Positions 1-64,000 of a stretch of 64,000 bases of DNA are shown piece by piece. Position numbers and translations under genes: made by a program. Numbering within the stretch: position 1 is the first letter of the stretch; each line of letters begins with the position of its first letter. Under the pieces are notes generated by a model. It was given only the letters and a program-made list of their open reading frames with translations. It was not told the origin of the DNA and did no database searches. The DNA is from Saccharibacillus sacchari DSM 19268 (GTDB taxonomy: Bacteria; Bacillota; Bacilli; Paenibacillales; Paenibacillaceae), in assembly GCF_000585395.1 (NCBI RefSeq), contig NZ_KK073875.1:2542017-2606016 (forward strand), read 5' to 3'.

Positions 1-33
1 CAGACTTTGATGGCCGGTTACTCAACCACAAGG

Positions 34-67
34 AAGAGGCATGGTCTATTTAGACCATGCCTCTTTT
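34..67. terminator. Strong hairpin, likely terminator of a gene left of the window
   Basis: A perfect 15-bp inverted repeat (34-48 paired with 51-65) with a minimal loop is followed by a short T run. It would end a transcript entering from the left edge. It lies just before the AT-rich island that follows. Confidence 0.75.
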
Positions 68-137
68 ATTGTTTCAAGAGCTAGACAAGCCGTTGTGATT
101 TGTGGTTTGAAAAATCCAAATTGCAGGAGGAAAGAGA

Positions 138-350
138 TTGGATAGTTCAAAATCCGCAAAATTGAAGAATACGGGGCAGAGGGAATTTCAACTCACGAAT
201 ATCGCTTCGACGACCACAGTATCATGCCCCTCTGAATCTGGTGAGTTATATCTTTTATCGTTGATTCTCCCTAAGACCAGTAATAACCTGCTGGCCTGTA
301 ACGTGAAGTTGAAAAGCCCTGCCTTGATTGAAGAGAAGTGTTTTACATGA
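138..350 (+). pseudogene. Decayed N-terminal copy of the downstream P-loop GTPase-like gene
   Basis: A 70-codon reading frame with a TTG start preceded by a GGAGGAAAG ribosome site. Residues about 27-66 align without gaps to residues 28-67 of the 695-residue protein starting at 726 (I count about 23 identities in 40), and the DNA is also clearly alike. The Walker A motif of the full gene (GPSGSGKS) is ruined here: the first Gly is Cys, the middle Gly is Glu, and the essential Lys-Ser pair is Glu-Leu. The frame stops where the homology ends. The simplest reading is a partial duplication that has decayed, although the intact ribosome site and the ATGA overlap with the next small ORF leave open that a short peptide is still translated as a leader. 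It cannot bind nucleotide through this motif. Confidence 0.7.
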
Positions 351-535
351 GCAAGTGGATTTTTAAGATATTACTCTTGATCTTAGTGCTTGGGTTGCTA
401 CTTTTAGCTGGGCATCATGAGGTTATTACCATGAAGATTTTTATAACTAAAGTGCAACTATGGGCGGCTTTGGAATGGTTCCTAAGCATTTTAGCTTCAG
501 GTCTCCTATGTTATTACATGGGTACAAGGAAATAG
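347..535 (+). CDS. Small two-helix membrane protein
   Basis: A 62-residue protein if started at the ATG at 347, which overlaps the stop of the preceding short frame (ATGA), an arrangement typical of translational coupling. A GTG at 338 in the same frame is an alternative. Residues about 5-23 and 38-57 are strongly hydrophobic, predicting two membrane helices with a short loop containing His-His. No family is recognised. It lies between a decayed and an intact copy of the GTPase-like gene and shares their low GC content, so it could be a small partner of that protein or part of the same decayed unit. Confidence 0.45.
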   Translation: MSKWIFKILLLILVLGLLLLAGHHEVITMKIFITKVQLWAALEWFLSILASGLLCYYMGTRK

Positions 536-725
536 GGTCCTAAAGCAAAAGGGTGAAGGATTTCCTTTCCACGTTTTAAGGATTCTATTAAAAATCCTTA
601 GTAGAACAAGAGTAAGTAAATACTAGTTTACGCAACTTGTAACTCTCCCGACTAAAAGGAGGTATTGTTCACCACAGGCGAATTGAAACAGATTGAAAAC
701 GTTTCGTAAGGAGGAATTTCAGTAA
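536..725 (+). promoter_or_regulatory. Leader region of the GTPase-like gene
   Basis: About 190 bases without a gene. A weak hairpin (AAGGATT near 579 against AATCCTT near 596) may terminate the small membrane protein. A strong ribosome site TAAGGAGGA at 707-715 lies ten bases before the ATG at 726 and fixes that start. A near-palindromic GAAAACGTTTC around 695-705 resembles half of a catabolite-response element but does not match its full consensus. No convincing sigma-A promoter was found. Confidence 0.35.
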
Positions 726-2813
726 ATGGATAACATTACATCCAAGGACAAGATGAAACAGAGACGTTCTCGGTTTCGTATGCAAGAAAATGCTCCAACA
801 ATCACAGTATCAGGCCCTTCGGGGTCTGGTAAGTCGTATCTGTTAACGGTGCTTCTCCCTGAGACCAGCAATAAACTTTTGGCCTGGAACGTAGGCATGA
901 AGCAAACTACATTGATTAATACAAAATTGATGCTCGATAGTACAATGAACCAAGATGAAGCGGTCATTCGCGTTAAAATGAGGCCTTTCGACATCATGTT
1001 AATCAAACCAATTATGCATAAGATGATACTTGATGTCATATTTGAGAACAGGGATGAGTTAGATGGGCTGGAATTAGACGAGGATATAGTGTACAAGGTG
1101 CTGAATCCTCGGAATCGAGCCTATCACTTTGCTGAATTCGTCCAAAAACATAGCGATAAACAAGGGTGTCCAGATCAAAAGCTGCTCCTACAATTGCTAC
1201 AGCGTTTCTTTGAGGGCTTGATTCCAGAAATACAAGAAGCAGTTAAGGAAAAAGAGAAGGGCACCAAAACCGTCTATCCTAAGCCTAAAAAGAAGGAAAT
1301 TTACGAAATGGTCATTCAAGAGCGCTTGGGCGATAGTGAAGTTCAAGGTCTGGAGAGTGAAGTCTATACTTGGTTCATGCAACTCTATAGTTTTATTAAA
1401 GGGGAGATACTAAAAACGTGCGAATTTCTTGATTCAGAGCAGGTGTACGCGGTTGTTGAGGACCGGGTGGAAAGCGATTCGATCAAGAATCTTATTCAAG
1501 ACACCTACAATGTGGATAGCCCTTACTCGCTTATTATTGAAGAGTTGTCTTACTGCGTGCAACCATCTATACCCTTTGCAATGGCTTTTAAGGAAGCCTA
1601 TCGTGAGGATGCAAAGCTTGGGAAGGTGCTTAGACTCAATATTCTTGATACACCCGGTTTAACCCAAACGGGAGAGACGAAGGAAGACATGCAGGAAGTT
1701 CTGCAACAGGTAATGGGGCATCAATCTGACGCATACCTATTCCTTTGCAGTACGGATGAACGACCGACGGTATATGAAAACATGAAGGAACTTCTCATTA
1801 AGAGAAGGGAGAAATTTCAGGAAATACCGATTAAACTTCTTCGGACCAAGGTGGATTTGAACCTGTATGAACTGATGAAGAAGGATCACCTTATGGAGGT
1901 AGGCCGTCCTGAGTTTACGGATACTGAGGCATTCTTTTATGCTGAAAAAGCTTACGAAAAATTCACACAAGCTATCGATGCAGAGAACGTTGAATTGAGC
2001 GAAAGTTTGGGTGTCTATAATCCACTTGATTTCATTTCTTTAGACTTTACACCCCTGCGCAACTTAGCTGGGTCTTTCTTCGAAAAGAAACCAACCATAG
2101 AAAAGGAAAAATTGTTCCATATTTTGTTCGATCTTTCCCGTAAAGTACATGATGCTCATATGCCTTCATATGTAGGGCGCCGCTACCTGCAAATGAAAGA
2201 ATTGGATGAAGCAGCACTTGTGATTAAGATGAATAAGGAAATGGGGCAATTACTGGAAGACTTTGCTGTCCATATGAAAGTTATGAACTCACGCGAGTAT
2301 CAGGGGAACTACTATCAATTTGAGTCGAAAAAGAAACTGTACCATGGTCATTCAGTATATACCGGCCTGAAGAAGGCACGGATCGGAGAAGGGCATGAGA
2401 CACGGGCAACGGTGTACGAAAATTTTAACATCCATGTTCGAAGCATGATCCAAAAGTGGACGACAGCATTTATCCAGAACCGTCCGATTTCATTTGATGT
2501 CTCATTTGAAAATATTAGAGATTCCGAAGCCAAAAGGTTAGCGGAGATTGAGGCACCGCAAGTTTTGAAGGACATTTTCCGACAACAATTGTCCCAAATT
2601 CTTTACCGCATTAGTAAAGCGTTGAGTTATGACGGGATGAAGACAGAAATTGAGGATATCTATGCCAAACAAGCACCAGACCAGGCCTTCCGAAATAATA
2701 TGCGCCTTTTTTATGCCAAGTTTAGCGACGAAATGTATTGGAAGGAGGGACTCTCTCGATTCTTGCAGCAGGAACTGAACCAATTACTTAGTAAGATGTA
2801 TTTTTACGAATAG
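726..2813 (+). CDS. Large P-loop GTPase-like protein of unassigned family
   Basis: 695 residues, soluble, highly charged. The sequence shows a Walker A/G1 motif GPSGSGKS at residues 30-37, a G3-like motif LDTPG at 307-311, and a G4-like TKVD at 374-377. These three in order suggest a GTPase of the large, dynamin/TRAFAC type rather than an AAA ATPase. The odd part is the spacing: about 270 residues separate G1 from G3, where typical GTPases have far fewer, so a long helical insert (Lys/Glu-rich around 180-200) sits inside the G domain. The C-terminal 300 residues are helical with no recognised domain. No membrane segments were seen. It lies in an AT-richer stretch than the rest of the window, with a decayed N-terminal copy upstream, which suggests horizontally acquired DNA. 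A role in defence or membrane remodelling is possible but only a guess. Confidence 0.7.
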   Translation: MDNITSKDKMKQRRSRFRMQENAPTITVSGPSGSGKSYLLTVLLPETSNKLLAWNVGMKQTTLINTKLMLDSTMNQDEAVIRVKMRPFDIMLIKPIMHKMILDVIFENRDELDGLELDEDIVYKVLNPRNRAYHFAEFVQKHSDKQGCPDQKLLLQLLQRFFEGLIPEIQEAVKEKEKGTKTVYPKPKKKEIYEMVIQERLGDSEVQGLESEVYTWFMQLYSFIKGEILKTCEFLDSEQVYAVVEDRVESDSIKNLIQDTYNVDSPYSLIIEELSYCVQPSIPFAMAFKEAYREDAKLGKVLRLNILDTPGLTQTGETKEDMQEVLQQVMGHQSDAYLFLCSTDERPTVYENMKELLIKRREKFQEIPIKLLRTKVDLNLYELMKKDHLMEVGRPEFTDTEAFFYAEKAYEKFTQAIDAENVELSESLGVYNPLDFISLDFTPLRNLAGSFFEKKPTIEKEKLFHILFDLSRKVHDAHMPSYVGRRYLQMKELDEAALVIKMNKEMGQLLEDFAVHMKVMNSREYQGNYYQFESKKKLYHGHSVYTGLKKARIGEGHETRATVYENFNIHVRSMIQKWTTAFIQNRPISFDVSFENIRDSEAKRLAEIEAPQVLKDIFRQQLSQILYRISKALSYDGMKTEIEDIYAKQAPDQAFRNNMRLFYAKFSDEMYWKEGLSRFLQQELNQLLSKMYFYE

Positions 2814-3095
2814 GCAAAAAGACATGTTGAACATGAGACCTTTAATTGAGCATTGCTATGATATATGCCATTTTCAGTTTGTCATTTCGTAATTATTGAA
2901 AAGAACTCTTATATAGTGATTTAAAACTTAGTAGAAAGCATAATATTACTCGTGGATTTCAGGTTAAATTATCTCTTAATGGTGTGGTTATTGGATTAAT
3001 AAGTGTTAAGCCACTTCCCCAAACATCACGGGCATCACGTGGCGTCGAATTGTGGATTTATACAGTGACAACTCATTAAGGAACCCGTGTCCAAA

Positions 3096-3133
3096 AAAGT
3101 CTAAAGGCACCCCATCGGGTGCTTTTAGACTTT
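3096..3133. terminator. Bidirectional rho-independent terminator
   Basis: A 17-bp inverted repeat (3096-3112 with 3117-3133, one G-T pair, loop CATC). T runs flank both ends; the minus-strand run is six T. It closes the island transcript. Confidence 0.85.
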
Positions 3134-3270
3134 GCTCTGTAACCGACGCCGAACCGTATCATAAATAATGGAAACGAGTCGTAAACCAAATTATTAACCT
3201 TCCCAGCTATCACCCAACCATATGACTAGACATGTTTTTTTCCTATAACAACCCTCCTCCTCCCTCGTGG

Positions 3271-3302
3271 TATACTCATGAGAACAAAAAGCCAGAAGGA
3301 GC
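3271..3302 (+). promoter_or_regulatory. Extended -10 promoter and ribosome site for the methyltransferase
   Basis: TGGTATACT (TG at 3268-3269, TATACT at 3271-3276) matches an extended -10 element; there is no good -35. AGAAGGAG at 3295-3302 is a strong ribosome site. Together they place transcription start near 3283 and translation start at the ATG at 3310, excluding the in-frame upstream ATG at 3232. Confidence 0.6.
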
Positions 3303-3309
3303 ACTTCAT

Positions 3310-4398
3310 ATGATCCCATTCCGACACGACCATGTAGGCAGTTTTTTACGCCCTGCGAACTTAACCCAGGCGCGCGAACAATATAGATCAGGCAGCATCA
3401 CGCACGACGAATTAAGAGCGGTGGAAGATCAGGAGATCATCCGCATCATCGAAAAGCAAAAGGAAAACGGCGTGCTCGCGGTCACGGACGGCGAACTGCG
3501 CAGAAGCTGGTGGCATTTCGACTTCCTGGGCGGCCTGGACGGCGTCGAGCTGTACGAGCAGATCGACGGTCCGAAGTTCCACAATATGCAGACGCGCAAA
3601 GGCGGCCTTCGCGTGGATGGCAAAGTCGATTTCTCGACGCATCCTTTCGTGGAAGACTTCAAGTTCGTGCAGCAGCACGCGGGTGACACCGTAGCGAAAC
3701 AGACCATCCCGAGTCCGAACATGCTGCTCTATCGTTTGGAAAATGGCGCAAACACTTATTACACGGACAATGAGGCGTTCATTCAGGACACAATCGCAGC
3801 GTATCAAAAAGCGATTCAAGCCTTCTACGATGCGGGATGCCGTTACCTGCAATTGGACGACACCGCTTGGGCGGACCTCTTCTCGGAAGCCGGTCACGAC
3901 AAGCTGCGCGCCAAAGGCATGGAACCTGCGCAAGAGTTGAAAACGATGCAGCGCATGATCAACGAATCGTTGGCGAACAAGCCGGCCGATCTCGTGGTCA
4001 CGATGCACGTCTGCCGTGGCAACTACAAATCAAACTACTTCTCCACGGGCGGCTATGATTACGCGTCCGAAGTGATCTTCGGCGGCTTGGACGTAGACGG
4101 ATTGTTCCTGGAATTCGACGACGAGCGCTCAGGCGGTTTCGAATCGTTGAAGCATGTGAATCGCAAAGATTTGAAAATCGTACTCGGCCTGCTCACATCC
4201 AAAACAGGCGAGCTGGAAGACAAAGAACAAATCAAAGCCCGGATCGCGGAAGCGGCAACTTACGTTCCTTTGGAGCAACTTTGCTTGAGCCCGCAGTGCG
4301 GATTCTCGTCGACGGAAGAAGGCAATATTCTGACGGAAGACCAACAATGGCGGAAGCTGCGTTACGTGAAGGAAATTGCAGACGAAGTTTGGGGTTAA
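3310..4398 (+). CDS. MetE C-terminal-like cobalamin-independent methyltransferase (YxjG/YxjH type)
   Basis: 362 residues. The N-terminus (FRHDHVGSFLRP) and the segment VTDGELRRSWWHFDF are characteristic of the short methionine synthase II-like proteins of Firmicutes such as YxjG and YxjH, which correspond to the catalytic C-terminal barrel of MetE. The late segments MHVCRGN (His and Cys) and LSPQCGF supply the zinc ligands expected for thiol activation. Such enzymes move a methyl group to homocysteine or a similar thiol; the true methyl donor of this subgroup is uncertain. The start at 3310 is chosen from the ribosome site. It is followed 42 bases later by an aldehyde dehydrogenase, probably co-transcribed, so it may act in a demethylation or C1 pathway rather than methionine synthesis proper. 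Confidence 0.85.
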   Translation: MIPFRHDHVGSFLRPANLTQAREQYRSGSITHDELRAVEDQEIIRIIEKQKENGVLAVTDGELRRSWWHFDFLGGLDGVELYEQIDGPKFHNMQTRKGGLRVDGKVDFSTHPFVEDFKFVQQHAGDTVAKQTIPSPNMLLYRLENGANTYYTDNEAFIQDTIAAYQKAIQAFYDAGCRYLQLDDTAWADLFSEAGHDKLRAKGMEPAQELKTMQRMINESLANKPADLVVTMHVCRGNYKSNYFSTGGYDYASEVIFGGLDVDGLFLEFDDERSGGFESLKHVNRKDLKIVLGLLTSKTGELEDKEQIKARIAEAATYVPLEQLCLSPQCGFSSTEEGNILTEDQQWRKLRYVKEIADEVWG

Positions 4399-4440
4399 GC
4401 TTTTCTCAAATTACCAATAGGATTCGCGGAGGGATATCAA

Positions 4441-5931
4441 ATGACAACTCAAGCCAGCCCAGAAGCCATTACCGTTGAAGCGTTGATTAACGGCCAGAAC
4501 GTAAAATCCCTTTCCCAATCAGCAAAAGAGAATCCGACCAATCCAACCAAGATCGTGGGCTACTTCCCGGATACGACGAAAGAACAAGCCGTTGAAGCAA
4601 TCGAAGCGGCGGCGGTTGCTTTTAAAACGTGGAAGAAAACCGATATCGAGGAACGCGTTGCCAGCATGCGCAAAGCGATCGAGAAGATCCGCGCAGCCGA
4701 GAACGAGATCGTGAATTTGCTGTCCAGAGAACACGGCAAGCCGCTGTACGATGCGCACGGCGAGGTCTATGTAGCCTTGATGTGGATGGAGTTTGCGTGC
4801 AACGAAGCGGCCGCGGCTCTGCAAGAACAAGTCACCGAACACGATCACGGGAAAACGATCTTGTCTTACGATCCGATCGGCGTCGTAGCCGCGATCAGCC
4901 CTTGGAACTATCCGATTGCGTTGTCCACGATCAAGATCGCTCCTGCACTGCTTGCGGGGAACACGATCGTGCTGAAGCCAAGTCCTTACGCGCCGCTCGC
5001 GGCAGCGAAGGTAGCGGAGATCATCGCAAGCGAGTTCCCGGCCGGCGTTATCAACGTGGTGCATGGCGGCGCGGACGTGGGCGTTGAACTCACGACGAAT
5101 CCTAAAGTGACGAAGATCGCCTTCACGGGCGGAACCGAAACAGCCAAGCATATTATCAAGGCCGCTTCGGATACGATCAAAGACATGACGCTGGAGCTTG
5201 GCGGCAATGACGCGGCGATCTTCCTGGAGAGCTTTGACGTGAACGATGAGCGCGCAATGCGCCGGATCGTCGTGTCCAACTTCTTGACGACAGGCCAGAT
5301 CTGCATGATCGCCAAGCGCGTCTACGTCCACCGTTCGATCTATGATGCGTTCGTGGAAAAATATATCGAAGCGGCAAACCGTTGGATTCGCATCGGCGAT
5401 CCGTTTGACCCCAATACGACGGTAGGTCCAGTCAATAACCTGAAGCAAAAAGACTACGTACTGAGCTTGGTTGAAGATGCGAAGCAGCGCGGAGCGAAGG
5501 TTACGCCTCTCGGCACGATCTTGGATCAGAAGCTGTTCGATCAAGGCTACTACCTCCAGCCTACGCTGGTTACGGGCTGCGACGCGCATGACCGGATCGT
5601 CGTGGAAGAGCAGTTCGGTCCTACCGTTCCGATCCTGCCGTTCGACGACGAAGAGCAGGTGATCGGTCTCCACAACGAAAGCATCTATGGCTTGACGAGT
5701 TCCGTATGGGGCAGCGAAGCAGAGGCGATCTCCGTGGCGCGTCAGCTCGAAGCCGGAACGACTATGATCAATACGGCTGCTGTACAGGGACTGGACGTTC
5801 GCTTCCCATTCGGCGGTTTCAAGCAATCCGGCATCGGCCGCGAATACGGTACGGAAGGCATTCGCACGTATACGGAGCAGCATGTCATCAATGTTCCGAA
5901 CATGCTGGATCTTCCTTATATCCCGGAATAA
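4441..5931 (+). CDS. NAD(P)-dependent aldehyde dehydrogenase (succinate-semialdehyde dehydrogenase-like)
   Basis: 496 residues, the usual length for the family. It has the oxyanion Asn segment PWNYP, the NAD-binding FTGGTETAKHI, the catalytic Glu segment LELGGNDAAIF and the catalytic Cys in TTGQICMIAKR. The enzyme oxidises an aldehyde to an acid; the class is closest to GabD-like or generic aldehyde dehydrogenases and the substrate cannot be read from sequence. A ribosome site CGGAGGG precedes the ATG. It sits 42 bases behind the MetE-like gene and is followed by a clear terminator, so the two genes form a small operon. A coupled role such as removing formaldehyde or another aldehyde made by the methyltransferase substrate is inference. 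Confidence 0.9.
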   Translation: MTTQASPEAITVEALINGQNVKSLSQSAKENPTNPTKIVGYFPDTTKEQAVEAIEAAAVAFKTWKKTDIEERVASMRKAIEKIRAAENEIVNLLSREHGKPLYDAHGEVYVALMWMEFACNEAAAALQEQVTEHDHGKTILSYDPIGVVAAISPWNYPIALSTIKIAPALLAGNTIVLKPSPYAPLAAAKVAEIIASEFPAGVINVVHGGADVGVELTTNPKVTKIAFTGGTETAKHIIKAASDTIKDMTLELGGNDAAIFLESFDVNDERAMRRIVVSNFLTTGQICMIAKRVYVHRSIYDAFVEKYIEAANRWIRIGDPFDPNTTVGPVNNLKQKDYVLSLVEDAKQRGAKVTPLGTILDQKLFDQGYYLQPTLVTGCDAHDRIVVEEQFGPTVPILPFDDEEQVIGLHNESIYGLTSSVWGSEAEAISVARQLEAGTTMINTAAVQGLDVRFPFGGFKQSGIGREYGTEGIRTYTEQHVINVPNMLDLPYIPE

Positions 5932-5951
5932 AAGCGATACGCCAATACTCC

Positions 5952-5996
5952 GCTCTGTTGACTGATTCGTACGAATCGGTAAGCAGAGCTTTTTTT
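5952..5996 (+). terminator. Terminator after the aldehyde dehydrogenase
   Basis: GCTCTG at 5952-5957 pairs with CAGAGC at 5984-5989, with further pairing of ACTGATTC and GAATCGGT inside, followed by seven T. Confidence 0.85.
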
Positions 5997-6064
5997 ACCT
6001 GAAGAAGATCCGCTTGATTCGATGGGATGAACGAAATAAATGAACGTAATCAAAAGGAGCGCAC

Positions 6065-7012
6065 GTGAACAAAACCGACCGCCTGCTCGCCATCGTCCTG
6101 GAACTGCAAGCCAGAAGAGCTGTACGCGCCGAGGACCTGGCTGCGTTATTCGAAACCAGCGTCAGAACCATTTATCGGGACATCCAGGCACTGAGCGAAG
6201 CCGGAGTTCCGATCATAGGAACTACGGGCCAGGGCTATTCATTGGTTGAAGGTTACTTTCTGCCCCCGGTTCGCTTCACGATCGAGGAGGCCGTGACCTT
6301 GCTGATCGGAACGGAGTTTATTGAGCAGCAATTCGACGAGGAATACCGCCATAGAGCCTGTCTAGCCCGAAAGAAAATCGAGGTTACGCTATCCGACCGC
6401 GTTCGCGAAGAGACTTCGCGCGTCCATCAATCGCTGAGATTGCTCGCTCCCGGCAAGCGGTCGGATTCGTCGGCGGAAAAAGAAAACCTCAACGACATCC
6501 GCCGGGCGATATTGGACAGACGGAAGATCCGCTTCGGGTATACGAAAAAAACGAGCCCGGCTGCGGACAGCGCCTACAGCAAACGGACCGTCGATCCTTA
6601 CGGACTGGTGCTTATTGAAGGCACTTGGATGCTGGTAGCCCGGTGCGATCTGCGGCAGGGCATCCGTCATTTTCGCTTGTCCCGAATAGAGGAGCTTACC
6701 GAGCTGGAAGAACCTTTTGAATTTCCGGCCGATTTTGATCTAAAAGCGTATACCCCTTCGGATGATCGCTCCTTGGCCGTGACGCTTCGCTTCGACCCGA
6801 GTCTCGCAGACAAGGTCAGACAGTCGAATTTTCCGTACATCGAGGAGACACACGAGCATCCGGACGGCTTGGATGTTGTGCTGCGCGTTCATCAACCGGA
6901 TGACCTGCTGCAATGGGTAATGGGTTGGGGAGCGGGCGCCATTGTATTGGAACCGGAGTCGTTTCGGCAGCGAGTCCGAGAAGAAGCATATAAGATTCTT
7001 AAACGTTACTGA
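6065..7012 (+). CDS. HTH-WYL transcriptional regulator (YafY type)
   Basis: 315 residues. The N-terminal 60 residues form a DeoR/HTH-11 helix-turn-helix (recognition helix around TSVRTIYRDIQAL). A WYL domain follows; the segment YGLVLIEGTWMLVARCDL carries a variant of the W-Y-L motif. WYL domains bind small ligands or nucleic acid and control transcription. The start is GTG at 6065 with AAGGAG a few bases upstream. The stop codon lies inside the left arm of its own terminator. A VOC protein gene follows on the same strand, and the same regulator/VOC pairing occurs again at 24887/25896, so this regulator may govern its neighbour. Confidence 0.85.
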   Translation: MNKTDRLLAIVLELQARRAVRAEDLAALFETSVRTIYRDIQALSEAGVPIIGTTGQGYSLVEGYFLPPVRFTIEEAVTLLIGTEFIEQQFDEEYRHRACLARKKIEVTLSDRVREETSRVHQSLRLLAPGKRSDSSAEKENLNDIRRAILDRRKIRFGYTKKTSPAADSAYSKRTVDPYGLVLIEGTWMLVARCDLRQGIRHFRLSRIEELTELEEPFEFPADFDLKAYTPSDDRSLAVTLRFDPSLADKVRQSNFPYIEETHEHPDGLDVVLRVHQPDDLLQWVMGWGAGAIVLEPESFRQRVREEAYKILKRY

Positions 7013-7037
7013 CATGATGTTGTCAGTAACGTTTTTT
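7001..7037 (+). terminator. Terminator overlapping the 3' end of the WYL gene
   Basis: A perfect 14-bp inverted repeat (7001-7014 with 7021-7034) is followed by T residues. The TGA stop at 7010-7012 is inside the stem. Confidence 0.9.
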
Positions 7038-7091
7038 ATGATGAGAATTGTCAGTCAATCTTAGTTCTTAATAACGAAAGGATGATCCTTC

Positions 7092-7493
7092 ATGAATTTT
7101 GCATCTGTACGTATCATTACCGACCGCGTTGACCGCCTCGCTTCGTTCTACGAGCAAGTCACGGGAATTACGGCGGAGCGCCCCGCCCCCGTATTCGCCG
7201 AGATCGTCCTGCCATCCGGCACGCTCGCAATCGGGCATACCCAGACTGCGCAGCTATTCGGAACGGACGCTGCGATCGCAGCTCATAACCGCTCGATAAT
7301 AGTCGAGTTCCGCGTGAAAGACGTCGAAGCCGAATATGCACGCCTGAAGCCGCTGATCGAAGACTGGGTGCAGGAGCCGACGACGATGCCGTGGGGGAAC
7401 CGTTCGATCTTATTCCGCGATCCCGACGGCAACCTCGTTAATCTTTTCCAACCTGTAAGCGAAGCGGCCATCGAACGGTTCAGAGATCGATAA
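7092..7493 (+). CDS. VOC-superfamily (glyoxalase/bleomycin-resistance-like) protein
   Basis: 133 residues with two beta-alpha-beta-beta-beta halves: ITDRVDRLASFYEQVTG opens the first and FRVKDVEAEYARL the second. The ending LFRDPDGNLVNLFQP is the classic VOC closing motif with a conserved Glu/Asn-type metal position. The family covers metal-dependent isomerases, dioxygenases and drug-binding proteins; the substrate is unknown. A ribosome site AAAGGATGA precedes the ATG at 7092. It follows a WYL regulator from which it is separated by a terminator, so it has its own promoter. Confidence 0.8.
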   Translation: MNFASVRIITDRVDRLASFYEQVTGITAERPAPVFAEIVLPSGTLAIGHTQTAQLFGTDAAIAAHNRSIIVEFRVKDVEAEYARLKPLIEDWVQEPTTMPWGNRSILFRDPDGNLVNLFQPVSEAAIERFRDR

Positions 7494-7516
7494 CCGAACC
7501 CTTCCGCATGCAAATA

Positions 7517-7558
7517 ACCCTATCGCCTGCTGTGTCATAAGCGGCAGCGCGATAGGGT
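7517..7558. terminator. Terminator between convergent genes
   Basis: ACCCTATCGC at 7517-7526 pairs with GCGATAGGGT at 7549-7558, and CTGCTG pairs with CGGCAG inside. The T-rich side lies on the minus strand, so it mainly ends the YczE-type gene coming from the right. Confidence 0.7.
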
Positions 7559-7590
7559 GCGAAGCGGTTGATCTAATGTTCGTTCGGCAT

Positions 7591-8250
7591 TTAAGAGCTT
7601 ACCGTTTTTGGAGGTGCATTTTTTCCGGCCAAAAGTTTTTCCGTAAAATACACGTTGAAGAAATGAATGATCGGTCCCAAGCCGATCATGCACACCAACG
7701 TCCCCAGCCCGATAATGCCCCCGAATAAGAAACAAACCAGCGCGCACAGAGCGTCGGTGAACATGCGGTGCCAGAAATAGCTGACTCGCGGGAAGCGATC
7801 TCTCATCATCAGCGACAGAGCATCGTAAGGCGCGATGCCGACGTTGGAGGTCTGATACAGGGAGACTCCGAAACTGCATACCACGACGCCGATCGCGACC
7901 GTCACCACGCGCTGCCACAGCAGTTGGGGTTCGCCCAGCACATCGATCCAGATATCGTAAAAGAAGGTCGCGAAATAACCCAGCAATACAGCGTTTACAA
8001 CGGTTCCGGCTCCGATAAAACGGCGTCCCCAAATCAGCTGCACCACGAACAAGGAGAGGTTGAACAGGATCAGAAACCGGGCGTACACGATTCCGCTCGT
8101 ATCGGCCAAGGCCATCACCATGCCGCTGAAAGGATCGTTCCCCAAGCCGGACAGTTTGAAAATGCTTATTCCCATACCCAAAAAAATATTGCCGATCAGC
8201 ATGATGATCAATCGTTTCGGATCGGCTAGCGTGGTCAAAAATCCCTTCAT
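7591..8250 (-). CDS. YczE/YyaS/YitT-family integral membrane protein
   Basis: 219 residues with about five hydrophobic helices. The segment SGLGNDPFSGM after the first helix and NVGIAPYDALSLM after the fourth are the repeated glycine-proline motifs typical of the YczE/YitT membrane family. The function of the family is not settled; a transport role is likely. The start is the ATG read at 8250-8248. The gene is convergent with the VOC gene and shares a terminator with it. Confidence 0.8.
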   Translation of the reverse strand: MKGFLTTLADPKRLIIMLIGNIFLGMGISIFKLSGLGNDPFSGMVMALADTSGIVYARFLILFNLSLFVVQLIWGRRFIGAGTVVNAVLLGYFATFFYDIWIDVLGEPQLLWQRVVTVAIGVVVCSFGVSLYQTSNVGIAPYDALSLMMRDRFPRVSYFWHRMFTDALCALVCFLFGGIIGLGTLVCMIGLGPIIHFFNVYFTEKLLAGKNAPPKTVSS

Positions 8251-8359
8251 ATCAACCGTCCCATCGTCAGATTGTCATTTTTGTCCAGCATGAATAACGA
8301 CGCCATTATATCACAGGTTCCGCGGTCGAAGCTGTACTGTTTTTTTGTTTTCCGATCGG

Positions 8360-8782
8360 TCAAATCTGCATCCTCGTCTCCAAAAACTCCAAATACTTCG
8401 GATCGTCTTCCATAAAAATTCCGATGCCGCCGCCCATGTAGGCCCGACTTAACTCGTCCGCTGCTTTGTCGAAATTCTCCTGCTCGTAATAGACCTGCCC
8501 AAGCCGAAGATGGATATACGGATTGCCCAATCCTTTCGGACACTGAACGGCATTGAAAAAGCATTTGAACGCTTTCTCGAAATGGTTCGTCTTATAATGC
8601 ACGTCGCCCAGCGCGACGTAAATCCAGGTCGCGGCTTCCCATTCTCGGGCAGGGTCGGGCAATAAGCGGAGCGCGGCCAGATACTGCTGCTTGGCGGCCT
8701 CCATTTCGCCTGTCTTCGCCAGTTCGTCGCCTTGTCGGCACAGCGTCTGGATAGCGGAATGCGTCGAGTCTGAAAGCTGCAC
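8360..8782 (-). CDS. Tetratricopeptide-repeat protein
   Basis: 140 residues from the GTG at 8782-8780, chosen because AGGAGG (8789-8794, minus strand) lies six bases upstream. The longer form starting with ATG at 8809 would place this ribosome site inside the coding region. About three TPR units are visible: QGDELAKTGEMEAAKQQYLAAL, TWIYVALGDVHYKTNHFEKAFKCF and PYIHLRLGQVYYEQENFDKAADEL, spanning most of the protein. TPRs mediate protein binding; no partner is evident. No signal peptide or membrane helix is present, so it is cytoplasmic. Confidence 0.8.
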   Translation of the reverse strand: MQLSDSTHSAIQTLCRQGDELAKTGEMEAAKQQYLAALRLLPDPAREWEAATWIYVALGDVHYKTNHFEKAFKCFFNAVQCPKGLGNPYIHLRLGQVYYEQENFDKAADELSRAYMGGGIGIFMEDDPKYLEFLETRMQI

Positions 8783-8966
8783 GATATTCCTCCTGTTCGA
8801 TCGGGACATAAATTCGCTTCGGTCAAAAACTTTCCATTAAAAGTCTAACCGACTTTCCTATTGATTCCTAGGTGATTAACCGATACATTTTTCCGTTTCG
8901 AACCGTCTTCCTGACGCTGCGGATTCCGCTTCATACTCACAACCGCAGCCCAAAGGAGATTTTTTG

Positions 8967-9923
8967 ATGACTTCGATAATCCGGCACCGCCTTTTGAACG
9001 CAGCCGCCGCTTTTTATTTCGCGCTGCTGTTATACTTCCTTTTCTTCGGATTCGGCCGTTCGGAAAAAGCGGCGAAAGGCGTTTGTTTTTACAACTTGTC
9101 GCTTGAGGCGATCGAGCCTTTCCGCTTCGCCGGCCTGCTTCATAATCCGTTCATGCTGTTTCAACTGGGCAACTATCTGGCGTTCATCCCCTGCGGGTTG
9201 CTGCTGCCGATGCTGACCCGTTGGGGACCGTTGAAGCTGATCGGAACTTTTTTGCTCGGCAATCTGCTGGTCGAGACGCTTCAACTGCTTACGGGGCTCG
9301 GGAGATTCGATATCAACGACGTCGTGCTGAACGCATCGGGGTTCCTGACCGGTTATGCGGCGTGGGCGATCGGCAAATACCTGGGCGGCGCCGTATTCGG
9401 CTTTAAACGAATCGCGTATACGGCTGCTTCCGCGGTGCTGCTCGCATCGATTTTCTTGGCAGCTCCTTCGGCGGCGGAACGGATGGTTCAGCGATACGCG
9501 GAAGCCGGCGAGATCGCTTTGGAGAACCTGCAGCCTTCGGAAGGAACGGTGCGGTGGGAGAAGGTTCCCGCCGGTCTTGAGCAGACGGGCGCGGCCGACG
9601 ATCCTTACGCGCCCAAGCTGCATGCTTGGTCGGGCGAAGGCACGGAGACGCTGCATTACGAGCTGGACGGCGGCTATGTGCGCTTTCAGGCGTACGGAAC
9701 CGTAGAAGGAGGGACAGGCGGCGGCATCGCGTTTATCGTCGACGGCGAACCGGTCTACGAATTTTCTTTTCAAGGCGCTGACGGCGATGTTTTTGATACG
9801 GAAAAGATCGAGTTCGATGTTCGGAACGCGCGGGAGCTTACGATCGAATTGAGCCGTCCGGAGGACGGTTCGAACGGAAGCGTGCTTTTGTGGGAAGCCG
9901 GACTTGTCGAACGCAAGCGCTGA
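8967..9923 (+). CDS. VanZ-family membrane protein with a C-terminal carbohydrate-binding-like domain
   Basis: 318 residues from the ATG at 8967, eight bases after AAGGAG; a TTG directly upstream is less likely. The first 170 residues hold about five membrane helices with VanZ hallmarks: FQLGNYLAFIPCGLLLP and NLLVETLQLLTGLGRFDIND followed by NASG. The last 145 residues are outside the membrane and have the pattern of an NPCBM-like jelly roll (VRFQAYGTVEG, GGIAFIVDGEPVYE, ELTIELSRPEDGSNG, VLLWEAGL). VanZ proteins have been linked to glycopeptide tolerance and to cell-envelope phenotypes. The domain fusion suggests a link to cell-wall sugar. The domain call at the C-terminus rests on pattern only. 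Confidence 0.8.
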   Translation: MTSIIRHRLLNAAAAFYFALLLYFLFFGFGRSEKAAKGVCFYNLSLEAIEPFRFAGLLHNPFMLFQLGNYLAFIPCGLLLPMLTRWGPLKLIGTFLLGNLLVETLQLLTGLGRFDINDVVLNASGFLTGYAAWAIGKYLGGAVFGFKRIAYTAASAVLLASIFLAAPSAAERMVQRYAEAGEIALENLQPSEGTVRWEKVPAGLEQTGAADDPYAPKLHAWSGEGTETLHYELDGGYVRFQAYGTVEGGTGGGIAFIVDGEPVYEFSFQGADGDVFDTEKIEFDVRNARELTIELSRPEDGSNGSVLLWEAGLVERKR

Positions 9924-10085
9924 TTTTCCTGCTTGAAGCCGGCTCGGTACGGAAAAAACGAGAATTCGAGTTTAGGCATTTAACGTCCCGGCTCAAAATT
10001 TCATTGTTGCTCATAAGTAAGACTCTTTTGCACGATAAAGTATAAGAGAGCAATCCCTATTAATCACAGCGAGAGGATAACACCT

Positions 10086-12152
10086 ATGAGAAAAAAGAAA
10101 TATTACACCAGCCTGTTGTTGATTGTCGTTCTGCTGTTTTCGCTCCCGCAATATGCATTTGCCATGCAAGTCTTCGTTAAAACACTTACCGGGAAAACGA
10201 TTACTTTAGACGTGGAACCCAGTGATTCGATCGAAATCGTAAAAGCGAAAATACAGGATAAAGAAGGCATACCTCCCGAACGAATGCGGTTGATATTCGC
10301 CGGTAAACAGTTGGAGGACGGGCGCACTTTATCTGATTATAATATTCAAAAAGAATCTACGTTACATTTGGTCGTACGGCAGCCGGAACCGATGGATACC
10401 GCGAGTGCCGAGGCTGCTTCATCGATCGTGGGCGTCGGAGCGGATAATGCGATCACGCTGACGGTAAAGGATTCGGAGGACAACGCGGATACCGCGTTTA
10501 ACGGAGCGTATAACGTGACGATCTCCGGTTATGCGGTTGCACCGAACGGATCGTACGGCAGCTTCAATGGAACAGATTTGACGGAAGGGTCGACTACGGT
10601 CAGCGCGACGTTCGTGAACGGTATAGCCGAACTGAACCTGACGCTGAATAAAGCGGCAGAACAAACCATCACGCTGAGCGTGGAAGGCGTGGCAACGCCG
10701 CAAACGAATACGTTAAATATCACGTCTACGGCGGGAAATACGGCTTCTATGGAACTAACGACCGAACTTGCAGCCCCGACCGTCAACGGCCATGCATTCG
10801 CGAAGCAGCCCGTTATTACGCTGCGCGATGCTTACGGGAATACAAGCGCGGGCGACAACAGTACGGTCGTAACCGTATCGAAAAAGGATACGGGCGCATG
10901 GACGCTGACCGGAACCTTGTCCGCAACCGCGAACGCGGGCGTCGCAACCTTTTCCGATCTTGGCGCTGCGAACGACAAGGGCCTCGCCGGCGTACAGCTC
11001 GCGTTCGATGCTGCGGGGTTAACGCAGGTGACGAGTTGGACGGACCCGTCGGTGTCGCTTCCTTGGCCCGGACTTGGAGCAGCTCCGAATTTGGAATCTA
11101 TTGAAGCGGGTGACGGTCACGTACGGTTGAAGTGGAGCGAAGTACCCGGATCGGTGACCTATTCCGTATATCGGGGAACCACTTCCGGCATCTACGGAGA
11201 AGCCGTCGCTTCAGTAACCGCAGCCGAGTACGATGCCGCCGGACTGACGAACGGTACGACTTATTATTTTATCGTTAAAGCCGTCAATCCGTCCGGAACA
11301 AGCGCATCTTCCAATGAAGTGAAAGCAACGCCGCAGTCGCCGGCTGTTCCGGTGCAGCCTGTACCCGTACAACCGACACCTTCTATACCTGTAGACACAT
11401 CGATTATAACGAAACCGACACCGTCGGTAGTGACACCGCCCGTGGTAACGCCACCCGTAATAGCGCCGCTGCCAACACCGCCACTGCCGGAACCTGTAGC
11501 GGATGTCTTCAAGACAGGCGTTGTGAATACAGGCGAGTTAGTCAAGAAAATGGAATCCCTTGTAGCCGAGGCGAAAGGAACCGACGCGATCATCGATTTT
11601 GCCGACACGCAAGAACACTGGGCGGCAAAGCCGATCCACACGTTTATCCAATTGCAGTTGATTAACGGCTACAAAGACGGAACGTTCAAGCCGAATCATT
11701 CGATCACCCGTGCCGAATTCGCCACGATTCTGAATCGCACATTCGATATTCAAACGGGGAATGCAAATACGTCACTGAAGGATATCGAGGGACATTGGGC
11801 CAAACGAGAGATTGAGAACCTCGTAGCGACAGGCATCATCAAGGGTTACGGCGATGACCGATTCAAGCCGAACCAAACGATTACGCGCGAAGAAATGGTG
11901 GTCATGCTGTCCCGGATCGTCGATCTGGATCACTTGGCGAAGGATCAGGACAAAGGCCGTTTTAATGATCTGAAGGGTTCTTATGCAGCATCCGAGGTCA
12001 TCGCAGGCGCGCAGGCCGGGATCATTCAAGGGAACGGAACCGGAAAGTTCTATCCAAAAAACGGTGCCACGCGTGCAGAAGCCGTGCAAGTCGTCTTGAA
12101 CGTGCTGGAATTTAACCCTCAGTTAAAGACCGCATTGGATTCACTCACTTGA
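10086..12152 (+). CDS. Secreted ubiquitin-SLH surface protein
   Basis: 688 residues. Residues 1-26 are a signal peptide ending AFA. Residues 27-98 are a ubiquitin domain beginning exactly at Met1 of ubiquitin: against human ubiquitin 1-72 I count 64 identities of 72 (changes at 3, 16, 22, 25, 39, 40, 41 and 71). All seven lysines and the Leu8/Ile44/Val70 patch are kept. The tail after Arg72 is QPEP instead of LRGG, so it cannot be conjugated in the normal way. Then come two Ig-like (Big-type) regions (about 105-215 and 218-325), a fibronectin type III domain (about 329-418), a Pro/Thr-rich linker (419-475) and three SLH domains (about 503, 564 and 626 to the end) that bind secondary cell-wall polymer. 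The ribosome site GAGAGGA precedes the ATG. The product should therefore display ubiquitin on the cell surface. A known parallel is the secreted ubiquitin of Bacteroides fragilis; an SLH-anchored version is unknown to me. Confidence 0.95.
10164..10379 (+). other. Ubiquitin-domain coding segment
   Basis: This part encodes ubiquitin residues 1-72 in frame within the SLH protein. It begins with the ATG of ubiquitin Met1 directly after the predicted signal peptidase site and looks AT-richer than the rest of the gene, which would fit acquisition from another source and later fusion. Confidence 0.9.
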
Positions 12153-12163
12153 CGCAAGTATGC

Positions 12164-12194
12164 GGAGGGCTCCCGATCCGGGGGTCCTCTATTT
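12164..12194 (+). terminator. Terminator after the ubiquitin-SLH gene
   Basis: GGAGG at 12164-12168 and the following CCCG pair with CGGGGG and CCTCT ending at 12190 (two wobble pairs), followed by ATTT. Confidence 0.6.
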
Positions 12195-12330
12195 GCCGTA
12201 AACAAAAATGAACGGTGCAACTCGGGGGCGAAAAACGTATAATCATAACAGTAAAAGCACAATACAATCCCTGATTTCTAAGCAGCTTTCCCAAATAACC
12301 GCCATGACGGCGATTCAGAAAGGTAACACC

Positions 12331-14070
12331 ATGATCAAACTAGAACACCTCTCCTTCTCCTTCCCGCAAAAAGAACTCTACACCGACGTTTCCTTCACGC
12401 TCGAAGAAGGCCAACACTGCGCCTTCATTGGCACCAGCGGCAGCGGGAAAAGCACTCTGATCGAGATCCTGATGGACCCGGACAAGCATCTGTACGACGG
12501 GAAACTCACGATCGATCCGAATTGCAGCATCGGTTACGTCAGTCAATTTTCGCAAGTCGACCCTGCGCAGCAAATGACCGTGTTTGAATATATCGCAGAA
12601 CCGTTCAACAAGATTCAAGACGAGCTTACTGAGATTTACGCGGAAATGGCGACGACGTCGGACATGGATGCGGTGATGGAAAAGTATCAACTGGCGTTGG
12701 ACGCGTTCAATGCGATGGACGGAGACAACTTCGAGAACGTCATCAACAAGCAGCTGAACCTGGCTAACCTGATGAATCTCAAAGACCTGGACGTCACCTC
12801 CGTAAGCGGCGGGGAATTCAAGCTGATCCAAGTCATGAAAGAAATGATCAGCCGTCCGGATTTGCTCATTATGGACGAACCGGATGTCTTTTTGGACTTC
12901 GAGAACTTGAATTCGCTGCGCAAGCTGATCAATTCGCATAAAGGCATGCTGCTGGTCGTCACGCACAACCGCTACCTGCTGAACCACTGCTTCAACAAAA
13001 TCATCCACCTCGAAAACACCGAGATCCAGGAGTTCGACGGACGCTATATCGACTACAACTTCTATCTGCTTCAGACCAAGATCGAGCTGCAAGAAATCGC
13101 GGTCGCCGAACGGGAAGAGATCGAGCGTTACGACGGCATTATCGATAACCTCAGAGAAATCGCGACGTATAATTCGGAAGCCTCGAGAGGCCGCGCTTTA
13201 AAAGCCAGAGTGCGATTCCAAGAACGTTTGGAAGCCCGCCGGATCAAAGCGCCGTTCGTCGATATCAAACAGCCGAAGATCACGTTCGCGAACGGGCCTG
13301 AACTGGAAGATGTCGCAGTGATCAACGTCGAGGATTACGGCGTTTCGTTCGACGAGCTGCTGCTCCAAAACGTGACGTTCGAGATTAAAGCTACGGATAA
13401 AGTCGCGATCATCGGTCCGAACGGTACGGGGAAAACGACGCTGCTGCGCGACATTTTCCGTAACGAACACGAAGCGATCCGGATCAATCCAGACGCGAAA
13501 ATCGGTTATTTGTCGCAGCTTCAAGGGGAAACGCTGAAAGACTCCAACACGATTCTGCACGAGTTTATCGATGCCGGATTCGACACGTATGACGAGATCC
13601 GCGCGCATTTGCTGGATTACGGCTTCGAAGGCGAGATTTTGGAGCAAAAGATCGAATCCTTGTCCGGCGGCGAAAAAAACATGCTCCAATTGGCGAAAGT
13701 CGCGGCCGCGGAAGCCAATGTGCTGATTCTCGACGAGCCGACGAGCCACTTGGACCTCTACTCGCAAATCGCGCTGGAAAAAGCCGTTCAAGACTACAAA
13801 GGCGCGATCCTGATGATTTCCCACGATTTCTATTCCGTCGTCAACGGCATGGATTACGTCCTGATCATCGACAACAAAAGCATCCGGAAAATGACGATGC
13901 GCAAATTCAGACAGATGATTTATAACCGTCATTTCAGCAAAGACTATCTGCACAACGAGCAACAGAAAAAAGCCGTGGAATTGAAAGTCGAACAAGCGTT
14001 GAAAAATGAAAACTTCGAGCTTGCCAAAGTATTGTTGGACGAGTTGGAAGCGATTATCAAGACTCTTTAA
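12331..14070 (+). CDS. ABC-F family ATPase
   Basis: 579 residues from the ATG at 12331 (after GAAAGGTAAC); the frame is open to 12208 but the upstream residues are not ABC-like. Two nucleotide-binding domains without membrane segments: Walker A GTSGSGKST with signature SVSGGEF and Walker B LLIMDEP in the first half; GPNGTGKTT, SLSGGEKN and LILDEPTSHLD in the second. ABC-F proteins act on the ribosome, either relieving stalls or protecting from antibiotics. A -10-like TATAAT at 12238 lies about 90 bases upstream, leaving a leader in which attenuation would be possible, though no clear leader peptide was found. Which ABC-F subgroup it belongs to, and so whether it confers resistance, cannot be told. 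Confidence 0.9.
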   Translation: MIKLEHLSFSFPQKELYTDVSFTLEEGQHCAFIGTSGSGKSTLIEILMDPDKHLYDGKLTIDPNCSIGYVSQFSQVDPAQQMTVFEYIAEPFNKIQDELTEIYAEMATTSDMDAVMEKYQLALDAFNAMDGDNFENVINKQLNLANLMNLKDLDVTSVSGGEFKLIQVMKEMISRPDLLIMDEPDVFLDFENLNSLRKLINSHKGMLLVVTHNRYLLNHCFNKIIHLENTEIQEFDGRYIDYNFYLLQTKIELQEIAVAEREEIERYDGIIDNLREIATYNSEASRGRALKARVRFQERLEARRIKAPFVDIKQPKITFANGPELEDVAVINVEDYGVSFDELLLQNVTFEIKATDKVAIIGPNGTGKTTLLRDIFRNEHEAIRINPDAKIGYLSQLQGETLKDSNTILHEFIDAGFDTYDEIRAHLLDYGFEGEILEQKIESLSGGEKNMLQLAKVAAAEANVLILDEPTSHLDLYSQIALEKAVQDYKGAILMISHDFYSVVNGMDYVLIIDNKSIRKMTMRKFRQMIYNRHFSKDYLHNEQQKKAVELKVEQALKNENFELAKVLLDELEAIIKTL

Positions 14071-14087
14071 AAAGTGTGAAGTCGATG

Positions 14088-14121
14088 AAAAAGGCTGCTC
14101 GATTTATCGGTGGCCTTTTTT
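14088..14121 (+). terminator. Terminator after the ABC-F gene
   Basis: AAAAAGGC at 14088-14095 pairs with GCCTTTTTT at 14113-14121; the run of T lies just upstream of the next start. Confidence 0.65.
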
Positions 14122-14145
14122 GCTTACCAAAGAACGGAGATGCGG

Positions 14146-15093
14146 ATGAAGGAACTATTGACCTACAATCAATCGGTACGTTACTGGGAGCAGTACCAGA
14201 AGTTTTTCCCGGAAGAGATGCGAATCACGCCCGGCAACGGACCGACCGAAGAATGGATGGAATGGCGCTCGATGCGGATTCATGTGGACCGGATGCCCGC
14301 GCCGAATGCTCCGTTAAAAGTGATCTTTATCCATGGCGCAGGCGGTAACGGCCGGTTGTTGGCTCCTTATGCGCGATTATTGCAAACGGGTGGCTATGAG
14401 GTGGTCGCGCCGGATCTGCCTCCGTACGGATTAAGTCATATCGACTCGGTGAAAAGGGTGGATTATCGGCTCTGGATCGATATTCTGGTGGAACTGATCG
14501 ATCGGGAGCTGGAGCGTGACGGCAAACCGATCGTTCTGCTGGGGAGTAGCATCGGGGGAATGTTGGCTTATCATACTGCGGTGCAAAGCAAGCGGGTGAG
14601 CGGACTGATCGTGACGACATTCGTGGACACCAGTCAACCGGACGTGCGGGATCAACTGGCACCGAATAAGCTGATCAGCCGAGCAGGAAAGCGGGTTATG
14701 GACACCTTCCCGTCGCTACTGGATTCTCTCAAGATTCCGGTAACCCAAGTCTCCCGTATGAATCTGATCACCAATGATGCAGAGATGACGGAACTCATCA
14801 TCAAAGACGTTCATGCAGCAGGGACCAAAGTTCCGATTCGGCTGCTGCGGACTTTTTTAAATATGGAGCCTGCGCTCAAGCCCGAGGAATTCGATGTCTG
14901 CCCCGTGCTGCTCGTTCATCCGGAACTGGACCCCATGACGCCTTTTCGTTTGAGCCAATCCTTTTTCGATAAGCTGAATGTCCGAAAAGAATGCGTCATT
15001 TTGAAAGGCGCCGGACATTTTCCGATTGAGCCGCAGGGGCTGGAGCAGATGAAGTCGGCGGTGCTTTCTTTTCTACGAACAGTCCTTTTGTAA
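14146..15093 (+). CDS. Alpha/beta hydrolase
   Basis: 315 residues from the ATG at 14146, seven bases after ACGGAG. The oxyanion segment FIHGAGGNGRLL lies near residue 63. The nucleophile elbow GSSIGG has Ser135, the acid is probably the Asp in HPELDPMTP, and the base is the His in GAGHFPIEP near the end. A cytoplasmic esterase- or lipase-like hydrolase of unknown substrate. It follows the ABC-F terminator and is probably expressed separately. Confidence 0.85.
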   Translation: MKELLTYNQSVRYWEQYQKFFPEEMRITPGNGPTEEWMEWRSMRIHVDRMPAPNAPLKVIFIHGAGGNGRLLAPYARLLQTGGYEVVAPDLPPYGLSHIDSVKRVDYRLWIDILVELIDRELERDGKPIVLLGSSIGGMLAYHTAVQSKRVSGLIVTTFVDTSQPDVRDQLAPNKLISRAGKRVMDTFPSLLDSLKIPVTQVSRMNLITNDAEMTELIIKDVHAAGTKVPIRLLRTFLNMEPALKPEEFDVCPVLLVHPELDPMTPFRLSQSFFDKLNVRKECVILKGAGHFPIEPQGLEQMKSAVLSFLRTVLL

Positions 15094-15244
15094 AGAAATC
15101 TTTAAAAACGACTTGTTTCATTTGTCTATTAATAAAGTCACTTACCGATTATAATGGGCGTGAAGTCACCTGGATTTTTCAACAAAAGAGCTAATTCGAC
15201 TATATTTAGGGTGAAAGATTGACCATTTTAATCGGGAAAGTGGG

Positions 15245-16720
15245 ATGATCGAGGGGATGAAAAAGAAAAGTTTGATTTGGGGAGCGGCGCTTATTGCTGG
15301 CTTGGTGTCTACGGCAACCGTCGATGTACATGCTGGCTTTGCGAAGACGTCTGCTGATTTTACAGACTTGCAGGACTTGGATGCGGCAACGAAAGCCAAA
15401 TTTGATGCGCTGATTTCGGGCGGGATTTTTGAAGGGGTCTCCGATAGCAATTTTGGAGTAAAAGAAAACATGAATCGGGCTCAATTTGCCAAAGTTGCAG
15501 CTCTGATATTTGGTCTCAAAGTCGATAACGATTTGAAGACTTCTTCGTTTAGCGATGTAAAAGCAGATGACGCAGCAAACGGTTATGCTTTGCCTTACAT
15601 CGAAGCGCTTAAAAAATCAGGCATCACCGACGGAGTCGGAGCAGGCGAGTTCAATCCGGCAGGCGAGGTAACCAAGGAACAACTGGCTGCATTTTTGGTA
15701 AAAGGACAAATGAGAAGCATAGATATAGAAGCCAGTACGAGTAAAAGTGAAGACGCTACCGTTTCGGATTGGGCCAAAGGCTATGTGGCTCTTGCTCTTG
15801 AAAAGAAGTTGCTTAACAATGGAAGCGACGGAACGTTTGACGGCAGCTCCAAAGCAAACAGAGAACAGCTAGTGACAGGTGTTTATGAAGCAAAAAAAGA
15901 GAGTACCGAAAATAATCCGTTGGAAGTTACCAAAGCTGAATTTGTAGAGGGAAATAAGTTAAACCTGATCTTGACCGATAAGGTCGATGAAAAATCGATC
16001 GATCTGTCGAAGATTACGGTTGACGGCGTACCTTTGGATCCTGAAAAAGACAGCTACCAATTGTCGGCTGACGGCAAAACGATTATCGTGACCTTGAATG
16101 AAGCCTTTACTTTCAACTTTTCCAAACAGCCCTTGATTAAAGTGGCAGGCTTAAAAACACCTTTCGGGAATGAACTGAAGCAGGAAGAAAATAAAAATAT
16201 CCTGGTCGATATTAAGGCTTCGTCGAATTACGCTGGGGCAGCGGTGCCAAGAGCTGCGGCGGCAGGAGCTGCGGGGGCGGCAGGAGCTGCGGGGGCGGCA
16301 GGAGCTGCGGCGGGATCATTAGTAACAATACCGCTAGGAAGCGCAGTAGCAGTTGGGATCTTTCCAGCAGAACCACCGACGGATCCGAAACCGCCGGTCG
16401 AAGAACCGACGACTCCGCCGACAGGAGGAGGATCAGAAGAGCCGATCGAAGAACCGACGACTCCGCCGACAGGAGGAGGATCGGGAGAGCCGATCGAAGA
16501 ACCGACGACTCCGCCGACAGGAGGAGGATCAGAAGAGCCGATCGAAGAACCGACGACTCCGCCGACAGGAGGAGGATCAGGAGAGCCGATCGAAGAACCG
16601 ACGACTCCGCCGACAGGAGGAGGATCCACAGGTCAACCATATCCGCCTGGAGGTCCACCAAACGATCCATTTTCTAATCCACCATTTATCTTCCCTACAC
16701 CGCTTCCCAAAGCCGATTGA
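15245..16720 (+). CDS. SLH-domain surface protein with low-complexity tail
   Basis: 491 residues. A signal peptide ends near residue 30 (VDVHA). Three SLH domains follow (about 38-85, 97-145 and 160-215; the second carries YIEALKKSGITDGV). Residues about 225-325 look like an Ig-like/SbsA-type domain. A run of Ala-Ala-Gly units follows (DNA 16246-16315), then five 16-residue Pro/Thr/Glu units (see repeat) and a Pro-rich end. SLH domains tether it to the secondary cell-wall polymer. Unlike the ubiquitin protein, the SLH domains are at the N-terminus. The start could also be the ATG at 15257. A -10-like TATAAT lies at 15151. No catalytic domain is seen; the low-complexity tail probably acts as a stalk. 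Confidence 0.85.
   Translation: MIEGMKKKSLIWGAALIAGLVSTATVDVHAGFAKTSADFTDLQDLDAATKAKFDALISGGIFEGVSDSNFGVKENMNRAQFAKVAALIFGLKVDNDLKTSSFSDVKADDAANGYALPYIEALKKSGITDGVGAGEFNPAGEVTKEQLAAFLVKGQMRSIDIEASTSKSEDATVSDWAKGYVALALEKKLLNNGSDGTFDGSSKANREQLVTGVYEAKKESTENNPLEVTKAEFVEGNKLNLILTDKVDEKSIDLSKITVDGVPLDPEKDSYQLSADGKTIIVTLNEAFTFNFSKQPLIKVAGLKTPFGNELKQEENKNILVDIKASSNYAGAAVPRAAAAGAAGAAGAAGAAGAAAGSLVTIPLGSAVAVGIFPAEPPTDPKPPVEEPTTPPTGGGSEEPIEEPTTPPTGGGSGEPIEEPTTPPTGGGSEEPIEEPTTPPTGGGSGEPIEEPTTPPTGGGSTGQPYPPGGPPNDPFSNPPFIFPTPLPKAD
16394..16627 (+). repeat. Five tandem 48-bp repeats, alternating in pairs
   Basis: Units start at 16394, 16442, 16490, 16538 and 16586. Each encodes P(V/I)EEPTTPPTGGGS(E/G)E. 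Units alternate SEE and SGE, so the array also has a 96-bp period, implying that a two-unit block was copied. The last unit is cut short. The near-perfect identity implies recent expansion and a length that can vary. Confidence 0.95.
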
Positions 16721-16785
16721 GCTAACTGGATCAAACAATGAACTGACGCATATCCAAACGCTCACTTCAAGCGCATGCCAATTCC

Positions 16786-16826
16786 AAAAGGCGACCTTCG
16801 GCCATGATGCCGGGGTCGCCTTTTTT
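16786..16826. terminator. Terminator between the SLH gene and araR
   Basis: An 11-bp perfect stem (16786-16796 with 16814-16824) with A run on one side and T run on the other serves both the SLH gene and the converging araR. Confidence 0.9.
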
Positions 16827-16856
16827 CAACCTACTACCTTATCAACGCTAAAGGTA

Positions 16857-17948
16857 CTACTCCACTTCAATCACCCGAACCGTCTCACCCTCCACCACCA
16901 CCGGCTGGTAATACGTCTTCTCCGGCAAATCCTTTTTCCCCTGCAAACTCTTGATCACCCAATCCGCCGCGTCGCGCCCCAACTGCTCCTGCGGATGCGT
17001 TAGCGTCGTCAACTGAATATTCGCGTTTTTCGCCATATACGAGTTGTCCTGCCCCACGATCGAAAGCTCGTCCGGAATCGAAATCCCCAGCTTTTTGCAC
17101 ACATTCACGACTTCCAGCCCGACCTCGTCGTTGTAGCACACCAGCGCCGTCAGCTCATCCCGATTCTCCGTCAAATACTTCTCCAAATTCACGGACAAGT
17201 CAGGCTTGCTGTCCGTATCGAACGAAAGCACATGCTCATGCTGGAACCGCAGCTTATCCTCGCCCAACGCCTTAATAAACCCTTTCATCCGAAACTTCCC
17301 TTGCAGATCGTCCATTTTCGCGATAATCCCGATCTGCGTATGCCCTTTGCCGATCAGCTCCCGCGTCGCCAGATAGCTCGATTGCACATCATCCAGGCAG
17401 AAAAACGGCACCTCAAGCTCCTCGTAATAAGCATTGATCATCGTAAAAGGAACATCCTGCTCTTTAAAAGAAAGGTAGTACGCGATATTCGGGTTGTACA
17501 CATTACTCCGCGTCGGCTCCACGATCAACCCGTCCACCCCGTACGACAACATCATCTCCAGCGCTTTTCTTTCCTGAGCAATGTCGTTATTGGTACTGGC
17601 GAGCAGCAGCGAATAATTATCCTCATTTAACCGACTCTCGATCCCGCGAATGATAGAAGGAAAAATGTAATCCGAAATATACGTCGTAATGACCCCGATC
17701 GTCTTATTCGAAGACTTCGCCCCCGTTTTCGACCGATACTGACCGCTCACATACGTCCCCGACCCTCGTTCGCTCCGCAAAAACCCTTCATTCGCCAGCT
17801 CCAGCAGCGCCTTCCGCACCGTCTGCCGACTGACATCATAACTCTCCTGCAACGCAAGCTCCGAAGGAATCTTCTCCCCCACCCTATACGTCCCCGAAAG
17901 AATATGACTTTTGATCTCTTCTATAATCACTTGATACTTGGGCTTCAT
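16857..17948 (-). CDS. araR: Arabinose operon repressor AraR
   Basis: 363 residues. The first 70 residues are a GntR winged helix (IPSELALQESYDVSRQTVRKAL and RSERGSGTYV), followed by a LacI-type periplasmic-binding-like effector domain (from IGVITTYISDYIF on; YNDEVGLEVV and PDELSIVGQDN are typical). This domain pairing is that of AraR, which represses arabinose genes until arabinose binds. It is divergent from araB-D-A, and two operators of the AraR type lie in the shared intergenic region, one over its own start site and one in the araB promoter, so it is autoregulated. Confidence 0.95.
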   Translation of the reverse strand: MKPKYQVIIEEIKSHILSGTYRVGEKIPSELALQESYDVSRQTVRKALLELANEGFLRSERGSGTYVSGQYRSKTGAKSSNKTIGVITTYISDYIFPSIIRGIESRLNEDNYSLLLASTNNDIAQERKALEMMLSYGVDGLIVEPTRSNVYNPNIAYYLSFKEQDVPFTMINAYYEELEVPFFCLDDVQSSYLATRELIGKGHTQIGIIAKMDDLQGKFRMKGFIKALGEDKLRFQHEHVLSFDTDSKPDLSVNLEKYLTENRDELTALVCYNDEVGLEVVNVCKKLGISIPDELSIVGQDNSYMAKNANIQLTTLTHPQEQLGRDAADWVIKSLQGKKDLPEKTYYQPVVVEGETVRVIEVE

Positions 17949-18014
17949 CGTAAGTTCACTTCTTTCTTGTCTCTCTCATATCGTTCTTTATTTAACTTTC
18001 TTGCTTTCTTGTAA

Positions 18015-18056
18015 AGTTGTACGTACACATCTTAGCACGAATCCCCTAATTAGCAA
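18015..18056 (-). promoter_or_regulatory. araR promoter with AraR operator
   Basis: On the minus strand TTGCTA (18051-18056) and TAAGAT (18029-18034) are separated by 16 bases. The palindrome TTGTACGTACA within 18015-18030 covers the expected transcription start and matches the known AraR operator core. Confidence 0.7.
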
Positions 18057-18180
18057 ACGACTCTAAAAGATGTACGCTCTCAACGTTTTAGAGAAAGCCG
18101 ATGCCGCAGGCGAGGCCTCTTCCCCACTCCACCCACAAAGGTAGTTTTCCCACTATTAATCCTTTTCGGTTTCCCCGAGC

Positions 18181-18320
18181 GCATCAAGCGGAGGGAGGGA
18201 TTGAGTGCAGGAGCGATAGCGTTCGCCTTTGACTTGGGGAAGCTTCCTTATTTAAATCCAATCCAGCTTCCCCAAGTCAACACGCGACCGAAACCAATCC
18301 CTCCCGCAGCGCCCCAGCTC
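18181..18320. repeat. Large nested palindrome, element R1 (divergent member)
   Basis: Outer arms GGAGGGATTG and CAATCCCTCC enclose an inner perfect 15-bp repeat (18229-18243 with 18266-18280). The loop contains a version of the CTTCCTTATTTAAATCC word, and GCCTTTGA and CCCGCAGCGCCCC match the elements at 45.7 and 53.4 kb. It lies between the araR and araB promoters. It is the most diverged of six related elements. Confidence 0.7.
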
Positions 18321-18365
18321 CACAACCGAACAGGAACTTAAAGTTGGTATAACTACCAACCCAGA

Positions 18366-18394
18366 TTGACAAATGTACGTACAAAAAATATACT
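18366..18394 (+). promoter_or_regulatory. araB promoter with AraR operator in the spacer
   Basis: TTGACA at 18366-18371 and TATACT at 18389-18394 with an ideal 17-base spacer form a strong sigma-A promoter. The operator AAATGTACGTACAAAA (18371-18386) fills the spacer, so bound AraR would exclude RNA polymerase. A weak catabolite-response-like site (18410-18423, two mismatches to the consensus) lies just downstream. Confidence 0.85.
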
Positions 18395-18499
18395 AGACTC
18401 GTCAGTTATTGAAACCGCATACTTTCGATCTGCTCCGCCAAGTTGTCCTATCATTTGCCGGATCAGGCCGAAAGCCGTTCGTATAGAAAGGGGACAAAC

Positions 18500-20107
18500 A
18501 TGATTATGAGTCAAGCAGACTTGAAAGAAATCATCACCCAAGGCAAAACGTCGCTCGGCATCGAATTCGGATCGACCCGAATCAAAGCCGTCCTGATCGA
18601 TCCGAGCTTCGAAACGATCGCTTCCGGCAGCTACGAGTGGGAAAACCAACTCAAAGACGGCTTCTGGACCTATGACCAAAAAGAGATCATCAAAGGCCTT
18701 CAAGCCGCTTACCGCGAAATGAAGCAGGAAGTCAGCACCCAATACGGCGTCACGCTGCAAATCGTCGGCTCGATCGGCTTTTCCGCCATGATGCACGGCT
18801 ATATGGCCTTCGATAAACAAGGCGAACTGCTCGTTCCGTTCCGTACTTGGCGCAATGCCACGACGGGCGCATCGGCCAAAGTCTTGACGGACTTGTTCCA
18901 ATTTAACATCCCGGAGCGCTGGACCATCGCGCATCTGTACCAAGCGATCCTGAACGGCGAAGAGCATGTGCCAAGCATCGACTTCGTCACGACGCTGGGC
19001 GGATATATCCACTGGCTGTTGACCGGTAGCAAATCGATCGGCATCGGCGACGCGTCAGGCGTTTTCCCGATCGACGAAGGTACGCATAACTACCATCCGG
19101 CAATGGTGCAGCAGTTCGACGACCTGATCGCTTCCCGCAACTATCCGTGGACGCTCCAAGCCGTTCTGCCTCAAGTCCTGCTCTCCGGCGAACAAGCAGG
19201 CACGTTGACGGCAGCAGGCGCGCTCCTGTTGGACCCGGAAGACGATCTGCAACCCGGCATTCCGCTGTGTCCGCCCGAAGGCGATGCCGGAACCGGCATG
19301 GTCGCGACCAACAGCGTCAAAAAGCGCACCGGCAACGTCTCCGTCGGTACGTCCGTGTTCGCCATGATCGTGTTGGAGCATGAGCTGTCCAAGCTGTACC
19401 CGGAAATCGACATGGTGACTACGCCGGACGGCAGCCCGGTCGGGATGGTGCACGCGAACAACTGCTCCAGCGACCTCAACGCCTGGATGGGACTGTTCCG
19501 CGAATTCGCGCAGGCGATGGGCTACGAAGCCGACTCCGGCAAACTGTACGGCACGCTGCTGAGCAAAGCGCTCGAAGCCGACCCGGACGCAGGCGGATTG
19601 CTCAGCTACGGCTATCTGTCGGGCGAGAACATCACCGGACTTGAGCAAGGCAGACCGCTGTTCGTTCGTTCGCCGGAAAGCAACTTCAACCTTGCCAACT
19701 TCATGCGCACCCATCTGTTCAGCGCGTTCGGCGCGCTCAAGATCGGCATGGACATTCTCACCGAGAACGAGAAAGTGGCGATCGACAGCCTGCTCGGGCA
19801 CGGCGGTCTGTTCAAGACTCCGGTCGTCGGGCAAAAAGCTTTGGCAGCCGCACTGAACGTGCCGATCTCGGTCATGTCTACAGCCGGAGAAGGCGGAGCA
19901 TGGGGCATGGCACTGCTGGCTTCCTACGCAATCAACAAAGAACCGAACGAAAACCTGGCTGATTTCCTTGGCGAAAAAGTGTTCAAAGACGTCGCAGGCG
20001 AAGAAATCGCGCCGGACCCGGCAGATGTCGCAGGTTTCGGAACATTCATCGAACGCTACAAAGCCGGCCTCGCGATCGAGCAAGCGGCTGTCGACCATTT
20101 GAAATAA
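18500..20107 (+). CDS. araB: Ribulokinase-type FGGY carbohydrate kinase
   Basis: 535 residues from the ATG at 18500, preceded by AAAGGGG. The N-terminus has the sugar kinase phosphate-1 motif ([16 protein letters not shown]) and the later [14 protein letters not shown] and [12 protein letters not shown] are the FGGY phosphate-2/adenosine motifs. By position, first gene before araD and araA behind an AraR-controlled promoter, it should phosphorylate L-ribulose. Its sequence is of the type often annotated only as carbohydrate kinase or ATPase in Paenibacillus and Clostridium and looks unlike classical B. subtilis AraB, so the assignment rests largely on context. Confidence 0.85.
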
Positions 20108-20129
20108 AAAGCAAAAGGAGTGACCCACA

Positions 20130-20825
20130 TTGTTAGAGCAACTCAAACAAGAAGTGTACGAAGCGAACCTCGAACTGCCGAAGCATGGCCTGGTGAAATT
20201 CACTTGGGGCAATGCCAGCGCGGTTGATCGGGAAAATGGATTGTTCGTAATCAAGCCAAGCGGCGTTAGCTATGAAGCGATGAAGCCGAGCGATATGGTC
20301 GTGGTCGATTTTGACGGCAACGTGGTCGAAGGCGACATGCGTCCTTCGTCCGATACCGCGACGCACGCCGTTTTGTATAAGCATTATCCGCAAATCGGCG
20401 GCATCGTGCATACGCATTCCACTTGGGCGACCATCTGGGCGCAGGCAGGACTCGATGTGCCGGTTATGGGTACGACGCACGCCGATACCTTTTATGGAGC
20501 GGTGCCTTGCGCAAGATTTCTGACCCAAGAAGAGATCGATCGAGGGTACGAAGCGGAGACCGGCAATGTCATCATCGAGACGTTTGACAAGCTCGGCGTG
20601 GACGTGCTGGAGATTCCGGCCGTGCTGCTGCAAGGCCATGCGCCGTTCACGTGGGGCAAAGACGTGAAGTCGGCAGTCGTGAACAGCGTCGTGCTGGAAG
20701 AAGTGTGCAAAATGAACCTGTATGCGCGCCAACTGAACAACTTCGCGAAGGAACTGCCACAGGGCATTTTGGATAAACATTATCTGCGCAAACACGGAAA
20801 AGACGCGTATTACGGTCAAAAATAA
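20130..20825 (+). CDS. araD: L-ribulose-5-phosphate 4-epimerase
   Basis: 231 residues from TTG at 20130 with AAAGGAG upstream. Class II aldolase fold: WGNAS near residue 26, KPSGVSY substrate loop near 42, zinc ligands His94 and His96 in HTHSTWATIW, and the later ligand His in LLQGHAPFTWG. Converts L-ribulose-5-phosphate to D-xylulose-5-phosphate, which enters the pentose phosphate pathway. It is 22 bases behind araB. Confidence 0.95.
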   Translation: MLEQLKQEVYEANLELPKHGLVKFTWGNASAVDRENGLFVIKPSGVSYEAMKPSDMVVVDFDGNVVEGDMRPSSDTATHAVLYKHYPQIGGIVHTHSTWATIWAQAGLDVPVMGTTHADTFYGAVPCARFLTQEEIDRGYEAETGNVIIETFDKLGVDVLEIPAVLLQGHAPFTWGKDVKSAVVNSVVLEEVCKMNLYARQLNNFAKELPQGILDKHYLRKHGKDAYYGQK

Positions 20826-20911
20826 GTTCATTTCTAATCGAGTCGTATTCAACATAAACGTTCAATCATTCAATATGACATTCACTAATCGACGAAAAGA
20901 GGATGATTTAC

Positions 20912-22336
20912 ATGACAGTAGCCGTAGAAAAACAATTTTGGTTTGTCGTAGGTTCGCAGCATTTGTACGGAGAAGAAGCCCTTGCCGAAGTTAAAGCTCA
21001 CGCGCAAGAAATGACGGACGCGCTCAACAAAAGCGGCGTGCTTCCTTACCCGCTCGTACTTCAGGATCTGGCCGTCAGCGCGGACAAGATCACCGAAATC
21101 ATGAAAGAAGTGAACTACCGCGACGAAGTCGCCGGAGTCATCACGTGGATGCACACGTTCTCGCCGGCCAAAATGTGGATTCGCGGCACGAAGCTGCTGC
21201 AAAAGCCGCTGCTGCATCTGGCGACGCAGTACAACGAAAGCATTCCGTGGGCGACGATCGACATGGACTTCATGAACCTGAACCAAGCCGCTCACGGCGA
21301 CCGCGAATACGGATTCATCAACGCGCGTCTGAACAAGCAAAACAAAGTCGTTGTCGGCTACTGGGAGCGTCCGGAAGTGCAGCAGCAAATCGCGGACTGG
21401 ATGGACGTTGCCGTTGCTTATAACGAAAGCTTCAATATCAAAGTAGCCCGCTTCGGCGACAACATGCGCAACGTCGGCGTCACCGAGGGCGACAAAGTCG
21501 AAGCTCAGATTCAATTCGGCTGGACGGTCGACTACTACGGCATCGGCGATCTGGTCGAGGTGGTGAACGCCGTGACCGAGCAGGAAATCGACGAACTGAT
21601 GGCCGAATACGCCAACCTGTACGAATTTGACTACGGCACCAACAGCAAAGAAGACTGGGAAGCCAGCGTGCGCGTGCAAGCGGGTTACGAGATCGCTCTC
21701 AAGCGTTTCCTGGACGCGAAAGGCTATACCGCCTTTACGTCGAACTTCGAAGACTTGCACGGCATGAAACAGCTTCCGGGTCTGGCCGTTCAGCGCCTGA
21801 TGGCTCAAGGCTACGGCTTCGCCGGCGAAGGCGACTGGAAGACGGCCGCGCTCGACCGTCTGATGAAAATCATGAGCCATAACGAGAACACGGGCTTCAT
21901 GGAAGACTACACCTACGAGATGGCACCGGGCAAAGAAGCGATCCTGCAGTCCCACATGCTCGAAGTTGATCCTTCCCTGGCGAGCAGCAAGCCGAAAGTC
22001 GTCGTATCCCCGCTCGGAATCGGCGGCAAAGAAGATCCGGCCCGCCTGGTCTTCGACGGCAAAGCCGGAGACGGCGTCGTCGTATCCATGATGGACCACG
22101 GCACGCATTACAAACTGCTGATCAACGAAGTGACGGCGTTCGAACCGACGGAACCGGCTCCGAATCTTCCGGTCGCCCGTGTTCTGTGGAGCGTGAAGCC
22201 GAACTTCCAAGACGGCGTCAGAGCTTGGATCGAAAACGGCGGCGGCCACCACACCGTCGTATCGCTGAACCTGACGACAGATCAGATCGTGACGTATGCG
22301 AAACTGGTGAATTTGGAGTACGTCGTGATTAAATAA
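20912..22336 (+). CDS. araA: L-arabinose isomerase
   Basis: 474 residues from the ATG at 20912 (AAAGAGGA nine bases upstream); the ATG at 20903 lacks spacing. [14 protein letters not shown] at the N-terminus, [13 protein letters not shown], and the metal-binding Glu and His residues in the later half (for example FMEDYTYE and [13 protein letters not shown], then GGGHHTV) are those of AraA. Converts L-arabinose to L-ribulose. The last gene of the ara operon, followed by a strong terminator. No arabinose transporter lies in this window. Confidence 0.97.
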
Positions 22337-22352
22337 GCCGAGCCGATAAAAG

Positions 22353-22404
22353 AAAACCGCTTTTCGATCGATGACAGGGTCATGGATCGAAGGCGGTTTT
22401 TGTT
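22353..22404 (+). terminator. Terminator of the ara operon
   Basis: AAAACCGC at 22353-22360 pairs with GCGGTTTT at 22393-22400 and TTTCGATC pairs with GATCGAA inside; a T-rich tail follows. Confidence 0.9.
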
Positions 22405-22525
22405 TTGCATAGCGATATTCAGATCGTCCACGACTACTCGGTATTTTCGCCGATCAAGCGCCTGCCTGCCGCATCGAAAGGGAGCACGAACGCTGTTTTT
22501 CCGGGGCTTTGTAAAGCTTTCCGAT

Positions 22526-22539
22526 TGATAACGGTTACA
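22526..22539 (+). promoter_or_regulatory. Catabolite-response-element-like site
   Basis: TGATAACGGTTACA fits the relaxed CcpA cre consensus (TGWNANCGNTNWCA) at all positions. It lies upstream of the tetR promoter, so its role there, if any, is unclear. Confidence 0.4.
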
Positions 22540-22562
22540 CTGTAAAATTTTAAATAAAAGCA

Positions 22563-22612
22563 TTGACATAGCTCTTGTGATCAAGATAATGTATGTAGAC
22601 CGATTGTTATAA
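22563..22612 (+). promoter_or_regulatory. Promoter of the TetR/exporter pair
   Basis: TTGACA at 22563-22568 and GATAAT at 22585-22590 (16-base spacer) form a good promoter. The following TAGACCGATTGTTATA near 22596-22611 lies at the start site and resembles the operator of the B. subtilis LmrA/YxaF regulators as I recall it; that comparison is from memory. Confidence 0.55.
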
Positions 22613-22632
22613 TTTTTTGAAGGAAGTGTCTT

Positions 22633-23223
22633 TTGTTGAGTGAAAAGTCCAACGCTAAAGAGTCCATCGTCAACACGGCAGCGAGACTGTTTTTTTCACA
22701 AGGGTACCACGCGACAGGCTTGAATCAGATCGTAAAAGAAAGCCAAGCTCCGAAAGGGTCGTTGTATCATTATTTCCCGCAAGGCAAAGAAGAACTCGCG
22801 CATGTATGCATTCAAAAAACGAACGAGCATATTTTGCAAAAGTTCGATGAGACATTTGCCGCGCATTCGAATACGGCGGAAGGTCTTCAGCAGTTCATTC
22901 GCGATATGGCGGACGAAGCGGAGGCGGCCGGATTTACCGGATTTATGCCGTTCAGCTTTTGGGCTGCCGTCGAGACGTCGTGCATCAGCAGCGATCTTCG
23001 CGCCGATTGCCAAAACGTGTTCGCCGATTGGCAGGTCATCATCGCCAAGCATTTGGTCGAAGACGGCATGAGCGAGGAAAAAGCGCGGACCACGTCGCTG
23101 CTGGTCGTCGCTTTGATGGAAGGCGCGCTGATCATCAGCCTGACGAACCAGAGCAAACAACCGCTGCTTGCGGCGGCCGATCATTTGGCGGTCGTGGCGA
23201 AGCACGTGCAAGACATGCCGTAA
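22633..23223 (+). CDS. TetR/AcrR-family repressor (LmrA/YxaF-like)
   Basis: 196 residues, TTG start (22633 or the next TTG at 22636) after AAGGAAG. The TetR helix-turn-helix is residues 10-56: SIVNTAARLFFSQGYHATGLNQI and APKGSLYHYFPQGKEELA. The C-terminal half is the ligand-binding domain. The gene is 45 bases upstream of a drug exporter of the LmrB type, an arrangement that matches lmrA-lmrB of B. subtilis, so it most likely represses its own operon until a toxic compound binds. Confidence 0.9.
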   Translation: MLSEKSNAKESIVNTAARLFFSQGYHATGLNQIVKESQAPKGSLYHYFPQGKEELAHVCIQKTNEHILQKFDETFAAHSNTAEGLQQFIRDMADEAEAAGFTGFMPFSFWAAVETSCISSDLRADCQNVFADWQVIIAKHLVEDGMSEEKARTTSLLVVALMEGALIISLTNQSKQPLLAAADHLAVVAKHVQDMP

Positions 23224-23268
23224 GGCGTATTCAACAGAACGTTCGAGAGGTTCGAGGAGGATGAAAGA

Positions 23269-24777
23269 GTGGAAGGTTCAATGAAAGCCGATTCTTTGGG
23301 GAATCGTCAAGAAACGCAGCAAGAAGCACAGCAGCAGTACAAGGTTTTTCCGATTTTGTTCGCGATGCTGCTGAGCGGATTTATCGGTTTGTTCGGGGAG
23401 ACGGCGCTGAACGTGGCGCTGACGCCGCTGATGGCGATGCTCGAAGTCGGACCGACGACGATTCAATGGCTGACGACGGGCTACCTGCTCGTACTGGGTA
23501 TTCTGGTTCCGGTATCCGGCATGCTTCTTCAATGGTTCAGCACGCGTCAGCTGTTCACGACGTCGCTGATCTTCTCGATTATCGGCACGTTCGTGGCCGC
23601 GGTCGCGCCGAGTTTTGAAATTTTGCTGCTGGCGCGCGTGCTTCAAGCGGTCGGCACGGCACTATTGCTGCCGCTGATGTTCAATACCATCCTGGTTATT
23701 TTCCCGATCGAAAAGCGCGGCGCCGCCATGGGCCTGATCGGTCTGGTCATCATGTTCGCTCCGGCCAGCGGCCCGAGCATCTCCGGCTTGATCTTGGCCA
23801 ACTTGAGCTGGCACTGGATCTTCTGGATTTCCCTGCCGTTCTTCGCGATCTCGCTGGTGTGCGGCCTGTTGTTCCTGCCGAACATCTCCAAACTGACCAA
23901 GCCGAAGATCGACGTGCTGTCGATCGTTCTGTCCACGCTCGGTTTCGGCGGTATCGTCTACGGCTTCAGCAGCGCGGGCGGGCACGGCGAAGCAGGAAGC
24001 GGCTGGACCAGCCCGATCGTGATCGGAACGTTGGCGATCGGCGTATTGTCCCTGCTGTTCTTCAGTATCCGTCAGCTTAAAATGAAGCAGCCGGTGATGG
24101 ATCTTCGGGCATTCAAATACCCGATGTTCACGCTGGGCTTGATCCTGATCTTCATCTCCATGATGATGATGCTGTCGTCGATGCTGATCCTGCCGATGTA
24201 CTTGCAGCAGGGCATGGCGGTTACGGCGTTGACCGCGGGTCTCGTCCTGCTGCCGGGCAGCCTGCTTAACGGCCTGTTGTCCCCGGTCATGGGCCGCCTG
24301 TTCGATAAGTTCGGGCCGAAGTGGCTGGTCATCATCGGCCTCGCTATCGTGGCAGTCGTATTGTTCATGTACACAAGCATCTCGCCGACGACGACGCTCG
24401 GTACGATCATCACGCTGCATATCTTCATGATGGTCGGCATCTCCATGATCATGATGCCTGCGCAGACCAACGGTCTGAACCAGCTGCCGCGCGAGTATTA
24501 TCCGCACGGCACGGCAATCATGAACACGCTCCAGCAGGTGTCCGGCGCGATCGGAACCGCGGTAGCGGTCAGCATCTTGAGCGCCGGCCAAGCCAGCTTT
24601 TTGAGCGGAGTCGCGAATCCGGAAAGCCCGGAGAACCAGCTTGCCGGATTCACGTCCGGCGTGCAAGGCGCGTTCGTGTTCGCCGCGGTCTTGGCGGTCA
24701 TCGGCTTGATCGTGTCGCTGTTCGTGAAGCGCGTCAAAGTAGGCGCGGGAGCGAAACCGGAAGGGCCGATGCATTAA
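23269..24777 (+). CDS. MFS drug exporter, DHA2 (14-helix, LmrB/EmrB) type
   Basis: 502 residues from GTG at 23269, eight bases after GAGGAGG; an internal ATG at 23281 is too far from the ribosome site. About fourteen hydrophobic helices. Motif A-like LQWFSTRQLF follows helix 2, and the motif C region PASGPSISGLIL near residue 165 marks the drug:H+ antiporter family. The short C-terminal tail is positively charged. Co-transcribed with the TetR gene in front; it should expel lincosamide-like or other lipophilic drugs. Confidence 0.9.
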   Translation: MEGSMKADSLGNRQETQQEAQQQYKVFPILFAMLLSGFIGLFGETALNVALTPLMAMLEVGPTTIQWLTTGYLLVLGILVPVSGMLLQWFSTRQLFTTSLIFSIIGTFVAAVAPSFEILLLARVLQAVGTALLLPLMFNTILVIFPIEKRGAAMGLIGLVIMFAPASGPSISGLILANLSWHWIFWISLPFFAISLVCGLLFLPNISKLTKPKIDVLSIVLSTLGFGGIVYGFSSAGGHGEAGSGWTSPIVIGTLAIGVLSLLFFSIRQLKMKQPVMDLRAFKYPMFTLGLILIFISMMMMLSSMLILPMYLQQGMAVTALTAGLVLLPGSLLNGLLSPVMGRLFDKFGPKWLVIIGLAIVAVVLFMYTSISPTTTLGTIITLHIFMMVGISMIMMPAQTNGLNQLPREYYPHGTAIMNTLQQVSGAIGTAVAVSILSAGQASFLSGVANPESPENQLAGFTSGVQGAFVFAAVLAVIGLIVSLFVKRVKVGAGAKPEGPMH

Positions 24778-24822
24778 TTCGCATACCGGGCAGTTTTCCG
24801 TACGACCTAAAGAAACACATGT

Positions 24823-24863
24823 AAAAGCGAGGCTTTCCCGATCGGGGGAGCCTCGCTTTTTTT
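24823..24863. terminator. Bidirectional terminator between the exporter and the WYL gene
   Basis: A 12-bp stem (24823-24834 with 24849-24860) with A and T runs on either side lies between convergent genes. Confidence 0.9.
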
Positions 24864-24886
24864 GCGCGGATCCGCTCCTCGCGTTT

Positions 24887-25798
24887 TTATAAGTAGGCGT
24901 TCAGCATATCCTTCAAATACTCCCGAAAGTCCGCAGCGTACTCTTCGGGTTCCGCGATCTTGAGTTGGGTTCCGAAGCCGGCCAGAAACTGAAACCCGAT
25001 CCAATTGTTCGGAAGCTCGAAGGAAGCGCATAAAAACCGGTCGTCGTAAGGCGTTACGCTTTTGCGGCCGTAACGCTCGACGAACCGGTCGCGGATACTC
25101 GGCGAAATCAAGGCTTTGACGGTGATCAGTTCCGGTCGGTAGACGTTCCGGCTTTGTTCTTTCGGCGTTTTTTCTCGGGGGAAGAAAGTTCCGCCCTCCG
25201 CGTTCAGACGATCGATCCGAGACAATTTGAATAGGCGGCCGTCCATGCGATCCAGGCAGAAGCCGTTCAGATACCAGCTGCTTTCGTTGAAATGAAGACC
25301 GGTCGGTTCAACCGTCCGATGCGTCGCCGCGCCGTTTTTGTCGATGTAATCGAATGCGAGGATTCTTTTGCCCGAGATCGCGTCTTGGCACGTCTTTAAC
25401 ATCCCGCGCAGCTCGGAACGCCCCTCCCAATCGTAAAAAGAAAGCTGCACGCTTCCTTCCGGAACCGACGAACGGACCATCGATTCGATTTTTCGGATCG
25501 TGAGCGTGACTTCTTCGCCGAACAGAATTTTCTCCAAGCCGCCGAGTGCCGTCAAAATATGTTCCAGATCGGAGCTGCTGAGCAGCCTTTTGTCCATTTT
25601 GTACTCGTCCATGATCCCGAAGCCGCCTTTCGAACCGGTGACCGAATAAATCGGGATATTGGATAAACCCAACGTTTCCATATCGCGCAGGATCGTCCTT
25701 TTGGACACGCCGTACAACCGCGCAAATTCACTGGCGGACACGATCTGCTTGCGCAGCAGCACCATAATGATCGAGATCAGCCGTTCAACTTTGTCCAT
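24887..25798 (-). CDS. HTH-WYL transcriptional regulator (YafY type)
   Basis: 303 residues. The winged helix covers residues 1-60 (SASEFARLYGVSKRTILRDMETL). The WYL domain has the motif ESSWYLNGFCLDR at about residue 190. It is divergent from a VOC/PhnB-like gene at 25896 with about 97 bases between, so it very likely controls that gene and itself. This is the second WYL/VOC pairing in the window. Confidence 0.85.
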   Translation of the reverse strand: MDKVERLISIIMVLLRKQIVSASEFARLYGVSKRTILRDMETLGLSNIPIYSVTGSKGGFGIMDEYKMDKRLLSSSDLEHILTALGGLEKILFGEEVTLTIRKIESMVRSSVPEGSVQLSFYDWEGRSELRGMLKTCQDAISGKRILAFDYIDKNGAATHRTVEPTGLHFNESSWYLNGFCLDRMDGRLFKLSRIDRLNAEGGTFFPREKTPKEQSRNVYRPELITVKALISPSIRDRFVERYGRKSVTPYDDRFLCASFELPNNWIGFQFLAGFGTQLKIAEPEEYAADFREYLKDMLNAYL

Positions 25799-25895
25799 AA
25801 CGACTCCTTTTTATATCGGGGTAGGGAACGGTGACATACATCCGTCATCTATCGTAGCTTATCATAATCGTATACCGATGAGGAGGTTACACATT

Positions 25896-26360
25896 ATGGC
25901 GGCAATCGCATATTTGAATTTGGACGGAACGGCGGCACAGGCAATCGAATTTTATGCAGAGGCTTTGAAGGCGACAGAGGTAAAAGCGGTCAAGTTCGGG
26001 GATATTCCGCAAAATCCGGAGTATCCGATGCCGGACAACGAATTGAGCATGATCATGGAATCTTCGATCGAATTCGCCGGAGGCAAACTGATGATGTCCG
26101 ACGTTCTTCCTTCGATGAAAGCTGTCACGGGTGAATGGGTGCAGGGCAACAGCATGCTGATCAGCCTCGTCATGGACGACAAGGAAATGTTGAGACAGTA
26201 TTTCGAAAATTTGTCCGCCGGCGGAATCGTCACGATGCCGCTCTCCGATGTGCCGTGGTCGTCCTGCTTCGGCATGTTGATCGACAAGTTCGGCGTGCAT
26301 TGGAAGTTCAACAGCGACGCGGACCAGTTTTTGGATCAGGTGCTGGCTAATAAAAAGTAA
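25896..26360 (+). CDS. PhnB-like VOC-superfamily protein
   Basis: 154 residues from the ATG at 25896, nine bases after AGGAGG; the open frame extends upstream but overlaps the divergent regulator. AYLNLDGTAAQAIEFYAEAL is the PhnB/YjdN-type opening, and DKFGVHWKFN the usual closing segment. Members of this group have no firmly established reaction despite the old name 3-demethylubiquinone methyltransferase-like. It is divergently paired with a WYL regulator. Confidence 0.85.
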   Translation: MAAIAYLNLDGTAAQAIEFYAEALKATEVKAVKFGDIPQNPEYPMPDNELSMIMESSIEFAGGKLMMSDVLPSMKAVTGEWVQGNSMLISLVMDDKEMLRQYFENLSAGGIVTMPLSDVPWSSCFGMLIDKFGVHWKFNSDADQFLDQVLANKK

Positions 26361-26369
26361 CGGTTTTCG

Positions 26370-26402
26370 AAAAGCAGTCTTGCCCGGCAAGGCCGCTTTT
26401 TG
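26370..26402 (+). terminator. Terminator after the PhnB-like gene
   Basis: AAAAGC at 26370-26375 pairs with GCTTTT at 26395-26400, and CTTGCC with GGCAAG inside, ending in five T. Confidence 0.75.
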
Positions 26403-26501
26403 CTGCATGAAGAAAATTGGTGTAACCGGGCACGCGCGCCGAGCGCTTTTACGGTGGTACAATAAGCAGATCGAATCTATCCCGTGACAGGAGTGAAGAC
26501 C

Positions 26502-26879
26502 ATGAATCTGACTATAAACTGGATTACCCTACGCGTTCGCGACCTCGAAGCGTCGATCTCTTTTTACCATGATATCCTCGGCCTGCCTATTCAACGCCGT
26601 TTCGAAAGCCGGGGCAAGCAGATCGCCATGCTCGGCAGTGACGCACAGCCCAAGATCGAAGTCATTCAAGGCGGCGAACAGACCGTGCAGCCGGAAAACG
26701 GAGTGTCGGTCGGTTTCGAGGTCGAATCGTTGGAAGGCGCAATGGAGGAGCTTCGACACAAAGGCATTCCGATCGCCCGTGGACCGATTATGCCGAATCC
26801 GCGTTTGAGCTTTTTCTACATCTTGGACCCGGATGGATTTGAAGTTCAATTGGCACAGCATCACCAATCTATCGAATAG
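26502..26879 (+). CDS. VOC-superfamily protein (glyoxalase-like)
   Basis: 125 residues from the ATG at 26502, preceded by AGGAGTG. LRVRDLEASISFYHDILGLPIQRR begins a typical glyoxalase-like half, and FFYILDPDGFEVQLAQH ends it with the metal-type Glu. A His or Glu metal ligand set cannot be fully assigned. The substrate is unknown. Confidence 0.85.
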   Translation: MNLTINWITLRVRDLEASISFYHDILGLPIQRRFESRGKQIAMLGSDAQPKIEVIQGGEQTVQPENGVSVGFEVESLEGAMEELRHKGIPIARGPIMPNPRLSFFYILDPDGFEVQLAQHHQSIE

Positions 26880-26966
26880 AAAACGTTTTAGACCCTATCC
26901 CAAGTCGGTAAACTGGTTTATCATAAAAAGAAAACCAAGCAACATGCACCGGAAGGGGACAGCACT

Positions 26967-27755
26967 ATGGAATTCAACGACGTGATTCACGGACACCGAT
27001 CGATTCGCCAATACGAAGATCGCGAAGTCAGCCAAGAGGTTCTAGGCAGAGTGCTGGAAGCGGGCATTCGCGCCTCGTCCAGCGGTAATATGCAGTCTTA
27101 TTCCATCGTGGTCACGCGGGACAAAGAGCAGCGTAAAAAGCTCTACACGCCGCATATGGACCAGTCGATGGTGCTGGATGCGCCGGTTCTGCTAACTTTC
27201 TGCGCGGACTTCAACCGGATGCGCAAATGGCTGGAGCTAAACGACGCCCCGATCCATTTCGATAACTACATGAGCTTTATGATCGGCACCATCGACGCGA
27301 CGCTGGCTTCGCAAAACTGCGCACTAGCGGCGGAAAACGAAGGTTTGGGCATCTGCTACATGGGCTCGACGCTCGCGAACTGCGACCAAATCGGCGAGCT
27401 GCTGAACCTTCCGCCGGGCGTGGTGCCTGTCGTCGGCTATTCGTTGGGCTATCCCGCCGAAGCTCCCGCGCTGCGCGACCGCCTGCCGCAGCACGGACTC
27501 GTCCATTACGAACAGTATCAGGATTACACGGACGAGCAGATCGAGGACATTTACAAAGACCGCAACGAAAAAGGCTGGCAGCGTTACATGGATGTGCCGA
27601 AGCTCAAAGCGATGACCGAAGAACTGGGCCTTAAAAATTTGGCTCAAGTCTACACGATCGCCAAGTATACGAAAGAATCGCATCTCGAGTACTCGCAGAC
27701 GATCCTGAATTATTTGGAAAAGCAGAATTTCATGAACAACGAAGATTCGAAGTAA
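26967..27755 (+). CDS. Flavin-dependent nitroreductase (NfsA/NfrA type)
   Basis: 262 residues. The FMN-binding start GHRSIRQYEDREV, the middle ASSSGNMQSYSI, and ENEGLGICYMGS are those of the NfsA/NfrA group of NAD(P)H-dependent oxidoreductases. It reduces nitro compounds, quinones or free flavin in the cytoplasm. The extended C-terminal helical arm (DEQIEDIYKDR and following) is typical. A ribosome site GAAGGGG precedes the ATG. It is followed by a terminator and is probably monocistronic. Confidence 0.9.
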   Translation: MEFNDVIHGHRSIRQYEDREVSQEVLGRVLEAGIRASSSGNMQSYSIVVTRDKEQRKKLYTPHMDQSMVLDAPVLLTFCADFNRMRKWLELNDAPIHFDNYMSFMIGTIDATLASQNCALAAENEGLGICYMGSTLANCDQIGELLNLPPGVVPVVGYSLGYPAEAPALRDRLPQHGLVHYEQYQDYTDEQIEDIYKDRNEKGWQRYMDVPKLKAMTEELGLKNLAQVYTIAKYTKESHLEYSQTILNYLEKQNFMNNEDSK

Positions 27756-27770
27756 CTAATACGAACAATA

Positions 27771-27807
27771 GACGGAGTTCCGCAAAAATGTGGATTCCGT
27801 CTTTTTT
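27771..27807 (+). terminator. Terminator after the nitroreductase gene
   Basis: GACGGA at 27771-27776 pairs with TCCGTC at 27796-27801, followed by six T. Confidence 0.85.
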
Positions 27808-27838
27808 GTGCATCCGTAAGCATGGTTTTCGATTGTCG

Positions 27839-27882
27839 TTGCCAAGCACAATGCGAACATGATACGATAAATACAAATGTAT
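27839..27882 (+). promoter_or_regulatory. Promoter and possible RHH operator
   Basis: TTGCCA at 27839-27844 and TACGAT at 27863-27868 (18-base spacer) could be the promoter. ATACAAATGTAT at 27871-27882 is a short palindrome at the expected start site, a reasonable place for the RHH protein encoded downstream to bind. Confidence 0.35.
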
Positions 27883-27922
27883 ATTGAATAAGGTTACTTA
27901 AATCAAAAGAGGAGAGAGTTTA

Positions 27923-28165
27923 TTGAACGATCATCCCAAATCCGTCAAAGTCGGTATTTCCAATAAAGAAGGGCAGCTGGGCTTCGTATTTACCAAAGGC
28001 GGTCTGCGCGAAGGAGCTGGACGCAAAAGCATAGGCGTGACCCGCAAAGTATCATTAACGTTGAGCGAGGAGATATGGGCTAAGATAGAAGCCGACCGCG
28101 TTATAAATGATTCATCGCGTTCGGAGATCATTCGCCATGCATTGGAGTCTTTTTATTCCGAATAA
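27923..28165 (+). CDS. Small ribbon-helix-helix DNA-binding protein
   Basis: 80 residues from TTG at 27923 after GAGGAGAG. The C-terminal half has the CopG/Arc-type ribbon-helix-helix pattern: RKVSLTLSEEIWAKIEADR then SRSEIIRHALESFYS. The N-terminal 35 residues are basic with a glycine-rich GGLREGAGRKS stretch, as in several replicon or phage proteins. It precedes the DnaN paralogue by 24 bases, so the pair is probably one operon and the RHH protein its repressor. It could alternatively be a remnant of a mobile element. Confidence 0.75.
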   Translation: MNDHPKSVKVGISNKEGQLGFVFTKGGLREGAGRKSIGVTRKVSLTLSEEIWAKIEADRVINDSSRSEIIRHALESFYSE

Positions 28166-28189
28166 TCCTGCCGAAAGAAGGTGCACGCG

Positions 28190-29329
28190 TTGCGGATCGA
28201 AATAGCCCGAGATTCTTTGACTCAAGCTCTGCATGATGTGATCCAAGCTGTAGCAGTTGCTTATACGCAGCCGACTCTTCAAGGCATCCGTATTCGGGCC
28301 GATCTGGACGGTGTGACGCTGATGTCCGCCCATGCCCATATGAGCGTTCGAATCAGGCTTCCTCGAAACGACGCTTCCGTAACGGTCGAAAAAGTCGGCT
28401 CGATTGTCGTTTCCCTGCACTATTTGTATCACATTCTCCGTAAACTGGATCACAAATCCGTCATACTTGAGATCAAGCAGCCGCTACTCCTCGCGATAGT
28501 TTCGGGAAGTTTTCGAATGCGCTTATGCGGCATGGACGATTCGGAGTTTTCCTGTTTTGAGAGTGGAAAAGAAGCGTCTTCGGTGCGGCTTCGTATCAAC
28601 AGCGCCATATTCAGATCGTCGATCAAGCAGGTAGCGGGAGCGGCCGCGACTTCGGATAGCCGTCCGGTGCTTACAGGCGTATTGCTCGAATACGATCAAG
28701 GAAGGTTACGTTTGACGGCTGCCGACGGCATTCGTCTAGCTTCGCGAACATTAGAGGTGGACGATCCCGCAGATCATAGTGTTACAGCGATCATCCCGGC
28801 GAAAAGTGTGCAGGCCATTTCGAAAATGCTGGAGCAAGCAGACGAAACAATGGAGGTCGAGATAGGCCGAAGCCGGATCACATTTGTCGCCGGGTGCTTG
28901 GAGATCGAATCGGTATTGATCCAGGGAACCTTTCCGTCCGTAAAAAATATGGATTCCGAAGTCTTTCTCTGCGAGTGTCGCATCGATAGGGTCGGATTGC
29001 TTCATGCGACGGAAGGCGTCACGATCATGGCCGGTGAAAAGATTATCCGCTTGGCTGCGAACCAGAACCGACTACATTTGTCATCCAAAAAAGCAGAGAT
29101 CGGAGAAGCGGAAAACGAAGTACCAGTGCATGCAATGACGGGTGAAGGCTTTGTCTTGTCATTGAACGGAAAGCTGCTGACTGAAATTCTTCGCAGCAGC
29201 GATTGCGCCGAGCTTCGGATCCGATACGCGGGAAGTATGGCGCCTCTCGTCATTTGTCCGGAAGATTCGTCCGAATCCACCCTGTTTTTGATCACTTCTG
29301 TCAGAATCTCCGAATCCTTTTCTGCATAA
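28190..29329 (+). CDS. dnaN: DNA polymerase III beta-subunit paralogue (second sliding clamp)
   Basis: 379 residues from TTG at 28190, eight bases after AAAGAAGG; this gives the clamp-like start MRIEIARDSLTQAL and a length equal to normal DnaN (about 378). Three clamp domains can be followed, each about 120 residues; domain 2 holds SSIKQVAGAAATSDSRPVLTGVLLE, matching the most conserved DnaN stretch (which ends RPILTGV). The usual C-terminal ending with a Pro-Val/Met-Arg motif reads TSVRISESFSA here, so the Pro that lines the partner-binding pocket is replaced by Ser and a tail is added. The context, behind an RHH protein and away from dnaA and recF, shows it is not the housekeeping gene. It may serve in repair or a replicon, or act as a modulator. 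Confidence 0.85.
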   Translation: MRIEIARDSLTQALHDVIQAVAVAYTQPTLQGIRIRADLDGVTLMSAHAHMSVRIRLPRNDASVTVEKVGSIVVSLHYLYHILRKLDHKSVILEIKQPLLLAIVSGSFRMRLCGMDDSEFSCFESGKEASSVRLRINSAIFRSSIKQVAGAAATSDSRPVLTGVLLEYDQGRLRLTAADGIRLASRTLEVDDPADHSVTAIIPAKSVQAISKMLEQADETMEVEIGRSRITFVAGCLEIESVLIQGTFPSVKNMDSEVFLCECRIDRVGLLHATEGVTIMAGEKIIRLAANQNRLHLSSKKAEIGEAENEVPVHAMTGEGFVLSLNGKLLTEILRSSDCAELRIRYAGSMAPLVICPEDSSESTLFLITSVRISESFSA

Positions 29330-29352
29330 AAAAGAATCTTCGCAACGACAAA

Positions 29353-29384
29353 AAGACTGCTGTCCGCAGGTGGACAGCAGTCTT
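29353..29384. terminator. Bidirectional terminator between the clamp gene and GH38
   Basis: A perfect 13-bp stem (29353-29365 with 29372-29384). The run of T is on the minus strand, so it chiefly ends the mannosidase operon. Confidence 0.85.
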
Positions 29385-29435
29385 CGAATGGTGTTTCTTG
29401 TTGATCCGATTGTATACGGATCAAAGGGCTTAAAT

Positions 29436-32252
29436 TCAACGCGTCACATAAGCCCGCGTCACGATCTTGTACCCGCCGATCGCGTCATGCCGCTCGCTTA
29501 GCAGCTCGCGGCGGCGCTCCAATACGTCGCTCTCATAAGCGGCTTCGACATCGAATCCGGCTTTGGCTTGAAGCGATGCCTCCTCGCCTCCGAGGTTGTA
29601 CCACCGCACGATCACGTCTTCCGTGTCCGCCGACAGCTTCAACGTCGAGAACGCCAATGTCGTATCCTGCTCGTTCCAGCTCACGACCTGCGAAGATAGC
29701 GGCAATCCGTTCGCGGCGCCTGTCGAGGTTCCGCCTGCAAGTTTAACGCCGCCGACCGGCTTCTCCGCAGCACGTTCCGACGCATCTGCAAACTCTCCGG
29801 TCTGAACGACGGTCCACGGAATCGGGAAGCTATACGCATCGGCAATTGCGCCGGACTTCGCCGCATCACCCGCGAACGGACGGATCGTATACTCGACCGT
29901 TTGCTCGCCGAGGCACTGCGCTTCCGGCGTCTCGAACACGCCCCAGTCGCCCAGTTCCGACGAAGCGCGAAGCAACGTGACCGCGATGGTGTTCTGCCCG
30001 TCCCGCAGCACTTCGTACTCGTTCAGTCCTTTGTTCGCGATCAACAGACCTTGCTCGCCGTCGGTTACATGCACGAATGCCTGCTGATGCTGCGCGTTGC
30101 TTGGATTGATCCATTCCTTCGCAGGCATATTAGCGCGCTTCGCGGATTCGAAGATCGAATCGGCATAGTGATGATCCGCGTTCAAGCCCGTCGGGAACAG
30201 CGCCCGCAGACGGTGGTCTTTCGCCTGGTTATTGAACGAAGTGCGCACCTTCACCAGCTCGCTACCCGCTTCCAAGGTGTACAGAGTCGTGATTACCAGC
30301 GGCACGGTTTGGTCCGTGCGCTGCGCGGTGCGTTCCGTGAATGGAACCATCTGCTGCTTCTCGCGGTTGAATGTCTCGTCGGCGCCGGCTGGGATTTCCC
30401 AACGTGCGACGCTTTCCAAAGTCGCACGGAAAGGCGTCTGTTCGACAATACGGACTTCGGCTTGCAGATGCTCGGTCGTCAATGTCTGCTCGCCTTCCGG
30501 TTGGCGGTAGACGTATTCGTTGCCGATATCGCCCGTGTTTTCATACACATTCAGTCCGTTGTAACTCGCCCCGCTTTGCTTGTGTTCGACGGTCAACGAG
30601 CCGTTAGCGGCTACGGTAACCTTCAGCTTGCCATTTTCCAAGGTCGCATTGTTCACGTTGACCGTGTCTGCTCCGGTTGTTGCTTCTTCAGCTACTCCGG
30701 CCCCGGTAGGAACCAACGCATACGTTCGATAAGCCAACGAAGGGACATCCAATGCTTGGAACGTCACTTTCACTTTACGTGCCATATACGGCTGGCGGAA
30801 ACGATCCTTCGGCAGATCATACCCGAAGTGCGCGCCGAAATCCTGAATCTCCGCTGCGTAGACGCGGCCTTCTTCGTCTTGCACGACGAAGTTCGGCAGC
30901 GGAGCGGCTTCCAGTTCTTGCGCCAACGTCTGCGGATTCGGGCCTTCCGGGAAATACTTTTGCCCGAATAGCAGTTCCGTCTCCAATACGCCGCTGCGCG
31001 TCCAGCCTGCGGTGTTGAACGCGACGAAAGGCACGGCGCCTTCGCCCCACTGCTTCAAGACTTCCGCATCGATCACGGCCGCGATCGCCTGTGCGCTTTG
31101 CTCGGCGAGTTTCTCAGCCACATGGCTGCTTTTCGCGAAACGGGTCAGCATCTCGCGATGCACCTCGTCCACGCTGCATCCGCAGATGCTGTCGTGCGGA
31201 TGATTCTGCATCAGCGTTTTCCAGGCATAGGTCAGCAGATGGTGCGGATAAGCTTTCACTCCGGCCAAATGCGCCATTGTCGCGAGCGGTTCGGTCACTT
31301 TTTCCAATAACGTCTGGCCTTGTTGATTGAGCTGCTTCAGGTACACGCGCGCGGAGGCGGTATTGACCAGCGTTCCCCAACCGTCCGTATGCTGACTGCG
31401 CAGCTCGCCTTCGATGATCGCGAGATCGTCCGGCACTTCTTTGGCAACGGCTTCGATGTAATCGTCAAAGTTCGAATGCACGAAGTCGATGTCCGGGTAC
31501 AGCTCCGACGAGACGCGGATCGCTTCCGGCAGATCCGTCTGGATCGGCTGATGGTCGCAGCCGTTCATGAACAGCAGATGCGGCGTGGACGCGAATTTTT
31601 CGGCTTCCGCCAAATTTTTGTCCCAATACGTTTTCGCTTTTTCCGCGTCGGCAGGGACTTCCATCCCGTTGCAGTACCAGTTCGCGAACAGGATGCCGAG
31701 CACTTCCGAACCGTCCGGCGAGCGCCAGATCATTTCGGAATACGGCGATTCATAGCTGTCCGCGTCCACCACCGCATTGTTGAAGCCGGTCGGTTTCACG
31801 CCGCGTCCGAATACGGCATTGCCGATATCCGCCTGCTGCAAAATCTGCGGAGCTTGGCCCATATTGCCGAACGAATCGGGGAAGTAGCCGGTTTTCGACA
31901 GCACGCCGAACGGCTTGGCATCCTGGTGGCCGATCAGCAGATTGCGCAGATTCGCTTCGCTGCTGGTCAGGAACTCGTCTTGCAGGATGTACCACGGACC
32001 GAATTGGATACGGCCTTCGCGGATATAGCGGTCGAGCCGCTCTTGCTGATCCGGGCGGACTTGCAGATAGTCTTCGCGTATGATCGTCTGTCCGTCCAGA
32101 TGGAAGTAGCGATACTCCGGGTCTTGATCCAGCGTATCGAGCAGCTTGTCCATCAGCTCGACGAGCAGCACGTGATGATGTTCGTAAGGCATATACCATT
32201 CCCGATCCCAGTGGGTGTGGGAGATCAGGTGAACCGTTTTCTTTTCCGACAT
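29436..32252 (-). CDS. GH38 alpha-mannosidase
   Basis: 938 residues from the ATG at 32252-32250, just after AGGAGG (minus strand). SHTHWDREWYMPYE holds the zinc ligands (His14, Asp16), and Asp126 in GYFPDSFGNMGQ is the expected nucleophile. The central three-helix bundle and the large C-terminal beta domains are present, full length for the bacterial family. No signal peptide is seen, so it acts in the cytoplasm on imported alpha-mannosides. It is the last gene of the operon beginning with GH125 and the ABC transporter. Confidence 0.95.
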   Translation of the reverse strand: MSEKKTVHLISHTHWDREWYMPYEHHHVLLVELMDKLLDTLDQDPEYRYFHLDGQTIIREDYLQVRPDQQERLDRYIREGRIQFGPWYILQDEFLTSSEANLRNLLIGHQDAKPFGVLSKTGYFPDSFGNMGQAPQILQQADIGNAVFGRGVKPTGFNNAVVDADSYESPYSEMIWRSPDGSEVLGILFANWYCNGMEVPADAEKAKTYWDKNLAEAEKFASTPHLLFMNGCDHQPIQTDLPEAIRVSSELYPDIDFVHSNFDDYIEAVAKEVPDDLAIIEGELRSQHTDGWGTLVNTASARVYLKQLNQQGQTLLEKVTEPLATMAHLAGVKAYPHHLLTYAWKTLMQNHPHDSICGCSVDEVHREMLTRFAKSSHVAEKLAEQSAQAIAAVIDAEVLKQWGEGAVPFVAFNTAGWTRSGVLETELLFGQKYFPEGPNPQTLAQELEAAPLPNFVVQDEEGRVYAAEIQDFGAHFGYDLPKDRFRQPYMARKVKVTFQALDVPSLAYRTYALVPTGAGVAEEATTGADTVNVNNATLENGKLKVTVAANGSLTVEHKQSGASYNGLNVYENTGDIGNEYVYRQPEGEQTLTTEHLQAEVRIVEQTPFRATLESVARWEIPAGADETFNREKQQMVPFTERTAQRTDQTVPLVITTLYTLEAGSELVKVRTSFNNQAKDHRLRALFPTGLNADHHYADSIFESAKRANMPAKEWINPSNAQHQQAFVHVTDGEQGLLIANKGLNEYEVLRDGQNTIAVTLLRASSELGDWGVFETPEAQCLGEQTVEYTIRPFAGDAAKSGAIADAYSFPIPWTVVQTGEFADASERAAEKPVGGVKLAGGTSTGAANGLPLSSQVVSWNEQDTTLAFSTLKLSADTEDVIVRWYNLGGEEASLQAKAGFDVEAAYESDVLERRRELLSERHDAIGGYKIVTRAYVTR

Positions 32253-32327
32253 GCGTGAACCTCCTAGGTTAGCAGCTTGTCTGGCTCCGTTGCACAACGA
32301 ATCGAGACAAGCCGCCTAACGATGTGA

Positions 32328-33152
32328 TTAACCTTTCGTCGCTCCGCCCATACTGAAGCCTTTGGACATATAGCGTTGCGAGAAAATGTAAAGAACGACC
32401 GACGGCATGGTATACAGCAGCGAGAACGCGGCGAGTCTTCCATACTCCACCATACCGTGACTGCCGAAGAATTGATAGATCGTAACCGACGCGGGAAGCT
32501 TGTCCGGCGTCTGAAGCAGGATATACGGAACGAAGAAGTTGCCCCAGCTCCCGGAAAAGGTAAAGATCGCGATTGTCGAGATGCCGGGCAGCATCAGCGG
32601 AGCGACCACTTTGCGCAATCCGGTCCAGACCGAAGCGCCGTCCATCCAAGCCGCTTCTTCGAGGTCGATCGGCACGGAGTCCATGAAGTTTTTCATCATC
32701 CAGATGCCGTACGGCAGCGACGACGAAGTCAGGAACAGCATCGTGGCGAAGATCGAGTTTTGCAAATTAAGATACAGGAACATTTGGAATACCGGAACCA
32801 TGACTGCCGTGATCGGCAATGCCGTCATGAACAGGATGGAGAGCAGGAAGCTTTTTTTGAATCGCATTTCGTAACGGGACAGCGGATACGCCGCCAGTAC
32901 GGATACGATAACAACCAGCAGCGCTTGACCGCCGGACAGCACGAGGCCGACGCCGAACGAGCGCAGATTGCTGGAATCCGTCAGAACGTCTTTGAAATTT
33001 TGCAGCGTCCAAGTGTCCGGGGCTTTGATGCCTTGTTGAGCGTTGGGATCGAACGAAGCGAGAATGATCCAGAGCAGCGGCAGCAGGAAGCACAAGCCGA
33101 GCACGACCAGAATGCCGTATTGGATATTGCGCTGAAGTCTATGTTTGACCAT
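32328..33152 (-). CDS. Carbohydrate ABC transporter permease (MalG type)
   Basis: 274 residues with six membrane helices. The cytoplasmic EAA loop is DLEEAAWMDGASVWTGLRKVVAPLMLPG, which couples to an ATPase. It is the second permease, 20 bases behind the first. No ATPase gene is present in the operon, so a shared MsmX-like ATPase encoded elsewhere is expected. Imports manno-oligosaccharides by context. Confidence 0.9.
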   Translation of the reverse strand: MVKHRLQRNIQYGILVVLGLCFLLPLLWIILASFDPNAQQGIKAPDTWTLQNFKDVLTDSSNLRSFGVGLVLSGGQALLVVIVSVLAAYPLSRYEMRFKKSFLLSILFMTALPITAVMVPVFQMFLYLNLQNSIFATMLFLTSSSLPYGIWMMKNFMDSVPIDLEEAAWMDGASVWTGLRKVVAPLMLPGISTIAIFTFSGSWGNFFVPYILLQTPDKLPASVTIYQFFGSHGMVEYGRLAAFSLLYTMPSVVLYIFSQRYMSKGFSMGGATKG

Positions 33153-33172
33153 TACGGTGCACCTCCTTCATG

Positions 33173-34039
33173 TTAGACCTTGACCTTCATCGAACGCATG
33201 TAGAACAGGCTGGCAATGATGCCGATCAGTAGCAGAACCAGCGAGATCGCCGTGCCGTAACCGAACTGATAATTCACGAAAGCCTGGTTGTACATAAAGA
33301 TCGGCAGCGTTTGGGTGGATGTGCCCGGGCCGCCTCCGGTCATCGTATAGACAAGCGTGAACACGCCGAGTGTTTGCAGCGTGACCAGCATCATATTCGT
33401 GACGATCGAACCTTTCACCATCGGAATGGTGATATGGCGAATGATTTGGAATCCGGTCGCGCTGTCGATAATCGCCGCTTCTTCGACTTCTTTCGGAATA
33501 TCGTCGAGCGCGGATTGGTAGACCATCATGGAAAAGGCGGTGCCATGCCAGATATTGGCGATAATGACGCTGACCATCGGGAACGAGAACAGCCAGGAGA
33601 TCGGACTGACGCCGAACCAGCCCAGAATCTGATTGAGCGAACCGTTGTCGCTGAAGAACGCGACCATGCAGAACGCAACGACAATCTCGGGCGTGACCCA
33701 ACCCGCGATGACGATAATGCCGATGATCCGGCGGAACGTGACGTTTTTTTCCTTCATCAGCAGCGCCAGGATAAAGCCCAGCAGAACCTGCCCGATGACG
33801 GCGGAGAAGATCAGGAAAATCAAAGTGCGCCAGACGCTGATCCGGAAATCCGGGTCATGGAACATATTCACGAAGTTTTGGAAACCGACAAATTCAAGAC
33901 TTTTCGCCGCGGCTCCGGTTAACGCCATATTGGTAAAAGCCAGTCCGATCGTCAGGAAGATCGGCACGATGAAAAAGATCAACAGAAGCAAAACGGAGGG
34001 CATCAAAAACAGAAACGCTCCGGGCATTTTTCGGGTCAT
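33173..34039 (-). CDS. Carbohydrate ABC transporter permease (MalF/MsmF type)
   Basis: 288 residues with about six membrane helices. The EAA loop is IPKEVEEAAIIDSATGFQIIRHITIPM. The segment TMTGGGPGTSTQTLP is typical of the first permease in sugar importers. It follows the binding protein gene and precedes the second permease. Confidence 0.9.
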   Translation of the reverse strand: MTRKMPGAFLFLMPSVLLLLIFFIVPIFLTIGLAFTNMALTGAAAKSLEFVGFQNFVNMFHDPDFRISVWRTLIFLIFSAVIGQVLLGFILALLMKEKNVTFRRIIGIIVIAGWVTPEIVVAFCMVAFFSDNGSLNQILGWFGVSPISWLFSFPMVSVIIANIWHGTAFSMMVYQSALDDIPKEVEEAAIIDSATGFQIIRHITIPMVKGSIVTNMMLVTLQTLGVFTLVYTMTGGGPGTSTQTLPIFMYNQAFVNYQFGYGTAISLVLLLIGIIASLFYMRSMKVKV

Positions 34040-34181
34040 GGTTCACACTCCATTCGTGGAAAGGGCGAAAGAGCAGATGCTCCTCCGCCCATAGATGGCA
34101 ATAGGGTCAAGCCGCGCGCGAATGCTCGACGACGGGCCGTTTTTGCCGTCTTCAAAGGCTGCGCGCGCCCTGATGCTGAAA

Positions 34182-35552
34182 TTATTCGATGCTGTCCGCA
34201 CCGAGCGAGCGGGAGACGTTTTCTTTCAATTGCTTCACGGCGTCTTCCGGCGACAGGTTGCCGGAGGCGATGCTTTCGACGATGCTTTGCAGTTGTGCCG
34301 ACACGGTTGCGTATTGATCGTTGGCCGGACGGAAATGCGCGACGTTCAGCAGTTCCTGCGCTTCTTCGGTAAACGGACGGTCCGTGTAGCCTTCCACGTC
34401 CACCGAGTCGTTGCGCGGGCTGAGACTGCCTTCCGCCACGACGCGTCCGGTCGCGTTTTCTTTGTTCATGAGGAACTCCATGAACTTCCAAGCGGCTTCT
34501 TTTTGCTGTGCTTGCGCCGGAATCGACCATGCCCAACCGCCGGACATCGTAGTCGAACCCGGTTCTTGGCCGTTTTGCGTCGGGAACGGGGCGAAGCCCA
34601 TTTTCTCTTCGACGTTCTCGATCGGAGCCGCGCCGTTCGCCGCCCAAGTCGAGCCTGCCCAGCTTCCGTCTACCGCCATTGCGAGCTTGTCTTGCGGAAG
34701 CAGCTGCTGGAACGCGATGCTGCCCGCTTGGCCGTTGAGCGCGACCTGCATCGACGGGCCGACTTTGTCGACGTTGAATACTTGATTGATGAAGTTGAAC
34801 GAGTCGAGCATGCCTTGGCTGTCCAAATCCCACTTTTTGCTGTCGTCGTTGTACAGTGCGTTTTCCGTGCCGTACAGCAGCATTTCCAGCGTCTGCATGG
34901 TCACGCCTTCGCCGTTCGACTTGCCGACGATCAGGTTGAGCGGGGTCACTTCCGGCAATTGCTGCTTGATCGTGCGGGCGGCGTCGAGAACGTCCGCCCA
35001 GCTTTTCGGTTCGAACGGAACCGGAAGGCCGGCCTGCGCGAACAGGTCTTTGTTATACCAAATGCCGCGCGTATCGGAGGTTGCCGGAACGCCGTACACT
35101 TTGCCGTCTTCTCCGGTCACGCCGGCTTTCAGGTTCTCGATAATATGCTCGTTCCAATCCGACCATCCGGCCACTTGGGTATCGAGCGGTTCCAGATAAC
35201 CGGCCGCCGCGTCGGATTTGATGATCGACGTATCTTCCGCGATCAGGTCGGGAGCGGTGTCCGGCGATTTCATTTGCAGCACCATTTTGGACGTATAGTC
35301 GCCTTCGCTGGCCAGGACCGGCGCGATGTTGATCTTGATGTCCGGATTCTGTTCTTCGAAGGTCGTTACCAGGCCGGATTCGAAGAACTTCGTCAGCGTG
35401 TCTTCCGAACCGGAAGAACGGAACGATACGGTGACTTCCGTTTTGCCGTCTGCCGCGCTGCTGCCGGAGCCGCCGCCGCAGGCGGTGGTCATAAGCAGGG
35501 CGGAAGCGACGGTTGCGGTGAGCATGGCTTTGAACGGGATCGTCTTTCTCAT
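34182..35552 (-). CDS. Sugar-binding lipoprotein of an ABC importer
   Basis: 456 residues. A lipoprotein signal peptide ends LLMTTACGGG with lipidated Cys25. The rest is a family 1 extracellular solute-binding protein (VYGVPATSDTRGIWYNKDLFAQAGL; late AMAVDGSWAGS and GWAWSIPA). By its neighbours, GH125 and GH38, it should bind alpha-mannosides. A 140-base gap with GC-rich segments separates it from the permeases, a common place for expression differences. Confidence 0.9.
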   Translation of the reverse strand: MRKTIPFKAMLTATVASALLMTTACGGGSGSSAADGKTEVTVSFRSSGSEDTLTKFFESGLVTTFEEQNPDIKINIAPVLASEGDYTSKMVLQMKSPDTAPDLIAEDTSIIKSDAAAGYLEPLDTQVAGWSDWNEHIIENLKAGVTGEDGKVYGVPATSDTRGIWYNKDLFAQAGLPVPFEPKSWADVLDAARTIKQQLPEVTPLNLIVGKSNGEGVTMQTLEMLLYGTENALYNDDSKKWDLDSQGMLDSFNFINQVFNVDKVGPSMQVALNGQAGSIAFQQLLPQDKLAMAVDGSWAGSTWAANGAAPIENVEEKMGFAPFPTQNGQEPGSTTMSGGWAWSIPAQAQQKEAAWKFMEFLMNKENATGRVVAEGSLSPRNDSVDVEGYTDRPFTEEAQELLNVAHFRPANDQYATVSAQLQSIVESIASGNLSPEDAVKQLKENVSRSLGADSIE

Positions 35553-35605
35553 AGGGATTCTCCTCTGTCGGGATCGATGATCCCGGATTATTGGGTAACG
35601 CGGCC

Positions 35606-35635
35606 GCCCGGCTTAGATCCCGCGTCTTGCCGGGC
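35606..35635. terminator. Hairpin between GH125 and the binding-protein gene
   Basis: GCCCGGC at 35606-35612 pairs with GCCGGGC at 35629-35635. No T run follows, so it more likely stabilises RNA than ends transcription. Confidence 0.4.
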
Positions 35636-35678
35636 TCGTTCGCCGTGAGTCGGTTCGTATTTCTTGTGTTCGATTGGC

Positions 35679-36977
35679 TTATTTATGGATGCGAAGTCCG
35701 CAGTAGTCCATCAGAAGTTCGCTGAACAGCATATTGGACCAGGAAAACCAGGGGCGCGTGTATTGATGCGGATCATTGACGGAAAAGCCTTCGTGCGTCA
35801 GCCCTGTATCGGCATCCGTATCGCGGATCAACTCCAGCAGGCGCAGCTTTTCTTCCCGCTCCTGCGAAGTCAGTCCCTGCATCGACAATGCGATATGCCA
35901 GATGTAGCCTTCCGGCGTATGCGGGCTTCCGATGCCCGAAGCGGCGGTTCCTTCATAGAAATAAGGGTTGGACGAGCTGAGGATGAAGCGGCGGGTGTTG
36001 AGATACACTTCATCGTTCTCGTCGACATAACCCAGATAAGGCAGGGCGAGCAGGCTCGGCACGTTGGCGTCGTCCATCAGGTTGTGATTGCCGAAGCCGT
36101 CCGTCTCGTACGCGTAGATGCGTCCGAACTCCGGATGCTCGACGATCGCGTGTTTGTCGATGCCTTGTTGAATCTCTTCAGCCAATTGGCGTGCTTGAGC
36201 CGCCAGCTCCTGATCGCCGTACACGGTTTCGGCGATCTCGATCAGATAACGCAGCGCCACGACTGCGAACATGTTGGACGGAACCAGATAGCCGTATTCG
36301 CAGCAATCGTCGCTCGGACGGAAGCCCGACCAGGTCATTCCGGTGTAGGCGGTTTCGCTGCCTTTGCCTTCGCGGACCAGCGTATCGGTTAGCGGCGCGT
36401 TCAAGCGCTGGAACGTATACGGCGATTGCGTCTCGTGATGCTGCTCGGTGCGCCAAAGTTCCAAGATCGTCCGGGCCGCTTCGCGGTACGATTCGTCGAA
36501 CTGCGACGTGCGCCCGCTGTTTTTCCAGAGCAGATAGCTCAATTGAATCGGATACGCGAGCGAGTCGATCTCGTACTTGCGTTCCCAGATCCAATCGTTC
36601 ATCTCGGTCAGGTCGTCTTGATGGCCGTTGCCGCTTTGCTGTTCGTTAAAAGCGTTTGCATAAGGGTCAAGGCGAATATACTGAATCTGCCGCTTGACCA
36701 GACCTTCGATCATGGAAGCGATCTGTTCGTCTTGCTGGGCGAGAATCAGATACGGTCTGACCTGAGCCGCGGAATCGCGCAGCCACATGGCGGGAATGTC
36801 GCCGGTAATGACGAAGGTCGTGCCGTCTTCTTTTTGCTGAATAGTAGTGAGCAGCGTATTGGTAAAACAATTTTCGAACATGCTGACCAATTTGGGCTGA
36901 TCGGGCAGGTTTTGCCGGATGCGCTCGATCATGGTTTGCAAAGATTTCGGGATCGTGGAATGGTTGGGAACCGTCAC
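35679..36977 (-). CDS. GH125 exo-alpha-1,6-mannosidase
   Basis: 432 residues, GTG start at 36977-36975 seven bases after GAGGAGG. The segment TGDIPAMWLRDSAAQVRPY (Trp65 to Asp68) is the hallmark of GH125 (formerly DUF1237), and NDWIWERKYEIDSLAYP and DDCCEYGYLVPSNMF follow as in the family. Inverting exo-mannosidase without a signal peptide, so it acts on imported sugar. It is the first gene of the mannoside operon, directly behind a strong promoter, and pairs with GH38 to remove both alpha-1,6 and other alpha-linked mannose. Confidence 0.92.
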   Translation of the reverse strand: MTVPNHSTIPKSLQTMIERIRQNLPDQPKLVSMFENCFTNTLLTTIQQKEDGTTFVITGDIPAMWLRDSAAQVRPYLILAQQDEQIASMIEGLVKRQIQYIRLDPYANAFNEQQSGNGHQDDLTEMNDWIWERKYEIDSLAYPIQLSYLLWKNSGRTSQFDESYREAARTILELWRTEQHHETQSPYTFQRLNAPLTDTLVREGKGSETAYTGMTWSGFRPSDDCCEYGYLVPSNMFAVVALRYLIEIAETVYGDQELAAQARQLAEEIQQGIDKHAIVEHPEFGRIYAYETDGFGNHNLMDDANVPSLLALPYLGYVDENDEVYLNTRRFILSSSNPYFYEGTAASGIGSPHTPEGYIWHIALSMQGLTSQEREEKLRLLELIRDTDADTGLTHEGFSVNDPHQYTRPWFSWSNMLFSELLMDYCGLRIHK

Positions 36978-37008
36978 GTTTCAGCCTCCTCGTAAAAGTT
37001 ATCGTAAA

Positions 37009-37054
37009 GTTAATCGCTTTCATCATCCTAATTCGATTGTATTGTCATGTCAAT
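37009..37054 (-). promoter_or_regulatory. Promoter of the mannoside operon with cre-like site
   Basis: Minus strand: TTGACA (37049-37054) and TAGGAT (37025-37030) with an 18-base spacer. TGAAAGCGATTAAC (37009-37022) just downstream matches the cre consensus except at its last two bases, suggesting CcpA control. The AT-rich stretch upstream is a candidate site for the LacI-type regulator. Confidence 0.6.
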
Positions 37055-37165
37055 ATATTTATTCGATTAAACATCGATTTTTTTCTTTTTTAAAGAATAA
37101 ATGATATATCATCCTGCATAAATTCTGCCTTGTTTTTCGACACAATTTGCATCTATGCGCAACAA

Positions 37166-37195
37166 AAAAGAGACCCGGGATTCCGGATCTCTTTT
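37166..37195 (-). terminator. Terminator of the GntR/LacI regulator gene
   Basis: AAAAGAGACCC at 37166-37176 pairs with GGATCTCTTTT at 37185-37195; the minus strand continues with six T. Confidence 0.8.
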
Positions 37196-37245
37196 AGGGC
37201 GTGCCTTCAAGCCTCGATGGAAGCAGATTTTGAGGACACGCCCTA
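37195..37245. repeat. Long hairpin next to the regulator terminator
   Basis: TAGGGCGTG at 37195-37203 and CACGCCCTA at 37237-37245 are perfect inverted repeats and pairing continues inward with a few mismatches. It lies between the regulator stop and its terminator and might be a remnant of a mobile element end. Confidence 0.5.
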
Positions 37246-37286
37246 GACTGCTGCTCGATGGATAGCGCTCGATGAATAGCTTTGCT

Positions 37287-38492
37287 TTACTGTCGACCCG
37301 ACGGCGTTTTGGCCTCCGCGACCGTCTTTCCCCGAACCAGCTCGGCCGGAAGCTCGATGCGCTGAACGACATGCTCCGTGCTTTTCATCAGCTCGATCAC
37401 CATTTCAAAAGCCTTTTTGCCCATCTCGAATTGATTCTGTCTCAGATGCGTAACGCGGATATCATTCGGGTTCTCCGGGCTATCGAAGCAGATCAGCGAC
37501 AGGTCTTCCGGAATTCGCCGTCCCAGCTTGGCGGCCGCCTGTTCCGCGAGCAGGGCAATCGGGTATTCGGCGGCGAACAACGCCGTGATCTCCGGATGCG
37601 CTTCCAGATGGCGCACGAGCGTATCCACGTCCGTCACTTGATCCTGCGGATCGAACGAGTTCGGCAGAGTGGATACCAGCGATTCGACCCACAGCTCCCG
37701 ATTCACCAGCACGCCCTGCTCGGCATGCGCGTCGACGATGCCTTTGATCCGTTCTTCGATAGCCGTCGTGTTGATAGGCGGTTGGGTCAGAAAAGCGATA
37801 TTCCGGTGTCCCAGCTCGAACAGGTGACGCGTTCCGGCCTTCGCCGCGCCGGCGTTATCCGTACTGACGGACGAGGCGGGAATGCCTTTCAGGAAGCGGT
37901 CGATCATCACGAACGGGAACTTGCCGATCACCAGCTTCAGAATCTCTTCGCTGAAGTATTCGCCCTGCGCCGGGAAAATGATCAGGCCGTCCACGCCCAA
38001 TTCCAGCAGCTCCACGATATTGCGCTGCTCCTGCTCGGGCACGCCGAACGAACGCCGCAGCACCAGGAAACCGTCGTGCTCGCGCGAAGCTTCTTCCATC
38101 CCGTACACCAGCTCCGTGCCGTACATATCGCTAAAGTGGGTAATAACCAGTCCGATCATTCGCTTGCGGTTCGTCGCGGAAGAGCGACCGCTCTTTTTAT
38201 CCGAAATGCCTGAGAGCGCCGCTTCTGCCGATTCCTGCGCAAGAGTAGGGTCGGCAAACAGCGCAGGATCGGCTACAAAAGAGCCCCGGCCCGGTTGACG
38301 GACGACAAGCTGCTGGGCGACCAACATTTCCAGCGCTTTTTTCGTCGTGATCCGGCTGACGCCGAACTCGTCGCACAATTCTTTTTCGGAAGGGACCCGG
38401 TCTCCGATCTTGTATTGTTGCAGGCGTATGCGTTCCCGCAAAGCTTCGAATATTTGCTCGTACATCGGCTTGGAGGCCGAATCATTCTTCAA
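37287..38492 (-). CDS. GntR/LacI-type regulator of the mannoside operon
   Basis: 401 residues, TTG start at 38492-38490 after GGAGGAGG. A GntR winged helix (VPSEKELCDEFGVSRITTKKAL and RQPGRGSFV) is followed by a LacI-type sugar-binding domain (from GLVITHFSDMYG; FLTQPPINTTAIEERIKG; LSLICFDSPEN). Same architecture as AraR. It is encoded upstream of and on the same strand as the GH125 operon, so it should repress that operon until a mannoside binds. Confidence 0.88.
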   Translation of the reverse strand: MKNDSASKPMYEQIFEALRERIRLQQYKIGDRVPSEKELCDEFGVSRITTKKALEMLVAQQLVVRQPGRGSFVADPALFADPTLAQESAEAALSGISDKKSGRSSATNRKRMIGLVITHFSDMYGTELVYGMEEASREHDGFLVLRRSFGVPEQEQRNIVELLELGVDGLIIFPAQGEYFSEEILKLVIGKFPFVMIDRFLKGIPASSVSTDNAGAAKAGTRHLFELGHRNIAFLTQPPINTTAIEERIKGIVDAHAEQGVLVNRELWVESLVSTLPNSFDPQDQVTDVDTLVRHLEAHPEITALFAAEYPIALLAEQAAAKLGRRIPEDLSLICFDSPENPNDIRVTHLRQNQFEMGKKAFEMVIELMKSTEHVVQRIELPAELVRGKTVAEAKTPSGRQ

Positions 38493-38659
38493 TGCAAGTA
38501 CCTCCTCCAGAAAACCTTTTCTAGTCGTATTAGATTTAATATATCATGTTATATCAACAAAGGAAAGAATATCGTTTCATCCTTGTTCGATTCTTGAACA
38601 GTATACGCTTTTTCTGTAAAAAGAAAAACATGGGAAAGTTTGTGTGGGTGAGGGGGGTG

Positions 38660-38812
38660 GAGCGGGAAGCGAGAAGACTGCGAGAGAAATTCGTTCAATT
38701 CGCTGTCTCACTTGGAAAAGTCGATTGAAAGTTTGAGTTGAAGTTTTCCAAGTTCAAAGGCGTCTTGAACTGAATTTCTCTCTCCGTCTTCTCGCTTCCA
38801 GCTACGTTGGGG
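38660..38812. repeat. Large nested palindrome, element R2 (short form)
   Basis: GAAGCGAGAAG at 38666-38676 pairs with CTTCTCGCTTC at 38788-38798; inside are AGAGAAATTC against GAATTTCTCTCT and CTTGGAAAA against TTTTCCAAG. It shares GCTGTCTCAC and GTTCAAAGGC with the elements near 53 and 60 kb. It lies between the divergent regulator and alkA genes. Confidence 0.9.
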
Positions 38813-38874
38813 TTTGTTGAGGCTTAGGAATTTTAAATCTATTTATTTTTATAGAAAAGGAGGCTGTCGCATCC

Positions 38875-39861
38875 ATGCAGAACGCTAACGAATCTTTTGA
38901 GAATCGGCATCCTTTTCAAGCTGACATCAGTCCGAACAAGCCTTTCTTTTACGAAAACGACGGCTCCGATATTTGGCTTCGTGTTCCGAGCGAATTCAGT
39001 TTTGAAGAAAACTATAATCATCTGTCGACGGCAACTAATGAATCGCTGTATACGTTGCGGGAAGGGCGGATTTATAAGGCGATTGCTGTCGGGGAGGAAG
39101 ATACGGTTGTGGAGATTGCTGCCGAAGGCGAGCATTATTTGCGTATTCGCTTTATAGAGGAGCCTCTGGTCGATAGTTCGGCGCTTCGCGAAGGCGTTGC
39201 TCGATACGTGCATGACTGGTTCGATTTGGGTACGGATCTTAAGCCTTTTTACGAGATGGCGGCTGGAGATCCATTGCTTAAAGAGGCTGTGGTTTCTTTT
39301 TACGGGCTGCGCAATATGGGCATTCCTGATTTGTATGAAGCGATTTGTTGGGGGATTTTGGGGCAGCAGATTAATTTGGGGTTTGCTTATACGTTAAAAA
39401 GAAGGTTCGTCGAAAAGTTCGGCCGCTTTATCGAGCGCGGGGGAGAGCGGTATTGGCTGTTTCCGACTGCCGAAGATATCGCGGTATTAACGCCGGAGGA
39501 TTTGTCCGCGGCGGGCATGACAACGGTCAAAAAGTGTGAGTATCTTGTCGATACGGCACGATTGATCGCGAGCGGGGGACTGACGAAGGAACAACTGCTG
39601 CAAACCGGCGACGTGAAGCAAGCGGAAAAAAGGCTGGTGCAAATCCGCGGCATCGGGCCGTGGACCGCGCATTACGTGCTAATGCGCTGCTTGCGGATGC
39701 CGGATGCTTTTCCGATCGACGACGTGGGGCTGCATCATTCGATCCGGCATGTGCTGGGACTAGACGCGAAGCCGAGCAAAGAACGTATTCTGGAACTTTC
39801 CGCCGGATGGACGCTGTGGGAGTCGTACGCGACATTTTATTTGTGGCGGTTTTTGTATTGA
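38875..39861 (+). CDS. alkA: DNA-3-methyladenine glycosylase II (AlkA type)
   Basis: 328 residues, ATG after AAAAGGAGG. An N-terminal AlkA-like domain is followed by the helix-hairpin-helix motif QIRGIGPWTAHYVLMR and the Asp pair at 282-283 in FPIDDVGLHHS that supplies the catalytic Asp. Removes alkylated bases from DNA. AICWGILGQQINLGFAY is the conserved interior helix. It follows palindrome R2 and is not obviously linked to an Ada-type regulator here. Confidence 0.9.
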   Translation: MQNANESFENRHPFQADISPNKPFFYENDGSDIWLRVPSEFSFEENYNHLSTATNESLYTLREGRIYKAIAVGEEDTVVEIAAEGEHYLRIRFIEEPLVDSSALREGVARYVHDWFDLGTDLKPFYEMAAGDPLLKEAVVSFYGLRNMGIPDLYEAICWGILGQQINLGFAYTLKRRFVEKFGRFIERGGERYWLFPTAEDIAVLTPEDLSAAGMTTVKKCEYLVDTARLIASGGLTKEQLLQTGDVKQAEKRLVQIRGIGPWTAHYVLMRCLRMPDAFPIDDVGLHHSIRHVLGLDAKPSKERILELSAGWTLWESYATFYLWRFLY

Positions 39862-39939
39862 AGGTTGGAAAATCGTGGAGCTTATGCAGCGGAAGCGGTA
39901 AAATGAAGTTAAGCGTTTACACGGAAGGGGAGTCTTCTA

Positions 39940-40878
39940 TTGGATCAACTGGATCAACAAGCAGCGCGCCGGGCAGCCAACGAAATGCCCGAAGGAACGC
40001 AGGTCGTATACGGGGATTTTGCAGAAGCCGGAACCTACTATTCTTGCACGTATCGCCCGGATGTCGCCTATGCGACGCATGACGGGATCGACAGAAAGCT
40101 TCAGATCATCACGCCGCACCGGGAAGGGTATGCCTTTCCGCTGATCGTTTTTATTCAAGGATCGGCTTGGCGTCCTCAGGACGTCTACGCCGGGATTCCG
40201 AATCTGTCGCAGATCGCGGCCAAAGGTTATGTGATCGCCAGCGTCCAGATTCGGGATACGGACATCGCGCAGTTTCCGGCCGCGCTCGAAGACGTGAAAA
40301 GCGCGCTCCGGTTCATGAGGCAGCACGCGGACGAATACGGCGTCGATCCGCGTCGCGCAGCCGTCTGGGGCGACTCGTCGGGCGGGCATTTGTCGCTGAT
40401 GACGGGACTGACGATCGGCGAATATAACAACGGCTTGTGCGGCGAGCAGTCGGACGAAGTGCTGGCGGTAGTCGATTATTACGGCGTCTCCGATCTGCTC
40501 ACTTTAGGACGCTACAACGATATTCTCGATCATGATGCCGCGGATTCGCCGGAAGGACTGCTGATCGGCGGACGGGTCTCGGAGAACGAAGAAGCCGCGA
40601 AAAAGGCCAGCCCGATCCACCAGGATCTGAGCCGCGAGCTTCCGCCGTTCCTGATTATTCACGGCGACAGCGACAGCATCGTGCACGTGAACCAGAGCGT
40701 CGAGATGTACAAAGCGTTGAAGTCGCATGGGCAAAACGTTCTGTTTTACAAAGTAGCGGGTGCGGATCACGGAACGGGCGTGTGGAATCCGCAGGTGCTG
40801 GACATCACGGCCCAATTTTTGTCGGTGCATCTCAATCGTCCGTTCACTCAGGCACCCTTTCAACACGAGGTCGATTGA
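39940..40878 (+). CDS. Alpha/beta hydrolase (esterase/lipase, hormone-sensitive-lipase-like)
   Basis: 312 residues from TTG at 39940 with GGAAGGGG upstream. FIQGSAWRPQDVY forms the oxyanion region, GDSSGGH holds nucleophile Ser146, the acid is the Asp in HGDSDSIVHV, and the base the His in VAGADHGTG. Cytoplasmic carboxylesterase. The next gene starts three bases after its stop, so they are co-translated. Confidence 0.88.
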   Translation: MDQLDQQAARRAANEMPEGTQVVYGDFAEAGTYYSCTYRPDVAYATHDGIDRKLQIITPHREGYAFPLIVFIQGSAWRPQDVYAGIPNLSQIAAKGYVIASVQIRDTDIAQFPAALEDVKSALRFMRQHADEYGVDPRRAAVWGDSSGGHLSLMTGLTIGEYNNGLCGEQSDEVLAVVDYYGVSDLLTLGRYNDILDHDAADSPEGLLIGGRVSENEEAAKKASPIHQDLSRELPPFLIIHGDSDSIVHVNQSVEMYKALKSHGQNVLFYKVAGADHGTGVWNPQVLDITAQFLSVHLNRPFTQAPFQHEVD

Positions 40879-40881
40879 CCG

Positions 40882-41307
40882 ATGATAAACAGAGAGCGGG
40901 AAGAAGTCATTAGAGTCCATGTCATCACGGCCAAAGCGCTGCATCTGAACAACGAACACGGCGATTCCGTCGTTATGATCCCTTTTACGGGACATGCGAC
41001 GGGAACGTATTTCGAAGGAAAGGTGCTGGACGGCGGCGTGGATACTCAGATTATCGAACGTAACGGTCGACATCGCCTATCCGCCCGTTATATGCTGCGA
41101 GGGACGGATCACGCCGGGCAGGAATGCGAGCTGTATATCGAAAATAACGGAGAAGTCGATCCCGCGCTGACGGACGTGCTGTTTCGTACGTCGCCGCGAA
41201 TTGTCACCAACAGCCGCGCGCTTGCTTTTCTGAACGACAGCGCGCTGATCGGAGAAGGGTTCCCGGCCGAGTCGGGCGTCGAAATCCGGATCTACCGCGA
41301 AGGATGA
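40882..41307 (+). CDS. DUF3237-family protein
   Basis: 141 residues. LSARYMLRGTDHAGQECELYIENNGE followed by FRTSPRIVTNSRALAFLND matches the conserved body of the DUF3237 family (a small beta-barrel of unknown function, often next to carbohydrate or ester metabolism). It starts three bases after the esterase stop, suggesting that the two work on the same compound. Confidence 0.75.
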   Translation: MINREREEVIRVHVITAKALHLNNEHGDSVVMIPFTGHATGTYFEGKVLDGGVDTQIIERNGRHRLSARYMLRGTDHAGQECELYIENNGEVDPALTDVLFRTSPRIVTNSRALAFLNDSALIGEGFPAESGVEIRIYREG

Positions 41308-41350
41308 TCCGGGCGGAAGTTTTATCATTCGAAGGGGTGGAGGCTTTAAG

Positions 41351-43066
41351 ATGACAAGGTTTTGGAAAAGGAAAATTGCAGCAGTGTCCACTCTCTTGTT
41401 GCTGGGCTCGTCGGTCGGAACTTCCGCGTCGACTTGGGCCGAATCGGGCGATTATCCGCCGTTCGAAACGGAGGTTATCGTCCGGACGGTCAATCAATTT
41501 ACCGACAAAGAAGACGTCGAAGCTTTCGTCGAACAGGCGGAGCGCTACGGCGTCGACGTGATCAGCATGAACGTGAAGCAGGACGAAGACGACGAAGTGC
41601 CTTCGGGCCAAGTCTTTTACCAGAGCGACATTGCCCCGATCGCCGACGGTTACGAGGATTTCGACGCTTTGCGGGAGGTCGTGACCCAGGCTCATGCGGC
41701 CGGGATCAAGGTTCATGCCTGGATTCCGCAGTTCCATGATCAGGAGGCTTTTCTGAAAAACGAGGCTTGGCAGATGCAGTCGCTGGTGGACGGGAAACGG
41801 ACGCCTTTTACCGGATCGAACGGCAGCGAGTATTTCGTCAATCCGCTTCATCCGCAGGTGCAGCAGTATGAACGATCTATCGTCCGGGAAGTCGTCGAGA
41901 ACTATTCGGTGGACGGAGTGACGCTGGATTGGATTCGTTTTGACGACTACAACATGGATGTGAGCGATTATACGATTGCCCAGTATAAAGCTAAATTCGG
42001 CTATTCGCCGCTTACGATCGACTTCGATAAAGATTCGCCGCAGCGCAGACAGTGGAACGAGTGGCGAACCGACCGTATTGGGCAGTATGTGAGCGACGTG
42101 CGTCAGGATATTTCCCGTTCTACAAACCCGGATGTGCAGCTTGGCGTGTACGTTCTGCCGCCGGAGTTTACCGAAGTCGGGCAAAACGTAGCCAAATTCA
42201 AACAGCACGTCGATTTCATCGCGCCGATGGCCTACTTCGACGATTGGGGCTTCAAGAGCGAATGGGTGTACGGCAGCGAATCCGGCATTTTAAAAGACAC
42301 TCGCGACCGCCTCGCCGGGACGTCCGCGCAGATCGTGCCGACGCTGGATCAGGATTGGACGGATGAAGATTATCAGGAAATCTACGCAGGCATCCGGCAG
42401 AACTATCCGAATGTAAACCGCTTATCGTTCTTCGCCTACGGGGCATGGACGGAGGATGAGCTGGCGGCGATCGACGAACGCACAGGCTGGCCGTCTTCGG
42501 GCGAAGAAGACTATGCCGCGAAACTGCCGGAAGACTGGAGCGCCAGAAATATCGGTTCGATGCCGGGAAAAGTCAGCTACAGCGCGTCCAAAAAGCAGTT
42601 TACGCTCAGCGGCAGTTCTTCGGATGTCTGGGGTGATTCGGATCAGCTTAATTTCATCTACCAGCCGTTAAAAGGCAACGCGGAGATGATCGTCCAGGTG
42701 AAGTCGGTCAGCCGACTGGATGACTGGGCGAAGGTTGGTCTCTCGATCCGGGAATCGCTGGCTGCGGACGCCAAACATGTCGATATGGTACTGACCCCGA
42801 AGAACGGAGCATCGTTCCAGTATCGGGAGAAAACGGCCGGGGATACGGTCGATCGCACCGCCGAAGCGTCCGTTCCGGGTTGGTTGAAGCTGAGCCGTCA
42901 GGGCAACACGTTCGTCGGCTCCTTTTCTACAGACGGTAAACGCTGGGAGCGGGTCGGAACGATCAGGTTCGCGATGAATACTCAAGCCTATATCGGCCTT
43001 GCGCTCAGCAATCCGGGCAAGGATTCGGCCGGAAAAGCCGTGTTGGGTAACCTCATCCACAAATAA
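41351..43066 (+). CDS. Secreted GH-like protein (GHL10/DUF187 type) with C-terminal beta-sandwich
   Basis: 571 residues. A signal peptide ends near residue 31 (TWAES). Residues about 37-385 form a TIM barrel of the GHL10 kind: VISMNVKQDEDDE, HAWIPQF, VDGVTLDWIRFDDYN with the expected acidic pair, APMAYFDDWGF. Residues about 395-571 are a jelly-roll like DUF1349 (WGDSDQLNFIYQP, AKVGLSIRESL, GWLKLSRQGNTFVGSFSTDGKRW). An extracellular glycosidase is likely but the substrate is unknown. It follows the DUF3237 gene by 43 bases and precedes a VOC gene by 16, so the four genes may be one operon. Confidence 0.8.
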   Translation: MTRFWKRKIAAVSTLLLLGSSVGTSASTWAESGDYPPFETEVIVRTVNQFTDKEDVEAFVEQAERYGVDVISMNVKQDEDDEVPSGQVFYQSDIAPIADGYEDFDALREVVTQAHAAGIKVHAWIPQFHDQEAFLKNEAWQMQSLVDGKRTPFTGSNGSEYFVNPLHPQVQQYERSIVREVVENYSVDGVTLDWIRFDDYNMDVSDYTIAQYKAKFGYSPLTIDFDKDSPQRRQWNEWRTDRIGQYVSDVRQDISRSTNPDVQLGVYVLPPEFTEVGQNVAKFKQHVDFIAPMAYFDDWGFKSEWVYGSESGILKDTRDRLAGTSAQIVPTLDQDWTDEDYQEIYAGIRQNYPNVNRLSFFAYGAWTEDELAAIDERTGWPSSGEEDYAAKLPEDWSARNIGSMPGKVSYSASKKQFTLSGSSSDVWGDSDQLNFIYQPLKGNAEMIVQVKSVSRLDDWAKVGLSIRESLAADAKHVDMVLTPKNGASFQYREKTAGDTVDRTAEASVPGWLKLSRQGNTFVGSFSTDGKRWERVGTIRFAMNTQAYIGLALSNPGKDSAGKAVLGNLIHK

Positions 43067-43082
43067 TAAGGGAGGCGTTCGC

Positions 43083-43577
43083 ATGTCCGGCAAAATCCGT
43101 AAGATCACGCCCAATCTGTGGTTCAATTTTCAAGCCGAGGAAGCAGCCAAGCTCTACACGTCCCTGTTCCGGGATTCCCGCATAAACCGCGTGACCCGTT
43201 ACGGTAAAGAAAGCTATGATCCGACGTCCGAAGGCAAGGCGATGACCGTCGAATTCGAGCTGGACGGCCAGTACTTCATCGCGCTTAACGGCGGTCCCGA
43301 ATTCAAGTTTACCGAAGCGATCTCGTTCGTCGTGCATTGCGAAGATCAGGCTGAAGTCGATCATTTCTGGAACGGGTTGTCCGAAGGCGGAGACGGGAAA
43401 GCGCAGCAATGCGGCTGGCTTAAGGATCGATTCGGCGTCTCTTGGCAGATCGTGCCGACCAAGCTGAACGCGCTATTGGCCGGCGGCGATCCCGACCGTG
43501 CCGGTCGAGTCATGAAAGCTCTGCTTCAGATGCACAAGATCGATATTGCCGAATTGGAGCGGGCATACGAAGGTTAA
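43083..43577 (+). CDS. VOC-superfamily (PhnB/3-demethylubiquinone-like) protein
   Basis: 164 residues from the ATG at 43083 after AAGGGAGG. ITPNLWFNFQAEEAAKLYTSLF and the mid segment FIALNGGPEFKFTEAISFVV are typical, as is CGWLKDRFGVSWQIVP followed by the helix around MKALLQMHKIDIAEL. Fourth VOC-fold protein in the window; reaction unknown. Confidence 0.9.
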   Translation: MSGKIRKITPNLWFNFQAEEAAKLYTSLFRDSRINRVTRYGKESYDPTSEGKAMTVEFELDGQYFIALNGGPEFKFTEAISFVVHCEDQAEVDHFWNGLSEGGDGKAQQCGWLKDRFGVSWQIVPTKLNALLAGGDPDRAGRVMKALLQMHKIDIAELERAYEG

Positions 43578-43616
43578 AGAGGATTTTGACTCTTTCTGTT
43601 TTCGATTTCTGCTCCT

Positions 43617-43656
43617 ATGGTTCTCCCGGTTTCTTTAGGGAGAGCCATTTGTTTTT
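43617..43656 (+). terminator. Terminator after the VOC gene
   Basis: ATGG..CTCCC at 43617-43627 pairs with GGGAG..CCAT ending near 43648, followed by a T-rich tail of eight T. Confidence 0.85.
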
Positions 43657-43796
43657 TTTGTGAAAAAACGACCGGAATCCGCGTCGCATAAGGCTTGCAA
43701 CCTACGGTTGCGAAGCTGTGCAACGGATTCGTTCTTTATTATGCGCCGGAACTCCGGCATGCTAAACTCATCCCTTGCAGAAAGGCAGTTGTTCTT

Positions 43797-44249
43797 ATGA
43801 TCTTCTCGGAAAAGCTGAAAGCGGAACGCGCAAAACGAAACTGGTCGCAAGAGGAATTGGCGGAAAAATTGTTCGTCAGCCGCCAGTCGGTATCCAAGTG
43901 GGAAACCGGTCAGAACTATCCGAGCATCGAAGTGATTATCAAGCTCAGCGATTTGTTCGAAGTGACGATCGACGAACTGCTGCGAAGCGATGAGGAGCTG
44001 AAGCAAAAAGTGATCCAGGAAAGCAAAAAGTTGGCGCATCCCAGATTGAAGTATATGTTCGACGTCGTTTTCTTATTGGGTGCCGCCCTGCTGGCGCTCA
44101 AAATCGTTTTGTTGATCGCGAGCCGTTTGACGGAGTGGGAATTCGAGGTGTTCGGCGGATCGTTCCTATGGAACTTCGGACCGTTGATCCTGATGGTCGG
44201 CGGCGGAGTAGGCTCGGGGATCTTAAAGGAGCAGTACAAGAAGGAGTAG
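43797..44249 (+). CDS. XRE-family regulator with membrane tail
   Basis: 150 residues from the ATG at 43797 after AGAAAGG. Residues 5-60 are an XRE helix-turn-helix (RNWSQEELAEKLFVSRQSVSKWETGQNYPS). Residues about 87-107 and 120-138 are two membrane helices. This layout is common in Firmicutes; DNA-bound regulation anchored at the membrane is likely. Targets are unknown. Confidence 0.85.
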   Translation: MIFSEKLKAERAKRNWSQEELAEKLFVSRQSVSKWETGQNYPSIEVIIKLSDLFEVTIDELLRSDEELKQKVIQESKKLAHPRLKYMFDVVFLLGAALLALKIVLLIASRLTEWEFEVFGGSFLWNFGPLILMVGGGVGSGILKEQYKKE

Positions 44250-44250
44250 T

Positions 44251-44364
44251 TTTAAAGAGCAGGAAGAAATCGCGTGCGCGGTGCTGTAGGCGATAGAGAC
44301 CGGCTTTACGACGGAGAGCACGCTGTTTGCGGACGGCGGGTATACGATGATCGGAATCGCAAAA
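44251..44364 (+). pseudogene. C-terminal remnant of a short-chain dehydrogenase gene
   Basis: Read in one frame, this piece encodes EEIACAVL, a TAG stop, then ETGFTTESTLFADGGYTMI, which is the ending of classical SDR enzymes (consensus GFTTGSTLFVDGGYT). The in-frame stop at 44287, the loss of everything upstream and the absence of a start show it is dead. Its terminator still follows. Confidence 0.7.
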
Positions 44365-44368
44365 AAAT

Positions 44369-44410
44369 CTGCTCCACAGTCGTATCCGCGACATGGAGCA
44401 GCCTCTTTTT
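44369..44410 (+). terminator. Terminator behind the SDR remnant
   Basis: CTGCTCCA at 44369-44376 pairs with TGGAGCAG at 44394-44401, followed by CCTCTTTTT. Confidence 0.75.
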
Positions 44411-44436
44411 GTTCAGAGCGTAAGTCTTCTTAACGG

Positions 44437-45390
<954 letters not shown>

Positions 45391-45518
45391 ATCTGTTCAC
45401 CTCTCGTCTCTGCGGACAATCTTTCGACCCCGCGAATACACTCATCCTACCCCCTTCCCAATCCCCTAACCACACTACGCCTATACAGGTAACACCATTA
45501 ACAGGCAAAAAAACTTCT

Positions 45519-45578
45519 TGACTGTTCACTCGAACAGTTTTATATTAAACACACAAACTGACTGTTCGATCAAACAGT
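45519..45578. promoter_or_regulatory. Twin operator palindromes in the AKR/TetR intergenic region
   Basis: ACTGTTCACTCGAACAGT (45521-45538) and ACTGTTCGATCAAACAGT (45561-45578) are two copies of one palindrome (arms ACTGTTC/GAACAGT) with centres 40 bases apart. The first overlaps a plus-strand -35 TTGACT at 45519 with TATATT at 45541 (16-base spacer). They look like TetR-type operators for the regulator at 45951 or for the AKR gene. Confidence 0.7.
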
Positions 45579-45726
45579 TTTCGGTTTAGCATTGAAGAGA
45601 GAAACAGCAAAAGATTGAGGTCGAATGTTGTAGAGTCGAAAAATGCATTCTTTTAACTAACCAACCGAAGAAAAAATCCAAACCAAATTGAACAGGGATA
45701 TGTTCCCCCTACCCCAAAAAAATTTA

Positions 45727-45934
45727 AAATCCTACTCTTGAAACGGCGAAGCAAGCGGAGGGAGAAATTCAGTGAAATACAGGGTTTCGAAGAAAACCTG
45801 CGGTAACATATAACGCTATGTTGGCCTTTGAACCCGGAAAGATTCCTTATTCAAATCCAATCCCTTTTCCGAGTGAGACAGCGTCTTGAACGAATTTCTC
45901 CCGCAGCGCCCCGCCCTTCAAACGAATAGGATTT
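45727..45934. repeat. Large nested palindrome, element R3 (long form)
   Basis: Ends AAATCCTA (45727-45734) and TAGGATTT (45927-45934) are inverted. Inside, GCGGAGGGAGAAATTC near 45755 pairs with GAATTTCTCCCGC near 45892, and ACCCGGAAA with TTTTCCGAGT near 45865. It carries the extra module with TTTCGAAGAAAACCTGCGG found also in R4 and R5. It ends 16 bases before the tetR start. Confidence 0.9.
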
Positions 45935-45950
45935 CCCAAAGGAGACACTT

Positions 45951-46556
45951 ATGCCAAAAGAAGACGAACGTAAACTCGCCATCATGCAATCCGCCTTCAC
46001 CCTATTCGGCCAAGTCGGTTACGCCAAAGCCTCCATGAAAGACATCGCCGCCAAAGCCGGAGTCGCTCAGGGCCTGATCGGCTACCACTTCGGAACCAAA
46101 GAAACGCTGCTCGTCGAAGTCGTCCGCGAATGGATGATCAACCGCGGAATGAAAGCCGCTTTCGCGCAGATCGACACCCAGGCGTCTCCGCAGGACATGC
46201 TTGAGCAAGGACTCCGCCACGTCGCCGAATTCCGCAAATCCAATCCGGAATGGTTCATGCTGCTGGTCAGCCTGTGGTCGGAGAGCGCAGGCAACGAGAA
46301 GCTGGCCGCCGAACTGCTCGGCATCTACAAAGAAATGAAAGCCGGTATCATCCAGGTTATCGACCGACTGGAACTTCCCATCGAAGCGCATGAAAAAGAA
46401 CTTCTCGCTTCGCTGATCCAAGCCGTATTTGACGGGCTAACCCTGCAAGCGCCAACGCTGCTCAACGAGCAACCTTTTTCCTACGAACAGATCTCGCAAA
46501 GCATCGGCTGGATTCTCGAAGGCATTCAATCCCGATCTTCCAACAAAGGAGACTAA
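45951..46556 (+). CDS. TetR-family repressor
   Basis: 201 residues, ATG after AAAGGAGA. Helix-turn-helix in residues 8-55 (QSAFTLFGQVGYAKASMKDIAAKAGVAQGLIGYHFGTKETLL). Probably binds the twin palindromes at 45521-45578. The next gene, DUF4260, begins four bases after its stop. The inducer is unknown. Confidence 0.9.
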   Translation: MPKEDERKLAIMQSAFTLFGQVGYAKASMKDIAAKAGVAQGLIGYHFGTKETLLVEVVREWMINRGMKAAFAQIDTQASPQDMLEQGLRHVAEFRKSNPEWFMLLVSLWSESAGNEKLAAELLGIYKEMKAGIIQVIDRLELPIEAHEKELLASLIQAVFDGLTLQAPTLLNEQPFSYEQISQSIGWILEGIQSRSSNKGD

Positions 46557-46560
46557 TCCC

Positions 46561-46908
46561 ATGAACCAAAACCTGATCCGCGCAGAAGGCCTGTTCGTTC
46601 TTGCCGCATCCGCCACGCTTTATTTCATGAACGGCTACGGCTGGCTCGCTTTCGTCTTATTGTTGTTCGCCCCGGACTTGTCCATGATCGGCTACGCTTC
46701 CGGCAATAAAATCGGCGCCTACGTTTACAACGCCGCGCACACTTATACGGTGCCATTGCTGCTCCTGCTGCTGGGCCTGATCTTCCCGACCGCATGGCTG
46801 ACCATTATCGGTTTGATCTGGACCGCACATATCGGACTGGACCGGATGATGGGCTACGGCCTCAAATACGCTTCCGGTTTCAAAGATACGCACGTGCAGC
46901 GGCTGTAG
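46561..46908 (+). CDS. DUF4260-family membrane protein
   Basis: 115 residues with about three to four hydrophobic helices; the conserved body FAPDLSMIGYASGNKIGAYVYNAAHTY and HIGLDRMMGYGLKY identify DUF4260. Function unknown. Co-transcribed with the TetR gene (four-base gap) and thus likely under its control. Confidence 0.88.
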   Translation: MNQNLIRAEGLFVLAASATLYFMNGYGWLAFVLLLFAPDLSMIGYASGNKIGAYVYNAAHTYTVPLLLLLLGLIFPTAWLTIIGLIWTAHIGLDRMMGYGLKYASGFKDTHVQRL

Positions 46909-46941
46909 GGTTTGATCCGACTTCAAGCTTCGCCGCATCTT

Positions 46942-48555
46942 TTACTCCGACAAGGTGTTGGCCTTGTTCGCTTCCGCCAACACCTCAGCCCCGCCCGCAT
47001 CCAAAAATTCCTGCACAAAGTCATCGAACTCCGCAAGCGGACGTTCCCCGGTAATAAACGAAATATACGCCCGATTACGCAGCGCGATCAGCTCTTCGCT
47101 ATTGCGAACAAGCGACGGAGTGGAGACTTCCAACGCATTATAAATCCCGTCCTGATCCAGATGCAGCGTCGCGGCCCATTGCTCGCGGCGCTCGGTCGGC
47201 GGGTAGGGAACGGTCATCCCGATATTCGCGCCGATCGTATTCAGATAGTTGGCGTATTGGTCGTAAGGCGGCAGCGTCACCACATCCTCCCGCGTCGGTC
47301 CCGCCCAGTTCCAATGCTTGCCGATGATGCCGTTTTTCAGCGTTGCACGTTCGGCTTCATCCGGATTGGCGCTGACATCGTCGAGGATTTGCAGAATTTT
47401 CTCCAACTTGCCGGGCTCCTTCGTCGCATTTGCTCCAATAGCCGTAAAACTCATCAGCATATCGTAGGCTTTAGAGCCGCGTTTGCCGTCCGGACCGCTG
47501 AACGGGCGCCCAAACGATACTTGAGCATCCGGGTTTTTCGCTTGCAATTCCTTGACGTTGTAAGTCGCTTTTACCGGAGTTTCCACGCTTGCCCCGCGAG
47601 CATCCACCGTCCACGCCCGGTAATCCCCGTCATCGATCCAATGATAATAATTGCCCATCGAGGTCATGCCGATTCGCCCGTTGATAAAAGAATGCGAAAG
47701 ATGCTTATATCCGCCTTTGTTTTCTCCGGTAATAAACTCGGGATCGATCACGCCGTCCGCGTACCATTTTCGCAGATAGCCCAGCGCTTCCTTCATTTCC
47801 GGCTCCAGCGCCCCGATCACCAACTGCCCATCCTTGTCGCTAAAATAAAGCTGATCCGCAAACGCGACCTGCCCGAAAGCGCCGAATACCACGTTCATGC
47901 CTTCCAGCGATAACCCGTATGTATCTTTAACGCCGTTTCCGTCAGGGTCTTCGTTCGCGAACGCGTAAATCACCTGCTCGAACTCCTCCAGCGTGTCCGG
48001 CACGTCCAGCCCCAGCTTGTCCAGCCAATCTTGCCGATACACGACCGGAATCCGGTAAGCATTCGTCGGATTCACGACCGGAATGCCGTAGATGCTGCCG
48101 TCGATCCGACCCTGATCGGAATAATCCGGCGCATATTTACGAATGGCAGCCATCAGATTGGGCGCATAGCGCTCCAGCGTCTCCTCGGGAATCTCGGCGA
48201 GCAGCCCTTGCTGCTGATATTTGAGCAAATCCTGCGGCTGACGAATACGCAGCAGATCCGGCGCGCCTTCCTGTGCCAGCTTCAGATCCAGCAGCGACTC
48301 GTAACGGTTGTTTTCCAAATTCCAGATATCCAGATCGACGTCATACTTTTGCTCCACATAACGAATCATCTCCGCATCCTCGGGGACGGGGAGGTTTTGA
48401 TGCATCGTCCAGGAAATGTTGAACTTCGGGGAGACTTCCTGAGCAGCCGCTTGTTCTTTCGATCCGTCTGCATTTCTTGCGCAGCCGACCAGCAAAGCCA
48501 AGGCAGAGACTATCGTGATATAAACCGCCAATCGTCGCAGCAGCGTCCTGTTCAT
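46942..48555 (-). CDS. Orphan sugar-binding lipoprotein (LplA/LipO type)
   Basis: 537 residues from the ATG at 48555-48553, after AAAAGGGGG. A lipoprotein signal ends LALLVGC (Cys25). The body is a large family 1 solute-binding protein of the kind used with LplB/YtcP permeases (DWLDKLGLDVPDTLEEF; NEDPDGNGVKDTYGLS with a possible calcium-binding loop). No permease genes lie beside it. It is downstream of a membrane AraC regulator and may serve as a sensor partner or work with distant permeases. Confidence 0.88.
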   Translation of the reverse strand: MNRTLLRRLAVYITIVSALALLVGCARNADGSKEQAAAQEVSPKFNISWTMHQNLPVPEDAEMIRYVEQKYDVDLDIWNLENNRYESLLDLKLAQEGAPDLLRIRQPQDLLKYQQQGLLAEIPEETLERYAPNLMAAIRKYAPDYSDQGRIDGSIYGIPVVNPTNAYRIPVVYRQDWLDKLGLDVPDTLEEFEQVIYAFANEDPDGNGVKDTYGLSLEGMNVVFGAFGQVAFADQLYFSDKDGQLVIGALEPEMKEALGYLRKWYADGVIDPEFITGENKGGYKHLSHSFINGRIGMTSMGNYYHWIDDGDYRAWTVDARGASVETPVKATYNVKELQAKNPDAQVSFGRPFSGPDGKRGSKAYDMLMSFTAIGANATKEPGKLEKILQILDDVSANPDEAERATLKNGIIGKHWNWAGPTREDVVTLPPYDQYANYLNTIGANIGMTVPYPPTERREQWAATLHLDQDGIYNALEVSTPSLVRNSEELIALRNRAYISFITGERPLAEFDDFVQEFLDAGGAEVLAEANKANTLSE

Positions 48556-48622
48556 CGTTATCCCCCTTTTATTCAACCGATTCCCGTACTCCGCAGCGAT
48601 CCGACCTATCCCGTCACTCCGG

Positions 48623-50950
48623 TTAAGCCTGCTTCCGACTTTCCCGCAAATAGTTGCCCGGCGTGCAGCCGTAAGCTTCTTTGAATTTCTTGATAAAATA
48701 CGCCGTGGTGCTGTAACCGACGGCCCCGGCAATCTGTTCGATCGTCGCTCCGCCGCGTTCGATCAGCTCTTTTGCCGTTTCCATCCGTCTTTTCGTCACA
48801 TATTCGGTATACGTGACGCCTAGCTCTTCCTTGAACAATCGGCTCAAATATTTCGCGCTGATAAACACGTTCGAAGATACGGCTTCCAGCGACAGATCGT
48901 CAGGAAGATGCTCTTCGATATACTGTTTAGCCGATTCCAGCGTATCCTTCGCCCGTTCGCTGCTGCGCTTTTCGGTTTCGGCCAAAAACGTCCGTACCGA
49001 GTCCAGCAGCCATGCCCGGAATTCATCGATATGCGAGAGCGCAATATACTGTCGATGCAAGTCCGGATGACCGCCGCCCGGCTGCTTGTAGCGAATGCTT
49101 TTCAAATAATCGGAAAAAGCGAAGACGGTGTTCGACAAAATAAAGTGACAGTAGTCCGCCGGATAGTTGCCTTCTCGCATCGCTTCAATCAATGTGTCGA
49201 TCGATTCGGCAATTTCGTCGAATTGACGCCCCGGCAGCTTTTCCCGGAACCGTGCAAGAATCGGCTGCGGAAGTTCGTCTTGGCTGTCCTCGCGCTCCGC
49301 CAAAGAATCTTCATGCAGCAAAGGGCGTTCAGGCAGAAAATACGCATATTTAATCCGGCTTTCCGCATCGCTTCGGCTCGTATGCAGCTCGTCCGGCTTC
49401 ATCACTTCGCGTCCCCAAGCCAGCTGAACACTTACGTCCGTAAACTCTTCGCAGGCGTTCAGGAGGCGATCGGCCAAGGTACGCATCCAGTCTTCGTCGC
49501 AGGTTGCCGTTTTCGCGAAGGCATCGTCCGGATATTGAACTTCCGTTCGTGCCAGAATAGCTGCAATCTTCTTGTCCGGAAGCTCTTCCGCCACGATCAA
49601 AATCCCGGGCAGCCGCATGTGCTCCAGCATTAAGGCGATATCTGCGCGAGTGGTCGCCGCCCCGTGTTCCAACTTTTCGCGAGCTCCCGGTCTTCTATGG
49701 ATATGCAGCAGCAAACAACGGAATCCGTCGGCTTCGCCGAATAGATTTTCGACCAGCGTCCGTTCTTTAATCGATTGTTCCGCCTGATCGCCCTGAAGCA
49801 GCTGCAAGATCATATTGCGCTTCACGATCGGTCCGGTGGCTCGAAGGTTCTCTTCCAACGTGCTGACCTTTTCGTTCAAATGATGCACGGCCGTGTTGAT
49901 AATCCCGTATTCGTTCGCGCCCGTATCGGACTGTCCGGTCAACTGGCGAATATTGGCGACGAGGCGTTTGAGCGGGCTGTAGATCAGCTTGGTCATCACC
50001 CCGGACAGCAGCAATCCGATCAGCAAAGCTACCGCGGAGATCGCCAGCACGAGTCGTTGCGTCGCTAGCGATTGTTCTTGGAAAAAGCTATGCGGCGTGG
50101 CGCTGTAAAGCGTCCATCCCGTGGTCGGCAGCGGCTCGTGGAAGATCGTATACGCGTCGCTATTGATCGGCAGTCCGGCTGAGGCTTCAGTTTGTGCGGT
50201 TTGCTGCCGTAGATCCGCCGAGCCTTCCGTCCCGATCGCCAGCTCTCCCGAAGCGCCCAGCGACCACGTCTCTTCATATTGAAAAGGCAGCATATTGCGG
50301 ATAATCGCTTGCACGGATTCTTCTTTGACATCAATAGCCACGATCAGATCGCTATCCGCGCCGGACGATTGAAAAGGATAACTGTGCGCGTACGTCATCA
50401 GCTTTTGCCCGCCGTTCTCCGAAAATTCCGAAAACACATCCTCAGGAATGATGCGAGAGCCGGTCCACATTCCGCTGGCTTCCGATATCGACATGCTTGC
50501 GATCCAGTCGGTCTGTTGCGGCATATTGCGTTCGCGATGATTCCGGTCAACCAGTCCGTGCAGCGAAGATAGCATCGCGCCGCTCTGCGGATCGTAGAGA
50601 TGAATCGCTTCGATCAGGTCGGGTTGGGCAGACACTTCGGCCTTCAGCAATTGTTGCAGCTCCAGCAGGCGGGACGGATGATTTTTCCACGAGTCGCCCT
50701 GGAACTGCCGCAGATCCGACGTCCGGTCCAGCGCAAGCCCGAGAACCACTTGTTGCACCCGCTGGAACACTTCGGAGTCGATCGTTTTTGCCGTATTCGC
50801 GAGAGTCGCCTGATTGCGATCCTGCAATTCCGACATGTACCGATTGGAGGAATAGATATAAAACACCGAACATAGCGAGAGGACGATGACCAGAACGACG
50901 GACAGATAAGACACGGCCAGACGGGCCCAGACGGAATTTCGTTTTTTCAT
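48623..50950 (-). CDS. Membrane-anchored AraC-family regulator
   Basis: 775 residues. Membrane helix at about 12-32, an extracellular dCache-like sensor (about 35-290), a second helix at about 295-318, a HAMP-like linker, a charged middle region, and a C-terminal AraC double helix-turn-helix (residues about 680-770: ISAKYLSRLFKEELGVTYTEYV, IEQIAGAVGYSTTAYFIKKFKEAYGCTPGNYLR). These one-piece sensors usually control a polysaccharide-uptake gene set next to them, here only the binding protein 67 bases downstream. Confidence 0.92.
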   Translation of the reverse strand: MKKRNSVWARLAVSYLSVVLVIVLSLCSVFYIYSSNRYMSELQDRNQATLANTAKTIDSEVFQRVQQVVLGLALDRTSDLRQFQGDSWKNHPSRLLELQQLLKAEVSAQPDLIEAIHLYDPQSGAMLSSLHGLVDRNHRERNMPQQTDWIASMSISEASGMWTGSRIIPEDVFSEFSENGGQKLMTYAHSYPFQSSGADSDLIVAIDVKEESVQAIIRNMLPFQYEETWSLGASGELAIGTEGSADLRQQTAQTEASAGLPINSDAYTIFHEPLPTTGWTLYSATPHSFFQEQSLATQRLVLAISAVALLIGLLLSGVMTKLIYSPLKRLVANIRQLTGQSDTGANEYGIINTAVHHLNEKVSTLEENLRATGPIVKRNMILQLLQGDQAEQSIKERTLVENLFGEADGFRCLLLHIHRRPGAREKLEHGAATTRADIALMLEHMRLPGILIVAEELPDKKIAAILARTEVQYPDDAFAKTATCDEDWMRTLADRLLNACEEFTDVSVQLAWGREVMKPDELHTSRSDAESRIKYAYFLPERPLLHEDSLAEREDSQDELPQPILARFREKLPGRQFDEIAESIDTLIEAMREGNYPADYCHFILSNTVFAFSDYLKSIRYKQPGGGHPDLHRQYIALSHIDEFRAWLLDSVRTFLAETEKRSSERAKDTLESAKQYIEEHLPDDLSLEAVSSNVFISAKYLSRLFKEELGVTYTEYVTKRRMETAKELIERGGATIEQIAGAVGYSTTAYFIKKFKEAYGCTPGNYLRESRKQA

Positions 50951-51182
50951 CGTACACTCTCCTCCCGCGTGGGATTATACAGGCAAGGTTGCAGAGTTGT
51001 TCGGGATTTTTGTAAGGGGATTGTTAAATGCATAAAATTCGACGGATTTCCGCGCAAAACCTCCCAAAATGCTATAAAGGCGAAATCGTTCCATTGCCGA
51101 AAATGACTGCCGGATGCTACATTTGCTGCGATTCGAATCGAAAACACAAGCGAATACCTAAACGAAGAGGAGCAACTTTACC

Positions 51183-52997
51183 GTGAAAAAAAGAACCCTA
51201 AAACAAATGCTGGTCGTCGCAATGGGCTTCGCCATCCTTTCCAATACCGCAGTCGTGCATCCCGCTATCGCGGCTACAGATGCTTATGAGATCCAAGTTC
51301 CGTCGCAGCCTGCTTGGGGGTACTTCGCCGATTCGTACAAAACGAACAGCGGCGACAACCAAAGCATCGAAAGCAACGCCGCGCTCGGCACGCTGTCGGA
51401 ATTCTTGAAACTATGGACGCCGGGCAGCACATGGAACAACGGAACGAAGCTGCAAGAAGACGTACTTAACTATAATATTCAATACGTCGTCGACCTGGCG
51501 GCAACCCGCACGGCGGCTGACGAAGAACTGGCGTACCTGGTTGACCGTCGCGGACAAACCTACAGTGCAGTAGAAGGACTGGGCGCGCTGACGGACGTCT
51601 ACCGCGAGCTGAGCAAAACGACAACGTCGATCGACGGCGTAGCCGCAGATGCAACGACGAAAAAATACGATGACGAAGACAGCACCAACAAAGGCGGCGA
51701 TTCCGAATCGTCCCTGGGCAAAATGGTCGATCTGATCGGCGTGGTGCGCGGCAACTACGCATCCACGAATCCGTCCAAGACCTTCTTCCAATATATGCGT
51801 CCGTATCGTTGGGTGAACATGCAGGAAGGTACGACAGATAACCGGATCGTCGTTCCGACGCTGGTTCCCGCGATCAGCACCACTCCCGAAAAAGACGGCG
51901 GTTTCCCGAGCGGCCACACGAATGCGTCTTACCTCGCTTCGTTGTCGCTGGCGTATGCGGTGCCTGAACGTTACCAAGAACTGCTGACCCGCGCTTCGGA
52001 AATGGGCGACAGCCGGATCGTGTCCGGCATGCACTCGCCGTTGGACGTTATGGGCGGACGTGTGCTGGCGACAGCCTTGGCTGCGGCGACGCTGGCCGAT
52101 CCGGACAACGCCGAGCTGAAGCAGCAGGCGTACGATCAAGCGCATGACGTCCTGTTGAAAGAAACCGGCACGACCGAAGACCGCTTCGCCGACTACGAGC
52201 AAAACAAAGCGGATTACATGCAGCGCCTAACCTACGGCTTCAAGCAAATCGGCGATACGACCAAACCGATGATCGTGCCTAAGAATGCGGAAGTATTGCT
52301 GGAGACTCGCCTTCCTTACCTGAGCGACGAACAGCGCCGCGAAGTGCTGGCAACGACAGGCCTGGAATCGGGTTACCCGCTGCTGGACGATCCGGAAGGC
52401 TGGGGACGCCTGAACCTGTTCGAAGCGGCAAACGGCTACGGCGCATTCAGCGGCAACGTGACGGTGAACATGGATGCAGCTCAAGGCGGATTCCATGCGG
52501 AAGACCTGTGGCGCAACGACATCTCGGGCGCGGGCAAGCTGATCAAGCAGGGCAGCGGCAAGCTGGCACTGGCAGGCAGCAGCACCTACACGGGCGGAAC
52601 GGAGCTTGCGGCGGGTACGCTTGAAGCGCAATCGGCAGCGGCGTTCGGTATGGGCAACGTCGTAAACGGCGGCACGATCATCGAGAGCGTCGAAGGCCCG
52701 CGTCTGCTGACGATCGGCGGAGACTTCACGCAAGCCGCGAATAGCGTGCTGGAGATCGGCGTAACCGGAGCGGACGACGGCATCGAAGTTGCAGGCAAAC
52801 TGAAAGCCGACGGTACGCTGCGCGTAAACTTCGTCGACGGCTACGAATTCGCGAAACGCGATCTGACGCTGATTACGAGCGGATCGATCGAAGGCACGTT
52901 CGATAAGCTCGAAGTCGTGGGAATGCCGGGGGATTATAGCGCGAAGTTAAAATACGAGAGCGGAAAAATCGTGCTGGCGTTGAGCGAGAAGAAGTAA
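51183..52997 (+). CDS. Secreted PAP2-type acid phosphatase with beta-helix repeat
   Basis: 604 residues, GTG start after GAGGAG. A signal peptide ends near residue 31 (AIAA). The phosphatase signature has three parts: Lys and Arg in KTFFQYMRPYRW (about residue 205), PSGHTNASY (about 241), and SRIVSGMHSPLDVMGG (about 276-291) with the catalytic His. Residues about 430-604 contain GSGKLALAGSSTYTGGTELAAG, the autotransporter-associated beta-strand repeat, but no outer-membrane barrel follows, as fits a Gram-positive. It frees phosphate from organic phosphate outside the cell. The repeat probably forms a short beta-helix or binding tail. Confidence 0.9.
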   Translation: MKKRTLKQMLVVAMGFAILSNTAVVHPAIAATDAYEIQVPSQPAWGYFADSYKTNSGDNQSIESNAALGTLSEFLKLWTPGSTWNNGTKLQEDVLNYNIQYVVDLAATRTAADEELAYLVDRRGQTYSAVEGLGALTDVYRELSKTTTSIDGVAADATTKKYDDEDSTNKGGDSESSLGKMVDLIGVVRGNYASTNPSKTFFQYMRPYRWVNMQEGTTDNRIVVPTLVPAISTTPEKDGGFPSGHTNASYLASLSLAYAVPERYQELLTRASEMGDSRIVSGMHSPLDVMGGRVLATALAAATLADPDNAELKQQAYDQAHDVLLKETGTTEDRFADYEQNKADYMQRLTYGFKQIGDTTKPMIVPKNAEVLLETRLPYLSDEQRREVLATTGLESGYPLLDDPEGWGRLNLFEAANGYGAFSGNVTVNMDAAQGGFHAEDLWRNDISGAGKLIKQGSGKLALAGSSTYTGGTELAAGTLEAQSAAAFGMGNVVNGGTIIESVEGPRLLTIGGDFTQAANSVLEIGVTGADDGIEVAGKLKADGTLRVNFVDGYEFAKRDLTLITSGSIEGTFDKLEVVGMPGDYSAKLKYESGKIVLALSEKK

Positions 52998-53035
52998 TTC
53001 AAACCAGCAAAATCCTGTTCGTTAGGGAGGCTTGG

Positions 53036-53200
53036 CGGCGCTGCGGGGGAAATTCGTTCAAGACGCTGTCTCACCCGGAAAACTTGATTGGAATTTTTAG
53101 TTGAGGTTTTCCGAGTTCAAAGGCCAACATAGCATTATATGTTACCGCAGGTTTTCTTCGAAACCCTGTATTTCACTGAATTTCCCCCTCCGCTGAAGCT
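53036..53200. repeat. Large nested palindrome, element R4 (long form, inverted relative to R3 and R5)
   Basis: GGCGCTGCGGGGGAAATTCG near 53038 pairs with GAATTTCCCCCTCCGC near 53178; CCGGAAAAC near 53075 pairs with GTTTTCCGAG near 53106. It carries the long-form module (AAGAAAACC in reverse sense). It lies behind the phosphatase gene. Confidence 0.9.
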
Positions 53201-53309
53201 TCACTCAGCAGAAGATTTTTAAGTTCGAATAGCTTCTATATCTAGCTGGTAAGGGCGAACTTCTCGCTCTTTGGGGTGGGTAAGAAAAGAAAACTAAAAA
53301 GAAAAATTC

Positions 53310-53610
53310 AAAACAAGAAAAGCCCGTCGATTATGACGGGCTAATGTGTCGAGAAAATCAAACGTAGCTGGAATCGAGAAGACGGAGAGAGAAATTCAGT
53401 GAAATACAGGATTTCGAAGAAAACCTGCGGTAACATTCAGCTATGTTGACGCCTTTGAACTCGGAAAATTCCTTATTTCAATCCTATCCATTTTCCGAGT
53501 GAGACAGCGTCTTGAACGAATTTTTCTCGCAGTATTCTCGCTTCCCGCACCCACGTAACTTTCTCGACACCGTAGGAGCCCGTCAATTTATGACGGGCTT
53601 TTCTTGTTTT
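53310..53610. repeat. Large nested palindrome, element R5 (long form) with terminator-bearing terminal inverted repeats
   Basis: Perfect 19-bp terminal inverted repeats at 53310-53328 and 53592-53610 contain hairpins (AGCCCGTC..GACGGGCT) pointing outward, each followed by TTTTCTTGTTTT in its outward sense. Inside are GTGTCGAGAAA against TTTCTCGACAC, the GAGAAGACGGAGAGAGAAATTC arm, the long-form module, and the TCGGAAAA/TTTTCCGA core. It lies before helD. Confidence 0.92.
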
Positions 53611-53612
53611 AA
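53577..53612 (+). terminator. Right-end terminator of R5
   Basis: AGCCCGTC near 53577 pairs with GACGGGCT at 53592-53599, followed by TTTCTTGTTTT. Confidence 0.85.
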
Positions 53613-53832
53613 CAGCACAATAAAATTAAAAACCCCCGGCTTTTGGCCAGAGGATTGTAGTCGAAATAAATATTGAACGTCGCGATTTCCTGTGATACGA
53701 TGGGAGAACCGCTATGAACATTTAGAAGGAAATATAGTTATTGCATCTTATCTATACTTTAATATTAGCACGGGTTCCGGCGGATTGTCAAACGGTTTTT
53801 CTCCAAAATCGAATAAGGGAGTGGACGGGGAA

Positions 53833-56277
53833 ATGATCGAAGCGAGAGAGTGGGAACAAGAGCAGGAACGATTGAGCGAAGTCAGTGCCAAGCTGGAAGA
53901 CAGAATCGGGGAGATCGAGCCGGAGATCGAAGGGTTGAACGAGCAGGCTGTCGATATTCGGCGCAAGTTCTGGGAAGAGGTCAGCGTCAGCACGAGCACG
54001 AACGAAGACTTCGAAGAGAGCGTATACAGCATCGAGCAGCAGGAAGCGTTGTTGTCGGAGCGCGAGCGCAGTCATCAGAACAAAGTGCGGCAATATCATA
54101 AGTTGAAACGATTATTGGAGTCTCCGTATTTCGGGCGGATCGATTTTCGGGAAGACGGAACCGGATTCACGGAGTCGGTCTATATCGGGGTGTCTTCGTT
54201 CGTGGACAACGACGGTCTGGAGTTCCTGATCTACGATTGGCGGACGCCGATTGCCAGCCTGTATTACGATCATTCGCCGGGACGCGCGGATTACGAGACG
54301 CCGAGCGGCAGCATCTCCGGCAACATGGAACTGAAGCGGCAGTATCAGATTCGGGATCGGCAGATTCTGAACGTATTCGATACCAGCGATACGATCGGCG
54401 ACGAGCTGCTTCAGCAGGTGCTGGGCGGCGCGGCGGACAATCGGATGAAAAGCATCGTGGCCACGATTCAAAAAGAACAGAATGCGATCATTCGCGAAGA
54501 TAAAAGCCGGATGGTCATCGTGCAGGGCGCGGCGGGCAGCGGCAAGACGTCGGCCGCGCTTCAACGGGTCGCGTATCTGCTGTACAGTCAGCGGGATCGT
54601 CTGCGTGCGGATCAAGTCGTTCTTTTTTCGCCCAATCCGATGTTCAACGGCTACGTCTCCACGGTTCTGCCAGAACTTGGCGAAGAGAACATGAAGCAGA
54701 CCACGTTCCAGGAGTATTTGGAGCGTCGTTTGGGACAGACGTTTGCGCTCGAAGATCCGTTCGATCAGATGGAATATGTGTTGTCGCAATCGGCCGATCC
54801 CGGTTACGAAGCTCGGTTAAGCGGGATTCGCTATAAGGCGTCTTCCGACTTTTTGCAGGAAATGCAGCGGTATGTCGAGGGTTTGGAGCACAGCGGCATG
54901 AAGTTCCATGCGCTGACCTTCCAAGGCCGCGAGCTGGTAAGTGCACAGCGGATGCATGAGCTGTTCTACAGTTACGATGCTTCGCTGCGCACGGCCAATC
55001 GGGTAGCCAAGCTTCAGGAATGGTTACTGGCTGAAGTAAAGCGGCTGGAACAAGAAGAACAGTATGCGAAGTGGGTCGACGAAGGATTGAACTACATCGA
55101 TACCGAGCAGTACGAAGAAGCATACGGCGAGCTGCATCAGGAGCGGCATGTGTTCGATTTCTCCGAGCAGTATGCGGCAGCCCGGGCGAGATTGAACGGT
55201 ACCAGACGTACGGACGAAGGCGACTTCGATTTTTCCGAGCGTCAAGAAGCCTGGCTGCGCAAAGATCTGGTGAGAGAAGCGTTCGAACCATTGAAGCGCG
55301 GCGTAAAGCGAATGACGTTCGTCGACGTGACCGCGTTGTATATGCAGTTGTTTGACGAGGAGCAAAGTCTGGAGTCTGATCGGGTTTCCAGTGAAGCCAA
55401 AGCCTCTGCATTGCCGCCTGACTGGAACGGGATCGGCCGACAAACCCGAACGAAGCTGGAGCGCGGCGAACTGTACTGCGAAGACGCGACTCCCTATCTG
55501 TATTTAAAGGAACTGGTCGAAGGATTATGCAGCAGCTCGGATATCCGGCAGGTATTCGTGGATGAAGGCCAAGATTATTCCGCGTTCCAATATGCGTTTT
55601 TCAAAAAGATGTTCCCGCGTGCCCGCATGACCGTGCTCGGCGACTTCAGCCAGGCGATCTTTACGCAGTCCACGGAACTGTCCAGTCCAGACTCGCCGCT
55701 CGTTAATTTGTACGGAGCCGCCGATACCCGCGTATTTCGCCTGAATCGCAGCTATCGTTCGACGCGGGAGATCGTGGAGTTTACGAAGGCGCTATTGCCC
55801 GAAGCCGCGGATATCGAACCGTTCGACCGCGAAGGAGCCAAGCCGCTGCTGATCCGGGCTGATTCTCCCAAGCAAAAAGCCGAACTTATCGCCGCCCATC
55901 TCAAGCAGCTTCAAGCCGAAGGCTTCGACTCGATCGGCATTGTCACGCGCACCGCCGCCGAAGCCCGTGAAGCTCTGGAACGGCTCAACGCCCAAGGCTG
56001 CCAAGACCTGCAAGGGATCACCAAAACCACTCCCGAGTTTAAAAAAGGAACGCTGATCCTCCCCGTCTACCTCGCCAAAGGCGTGGAGTTCGACGCGGTA
56101 TTGATCTATGACGCGTCCGCGAGCGCCTACAACCGCGAGTCCGAGCGTAAGCTGTTCTATACCGCCTGCACCCGTGCTATGCATCGTTTGACCCTGTTTA
56201 CGGACGGAGCCCCGACTCCCTTTATCGCAAGCACGAACCCGCGCTTGTACGATTCTGTACCCGCCGAACAAGCATAG
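53833..56277 (+). CDS. helD: HelD-type RNA polymerase-associated helicase
   Basis: 814 residues from the ATG at 53833; the frame is open upstream but without a ribosome site. A charged coiled N-terminus (about 1-95) matches the RNA-polymerase secondary-channel arm of HelD. Walker A GAAGSGKTSAALQRVAYLLY is near residue 232. The central segment has FVDEGQDYSAFQY (Walker B-like) and the later LNRSYRSTREIVEF and GVEFDAVLIYDASA are UvrD/HelD superfamily 1 motifs. It releases stalled RNA polymerase. Typical length and domain order. Confidence 0.93.
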   Translation: MIEAREWEQEQERLSEVSAKLEDRIGEIEPEIEGLNEQAVDIRRKFWEEVSVSTSTNEDFEESVYSIEQQEALLSERERSHQNKVRQYHKLKRLLESPYFGRIDFREDGTGFTESVYIGVSSFVDNDGLEFLIYDWRTPIASLYYDHSPGRADYETPSGSISGNMELKRQYQIRDRQILNVFDTSDTIGDELLQQVLGGAADNRMKSIVATIQKEQNAIIREDKSRMVIVQGAAGSGKTSAALQRVAYLLYSQRDRLRADQVVLFSPNPMFNGYVSTVLPELGEENMKQTTFQEYLERRLGQTFALEDPFDQMEYVLSQSADPGYEARLSGIRYKASSDFLQEMQRYVEGLEHSGMKFHALTFQGRELVSAQRMHELFYSYDASLRTANRVAKLQEWLLAEVKRLEQEEQYAKWVDEGLNYIDTEQYEEAYGELHQERHVFDFSEQYAAARARLNGTRRTDEGDFDFSERQEAWLRKDLVREAFEPLKRGVKRMTFVDVTALYMQLFDEEQSLESDRVSSEAKASALPPDWNGIGRQTRTKLERGELYCEDATPYLYLKELVEGLCSSSDIRQVFVDEGQDYSAFQYAFFKKMFPRARMTVLGDFSQAIFTQSTELSSPDSPLVNLYGAADTRVFRLNRSYRSTREIVEFTKALLPEAADIEPFDREGAKPLLIRADSPKQKAELIAAHLKQLQAEGFDSIGIVTRTAAEAREALERLNAQGCQDLQGITKTTPEFKKGTLILPVYLAKGVEFDAVLIYDASASAYNRESERKLFYTACTRAMHRLTLFTDGAPTPFIASTNPRLYDSVPAEQA

Positions 56278-56361
56278 GGTTTGCACAATCTGCTGTCGAA
56301 GCATAAGGGCAAGCTGCAAAGGATAAGAATTTGGCCTCACCGTCCCGATAGCCAAAAAACC

Positions 56362-56390
56362 GATACCGTTTTATGACGGTGTCTTTTTTT
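56362..56390 (+). terminator. Terminator after helD
   Basis: GATACCG at 56362-56368 pairs with CGGTGTC at 56377-56383, followed by seven T. Confidence 0.85.
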
Positions 56391-56500
56391 GGCTTTGACG
56401 TCGCCAGGTAAACGCCGCCAAAGCGCACGCCTGACGTTTTGTTTTATAATGAAAGCAGAGGTTTAGCCGACAAAACGATCCGACAAGGAGAATGAAACGC

Positions 56501-57175
56501 ATGCCGACCATACTGGTGGCTGACGACGACGCGAATATTCGCGAGTTGGTCTGCCTGTTTTTACATAATGACGGATTTACGACGGTGGAGGCTTCGGATG
56601 GACAAGAAGCGCTGGATTTGCATGCCCGCGTACCGGTTGATCTGGTGGTGTTGGATATTATGATGCCGGGCATCGACGGTTGGGCGTTATGTCGGGAGCT
56701 GCGGCGGCGAAGCGCGGAGCTTCCGCTGCTCATGTTGACGGCACGGGGCGAGACTTGGGAAAAGGTCAAAGGATTCGAGCTGGGTGCGGACGATTATCTG
56801 ACCAAGCCTTTTGATCCGTTGGAGCTGACGGTGCGCGTGCGCGCGCTGCTCAAACGATCCCGGATCGGCGCGGACAAAGCGGTGCGAATCGGAAGTCTGG
56901 CGCTTGATCGGAGTACGTATAAAGTCACCGTCGGAACGGAATCTTTTACCTTGCCGCTCAAGGAGTTTGAACTGCTGTACACACTGGCGGGAACGCCGGG
57001 TCAGGTCTACACGCGGGAGCAGTTGATCGAGCGGATCTGGGGATTGGATTATGGCGGAGACAATCGGACGGTGGATGTGCATATCAAGCGTCTGAGGGAG
57101 CGCTTTGCCGACATGGGCGGGTTCGCGATCGAGACGGTGCGGGGACTGGGGTACCGATTGGAGGCCGAAGAATGA
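56501..57175 (+). CDS. OmpR-family response regulator
   Basis: 224 residues from the ATG at 56501 (ten bases after AAGGAG; the ATG at 56492 is too close). Receiver domain with acidic ADDD and phospho-acceptor Asp52 in LVVLDIMMPG, Thr in LMLTARGE and Lys in DYLTKPFDP. Winged helix C-terminus (GQVYTREQLIERIWGLDYGGDNRTVDVHIKRLR). Its stop overlaps the kinase start (ATGA). Confidence 0.95.
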   Translation: MPTILVADDDANIRELVCLFLHNDGFTTVEASDGQEALDLHARVPVDLVVLDIMMPGIDGWALCRELRRRSAELPLLMLTARGETWEKVKGFELGADDYLTKPFDPLELTVRVRALLKRSRIGADKAVRIGSLALDRSTYKVTVGTESFTLPLKEFELLYTLAGTPGQVYTREQLIERIWGLDYGGDNRTVDVHIKRLRERFADMGGFAIETVRGLGYRLEAEE

Positions 57176-58545
57176 TTCGCTCGTTGTACACGCGGGTTGT
57201 GCTGATCTTCCTCGTGTCGGTGATCGGAGGGACGATGCTGGCTTTTTTTATCGCGACTTGGGCTTTTCGCGATCAGATGAACGAGAATCTGCAAATTCCG
57301 CTGACCCAGTTCGCGCAGGATATCGGACGCCTGTATGAAGAGATGCCGACCGAAAAGGCGAACGAATTCGTCAGCGGAATGAATCAGTTGGGTTCGTACT
57401 ATATCCGCATGTACGAAACGCCAGACAAGTTCCGTGCTTACGGGCAGCCTTCGCTTAAAGAGTTCGGAATCGACGAAGAGCTGGTCCGGCGAGTGTTGGC
57501 GGGAGAATCGGTCAGGGTAAACACCAACGGCATCACCATCGAATTGATCGGGATGCCGTTCCGCACGGATAAAGGCGTTGAAGCCTTGTTTATCGAGCCG
57601 GTCGGATCGGCTTCCGCGCCTTTTATCATCAAGTGGCTGCTGAATTTCGCGACGTATGCGCTGATCGCGGGGAGCTTGGTCTTTCTGGGAGCGGCGGCTT
57701 TTGTCGTACGGCCGATCAAGCAGCTTACGCGAGCGACGCGGCATATTGCGGCAGGCGACTTCAACGTCAAACTGGATATCCGGCAAAAAGGCGAATTGGG
57801 CGAGCTGGCACGCAGCTTCGAAGCGATGTCGAGCGATTTGCAGCGGTCGGAGGAGATGCGGCGCGACTTCGTATCGAACGTATCGCATGAGGTGCAATCG
57901 CCGCTTACCTCGATCTCCGGATATGCGCTGGCGCTCAAGCAGTCCAATCTCTCGGAGGATCAGCGCAGCCGGTATCTGGATATCATCACCGCCGAGGCGA
58001 ACCGCATGTCCCGGATGAGCGATAGTTTGCTGAAGCTGAGTTTATTGGAGTCGAAGCCGCAGCTGCACCGCTCCGAGTTGCAATTGGACGAGCAGATTCG
58101 CAGGATCATCATTGCGCTGCAACCGCAGTGGTCAGTGAAAGGCATTCGTTTTGAATTGGATCTGCCCGTTGTGCGCATGATCGGCGATGCGGATCAGTTG
58201 GGGCAGATATGGACGAATATTATCGGCAATGCGATCAAGTTTTCGCCGGATAACGGGGAGATCGCGGTGACTCTTTCCCGGGATGTCGTGAACGCTGCCG
58301 TCCGGATCGCCGACCAGGGGATCGGGATTGCGACGGAGGATCAAGAGCGCGTATTCGAACGTTTTTTCAAAGCGGATCGTTCTCGCAGCCGTAAATACGG
58401 AGGCAGCGGCATGGGACTGGCGATCGTGCGGCAGATCGTGTCGTTGCATCGCGGAAGCATCGAAGTGGAGAGCGAGCCGGGGCGCGGTACGACATTTACG
58501 GTGACGCTTCCGCTGGATTCGCCGGAGCCGTCTTCGGATCGATAG
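57172..58545 (+). CDS. Two-component sensor histidine kinase
   Basis: 457 residues. Membrane helices at about 8-30 and 160-185 frame an extracellular sensor of about 130 residues; a HAMP domain follows (VRPIKQLTRATRHIAAGDF). The phosphoacceptor is His239 in SNVSHEVQSPLTSI. The ATPase part has NIIGNAIKFSP, ADQGIGIA and GGSGMGLAIVRQIV. It starts inside the response regulator stop, so the two are translationally coupled. Its signal is unknown; the hydrolase downstream is a plausible target. Confidence 0.95.
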   Translation: MIRSLYTRVVLIFLVSVIGGTMLAFFIATWAFRDQMNENLQIPLTQFAQDIGRLYEEMPTEKANEFVSGMNQLGSYYIRMYETPDKFRAYGQPSLKEFGIDEELVRRVLAGESVRVNTNGITIELIGMPFRTDKGVEALFIEPVGSASAPFIIKWLLNFATYALIAGSLVFLGAAAFVVRPIKQLTRATRHIAAGDFNVKLDIRQKGELGELARSFEAMSSDLQRSEEMRRDFVSNVSHEVQSPLTSISGYALALKQSNLSEDQRSRYLDIITAEANRMSRMSDSLLKLSLLESKPQLHRSELQLDEQIRRIIIALQPQWSVKGIRFELDLPVVRMIGDADQLGQIWTNIIGNAIKFSPDNGEIAVTLSRDVVNAAVRIADQGIGIATEDQERVFERFFKADRSRSRKYGGSGMGLAIVRQIVSLHRGSIEVESEPGRGTTFTVTLPLDSPEPSSDR

Positions 58546-58583
58546 GGAGGCGGGAGGAGCATCCGGCCGATCTTTTTTCCGAG

Positions 58584-58600
58584 TTCATCTTGCGTTCATA
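58584..58600 (+). promoter_or_regulatory. 11-bp direct repeat, candidate response-regulator site
   Basis: GTTCAT occurs at 58584-58589 and again at 58595-58600. An 11-base spacing is what OmpR-type dimers bind. It lies between the kinase gene and the hydrolase gene. Confidence 0.4.
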
Positions 58601-58696
58601 TTGTCGTCACGAGGCGTCCATGATCGCTTGCTATCCTTATTCGTACCTGCTGAGGAAGCAGCGGGCAAAAGTTGACTACGAATAGGAGAGACCGAC

Positions 58697-59692
58697 ATGG
58701 ACAAAATTCAACATAAAGTCGACACCCCTCATAAAAAGAAGAAAAAATGGCCGCGCGTCTTACTGACGACTTTGGGCATTATCGTCGGAGTCATTGCGTT
58801 GTTCTTCATTACCGTATTTGCCGTCGATCAAATCGCGACGCGTTCGGAAGCAAGCAAAATCCAGCCGTACGGCCAAACGGTAGCGGTGGACGGCAAGAAG
58901 ATGAACGTGCTGATTCGGGGAGAGGGCGAAGAGACGATCGTGCTGCTGCCCGGCTACGGAACCGCGGTACCGGCGCGCGACTTCGAGCTGCTGATCCGCG
59001 AGCTGGAGTCCGACTATCGAGTGATCGCCGTGGAACCGTTCGGTTACGGGTTAAGCGACGAGACCGACAAAGAACGGACAACGGCGAACATCGTCGAAGA
59101 AGTTCACGAGGCGCTTGGGCAGTTGGGCGTGGACCGCTACGTGCTGATGGGACATTCGATCGCGGGATTGTACGGCATCGAATACACGCAGCGCTACCCG
59201 GACGAAGTGATCGCATTTGCGGGGATCGATACGAGCGTGCCTAAGCAGGGCGGCATGGACGCGGAACTGCCGGAAGGATTGTTTACCTTTTTACGCGAAT
59301 CCGGCATGATGCGACTGCTGACCAAGGCGGGCGGAGATCCTTATGAACAACTCGGCTACGACGCGGAGATGAGCAAGCAGATTCGCATGATCACGAATCG
59401 CGTGGGCAATAACCCGACCATGATGAACGAGATGCGTCATATTTCGGCAAACTTCGGCGCGGCGCGGGAAGCCGATGCGCAATTCTCGGCCGGTCTGCCG
59501 CTGATCCTGTTCGTGAACAAAGAAGATGCCGAGGTGGCGTCTTGGACCGAGCTGCATCAAGAGCAGGTTGCGCATGCCGAGCAGGGCAAGATGGTGGAGA
59601 TGAACGGGGGACATTATCTGCACCATAAAAATTCGCCGGAAATCGCGAAAGAACTTCGGGCATTTTTGGGAGAGATCGAAGCTGCGCAGTAA
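58697..59692 (+). CDS. Membrane-anchored alpha/beta hydrolase
   Basis: 331 residues, ATG after AATAGGAGAG. A lysine-rich cytoplasmic tail and one membrane helix (about 20-45) place the enzyme outside the cell. LLPGYGTAVPARDF is the oxyanion segment, GHSIAGLYG holds Ser154, and GGHYLHHKN near the end gives the base. It probably belongs to the two-component system upstream, with 150 bases and a possible regulator site between. Confidence 0.88.
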   Translation: MDKIQHKVDTPHKKKKKWPRVLLTTLGIIVGVIALFFITVFAVDQIATRSEASKIQPYGQTVAVDGKKMNVLIRGEGEETIVLLPGYGTAVPARDFELLIRELESDYRVIAVEPFGYGLSDETDKERTTANIVEEVHEALGQLGVDRYVLMGHSIAGLYGIEYTQRYPDEVIAFAGIDTSVPKQGGMDAELPEGLFTFLRESGMMRLLTKAGGDPYEQLGYDAEMSKQIRMITNRVGNNPTMMNEMRHISANFGAAREADAQFSAGLPLILFVNKEDAEVASWTELHQEQVAHAEQGKMVEMNGGHYLHHKNSPEIAKELRAFLGEIEAAQ

Positions 59693-59715
59693 TCGTGCTA
59701 TCCGATAAAAATGAG

Positions 59716-59755
59716 AAAGGCGACCGGGAATGTAATCTCGTGTCGCCTTTTCGCA
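59716..59755 (+). terminator. Terminator after the hydrolase gene
   Basis: AAAGGCGAC at 59716-59724 pairs with GTCGCCTTT at 59742-59750; the T run is short. Confidence 0.6.
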
Positions 59756-59887
59756 TGAGGTAAAAAAGTTTGCGGCACATCGGGATAAATGCTTGTTCGC
59801 AAGCTTGGCGAGAAGCGTTGGATTCGGTAATATAGAACTGTAAACCGGTTCCATTTCTTAAAATGAATGACGAGGAGGAGGTATGCG

Positions 59888-60364
59888 ATGCTAGCCGTAA
59901 TCGAATCAAACGGAGACGGATATAAAGCCCGATTCGAACGTCGCCTGACACACCCCGCCGAGCAAGCCTGGACGTATCTGACGGACAACGAGCACTTAAA
60001 GCAGTGGTTTCCCGAATTGCAGGTCAAAGACCTTCATTTGGGCGGAATCATCCGTTTTGATATGCAGGATGGCACATTTGAAGAACTGCGAATTGTCGGC
60101 TTTAAGGAAAGCTCCGTGCTGGAGTACACCTGGGGAGAAGATCGGGTCCGATTCGAACTGTATCCCAAAGCGTACGGAAGCCGACTCGTGTTGGTGGAGA
60201 CGATGGCTCAGGTGACTCTGCACACGCCGAAGGATCTTGCCGGTTGGCATGTGTGCCTTGATGTCATTGAAGCGCTCATGGACGGACGAACGATAGAATC
60301 GCGTAAAGATAATTGGGAAAAGTGGTTTGGAGAGTATCGGACGCTAGTGGAGACGAGGGTTTGA
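59888..60364 (+). CDS. SRPBCC/AHSA1-family protein
   Basis: 158 residues from the ATG at 59888 after GAGGAGGAGG. FERRLTHPAEQAWTYLTDNEHLKQWFPE is the classic AHSA1 opening, and GWHVCLDVIEALMDGR the closing helix. A START-like small-ligand or chaperone-related fold; no specific role known. Confidence 0.88.
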   Translation: MLAVIESNGDGYKARFERRLTHPAEQAWTYLTDNEHLKQWFPELQVKDLHLGGIIRFDMQDGTFEELRIVGFKESSVLEYTWGEDRVRFELYPKAYGSRLVLVETMAQVTLHTPKDLAGWHVCLDVIEALMDGRTIESRKDNWEKWFGEYRTLVETRV

Positions 60365-60607
60365 AAAAAGGCTGCCGTTGCCGGCAGCCTTCATGCGTGC
60401 CGAGAAAGTTACGTAGGTGGGGGAAGCAAGAAGGCTCCGAGAGAAATTCGTTCAATTCGCTGTCTCACTTGGAAAACTGGATGAAATTATATATGGAAGT
60501 TTTCCAAGTTCAAAGGCGTCTTTCACTGAATTTCTCTCTCGGCCTTCTCGCTTCCAGCTACGTTAGGCTTTCTCGACATATTGGCTGCCGGAAAAGGCGG
60601 CCTTTTT
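60365..60607. repeat. Large nested palindrome, element R6 (short form) between outward terminators
   Basis: Left hairpin GGCTGCCG/CGGCAGCC (60370-60389) has its T run on the minus strand; right hairpin GGCTGCC/GGCGGCC (60583-60602) has T at 60603-60607 on the plus strand. Between them GAGAAAG near 60401 pairs with CTTTCTC near 60568, AGAGAAATTC with GAATTTCTCTCT, and CTTGGAAAA with TTTTCCAAG. It separates the converging SRPBCC gene and siderophore operon. Confidence 0.92.
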
Positions 60608-60720
60608 GCATTGGGTAAGAGGGAGAGAATAATGACGAAATCAGTGCAAAGAAAGATTGATGACGAAGTGGATTGCAAGAACATGTGAGGCTTGATTTGT
60701 CGGCTCGGGAATGGAAGGCA

Positions 60721-61545
60721 TCAAGTGACGGACACAAGATCTTCGCTCGCGTGGTAGCGGCCTTTCGGCACGATCATCGGGGAGCCGGAGACCGGGTCGG
60801 GAATGACGGCGCAGTCCAAGCCGAATACGTCTTTGACCCGTTCGCTGGTGATGACCTTGGTCGGCGTACCTTCGGCGATCAGGCGACCTTCTTGCAGGGC
60901 GAAGATATGATCGGCGTAACGTGCGGACAGGTTGATGTCGTGCAGGACCATGACGATCGTCGTTCCGTGCTTGCGGTTCAGGTCGGTCAGCAGGTCAAGA
61001 ATTTCGATCTGATAGGTGATGTCTAGGAACGTTGTCGGCTCGTCAAGGAATAGGATATCGGTCTGCTGAGCCATCGCCATGGCGATCCAGACGCGTTGGC
61101 GTTGTCCGCCCGATAGTTCATCGATATTATGGTTGGCGAATTCGGTGATATCCATCATGTCCATCGCTTCAGCTACGGCTTGGTAATCCTTTTTTGACCA
61201 GCCTCCAAGCAGCGATTGGTGCGGAAAGCGTCCGCGCCCGACAAGATCGGCGACGGAAATGCCTTCCGGCACGATGGGAGACTGCGGCAGAAGTCCGACG
61301 ATTCGGGCAAGCTGCTTGGACGGGTAACGCGCGATCGGTTTGCCGTCCAGCGTGATGCTGCCGGAGGTCGGCTTGATCAGACGGGCCAGCGCTTTGAGCA
61401 GCGTGGACTTGCCGCAGCCGTTGGACCCGATGATTACGCTGATTTGATTGCTTGGAATGGTCAGGTCTACTCCGTTAATGACGGTTTTATTTTCATAACC
61501 GGCAACGACTTGCTCGGCTTTGAACGTATGCGTAGGCTTCATCAC
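60721..61545 (-). CDS. Siderophore ABC transporter ATPase (FecE/FhuC type)
   Basis: 274 residues. Walker A GSNGCGKST, signature LSGGQRQRVWIAMA, Walker B ILFLDEPTTFLD and switch His in LHDINLSARYAD. Its start overlaps the stop of the permease before it (61542-61545, ATGA). It powers uptake through the two FecCD permeases. Confidence 0.95.
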   Translation of the reverse strand: MMKPTHTFKAEQVVAGYENKTVINGVDLTIPSNQISVIIGSNGCGKSTLLKALARLIKPTSGSITLDGKPIARYPSKQLARIVGLLPQSPIVPEGISVADLVGRGRFPHQSLLGGWSKKDYQAVAEAMDMMDITEFANHNIDELSGGQRQRVWIAMAMAQQTDILFLDEPTTFLDITYQIEILDLLTDLNRKHGTTIVMVLHDINLSARYADHIFALQEGRLIAEGTPTKVITSERVKDVFGLDCAVIPDPVSGSPMIVPKGRYHASEDLVSVT

Positions 61546-62600
61546 AATTCTCCTTTCTGGTTCATGCGGATTAACAGGAAGATCAGGTACGGCGCTCCGA
61601 GCAATCCGGTAATGACTCCTACAGGGAATCGAGTTACGAAAGCGAACTGTCCGACCAGATCGGCGGCGAGTACAAGGTTGATCCCGACCAGGCCGGCCGG
61701 AATAAGATTATAGGAACCGTTTCCGACCAGTCGCTTGGCAATCGGCCCGGCGAGGAAAGAAACAAAGGCGATCGGTCCCGTAGTCGCCGTGGCGATTGCA
61801 ACAATGAATACTGCGGCTACGATAAGGACAATCCGAGTCTTGTCTGTGCTAACCCCAAGCGAGGATGCCGATTGCTCGCCCAGTTCCAGAACGTGCAGAT
61901 GCTTGCCCAGAATCATCAGGATGGGCGTGAAGGTAAATACGATGAGGACCAGAGGCGGCAGTTCGTTCATCTTGGAGCCGTTCAGACTGCCGGACAACCA
62001 TTGAATGGCGGACGGAACGTCTTTTTCCGAGCTGATCAGCAGCAGATACGAGATCACCGCGTCGAGCATGGCCTGAATCCCGATCCCGATCAGAATCAGA
62101 CGGCCGATCGAGAAGATTTTACCGCGTGACAAAATATAGATCACGACGACTGTAAGTAAGCCCGCAATAATGGCTGCGACAGAAGTAACCGCATTGCTGG
62201 CATGCAGCACGGTGAGACAGAACACGGCAGCGGCGCTGGAGCCTGATGTGATCCCGATAACGTTCGGGTTCGCCAACGGGTTACGCAGCAGCGTCTGGAA
62301 CGTGTATCCGGCTACGCCGAAAGCGAAACCCGCGAACAATCCGGCCAGCATACGCGGCAAACGGAGCGTACTGACGGCGAAAGATACGCCTTTGATCTGT
62401 TCGCCGGACAACGCGCGTAACACTTGGTCGAGCGGATAGATCGTATTGCCGAGAATCAGCATGGCGCAGCATAGGGCTAAGGCAAGCAAAGCCAGAATGC
62501 CCGTGACAAGCATCCAACGGCGCTGCCGATGACGGCGACCTTCGCGTATGAATGCGACAGATGCAGAAGCTTTATCGAGGTGAGAGGTTGTCATGGTCAT
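61542..62600 (-). CDS. Siderophore ABC permease (FecCD type, second)
   Basis: 352 residues with about nine to ten membrane helices: RLPRMLAGLFAGFAFGVAGYTFQTLLRNPLANPN and SGSSAAAV near the N-terminal third, TTGPIAFVSFLAGPIAKRLVG near the C-terminal part, as in BtuC/FecCD permeases. Overlaps its neighbours at both ends by four bases. Confidence 0.95.
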   Translation of the reverse strand: MTMTTSHLDKASASVAFIREGRRHRQRRWMLVTGILALLALALCCAMLILGNTIYPLDQVLRALSGEQIKGVSFAVSTLRLPRMLAGLFAGFAFGVAGYTFQTLLRNPLANPNVIGITSGSSAAAVFCLTVLHASNAVTSVAAIIAGLLTVVVIYILSRGKIFSIGRLILIGIGIQAMLDAVISYLLLISSEKDVPSAIQWLSGSLNGSKMNELPPLVLIVFTFTPILMILGKHLHVLELGEQSASSLGVSTDKTRIVLIVAAVFIVAIATATTGPIAFVSFLAGPIAKRLVGNGSYNLIPAGLVGINLVLAADLVGQFAFVTRFPVGVITGLLGAPYLIFLLIRMNQKGEL

Positions 62601-63637
62601 AGGGAACGCACCTTTGCCCGCATAGCGAGAATAATAAGAATCGGAGCCCCGACGAAGGCGGTCACGACGCCGACCTCAAGCTCGCCCGGACTGCCGATCA
62701 AACGTCCGGCAATATCCGATACAGTAAGAATGACCGCGCCGGCCACAGCCGACAGCGGAATAACAAAGCGCAGATCCGCGCCGACCAGAAGCCGGACCAG
62801 ATGCGTGGCCAAAAGGCCGATAAATCCGATCGGGCCGGCCAACGCGGTTGCGGCCCCGCACAAGATAACGCCTGCCAGAGCTGCGATCAGGCGCAGCGTT
62901 CCCGTCTTCACGCCGAGACCTTTGGCGGCTTCGTCGCCGAGAGCCAGCGCGTTGAGGGCCGGCGAGGTCAGGAAACCGATTAACAATCCGACCAGCAGAA
63001 ACGGCACGAAAGTCGTCACGCTGTTCCAAGTTCCCGCGCCTACGCTGCCGACCTGCCAGAACCGGAACTGGTCCATGACATGCGAACGGGGAATCAGGAT
63101 AGCGGTTACCAGCGAAGAGAGGGCCGCACTGGTCGCTGCTCCGGCCAGTACGAGCTTGATCGGCGTCGCGCCGCCGCGTCCGAGCGATCCGATGCCGAAT
63201 ACGAATACCGCGGTAAGTCCGGCGCCCAGCATCGCCAGCCAGATATATTGACTTGCTGTTGTCATACCGAAAAAGGCCATGCCGCACACCACGAACAACG
63301 AGGCTCCCGTGTTTACGCCGAGGATGCTCGGATCGGCGATCGGATTGCGGGTCACGGCTTGCATCAGCGAGCCGGATACGCCGAGTGCCGCTCCGCAAAA
63401 CAGGCTGAATACCGTACGGGAGATTCGTTTGCGAATGATGTTCGCCTCGTAGGTATCCACCTCGGGACGAAACAAACCGTCGATCAAATCATGAAACGGC
63501 ACTGACCGCGAGCCGAATGCGAGGGAGGCGAGTATACTCGCTCCCAGCAAAATCAGGCTGACGATCAGCACCGTATAGAAATGCTTCGGAATGTGCGGGC
63601 TCGGACGTCGACCGTTCGAGACCGTAACATTGCTCAT
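62597..63637 (-). CDS. Siderophore ABC permease (FecCD type, first)
   Basis: 346 residues with the same layout: KRISRTVFSLFCGAALGVSGSLMQAVTRNPIADPS, NTGASLFVV, LAGPIGFIGLLATHLVRLLVG. Translationally coupled to the second permease (overlap 62597-62600). Confidence 0.95.
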   Translation of the reverse strand: MSNVTVSNGRRPSPHIPKHFYTVLIVSLILLGASILASLAFGSRSVPFHDLIDGLFRPEVDTYEANIIRKRISRTVFSLFCGAALGVSGSLMQAVTRNPIADPSILGVNTGASLFVVCGMAFFGMTTASQYIWLAMLGAGLTAVFVFGIGSLGRGGATPIKLVLAGAATSAALSSLVTAILIPRSHVMDQFRFWQVGSVGAGTWNSVTTFVPFLLVGLLIGFLTSPALNALALGDEAAKGLGVKTGTLRLIAALAGVILCGAATALAGPIGFIGLLATHLVRLLVGADLRFVIPLSAVAGAVILTVSDIAGRLIGSPGELEVGVVTAFVGAPILIILAMRAKVRSL

Positions 63638-63642
63638 CGGTC

Positions 63643-64000
63643 TTATTGCACCTTGTCGGCAGCAGCGCCGAGCAATGTCATGTAATCGTCAATCGTGTAA
63701 GCGATCGACAGCGGAGTCGGCGTTCCGGCTGCAACCAGCGGAGTGTCCGCCGCGATAAACGCTACGGAACCTCTTTCGATTGCCGGGATTTTACCGATCA
63801 GCGGATCGGCTTTGAGCGCTTCGTACAGCGCGTCGTCGCCGTAGCCGACAATGATGTCGACGTCGTTCAGCGCTTGCGCGTTTTCGGCGCTCAGTTCCAG
63901 CGAGTAGCTGGTTGGATCGGTAATCAGCGAAGTGATGCTTTCCGGGTAAGTCAGGCCCATCTCTTCCAGGAACGATACGCGGGTATCGACCGGCGTGTAG
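63643..64000 (-). CDS. Siderophore-binding lipoprotein, C-terminal part only
   Basis: The frame stays open to the right edge; the last 118 residues are visible. ALNDVDIIVGYGDDALYEALKADPLIGKIPAI and AYTIDDYMTLLGAAADKVQ match the C-terminal lobe of FecB/YfiY-like binding proteins. It ends five bases before the first permease, so it is the first gene of the operon. The start and lipoprotein signal lie outside the window. Confidence 0.88.
   Translation of the reverse strand, partial: YTPVDTRVSFLEEMGLTYPESITSLITDPTSYSLELSAENAQALNDVDIIVGYGDDALYEALKADPLIGKIPAIERGSVAFIAADTPLVAAGTPTPLSIAYTIDDYMTLLGAAADKVQ

What the first reader, a model, noticed from the sequence alone, without database searches (positions are those of the whole stretch)
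10086..12152. A secreted, cell-wall-anchored bacterial protein with a near-eukaryotic ubiquitin domain
Seen: signal peptide, then a 72-residue domain with about 89 percent identity to human ubiquitin, then Ig-like, FN3 and three SLH domains. Known: bacteria rarely carry such close ubiquitin copies; Bacteroides fragilis secretes one. Inferred: horizontal gain from a eukaryote and fusion into an S-layer-type protein, so that ubiquitin is shown on the surface. This could be mimicry toward a plant, fungal or animal host, or toxin-like interference with host or competitor ubiquitin enzymes. I know of no described SLH-anchored ubiquitin.
Basis: partly seen in the sequence, partly recalled or inferred. 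Interest (0 to 1): 0.96.

Follow-up and report, generated by a model that had tools for sequence, protein, structure and literature searches.

The report
Surface-displayed ubiquitin in soil bacterium
A Saccharibacillus bacterium encodes a surface protein whose outer tip is an almost human copy of ubiquitin, and similar 'ubiquitin-first' exported proteins turn up in many unrelated bacteria, which is unexpected because ubiquitin is known as a tag used inside eukaryotic cells.

Summary
ORF 10086-12152 (688 aa) is a signal peptide, a 72-residue ubiquitin (64/72 identical to human), a beta-sandwich/FN3 stalk, a Pro-rich linker and three SLH domains. The host is a closed 6.08-Mb genome, by its kin a Saccharibacillus. 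S. endophyticus has the same gene at the same locus, so a chimera is very unlikely.

It is not a one-off. Thirteen of 394 family genomes carry a ubiquitin protein; all 13 have SLH domains. A scan of 84,980 species genomes found 413 stretches encoding relatives. Of 80 proteins from 76 of the best 80 loci, 65 have a signal-peptide-like start, and in 62 of these a signal-peptidase motif ends exactly before ubiquitin Met1. Anchors differ: autotransporter barrels, SLH, T9SS and CTERM tails. In 14 of 15 autotransporters scanned singly, ubiquitin is the only recognised domain before the barrel.

The conjugation tail (LRGG) is lost here. Best reading: a non-conjugatable ubiquitin head shown on the cell surface to bind a partner, eukaryotic or bacterial, unknown. 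The Ile44 face is intact here but not preferentially conserved across relatives, which weakens general host mimicry. Closest known: secreted BfUbb of Bacteroides fragilis.

The parts
10086..12152 (+). whole gene, 688 aa: signal peptide - ubiquitin - stalk - 3 SLH
10071..10076 (+). likely ribosome-binding site GAGAGG, 9 bases before the ATG
   Evidence: read by eye from the sequence
10086..10163 (+). signal peptide, 26 aa, ending A-F-A directly before ubiquitin Met1
   Evidence: sequence; hydrophobicity and -3/-1 rule
10164..10379 (+). ubiquitin domain, 72 aa, 64/72 identical to human; tail LRGG replaced by QPEP
   Evidence: AlphaFold block pLDDT 86-91 at residues 31-90
10434..10685 (+). beta-sandwich-like domain (residues 117-200), family unassigned
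   Evidence: AlphaFold strands 120-199; no Pfam or PDB sequence match there
10686..11087 (+). residues 201-334, fold unresolved; residues 100-331 as a whole are found in the same 4 of 16 genus genomes as ubiquitin
11088..11327 (+). fibronectin type III domain
11328..11585 (+). Pro-rich linker
   Evidence: sequence; pLDDT under 50 at 420-471
11598..11723 (+). SLH domain 1
   Evidence: genome coordinates converted
11775..11897 (+). SLH domain 2
11958..12083 (+). SLH domain 3

Best explanation
A surface-display protein whose payload is ubiquitin itself. Sec exports the chain. Signal peptidase cuts directly before ubiquitin Met1, so the folded ubiquitin is the free N-terminal head. The beta-sandwich/FN3/Pro-rich part is a stalk, and three SLH domains hold it on the pyruvylated secondary cell-wall polymer (inferred; a CsaB match is present). 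Having lost the LRGG tail and being fused on, the head cannot be activated or attached through its C-terminus. It can only bind. Most likely it binds a protein outside the cell: a ubiquitin-recognising protein of a plant, fungus or protist (the Ile44 face is intact in this protein), or, as in BfUbb, a protein of a competing bacterium. Shown by sequence: architecture, processing motif, tail loss, constraint, recurrence with other anchors. Inferred: surface exposure, binding, partner.
For: Domain order and processing motif. Constraint: dN/dS of ubiquitin 0.061 against 0.384 (middle) and 0.207 (SLH) for window versus S. endophyticus; 0.062, 0.336, 0.233 versus Saccharibacillus sp. O23. Protein identity persists although few four-fold sites agree (window versus two Cohnella 10/26 and 7/24; versus Ruminococcus albus 3/22). 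Ubiquitin is the recurring part while anchors change: autotransporter 21/80, SLH 2/80, T9SS tail 2/80, IPTL-CTERM 2/80, SLH 13/13 in the family. In 14 of 15 singly scanned autotransporter fusions no other Pfam family lies between ubiquitin and barrel; linkers 40-134 aa in the 13 measured. Three short gammaproteobacterial MAG proteins are only signal peptide, ubiquitin and a tail with a hydrophobic run and basic residues. All nine Ile44-face positions checked are identical to human in the window protein (the list of face positions is recalled). CsaB over cut-off.
Against: In 24 profile-sampled sequences (13 of the family, 11 Verrucomicrobiota) the Ile44 face is 73.6% human-like, other surface 78.7%; 80% of random surface sets score as high: no sign of selection for that face in general. 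One species of the genus (G014) has lost much of it (F4S, L8S, I44V, H68Q and more), and in its pairs dN/dS of ubiquitin is 0.15-0.22, like that of SLH (0.15-0.21). Only 4 of 16 genus genomes have the gene. No cross-phylum partner gene stood out beside it. Export and exposure are predicted only. pTM 0.38: the arrangement of domains is not predicted reliably.
Confidence: 0.45

Rival explanations
1. Stability cap: ubiquitin is kept only as a small, fast-folding, protease-resistant beta-grasp cap at the N-terminus of surface proteins, with no ligand.
For: Core is the best-conserved class (89%) and the Ile44 face is not favoured (classes recalled); G014 keeps a ubiquitin-like sequence with the face lost; ubiquitin is fused to very different proteins.
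Against: dN/dS about 0.06 in ubiquitin, 3 to 6 times below the rest of the protein, in the pairs among three of the four genus members; 64/72 identity to human although synonymous sites have turned over; signal peptide plus ubiquitin alone exists as a whole protein (L023, L040, L075, L079), which has nothing to cap.
Confidence: 0.25
2. Contact-dependent antibacterial factor working like BfUbb: the displayed ubiquitin binds and blocks an envelope protein of competing bacteria.
For: BfUbb has the same anatomy (signal peptide cut exactly before Met1, no terminal Gly) and inhibits other B. fragilis strains while bovine ubiquitin does not (PMC5705921, passages and the Discussion section); Tyr119 of a peptidyl-prolyl isomerase is reported as critical for sensitivity (Jiang et al. 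as cited in PMC12396204). Sporadic presence within a genus (4/16) fits a competition gene.
Against: BfUbb is 63% identical to human ubiquitin and free (PMC3352274), whereas this one is 89% and anchored; bovine ubiquitin is inactive in that system; no conserved immunity-like neighbour stood out in the comparison of 60 loci.
Confidence: 0.2
3. Recent eukaryotic contamination or assembly chimera.
For: GC3 of the ubiquitin part is 0.43 against 0.60 in the rest of the gene.
Against: Closed genome; same locus in S. endophyticus; frame without stops in 13 family genomes; Q41M shared by the four Saccharibacillus; ubiquitin GC3 is below the rest of the gene in the four of them.
Confidence: 0.01

Closest known systems
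BfUbb, secreted ubiquitin of Bacteroides fragilis (PMC3352274: passages; PMC5705921: passages and Discussion)
   Same: signal peptide cut exactly before ubiquitin Met1; no C-terminal diglycine; secreted; present in some strains only
   Different: free 76-aa protein, 63% identity to human, C-terminal Cys, antibacterial action shown; the window protein is 89% identical, fused to a stalk and SLH anchor, action unknown
Eukaryotic ubiquitin (PF00240)
   Same: 64/72 residues, all seven lysines, Ile44 face
   Different: no LRGG tail, exported by prediction, one copy in the genome, no conjugation possible through its C-terminus
SLH-anchored surface proteins of Bacillota (for example Sap, SbsB; matches)
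   Same: signal peptide, three SLH domains, CsaB in the genome
Secreted ubiquitin-extension effector of the nematode Globodera rostochiensis (as described in PMC5705921)
   Same: signal peptide plus ubiquitin plus extension
   Different: eukaryotic; a 12-aa extension is cleaved off in the plant and acts as effector

Membership tests
Ubiquitin (PF00240) | sequence above the Pfam gathering score and beta-grasp fold | tested here: met
   100.8 bits against 25.4; confident AlphaFold strands and helix at 27-97 (no fold search of this model was accepted)
Ubiquitin as conjugated modifier | C-terminal LRGG, exposed after processing | tested here: not met
   residues 73-76 are QPEP and run on into the protein
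Ubiquitin as conjugated modifier | E1, E2, E3 enzymes in the same organism | not tested
   in the own genome alone only PF00240, SLH and CsaB were searched
BfUbb-type secreted bacterial ubiquitin | signal peptide with cleavage exactly before Met1 | tested here: met
   AFA|MQVF, by a lenient rule
BfUbb-type secreted bacterial ubiquitin | free, unanchored 76-residue product | tested here: not met
   fused to stalk and three SLH domains
BfUbb-type secreted bacterial ubiquitin | antibacterial activity against relatives | not testable with these tools
   needs purified protein
SLH-anchored surface proteins | signal peptide and SLH domains above gathering score | tested here: met
   142.1 bits against 20.8, three stretches
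SLH-anchored surface proteins | CsaB pyruvyl transferase in the genome | tested here: met
   273.5 bits against cut-off 213.1; the control matched 8 of 14 genomes, 4 over the cut-off
SLH-anchored surface proteins | binding to pyruvylated secondary cell-wall polymer | not testable with these tools
   needs a binding assay
Ubiquitin mimic of host recognition | selection preferentially keeps the Ile44 recognition face | tested here: not met
   73.6% against 78.7% for other surface, 24 sequences, permutation share 0.80; intact in the window protein itself

The most novel reading that the evidence does not exclude
Ubiquitin display is a general, undescribed bacterial surface strategy: one exported ubiquitin module, placed at the mature N-terminus, has spread across phyla and been joined to whatever anchor suits each envelope (SLH, autotransporter barrel, T9SS or CTERM tail), to engage eukaryotic grazers and hosts or rival bacteria.
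Probability: 0.3. Interest if true: 0.88.

Novelty: new variant of a known kind. Interest (0 to 1): 0.72.

Why it matters
Ubiquitin is regarded as a eukaryotic, intracellular modifier, and B. [quoted passage not shown] Here near-human ubiquitin is a recurring exported head of surface proteins in several bacterial phyla, with the conjugation tail eroded and the N-terminal junction kept. That makes a direct question testable: what outside the cell do bacteria touch with ubiquitin? It also offers many natural, non-conjugatable ubiquitin variants and natural surface-display formats.

Tried and rejected
A contamination or chimera reading was rejected. A tree of 111 ubiquitin domains was too poorly resolved to date or root the transfer: 1 of 108 inner branches starred; one clade for the 13 family members not rejected, p-AU 0.88. 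From that tree I left out 8 rows by name (later ubiquitin repeats L116b, L114b, L114c; L144a for an indel; L149a, L149b, L121a, L122a as copies), four duplicate loci, and rows under 70 residues. D16 and S22 are common (52 and 54 of 91 in my exported list) but not confined to it (10 and 7 of 18 others), so I do not use them as proof of one origin. The Ile44-face test went against host mimicry as a general rule; L144a and L146a were dropped there for indels. No match among 50,697 phage records; 9 IMG/VR contigs encode relatives, several with a signal peptide, not followed further; three plasmid records match, one closely. Promoter and terminator scans gave no more sites than shuffles.

Literature: ten searches. 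Among the rows listed (capped in three: 20 of 726, 25 of 56, 15 of 297) no title or abstract start describes an SLH- or autotransporter-anchored bacterial ubiquitin; the library holds open-licence papers only, so this is weak evidence of absence. Passages of PMC3482391, PMC12853789 and PMC10892293 were also seen and carry no argument here.

Full report
What is there. The window holds one open frame, 10086-12152 on the plus strand, 688 aa. Pfam finds ubiquitin at 29-99 (E 3.4e-29), three SLH stretches (E 4.7e-42) and an FN3 domain just under its gathering score (24.4 against 25 bits). FN3 and SLH are backed by solved structures. Ubiquitin is 64/72 identical to human; the eight changes are I3V, E16D, T22S, N25I, D39E, Q40R, Q41M and L71V. 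All seven lysines and all nine Ile44-face positions that I checked are kept (the list of face positions is recalled). The tail L73-R74-G75-G76 is replaced by QPEP. The 'Ig-like' label is only partly supported: AlphaFold on 13 aligned family members gives beta strands at 120-199 with moderate confidence and no reliable fold at 203-330; ubiquitin (86-91) and SLH (mostly 68-93) are better; overall pTM is 0.38.

Where it is. The genome is one closed contig of 6.08 Mb, 100% complete, 0.13% contaminated, with a single PF00240 match. The genus is inferred from kin: contig lengths identify G006 with S. endophyticus (L005) and G012 with Saccharibacillus sp. O23 (L009). Four of 16 genus genomes carry the gene, and the middle region 100-331 is found in the same four: the protein comes and goes whole. 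In S. endophyticus it lies between the same VanZ-like and ABC-F genes (96% and 98% identical). In G013, which lacks it, VanZ-like and ABC-F genes lie next to each other (C7:74768-75709 and 75845-77620), and so they do in O23, with the ubiquitin gene a few kb away. So the locus shows gain, loss or local movement.

Age and constraint. In the pairs among window, S. endophyticus and O23 the ubiquitin part has the lowest dN/dS of the three large parts: 0.061 (ubiquitin), 0.384 (middle), 0.207 (SLH) for window and S. endophyticus; 0.062, 0.336, 0.233 for window and O23. With G014 it is relaxed (0.206, 0.309, 0.153 against the window), and there much of the recognition face is gone. The four share Q41M, seen in 4 of 93 sequences. 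Against the eight other family members computed (L101 left out) synonymous differences are high (pS 0.68-0.99) while 49-65 of 72 residues stay identical. Not every cross-genus pair is so far apart: Cohnella OV330 and Conexibacter agree at 16 of 28 four-fold sites. These are 72-codon estimates.

It is a family. Among genomes of the window's family (Paenibacillaceae by its named kin), 13 of 394, in 4 of 19 genera, have a PF00240 protein. All 13 carry SLH domains, nine a cadherin-like and nine an FN3 domain. In 12 of 13 ubiquitin is N-terminal; in one (L101) it is internal, divergent, in a protein with leucine-rich repeats. In 10 of 13 the signal-peptidase motif ends exactly before Met1; in L104 and L105 it does not, and L101 has none.

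It is wider than the family. A scan of 84,980 species genomes gave 413 stretches encoding relatives of the query; the best 80 loci were kept, so this set is biased to high identity. By my reading, 18 of these 80 records are not labelled MAG, among them Dyella, Conexibacter, Ruminococcus albus, Loktanella, Rhodoferax, Cohnella, a Prochlorococcus record and a complete Verrucomicrobia genome, that is five phyla. I analysed 80 proteins from 76 of these loci: four loci were left out as duplicates of family genomes, and four gave two proteins. Of the 80, 65 have a signal-peptide-like segment before ubiquitin, and in 62 of these the motif ends exactly before Met1; by shift the motif counts are 62 (0), 10 (-1), 36 (-2), 20 (-3) and 0 downstream (rule: A, G or S at -1 and a small or aliphatic residue at -3). 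The 15 without it are short, cut or cytosolic and may include mis-binned eukaryotic DNA. In 16 of these genomes searched whole, 15 have one PF00240 match and one has two. Profile searches without identity bias gave 5 of 398 genomes in the window's phylum, of which two (window and G560) are full-length and strong, two are partial and just over the cut-off and one is under it; and 10 of 288 genomes in the phylum of L013 (Verrucomicrobiota by its title), with 13 proteins, 11 with the exact motif. So the trait is sporadic, about 0.5-3.5% of genomes in these samples, and broad.

Anchors. Of the 80, Pfam finds an autotransporter barrel in 21, SLH in 2, a T9SS tail in 2 and IPTL-CTERM in 2 (only the 25 most frequent of 65 families were shown). 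I scanned 15 barrel proteins one by one; in 14 ubiquitin is the only recognised domain before the barrel, L063 having Ig-like repeats. Linkers are 40-134 aa in the 13 measured, some barrel starts being extrapolated from the profile (L012 and L063 not measured). Three short proteins (L048, L058, L065, all MAGs) are signal peptide, ubiquitin and a tail with a hydrophobic run and basic residues; no curated sorting family matched them. Four exported proteins are ubiquitin alone (L023 with LRLRGG, L040, L075, L079). Across 93 sequences LRGG is intact in 12, five of them exported. Ubiquitin thus looks like the payload and the anchor like the exchangeable part.

How it most likely works. Export, cleavage before Met1, folding of the ubiquitin head, and SLH anchoring (CsaB match present) place a non-conjugatable ubiquitin at the tip of a stalk. 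It can bind but not be attached. For the partner there are two live options. A eukaryotic ubiquitin-recognising protein is suggested by the intact Ile44 face here. A bacterial envelope protein is suggested by BfUbb, which shares the exact Met1 junction and the missing diglycine, and inhibits other B. fragilis while bovine ubiquitin does not (PMC5705921: passages and the Discussion; PMC3352274: passages). The target work on BfUbb (Jiang et al. 2024) I know only as cited in PMC12396204 (passages). Against general mimicry, the Ile44 face is not preferentially conserved in 24 profile-sampled sequences (73.6% against 78.7%, permutation share 0.80). A pure stability cap remains possible. In a comparison of genes around 60 loci no partner recurs across phyla; one cluster of ABC-type ATPases touches six loci, which I take as a ubiquitous family, and a betaproteobacterial neighbour is told under noticed in passing.

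Origin. Transfer from a eukaryote is the natural inference, since ubiquitin is universal there and sporadic here, but the tree is unresolved and no eukaryote panel was used beyond human. The exact Met1 junction could mean one ancestral exported ubiquitin that was passed on and re-anchored, or a functional need for a free N-terminus; I cannot separate these.

Novelty. A secreted bacterial ubiquitin is known (BfUbb). An SLH-anchored or autotransporter-displayed one was not seen in the listings of ten searches of an open-licence library (see Tried and rejected). A plasmid copy in R. albus 7 is already annotated 'ubiquitin family protein', so annotation pipelines see these genes. I therefore call it a new variant of a known kind, with the breadth and the exchangeable anchors as the surprising part.

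Noticed in passing
L002:212-1186, L008:438-1433, L012:3609-4595, L027:4765-5754, L031:7207-8202, L041:4750-5739, L066:7195-8190: Seven loci of exported ubiquitins (five with a scanned autotransporter barrel, L041 with IPTL-CTERM, L008 not scanned singly) have an adjacent ~330-aa gene in varying orientation. Four were scanned: no Pfam family beyond one chance-level match; no PDB sequence match. The AlphaFold model's seven best Foldseek matches are SETD3 and one chain of plastid RNA polymerase complexes (E 1.6e-3 to 0.11, none under 0.001, TM 0.28-0.37); by recall that chain is a SET-domain protein, so this may be a lysine methyltransferase partner. No match in the window.
   Followed up: partly
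window 15245-16720 (+): A second SLH protein (491 aa) about 3 kb downstream; the genome has 100 SLH matches listed.
   Followed up: no
L053, L070, L073, L074, L077: Actinomycetota bins have a ubiquitin without signal peptide followed by a partly shared C-terminal region; L053 and L074 have two such genes in tandem. No Pfam family beyond ubiquitin-like ones in the four proteins scanned.
   Followed up: partly
L096 (G014) ubiquitin domain: A sister species keeps the gene but its ubiquitin has 25 changes from human, including F4, L8, I44 and H68: a natural loss-of-face variant.
   Followed up: partly
plasmid NC_014824.1:388207-388422; Pseudoalteromonas NZ_CP077771.1 and CP076682.1: R. albus 7 carries the ubiquitin protein on a plasmid; two Pseudoalteromonas replicons have a divergent ubiquitin inside proteins annotated Ig-like or tandem-95.
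   Followed up: no
L114-L122: Nine IMG/VR contigs encode ubiquitin relatives; L115, L118 and L120-L122 have a signal-peptide-like start, others look like plain or repeated ubiquitins. Whether these are viruses or host DNA was not tested.
   Followed up: no
L018: A Nitrospinota bin contig encodes four ubiquitins in one frame without signal peptide, possibly eukaryotic DNA in the bin.
   Followed up: no
L002 and L008: Bins named cyanobacterium and Bacteroidota share the neighbour gene otherwise seen beside betaproteobacterial loci and may be mis-binned.
   Followed up: no
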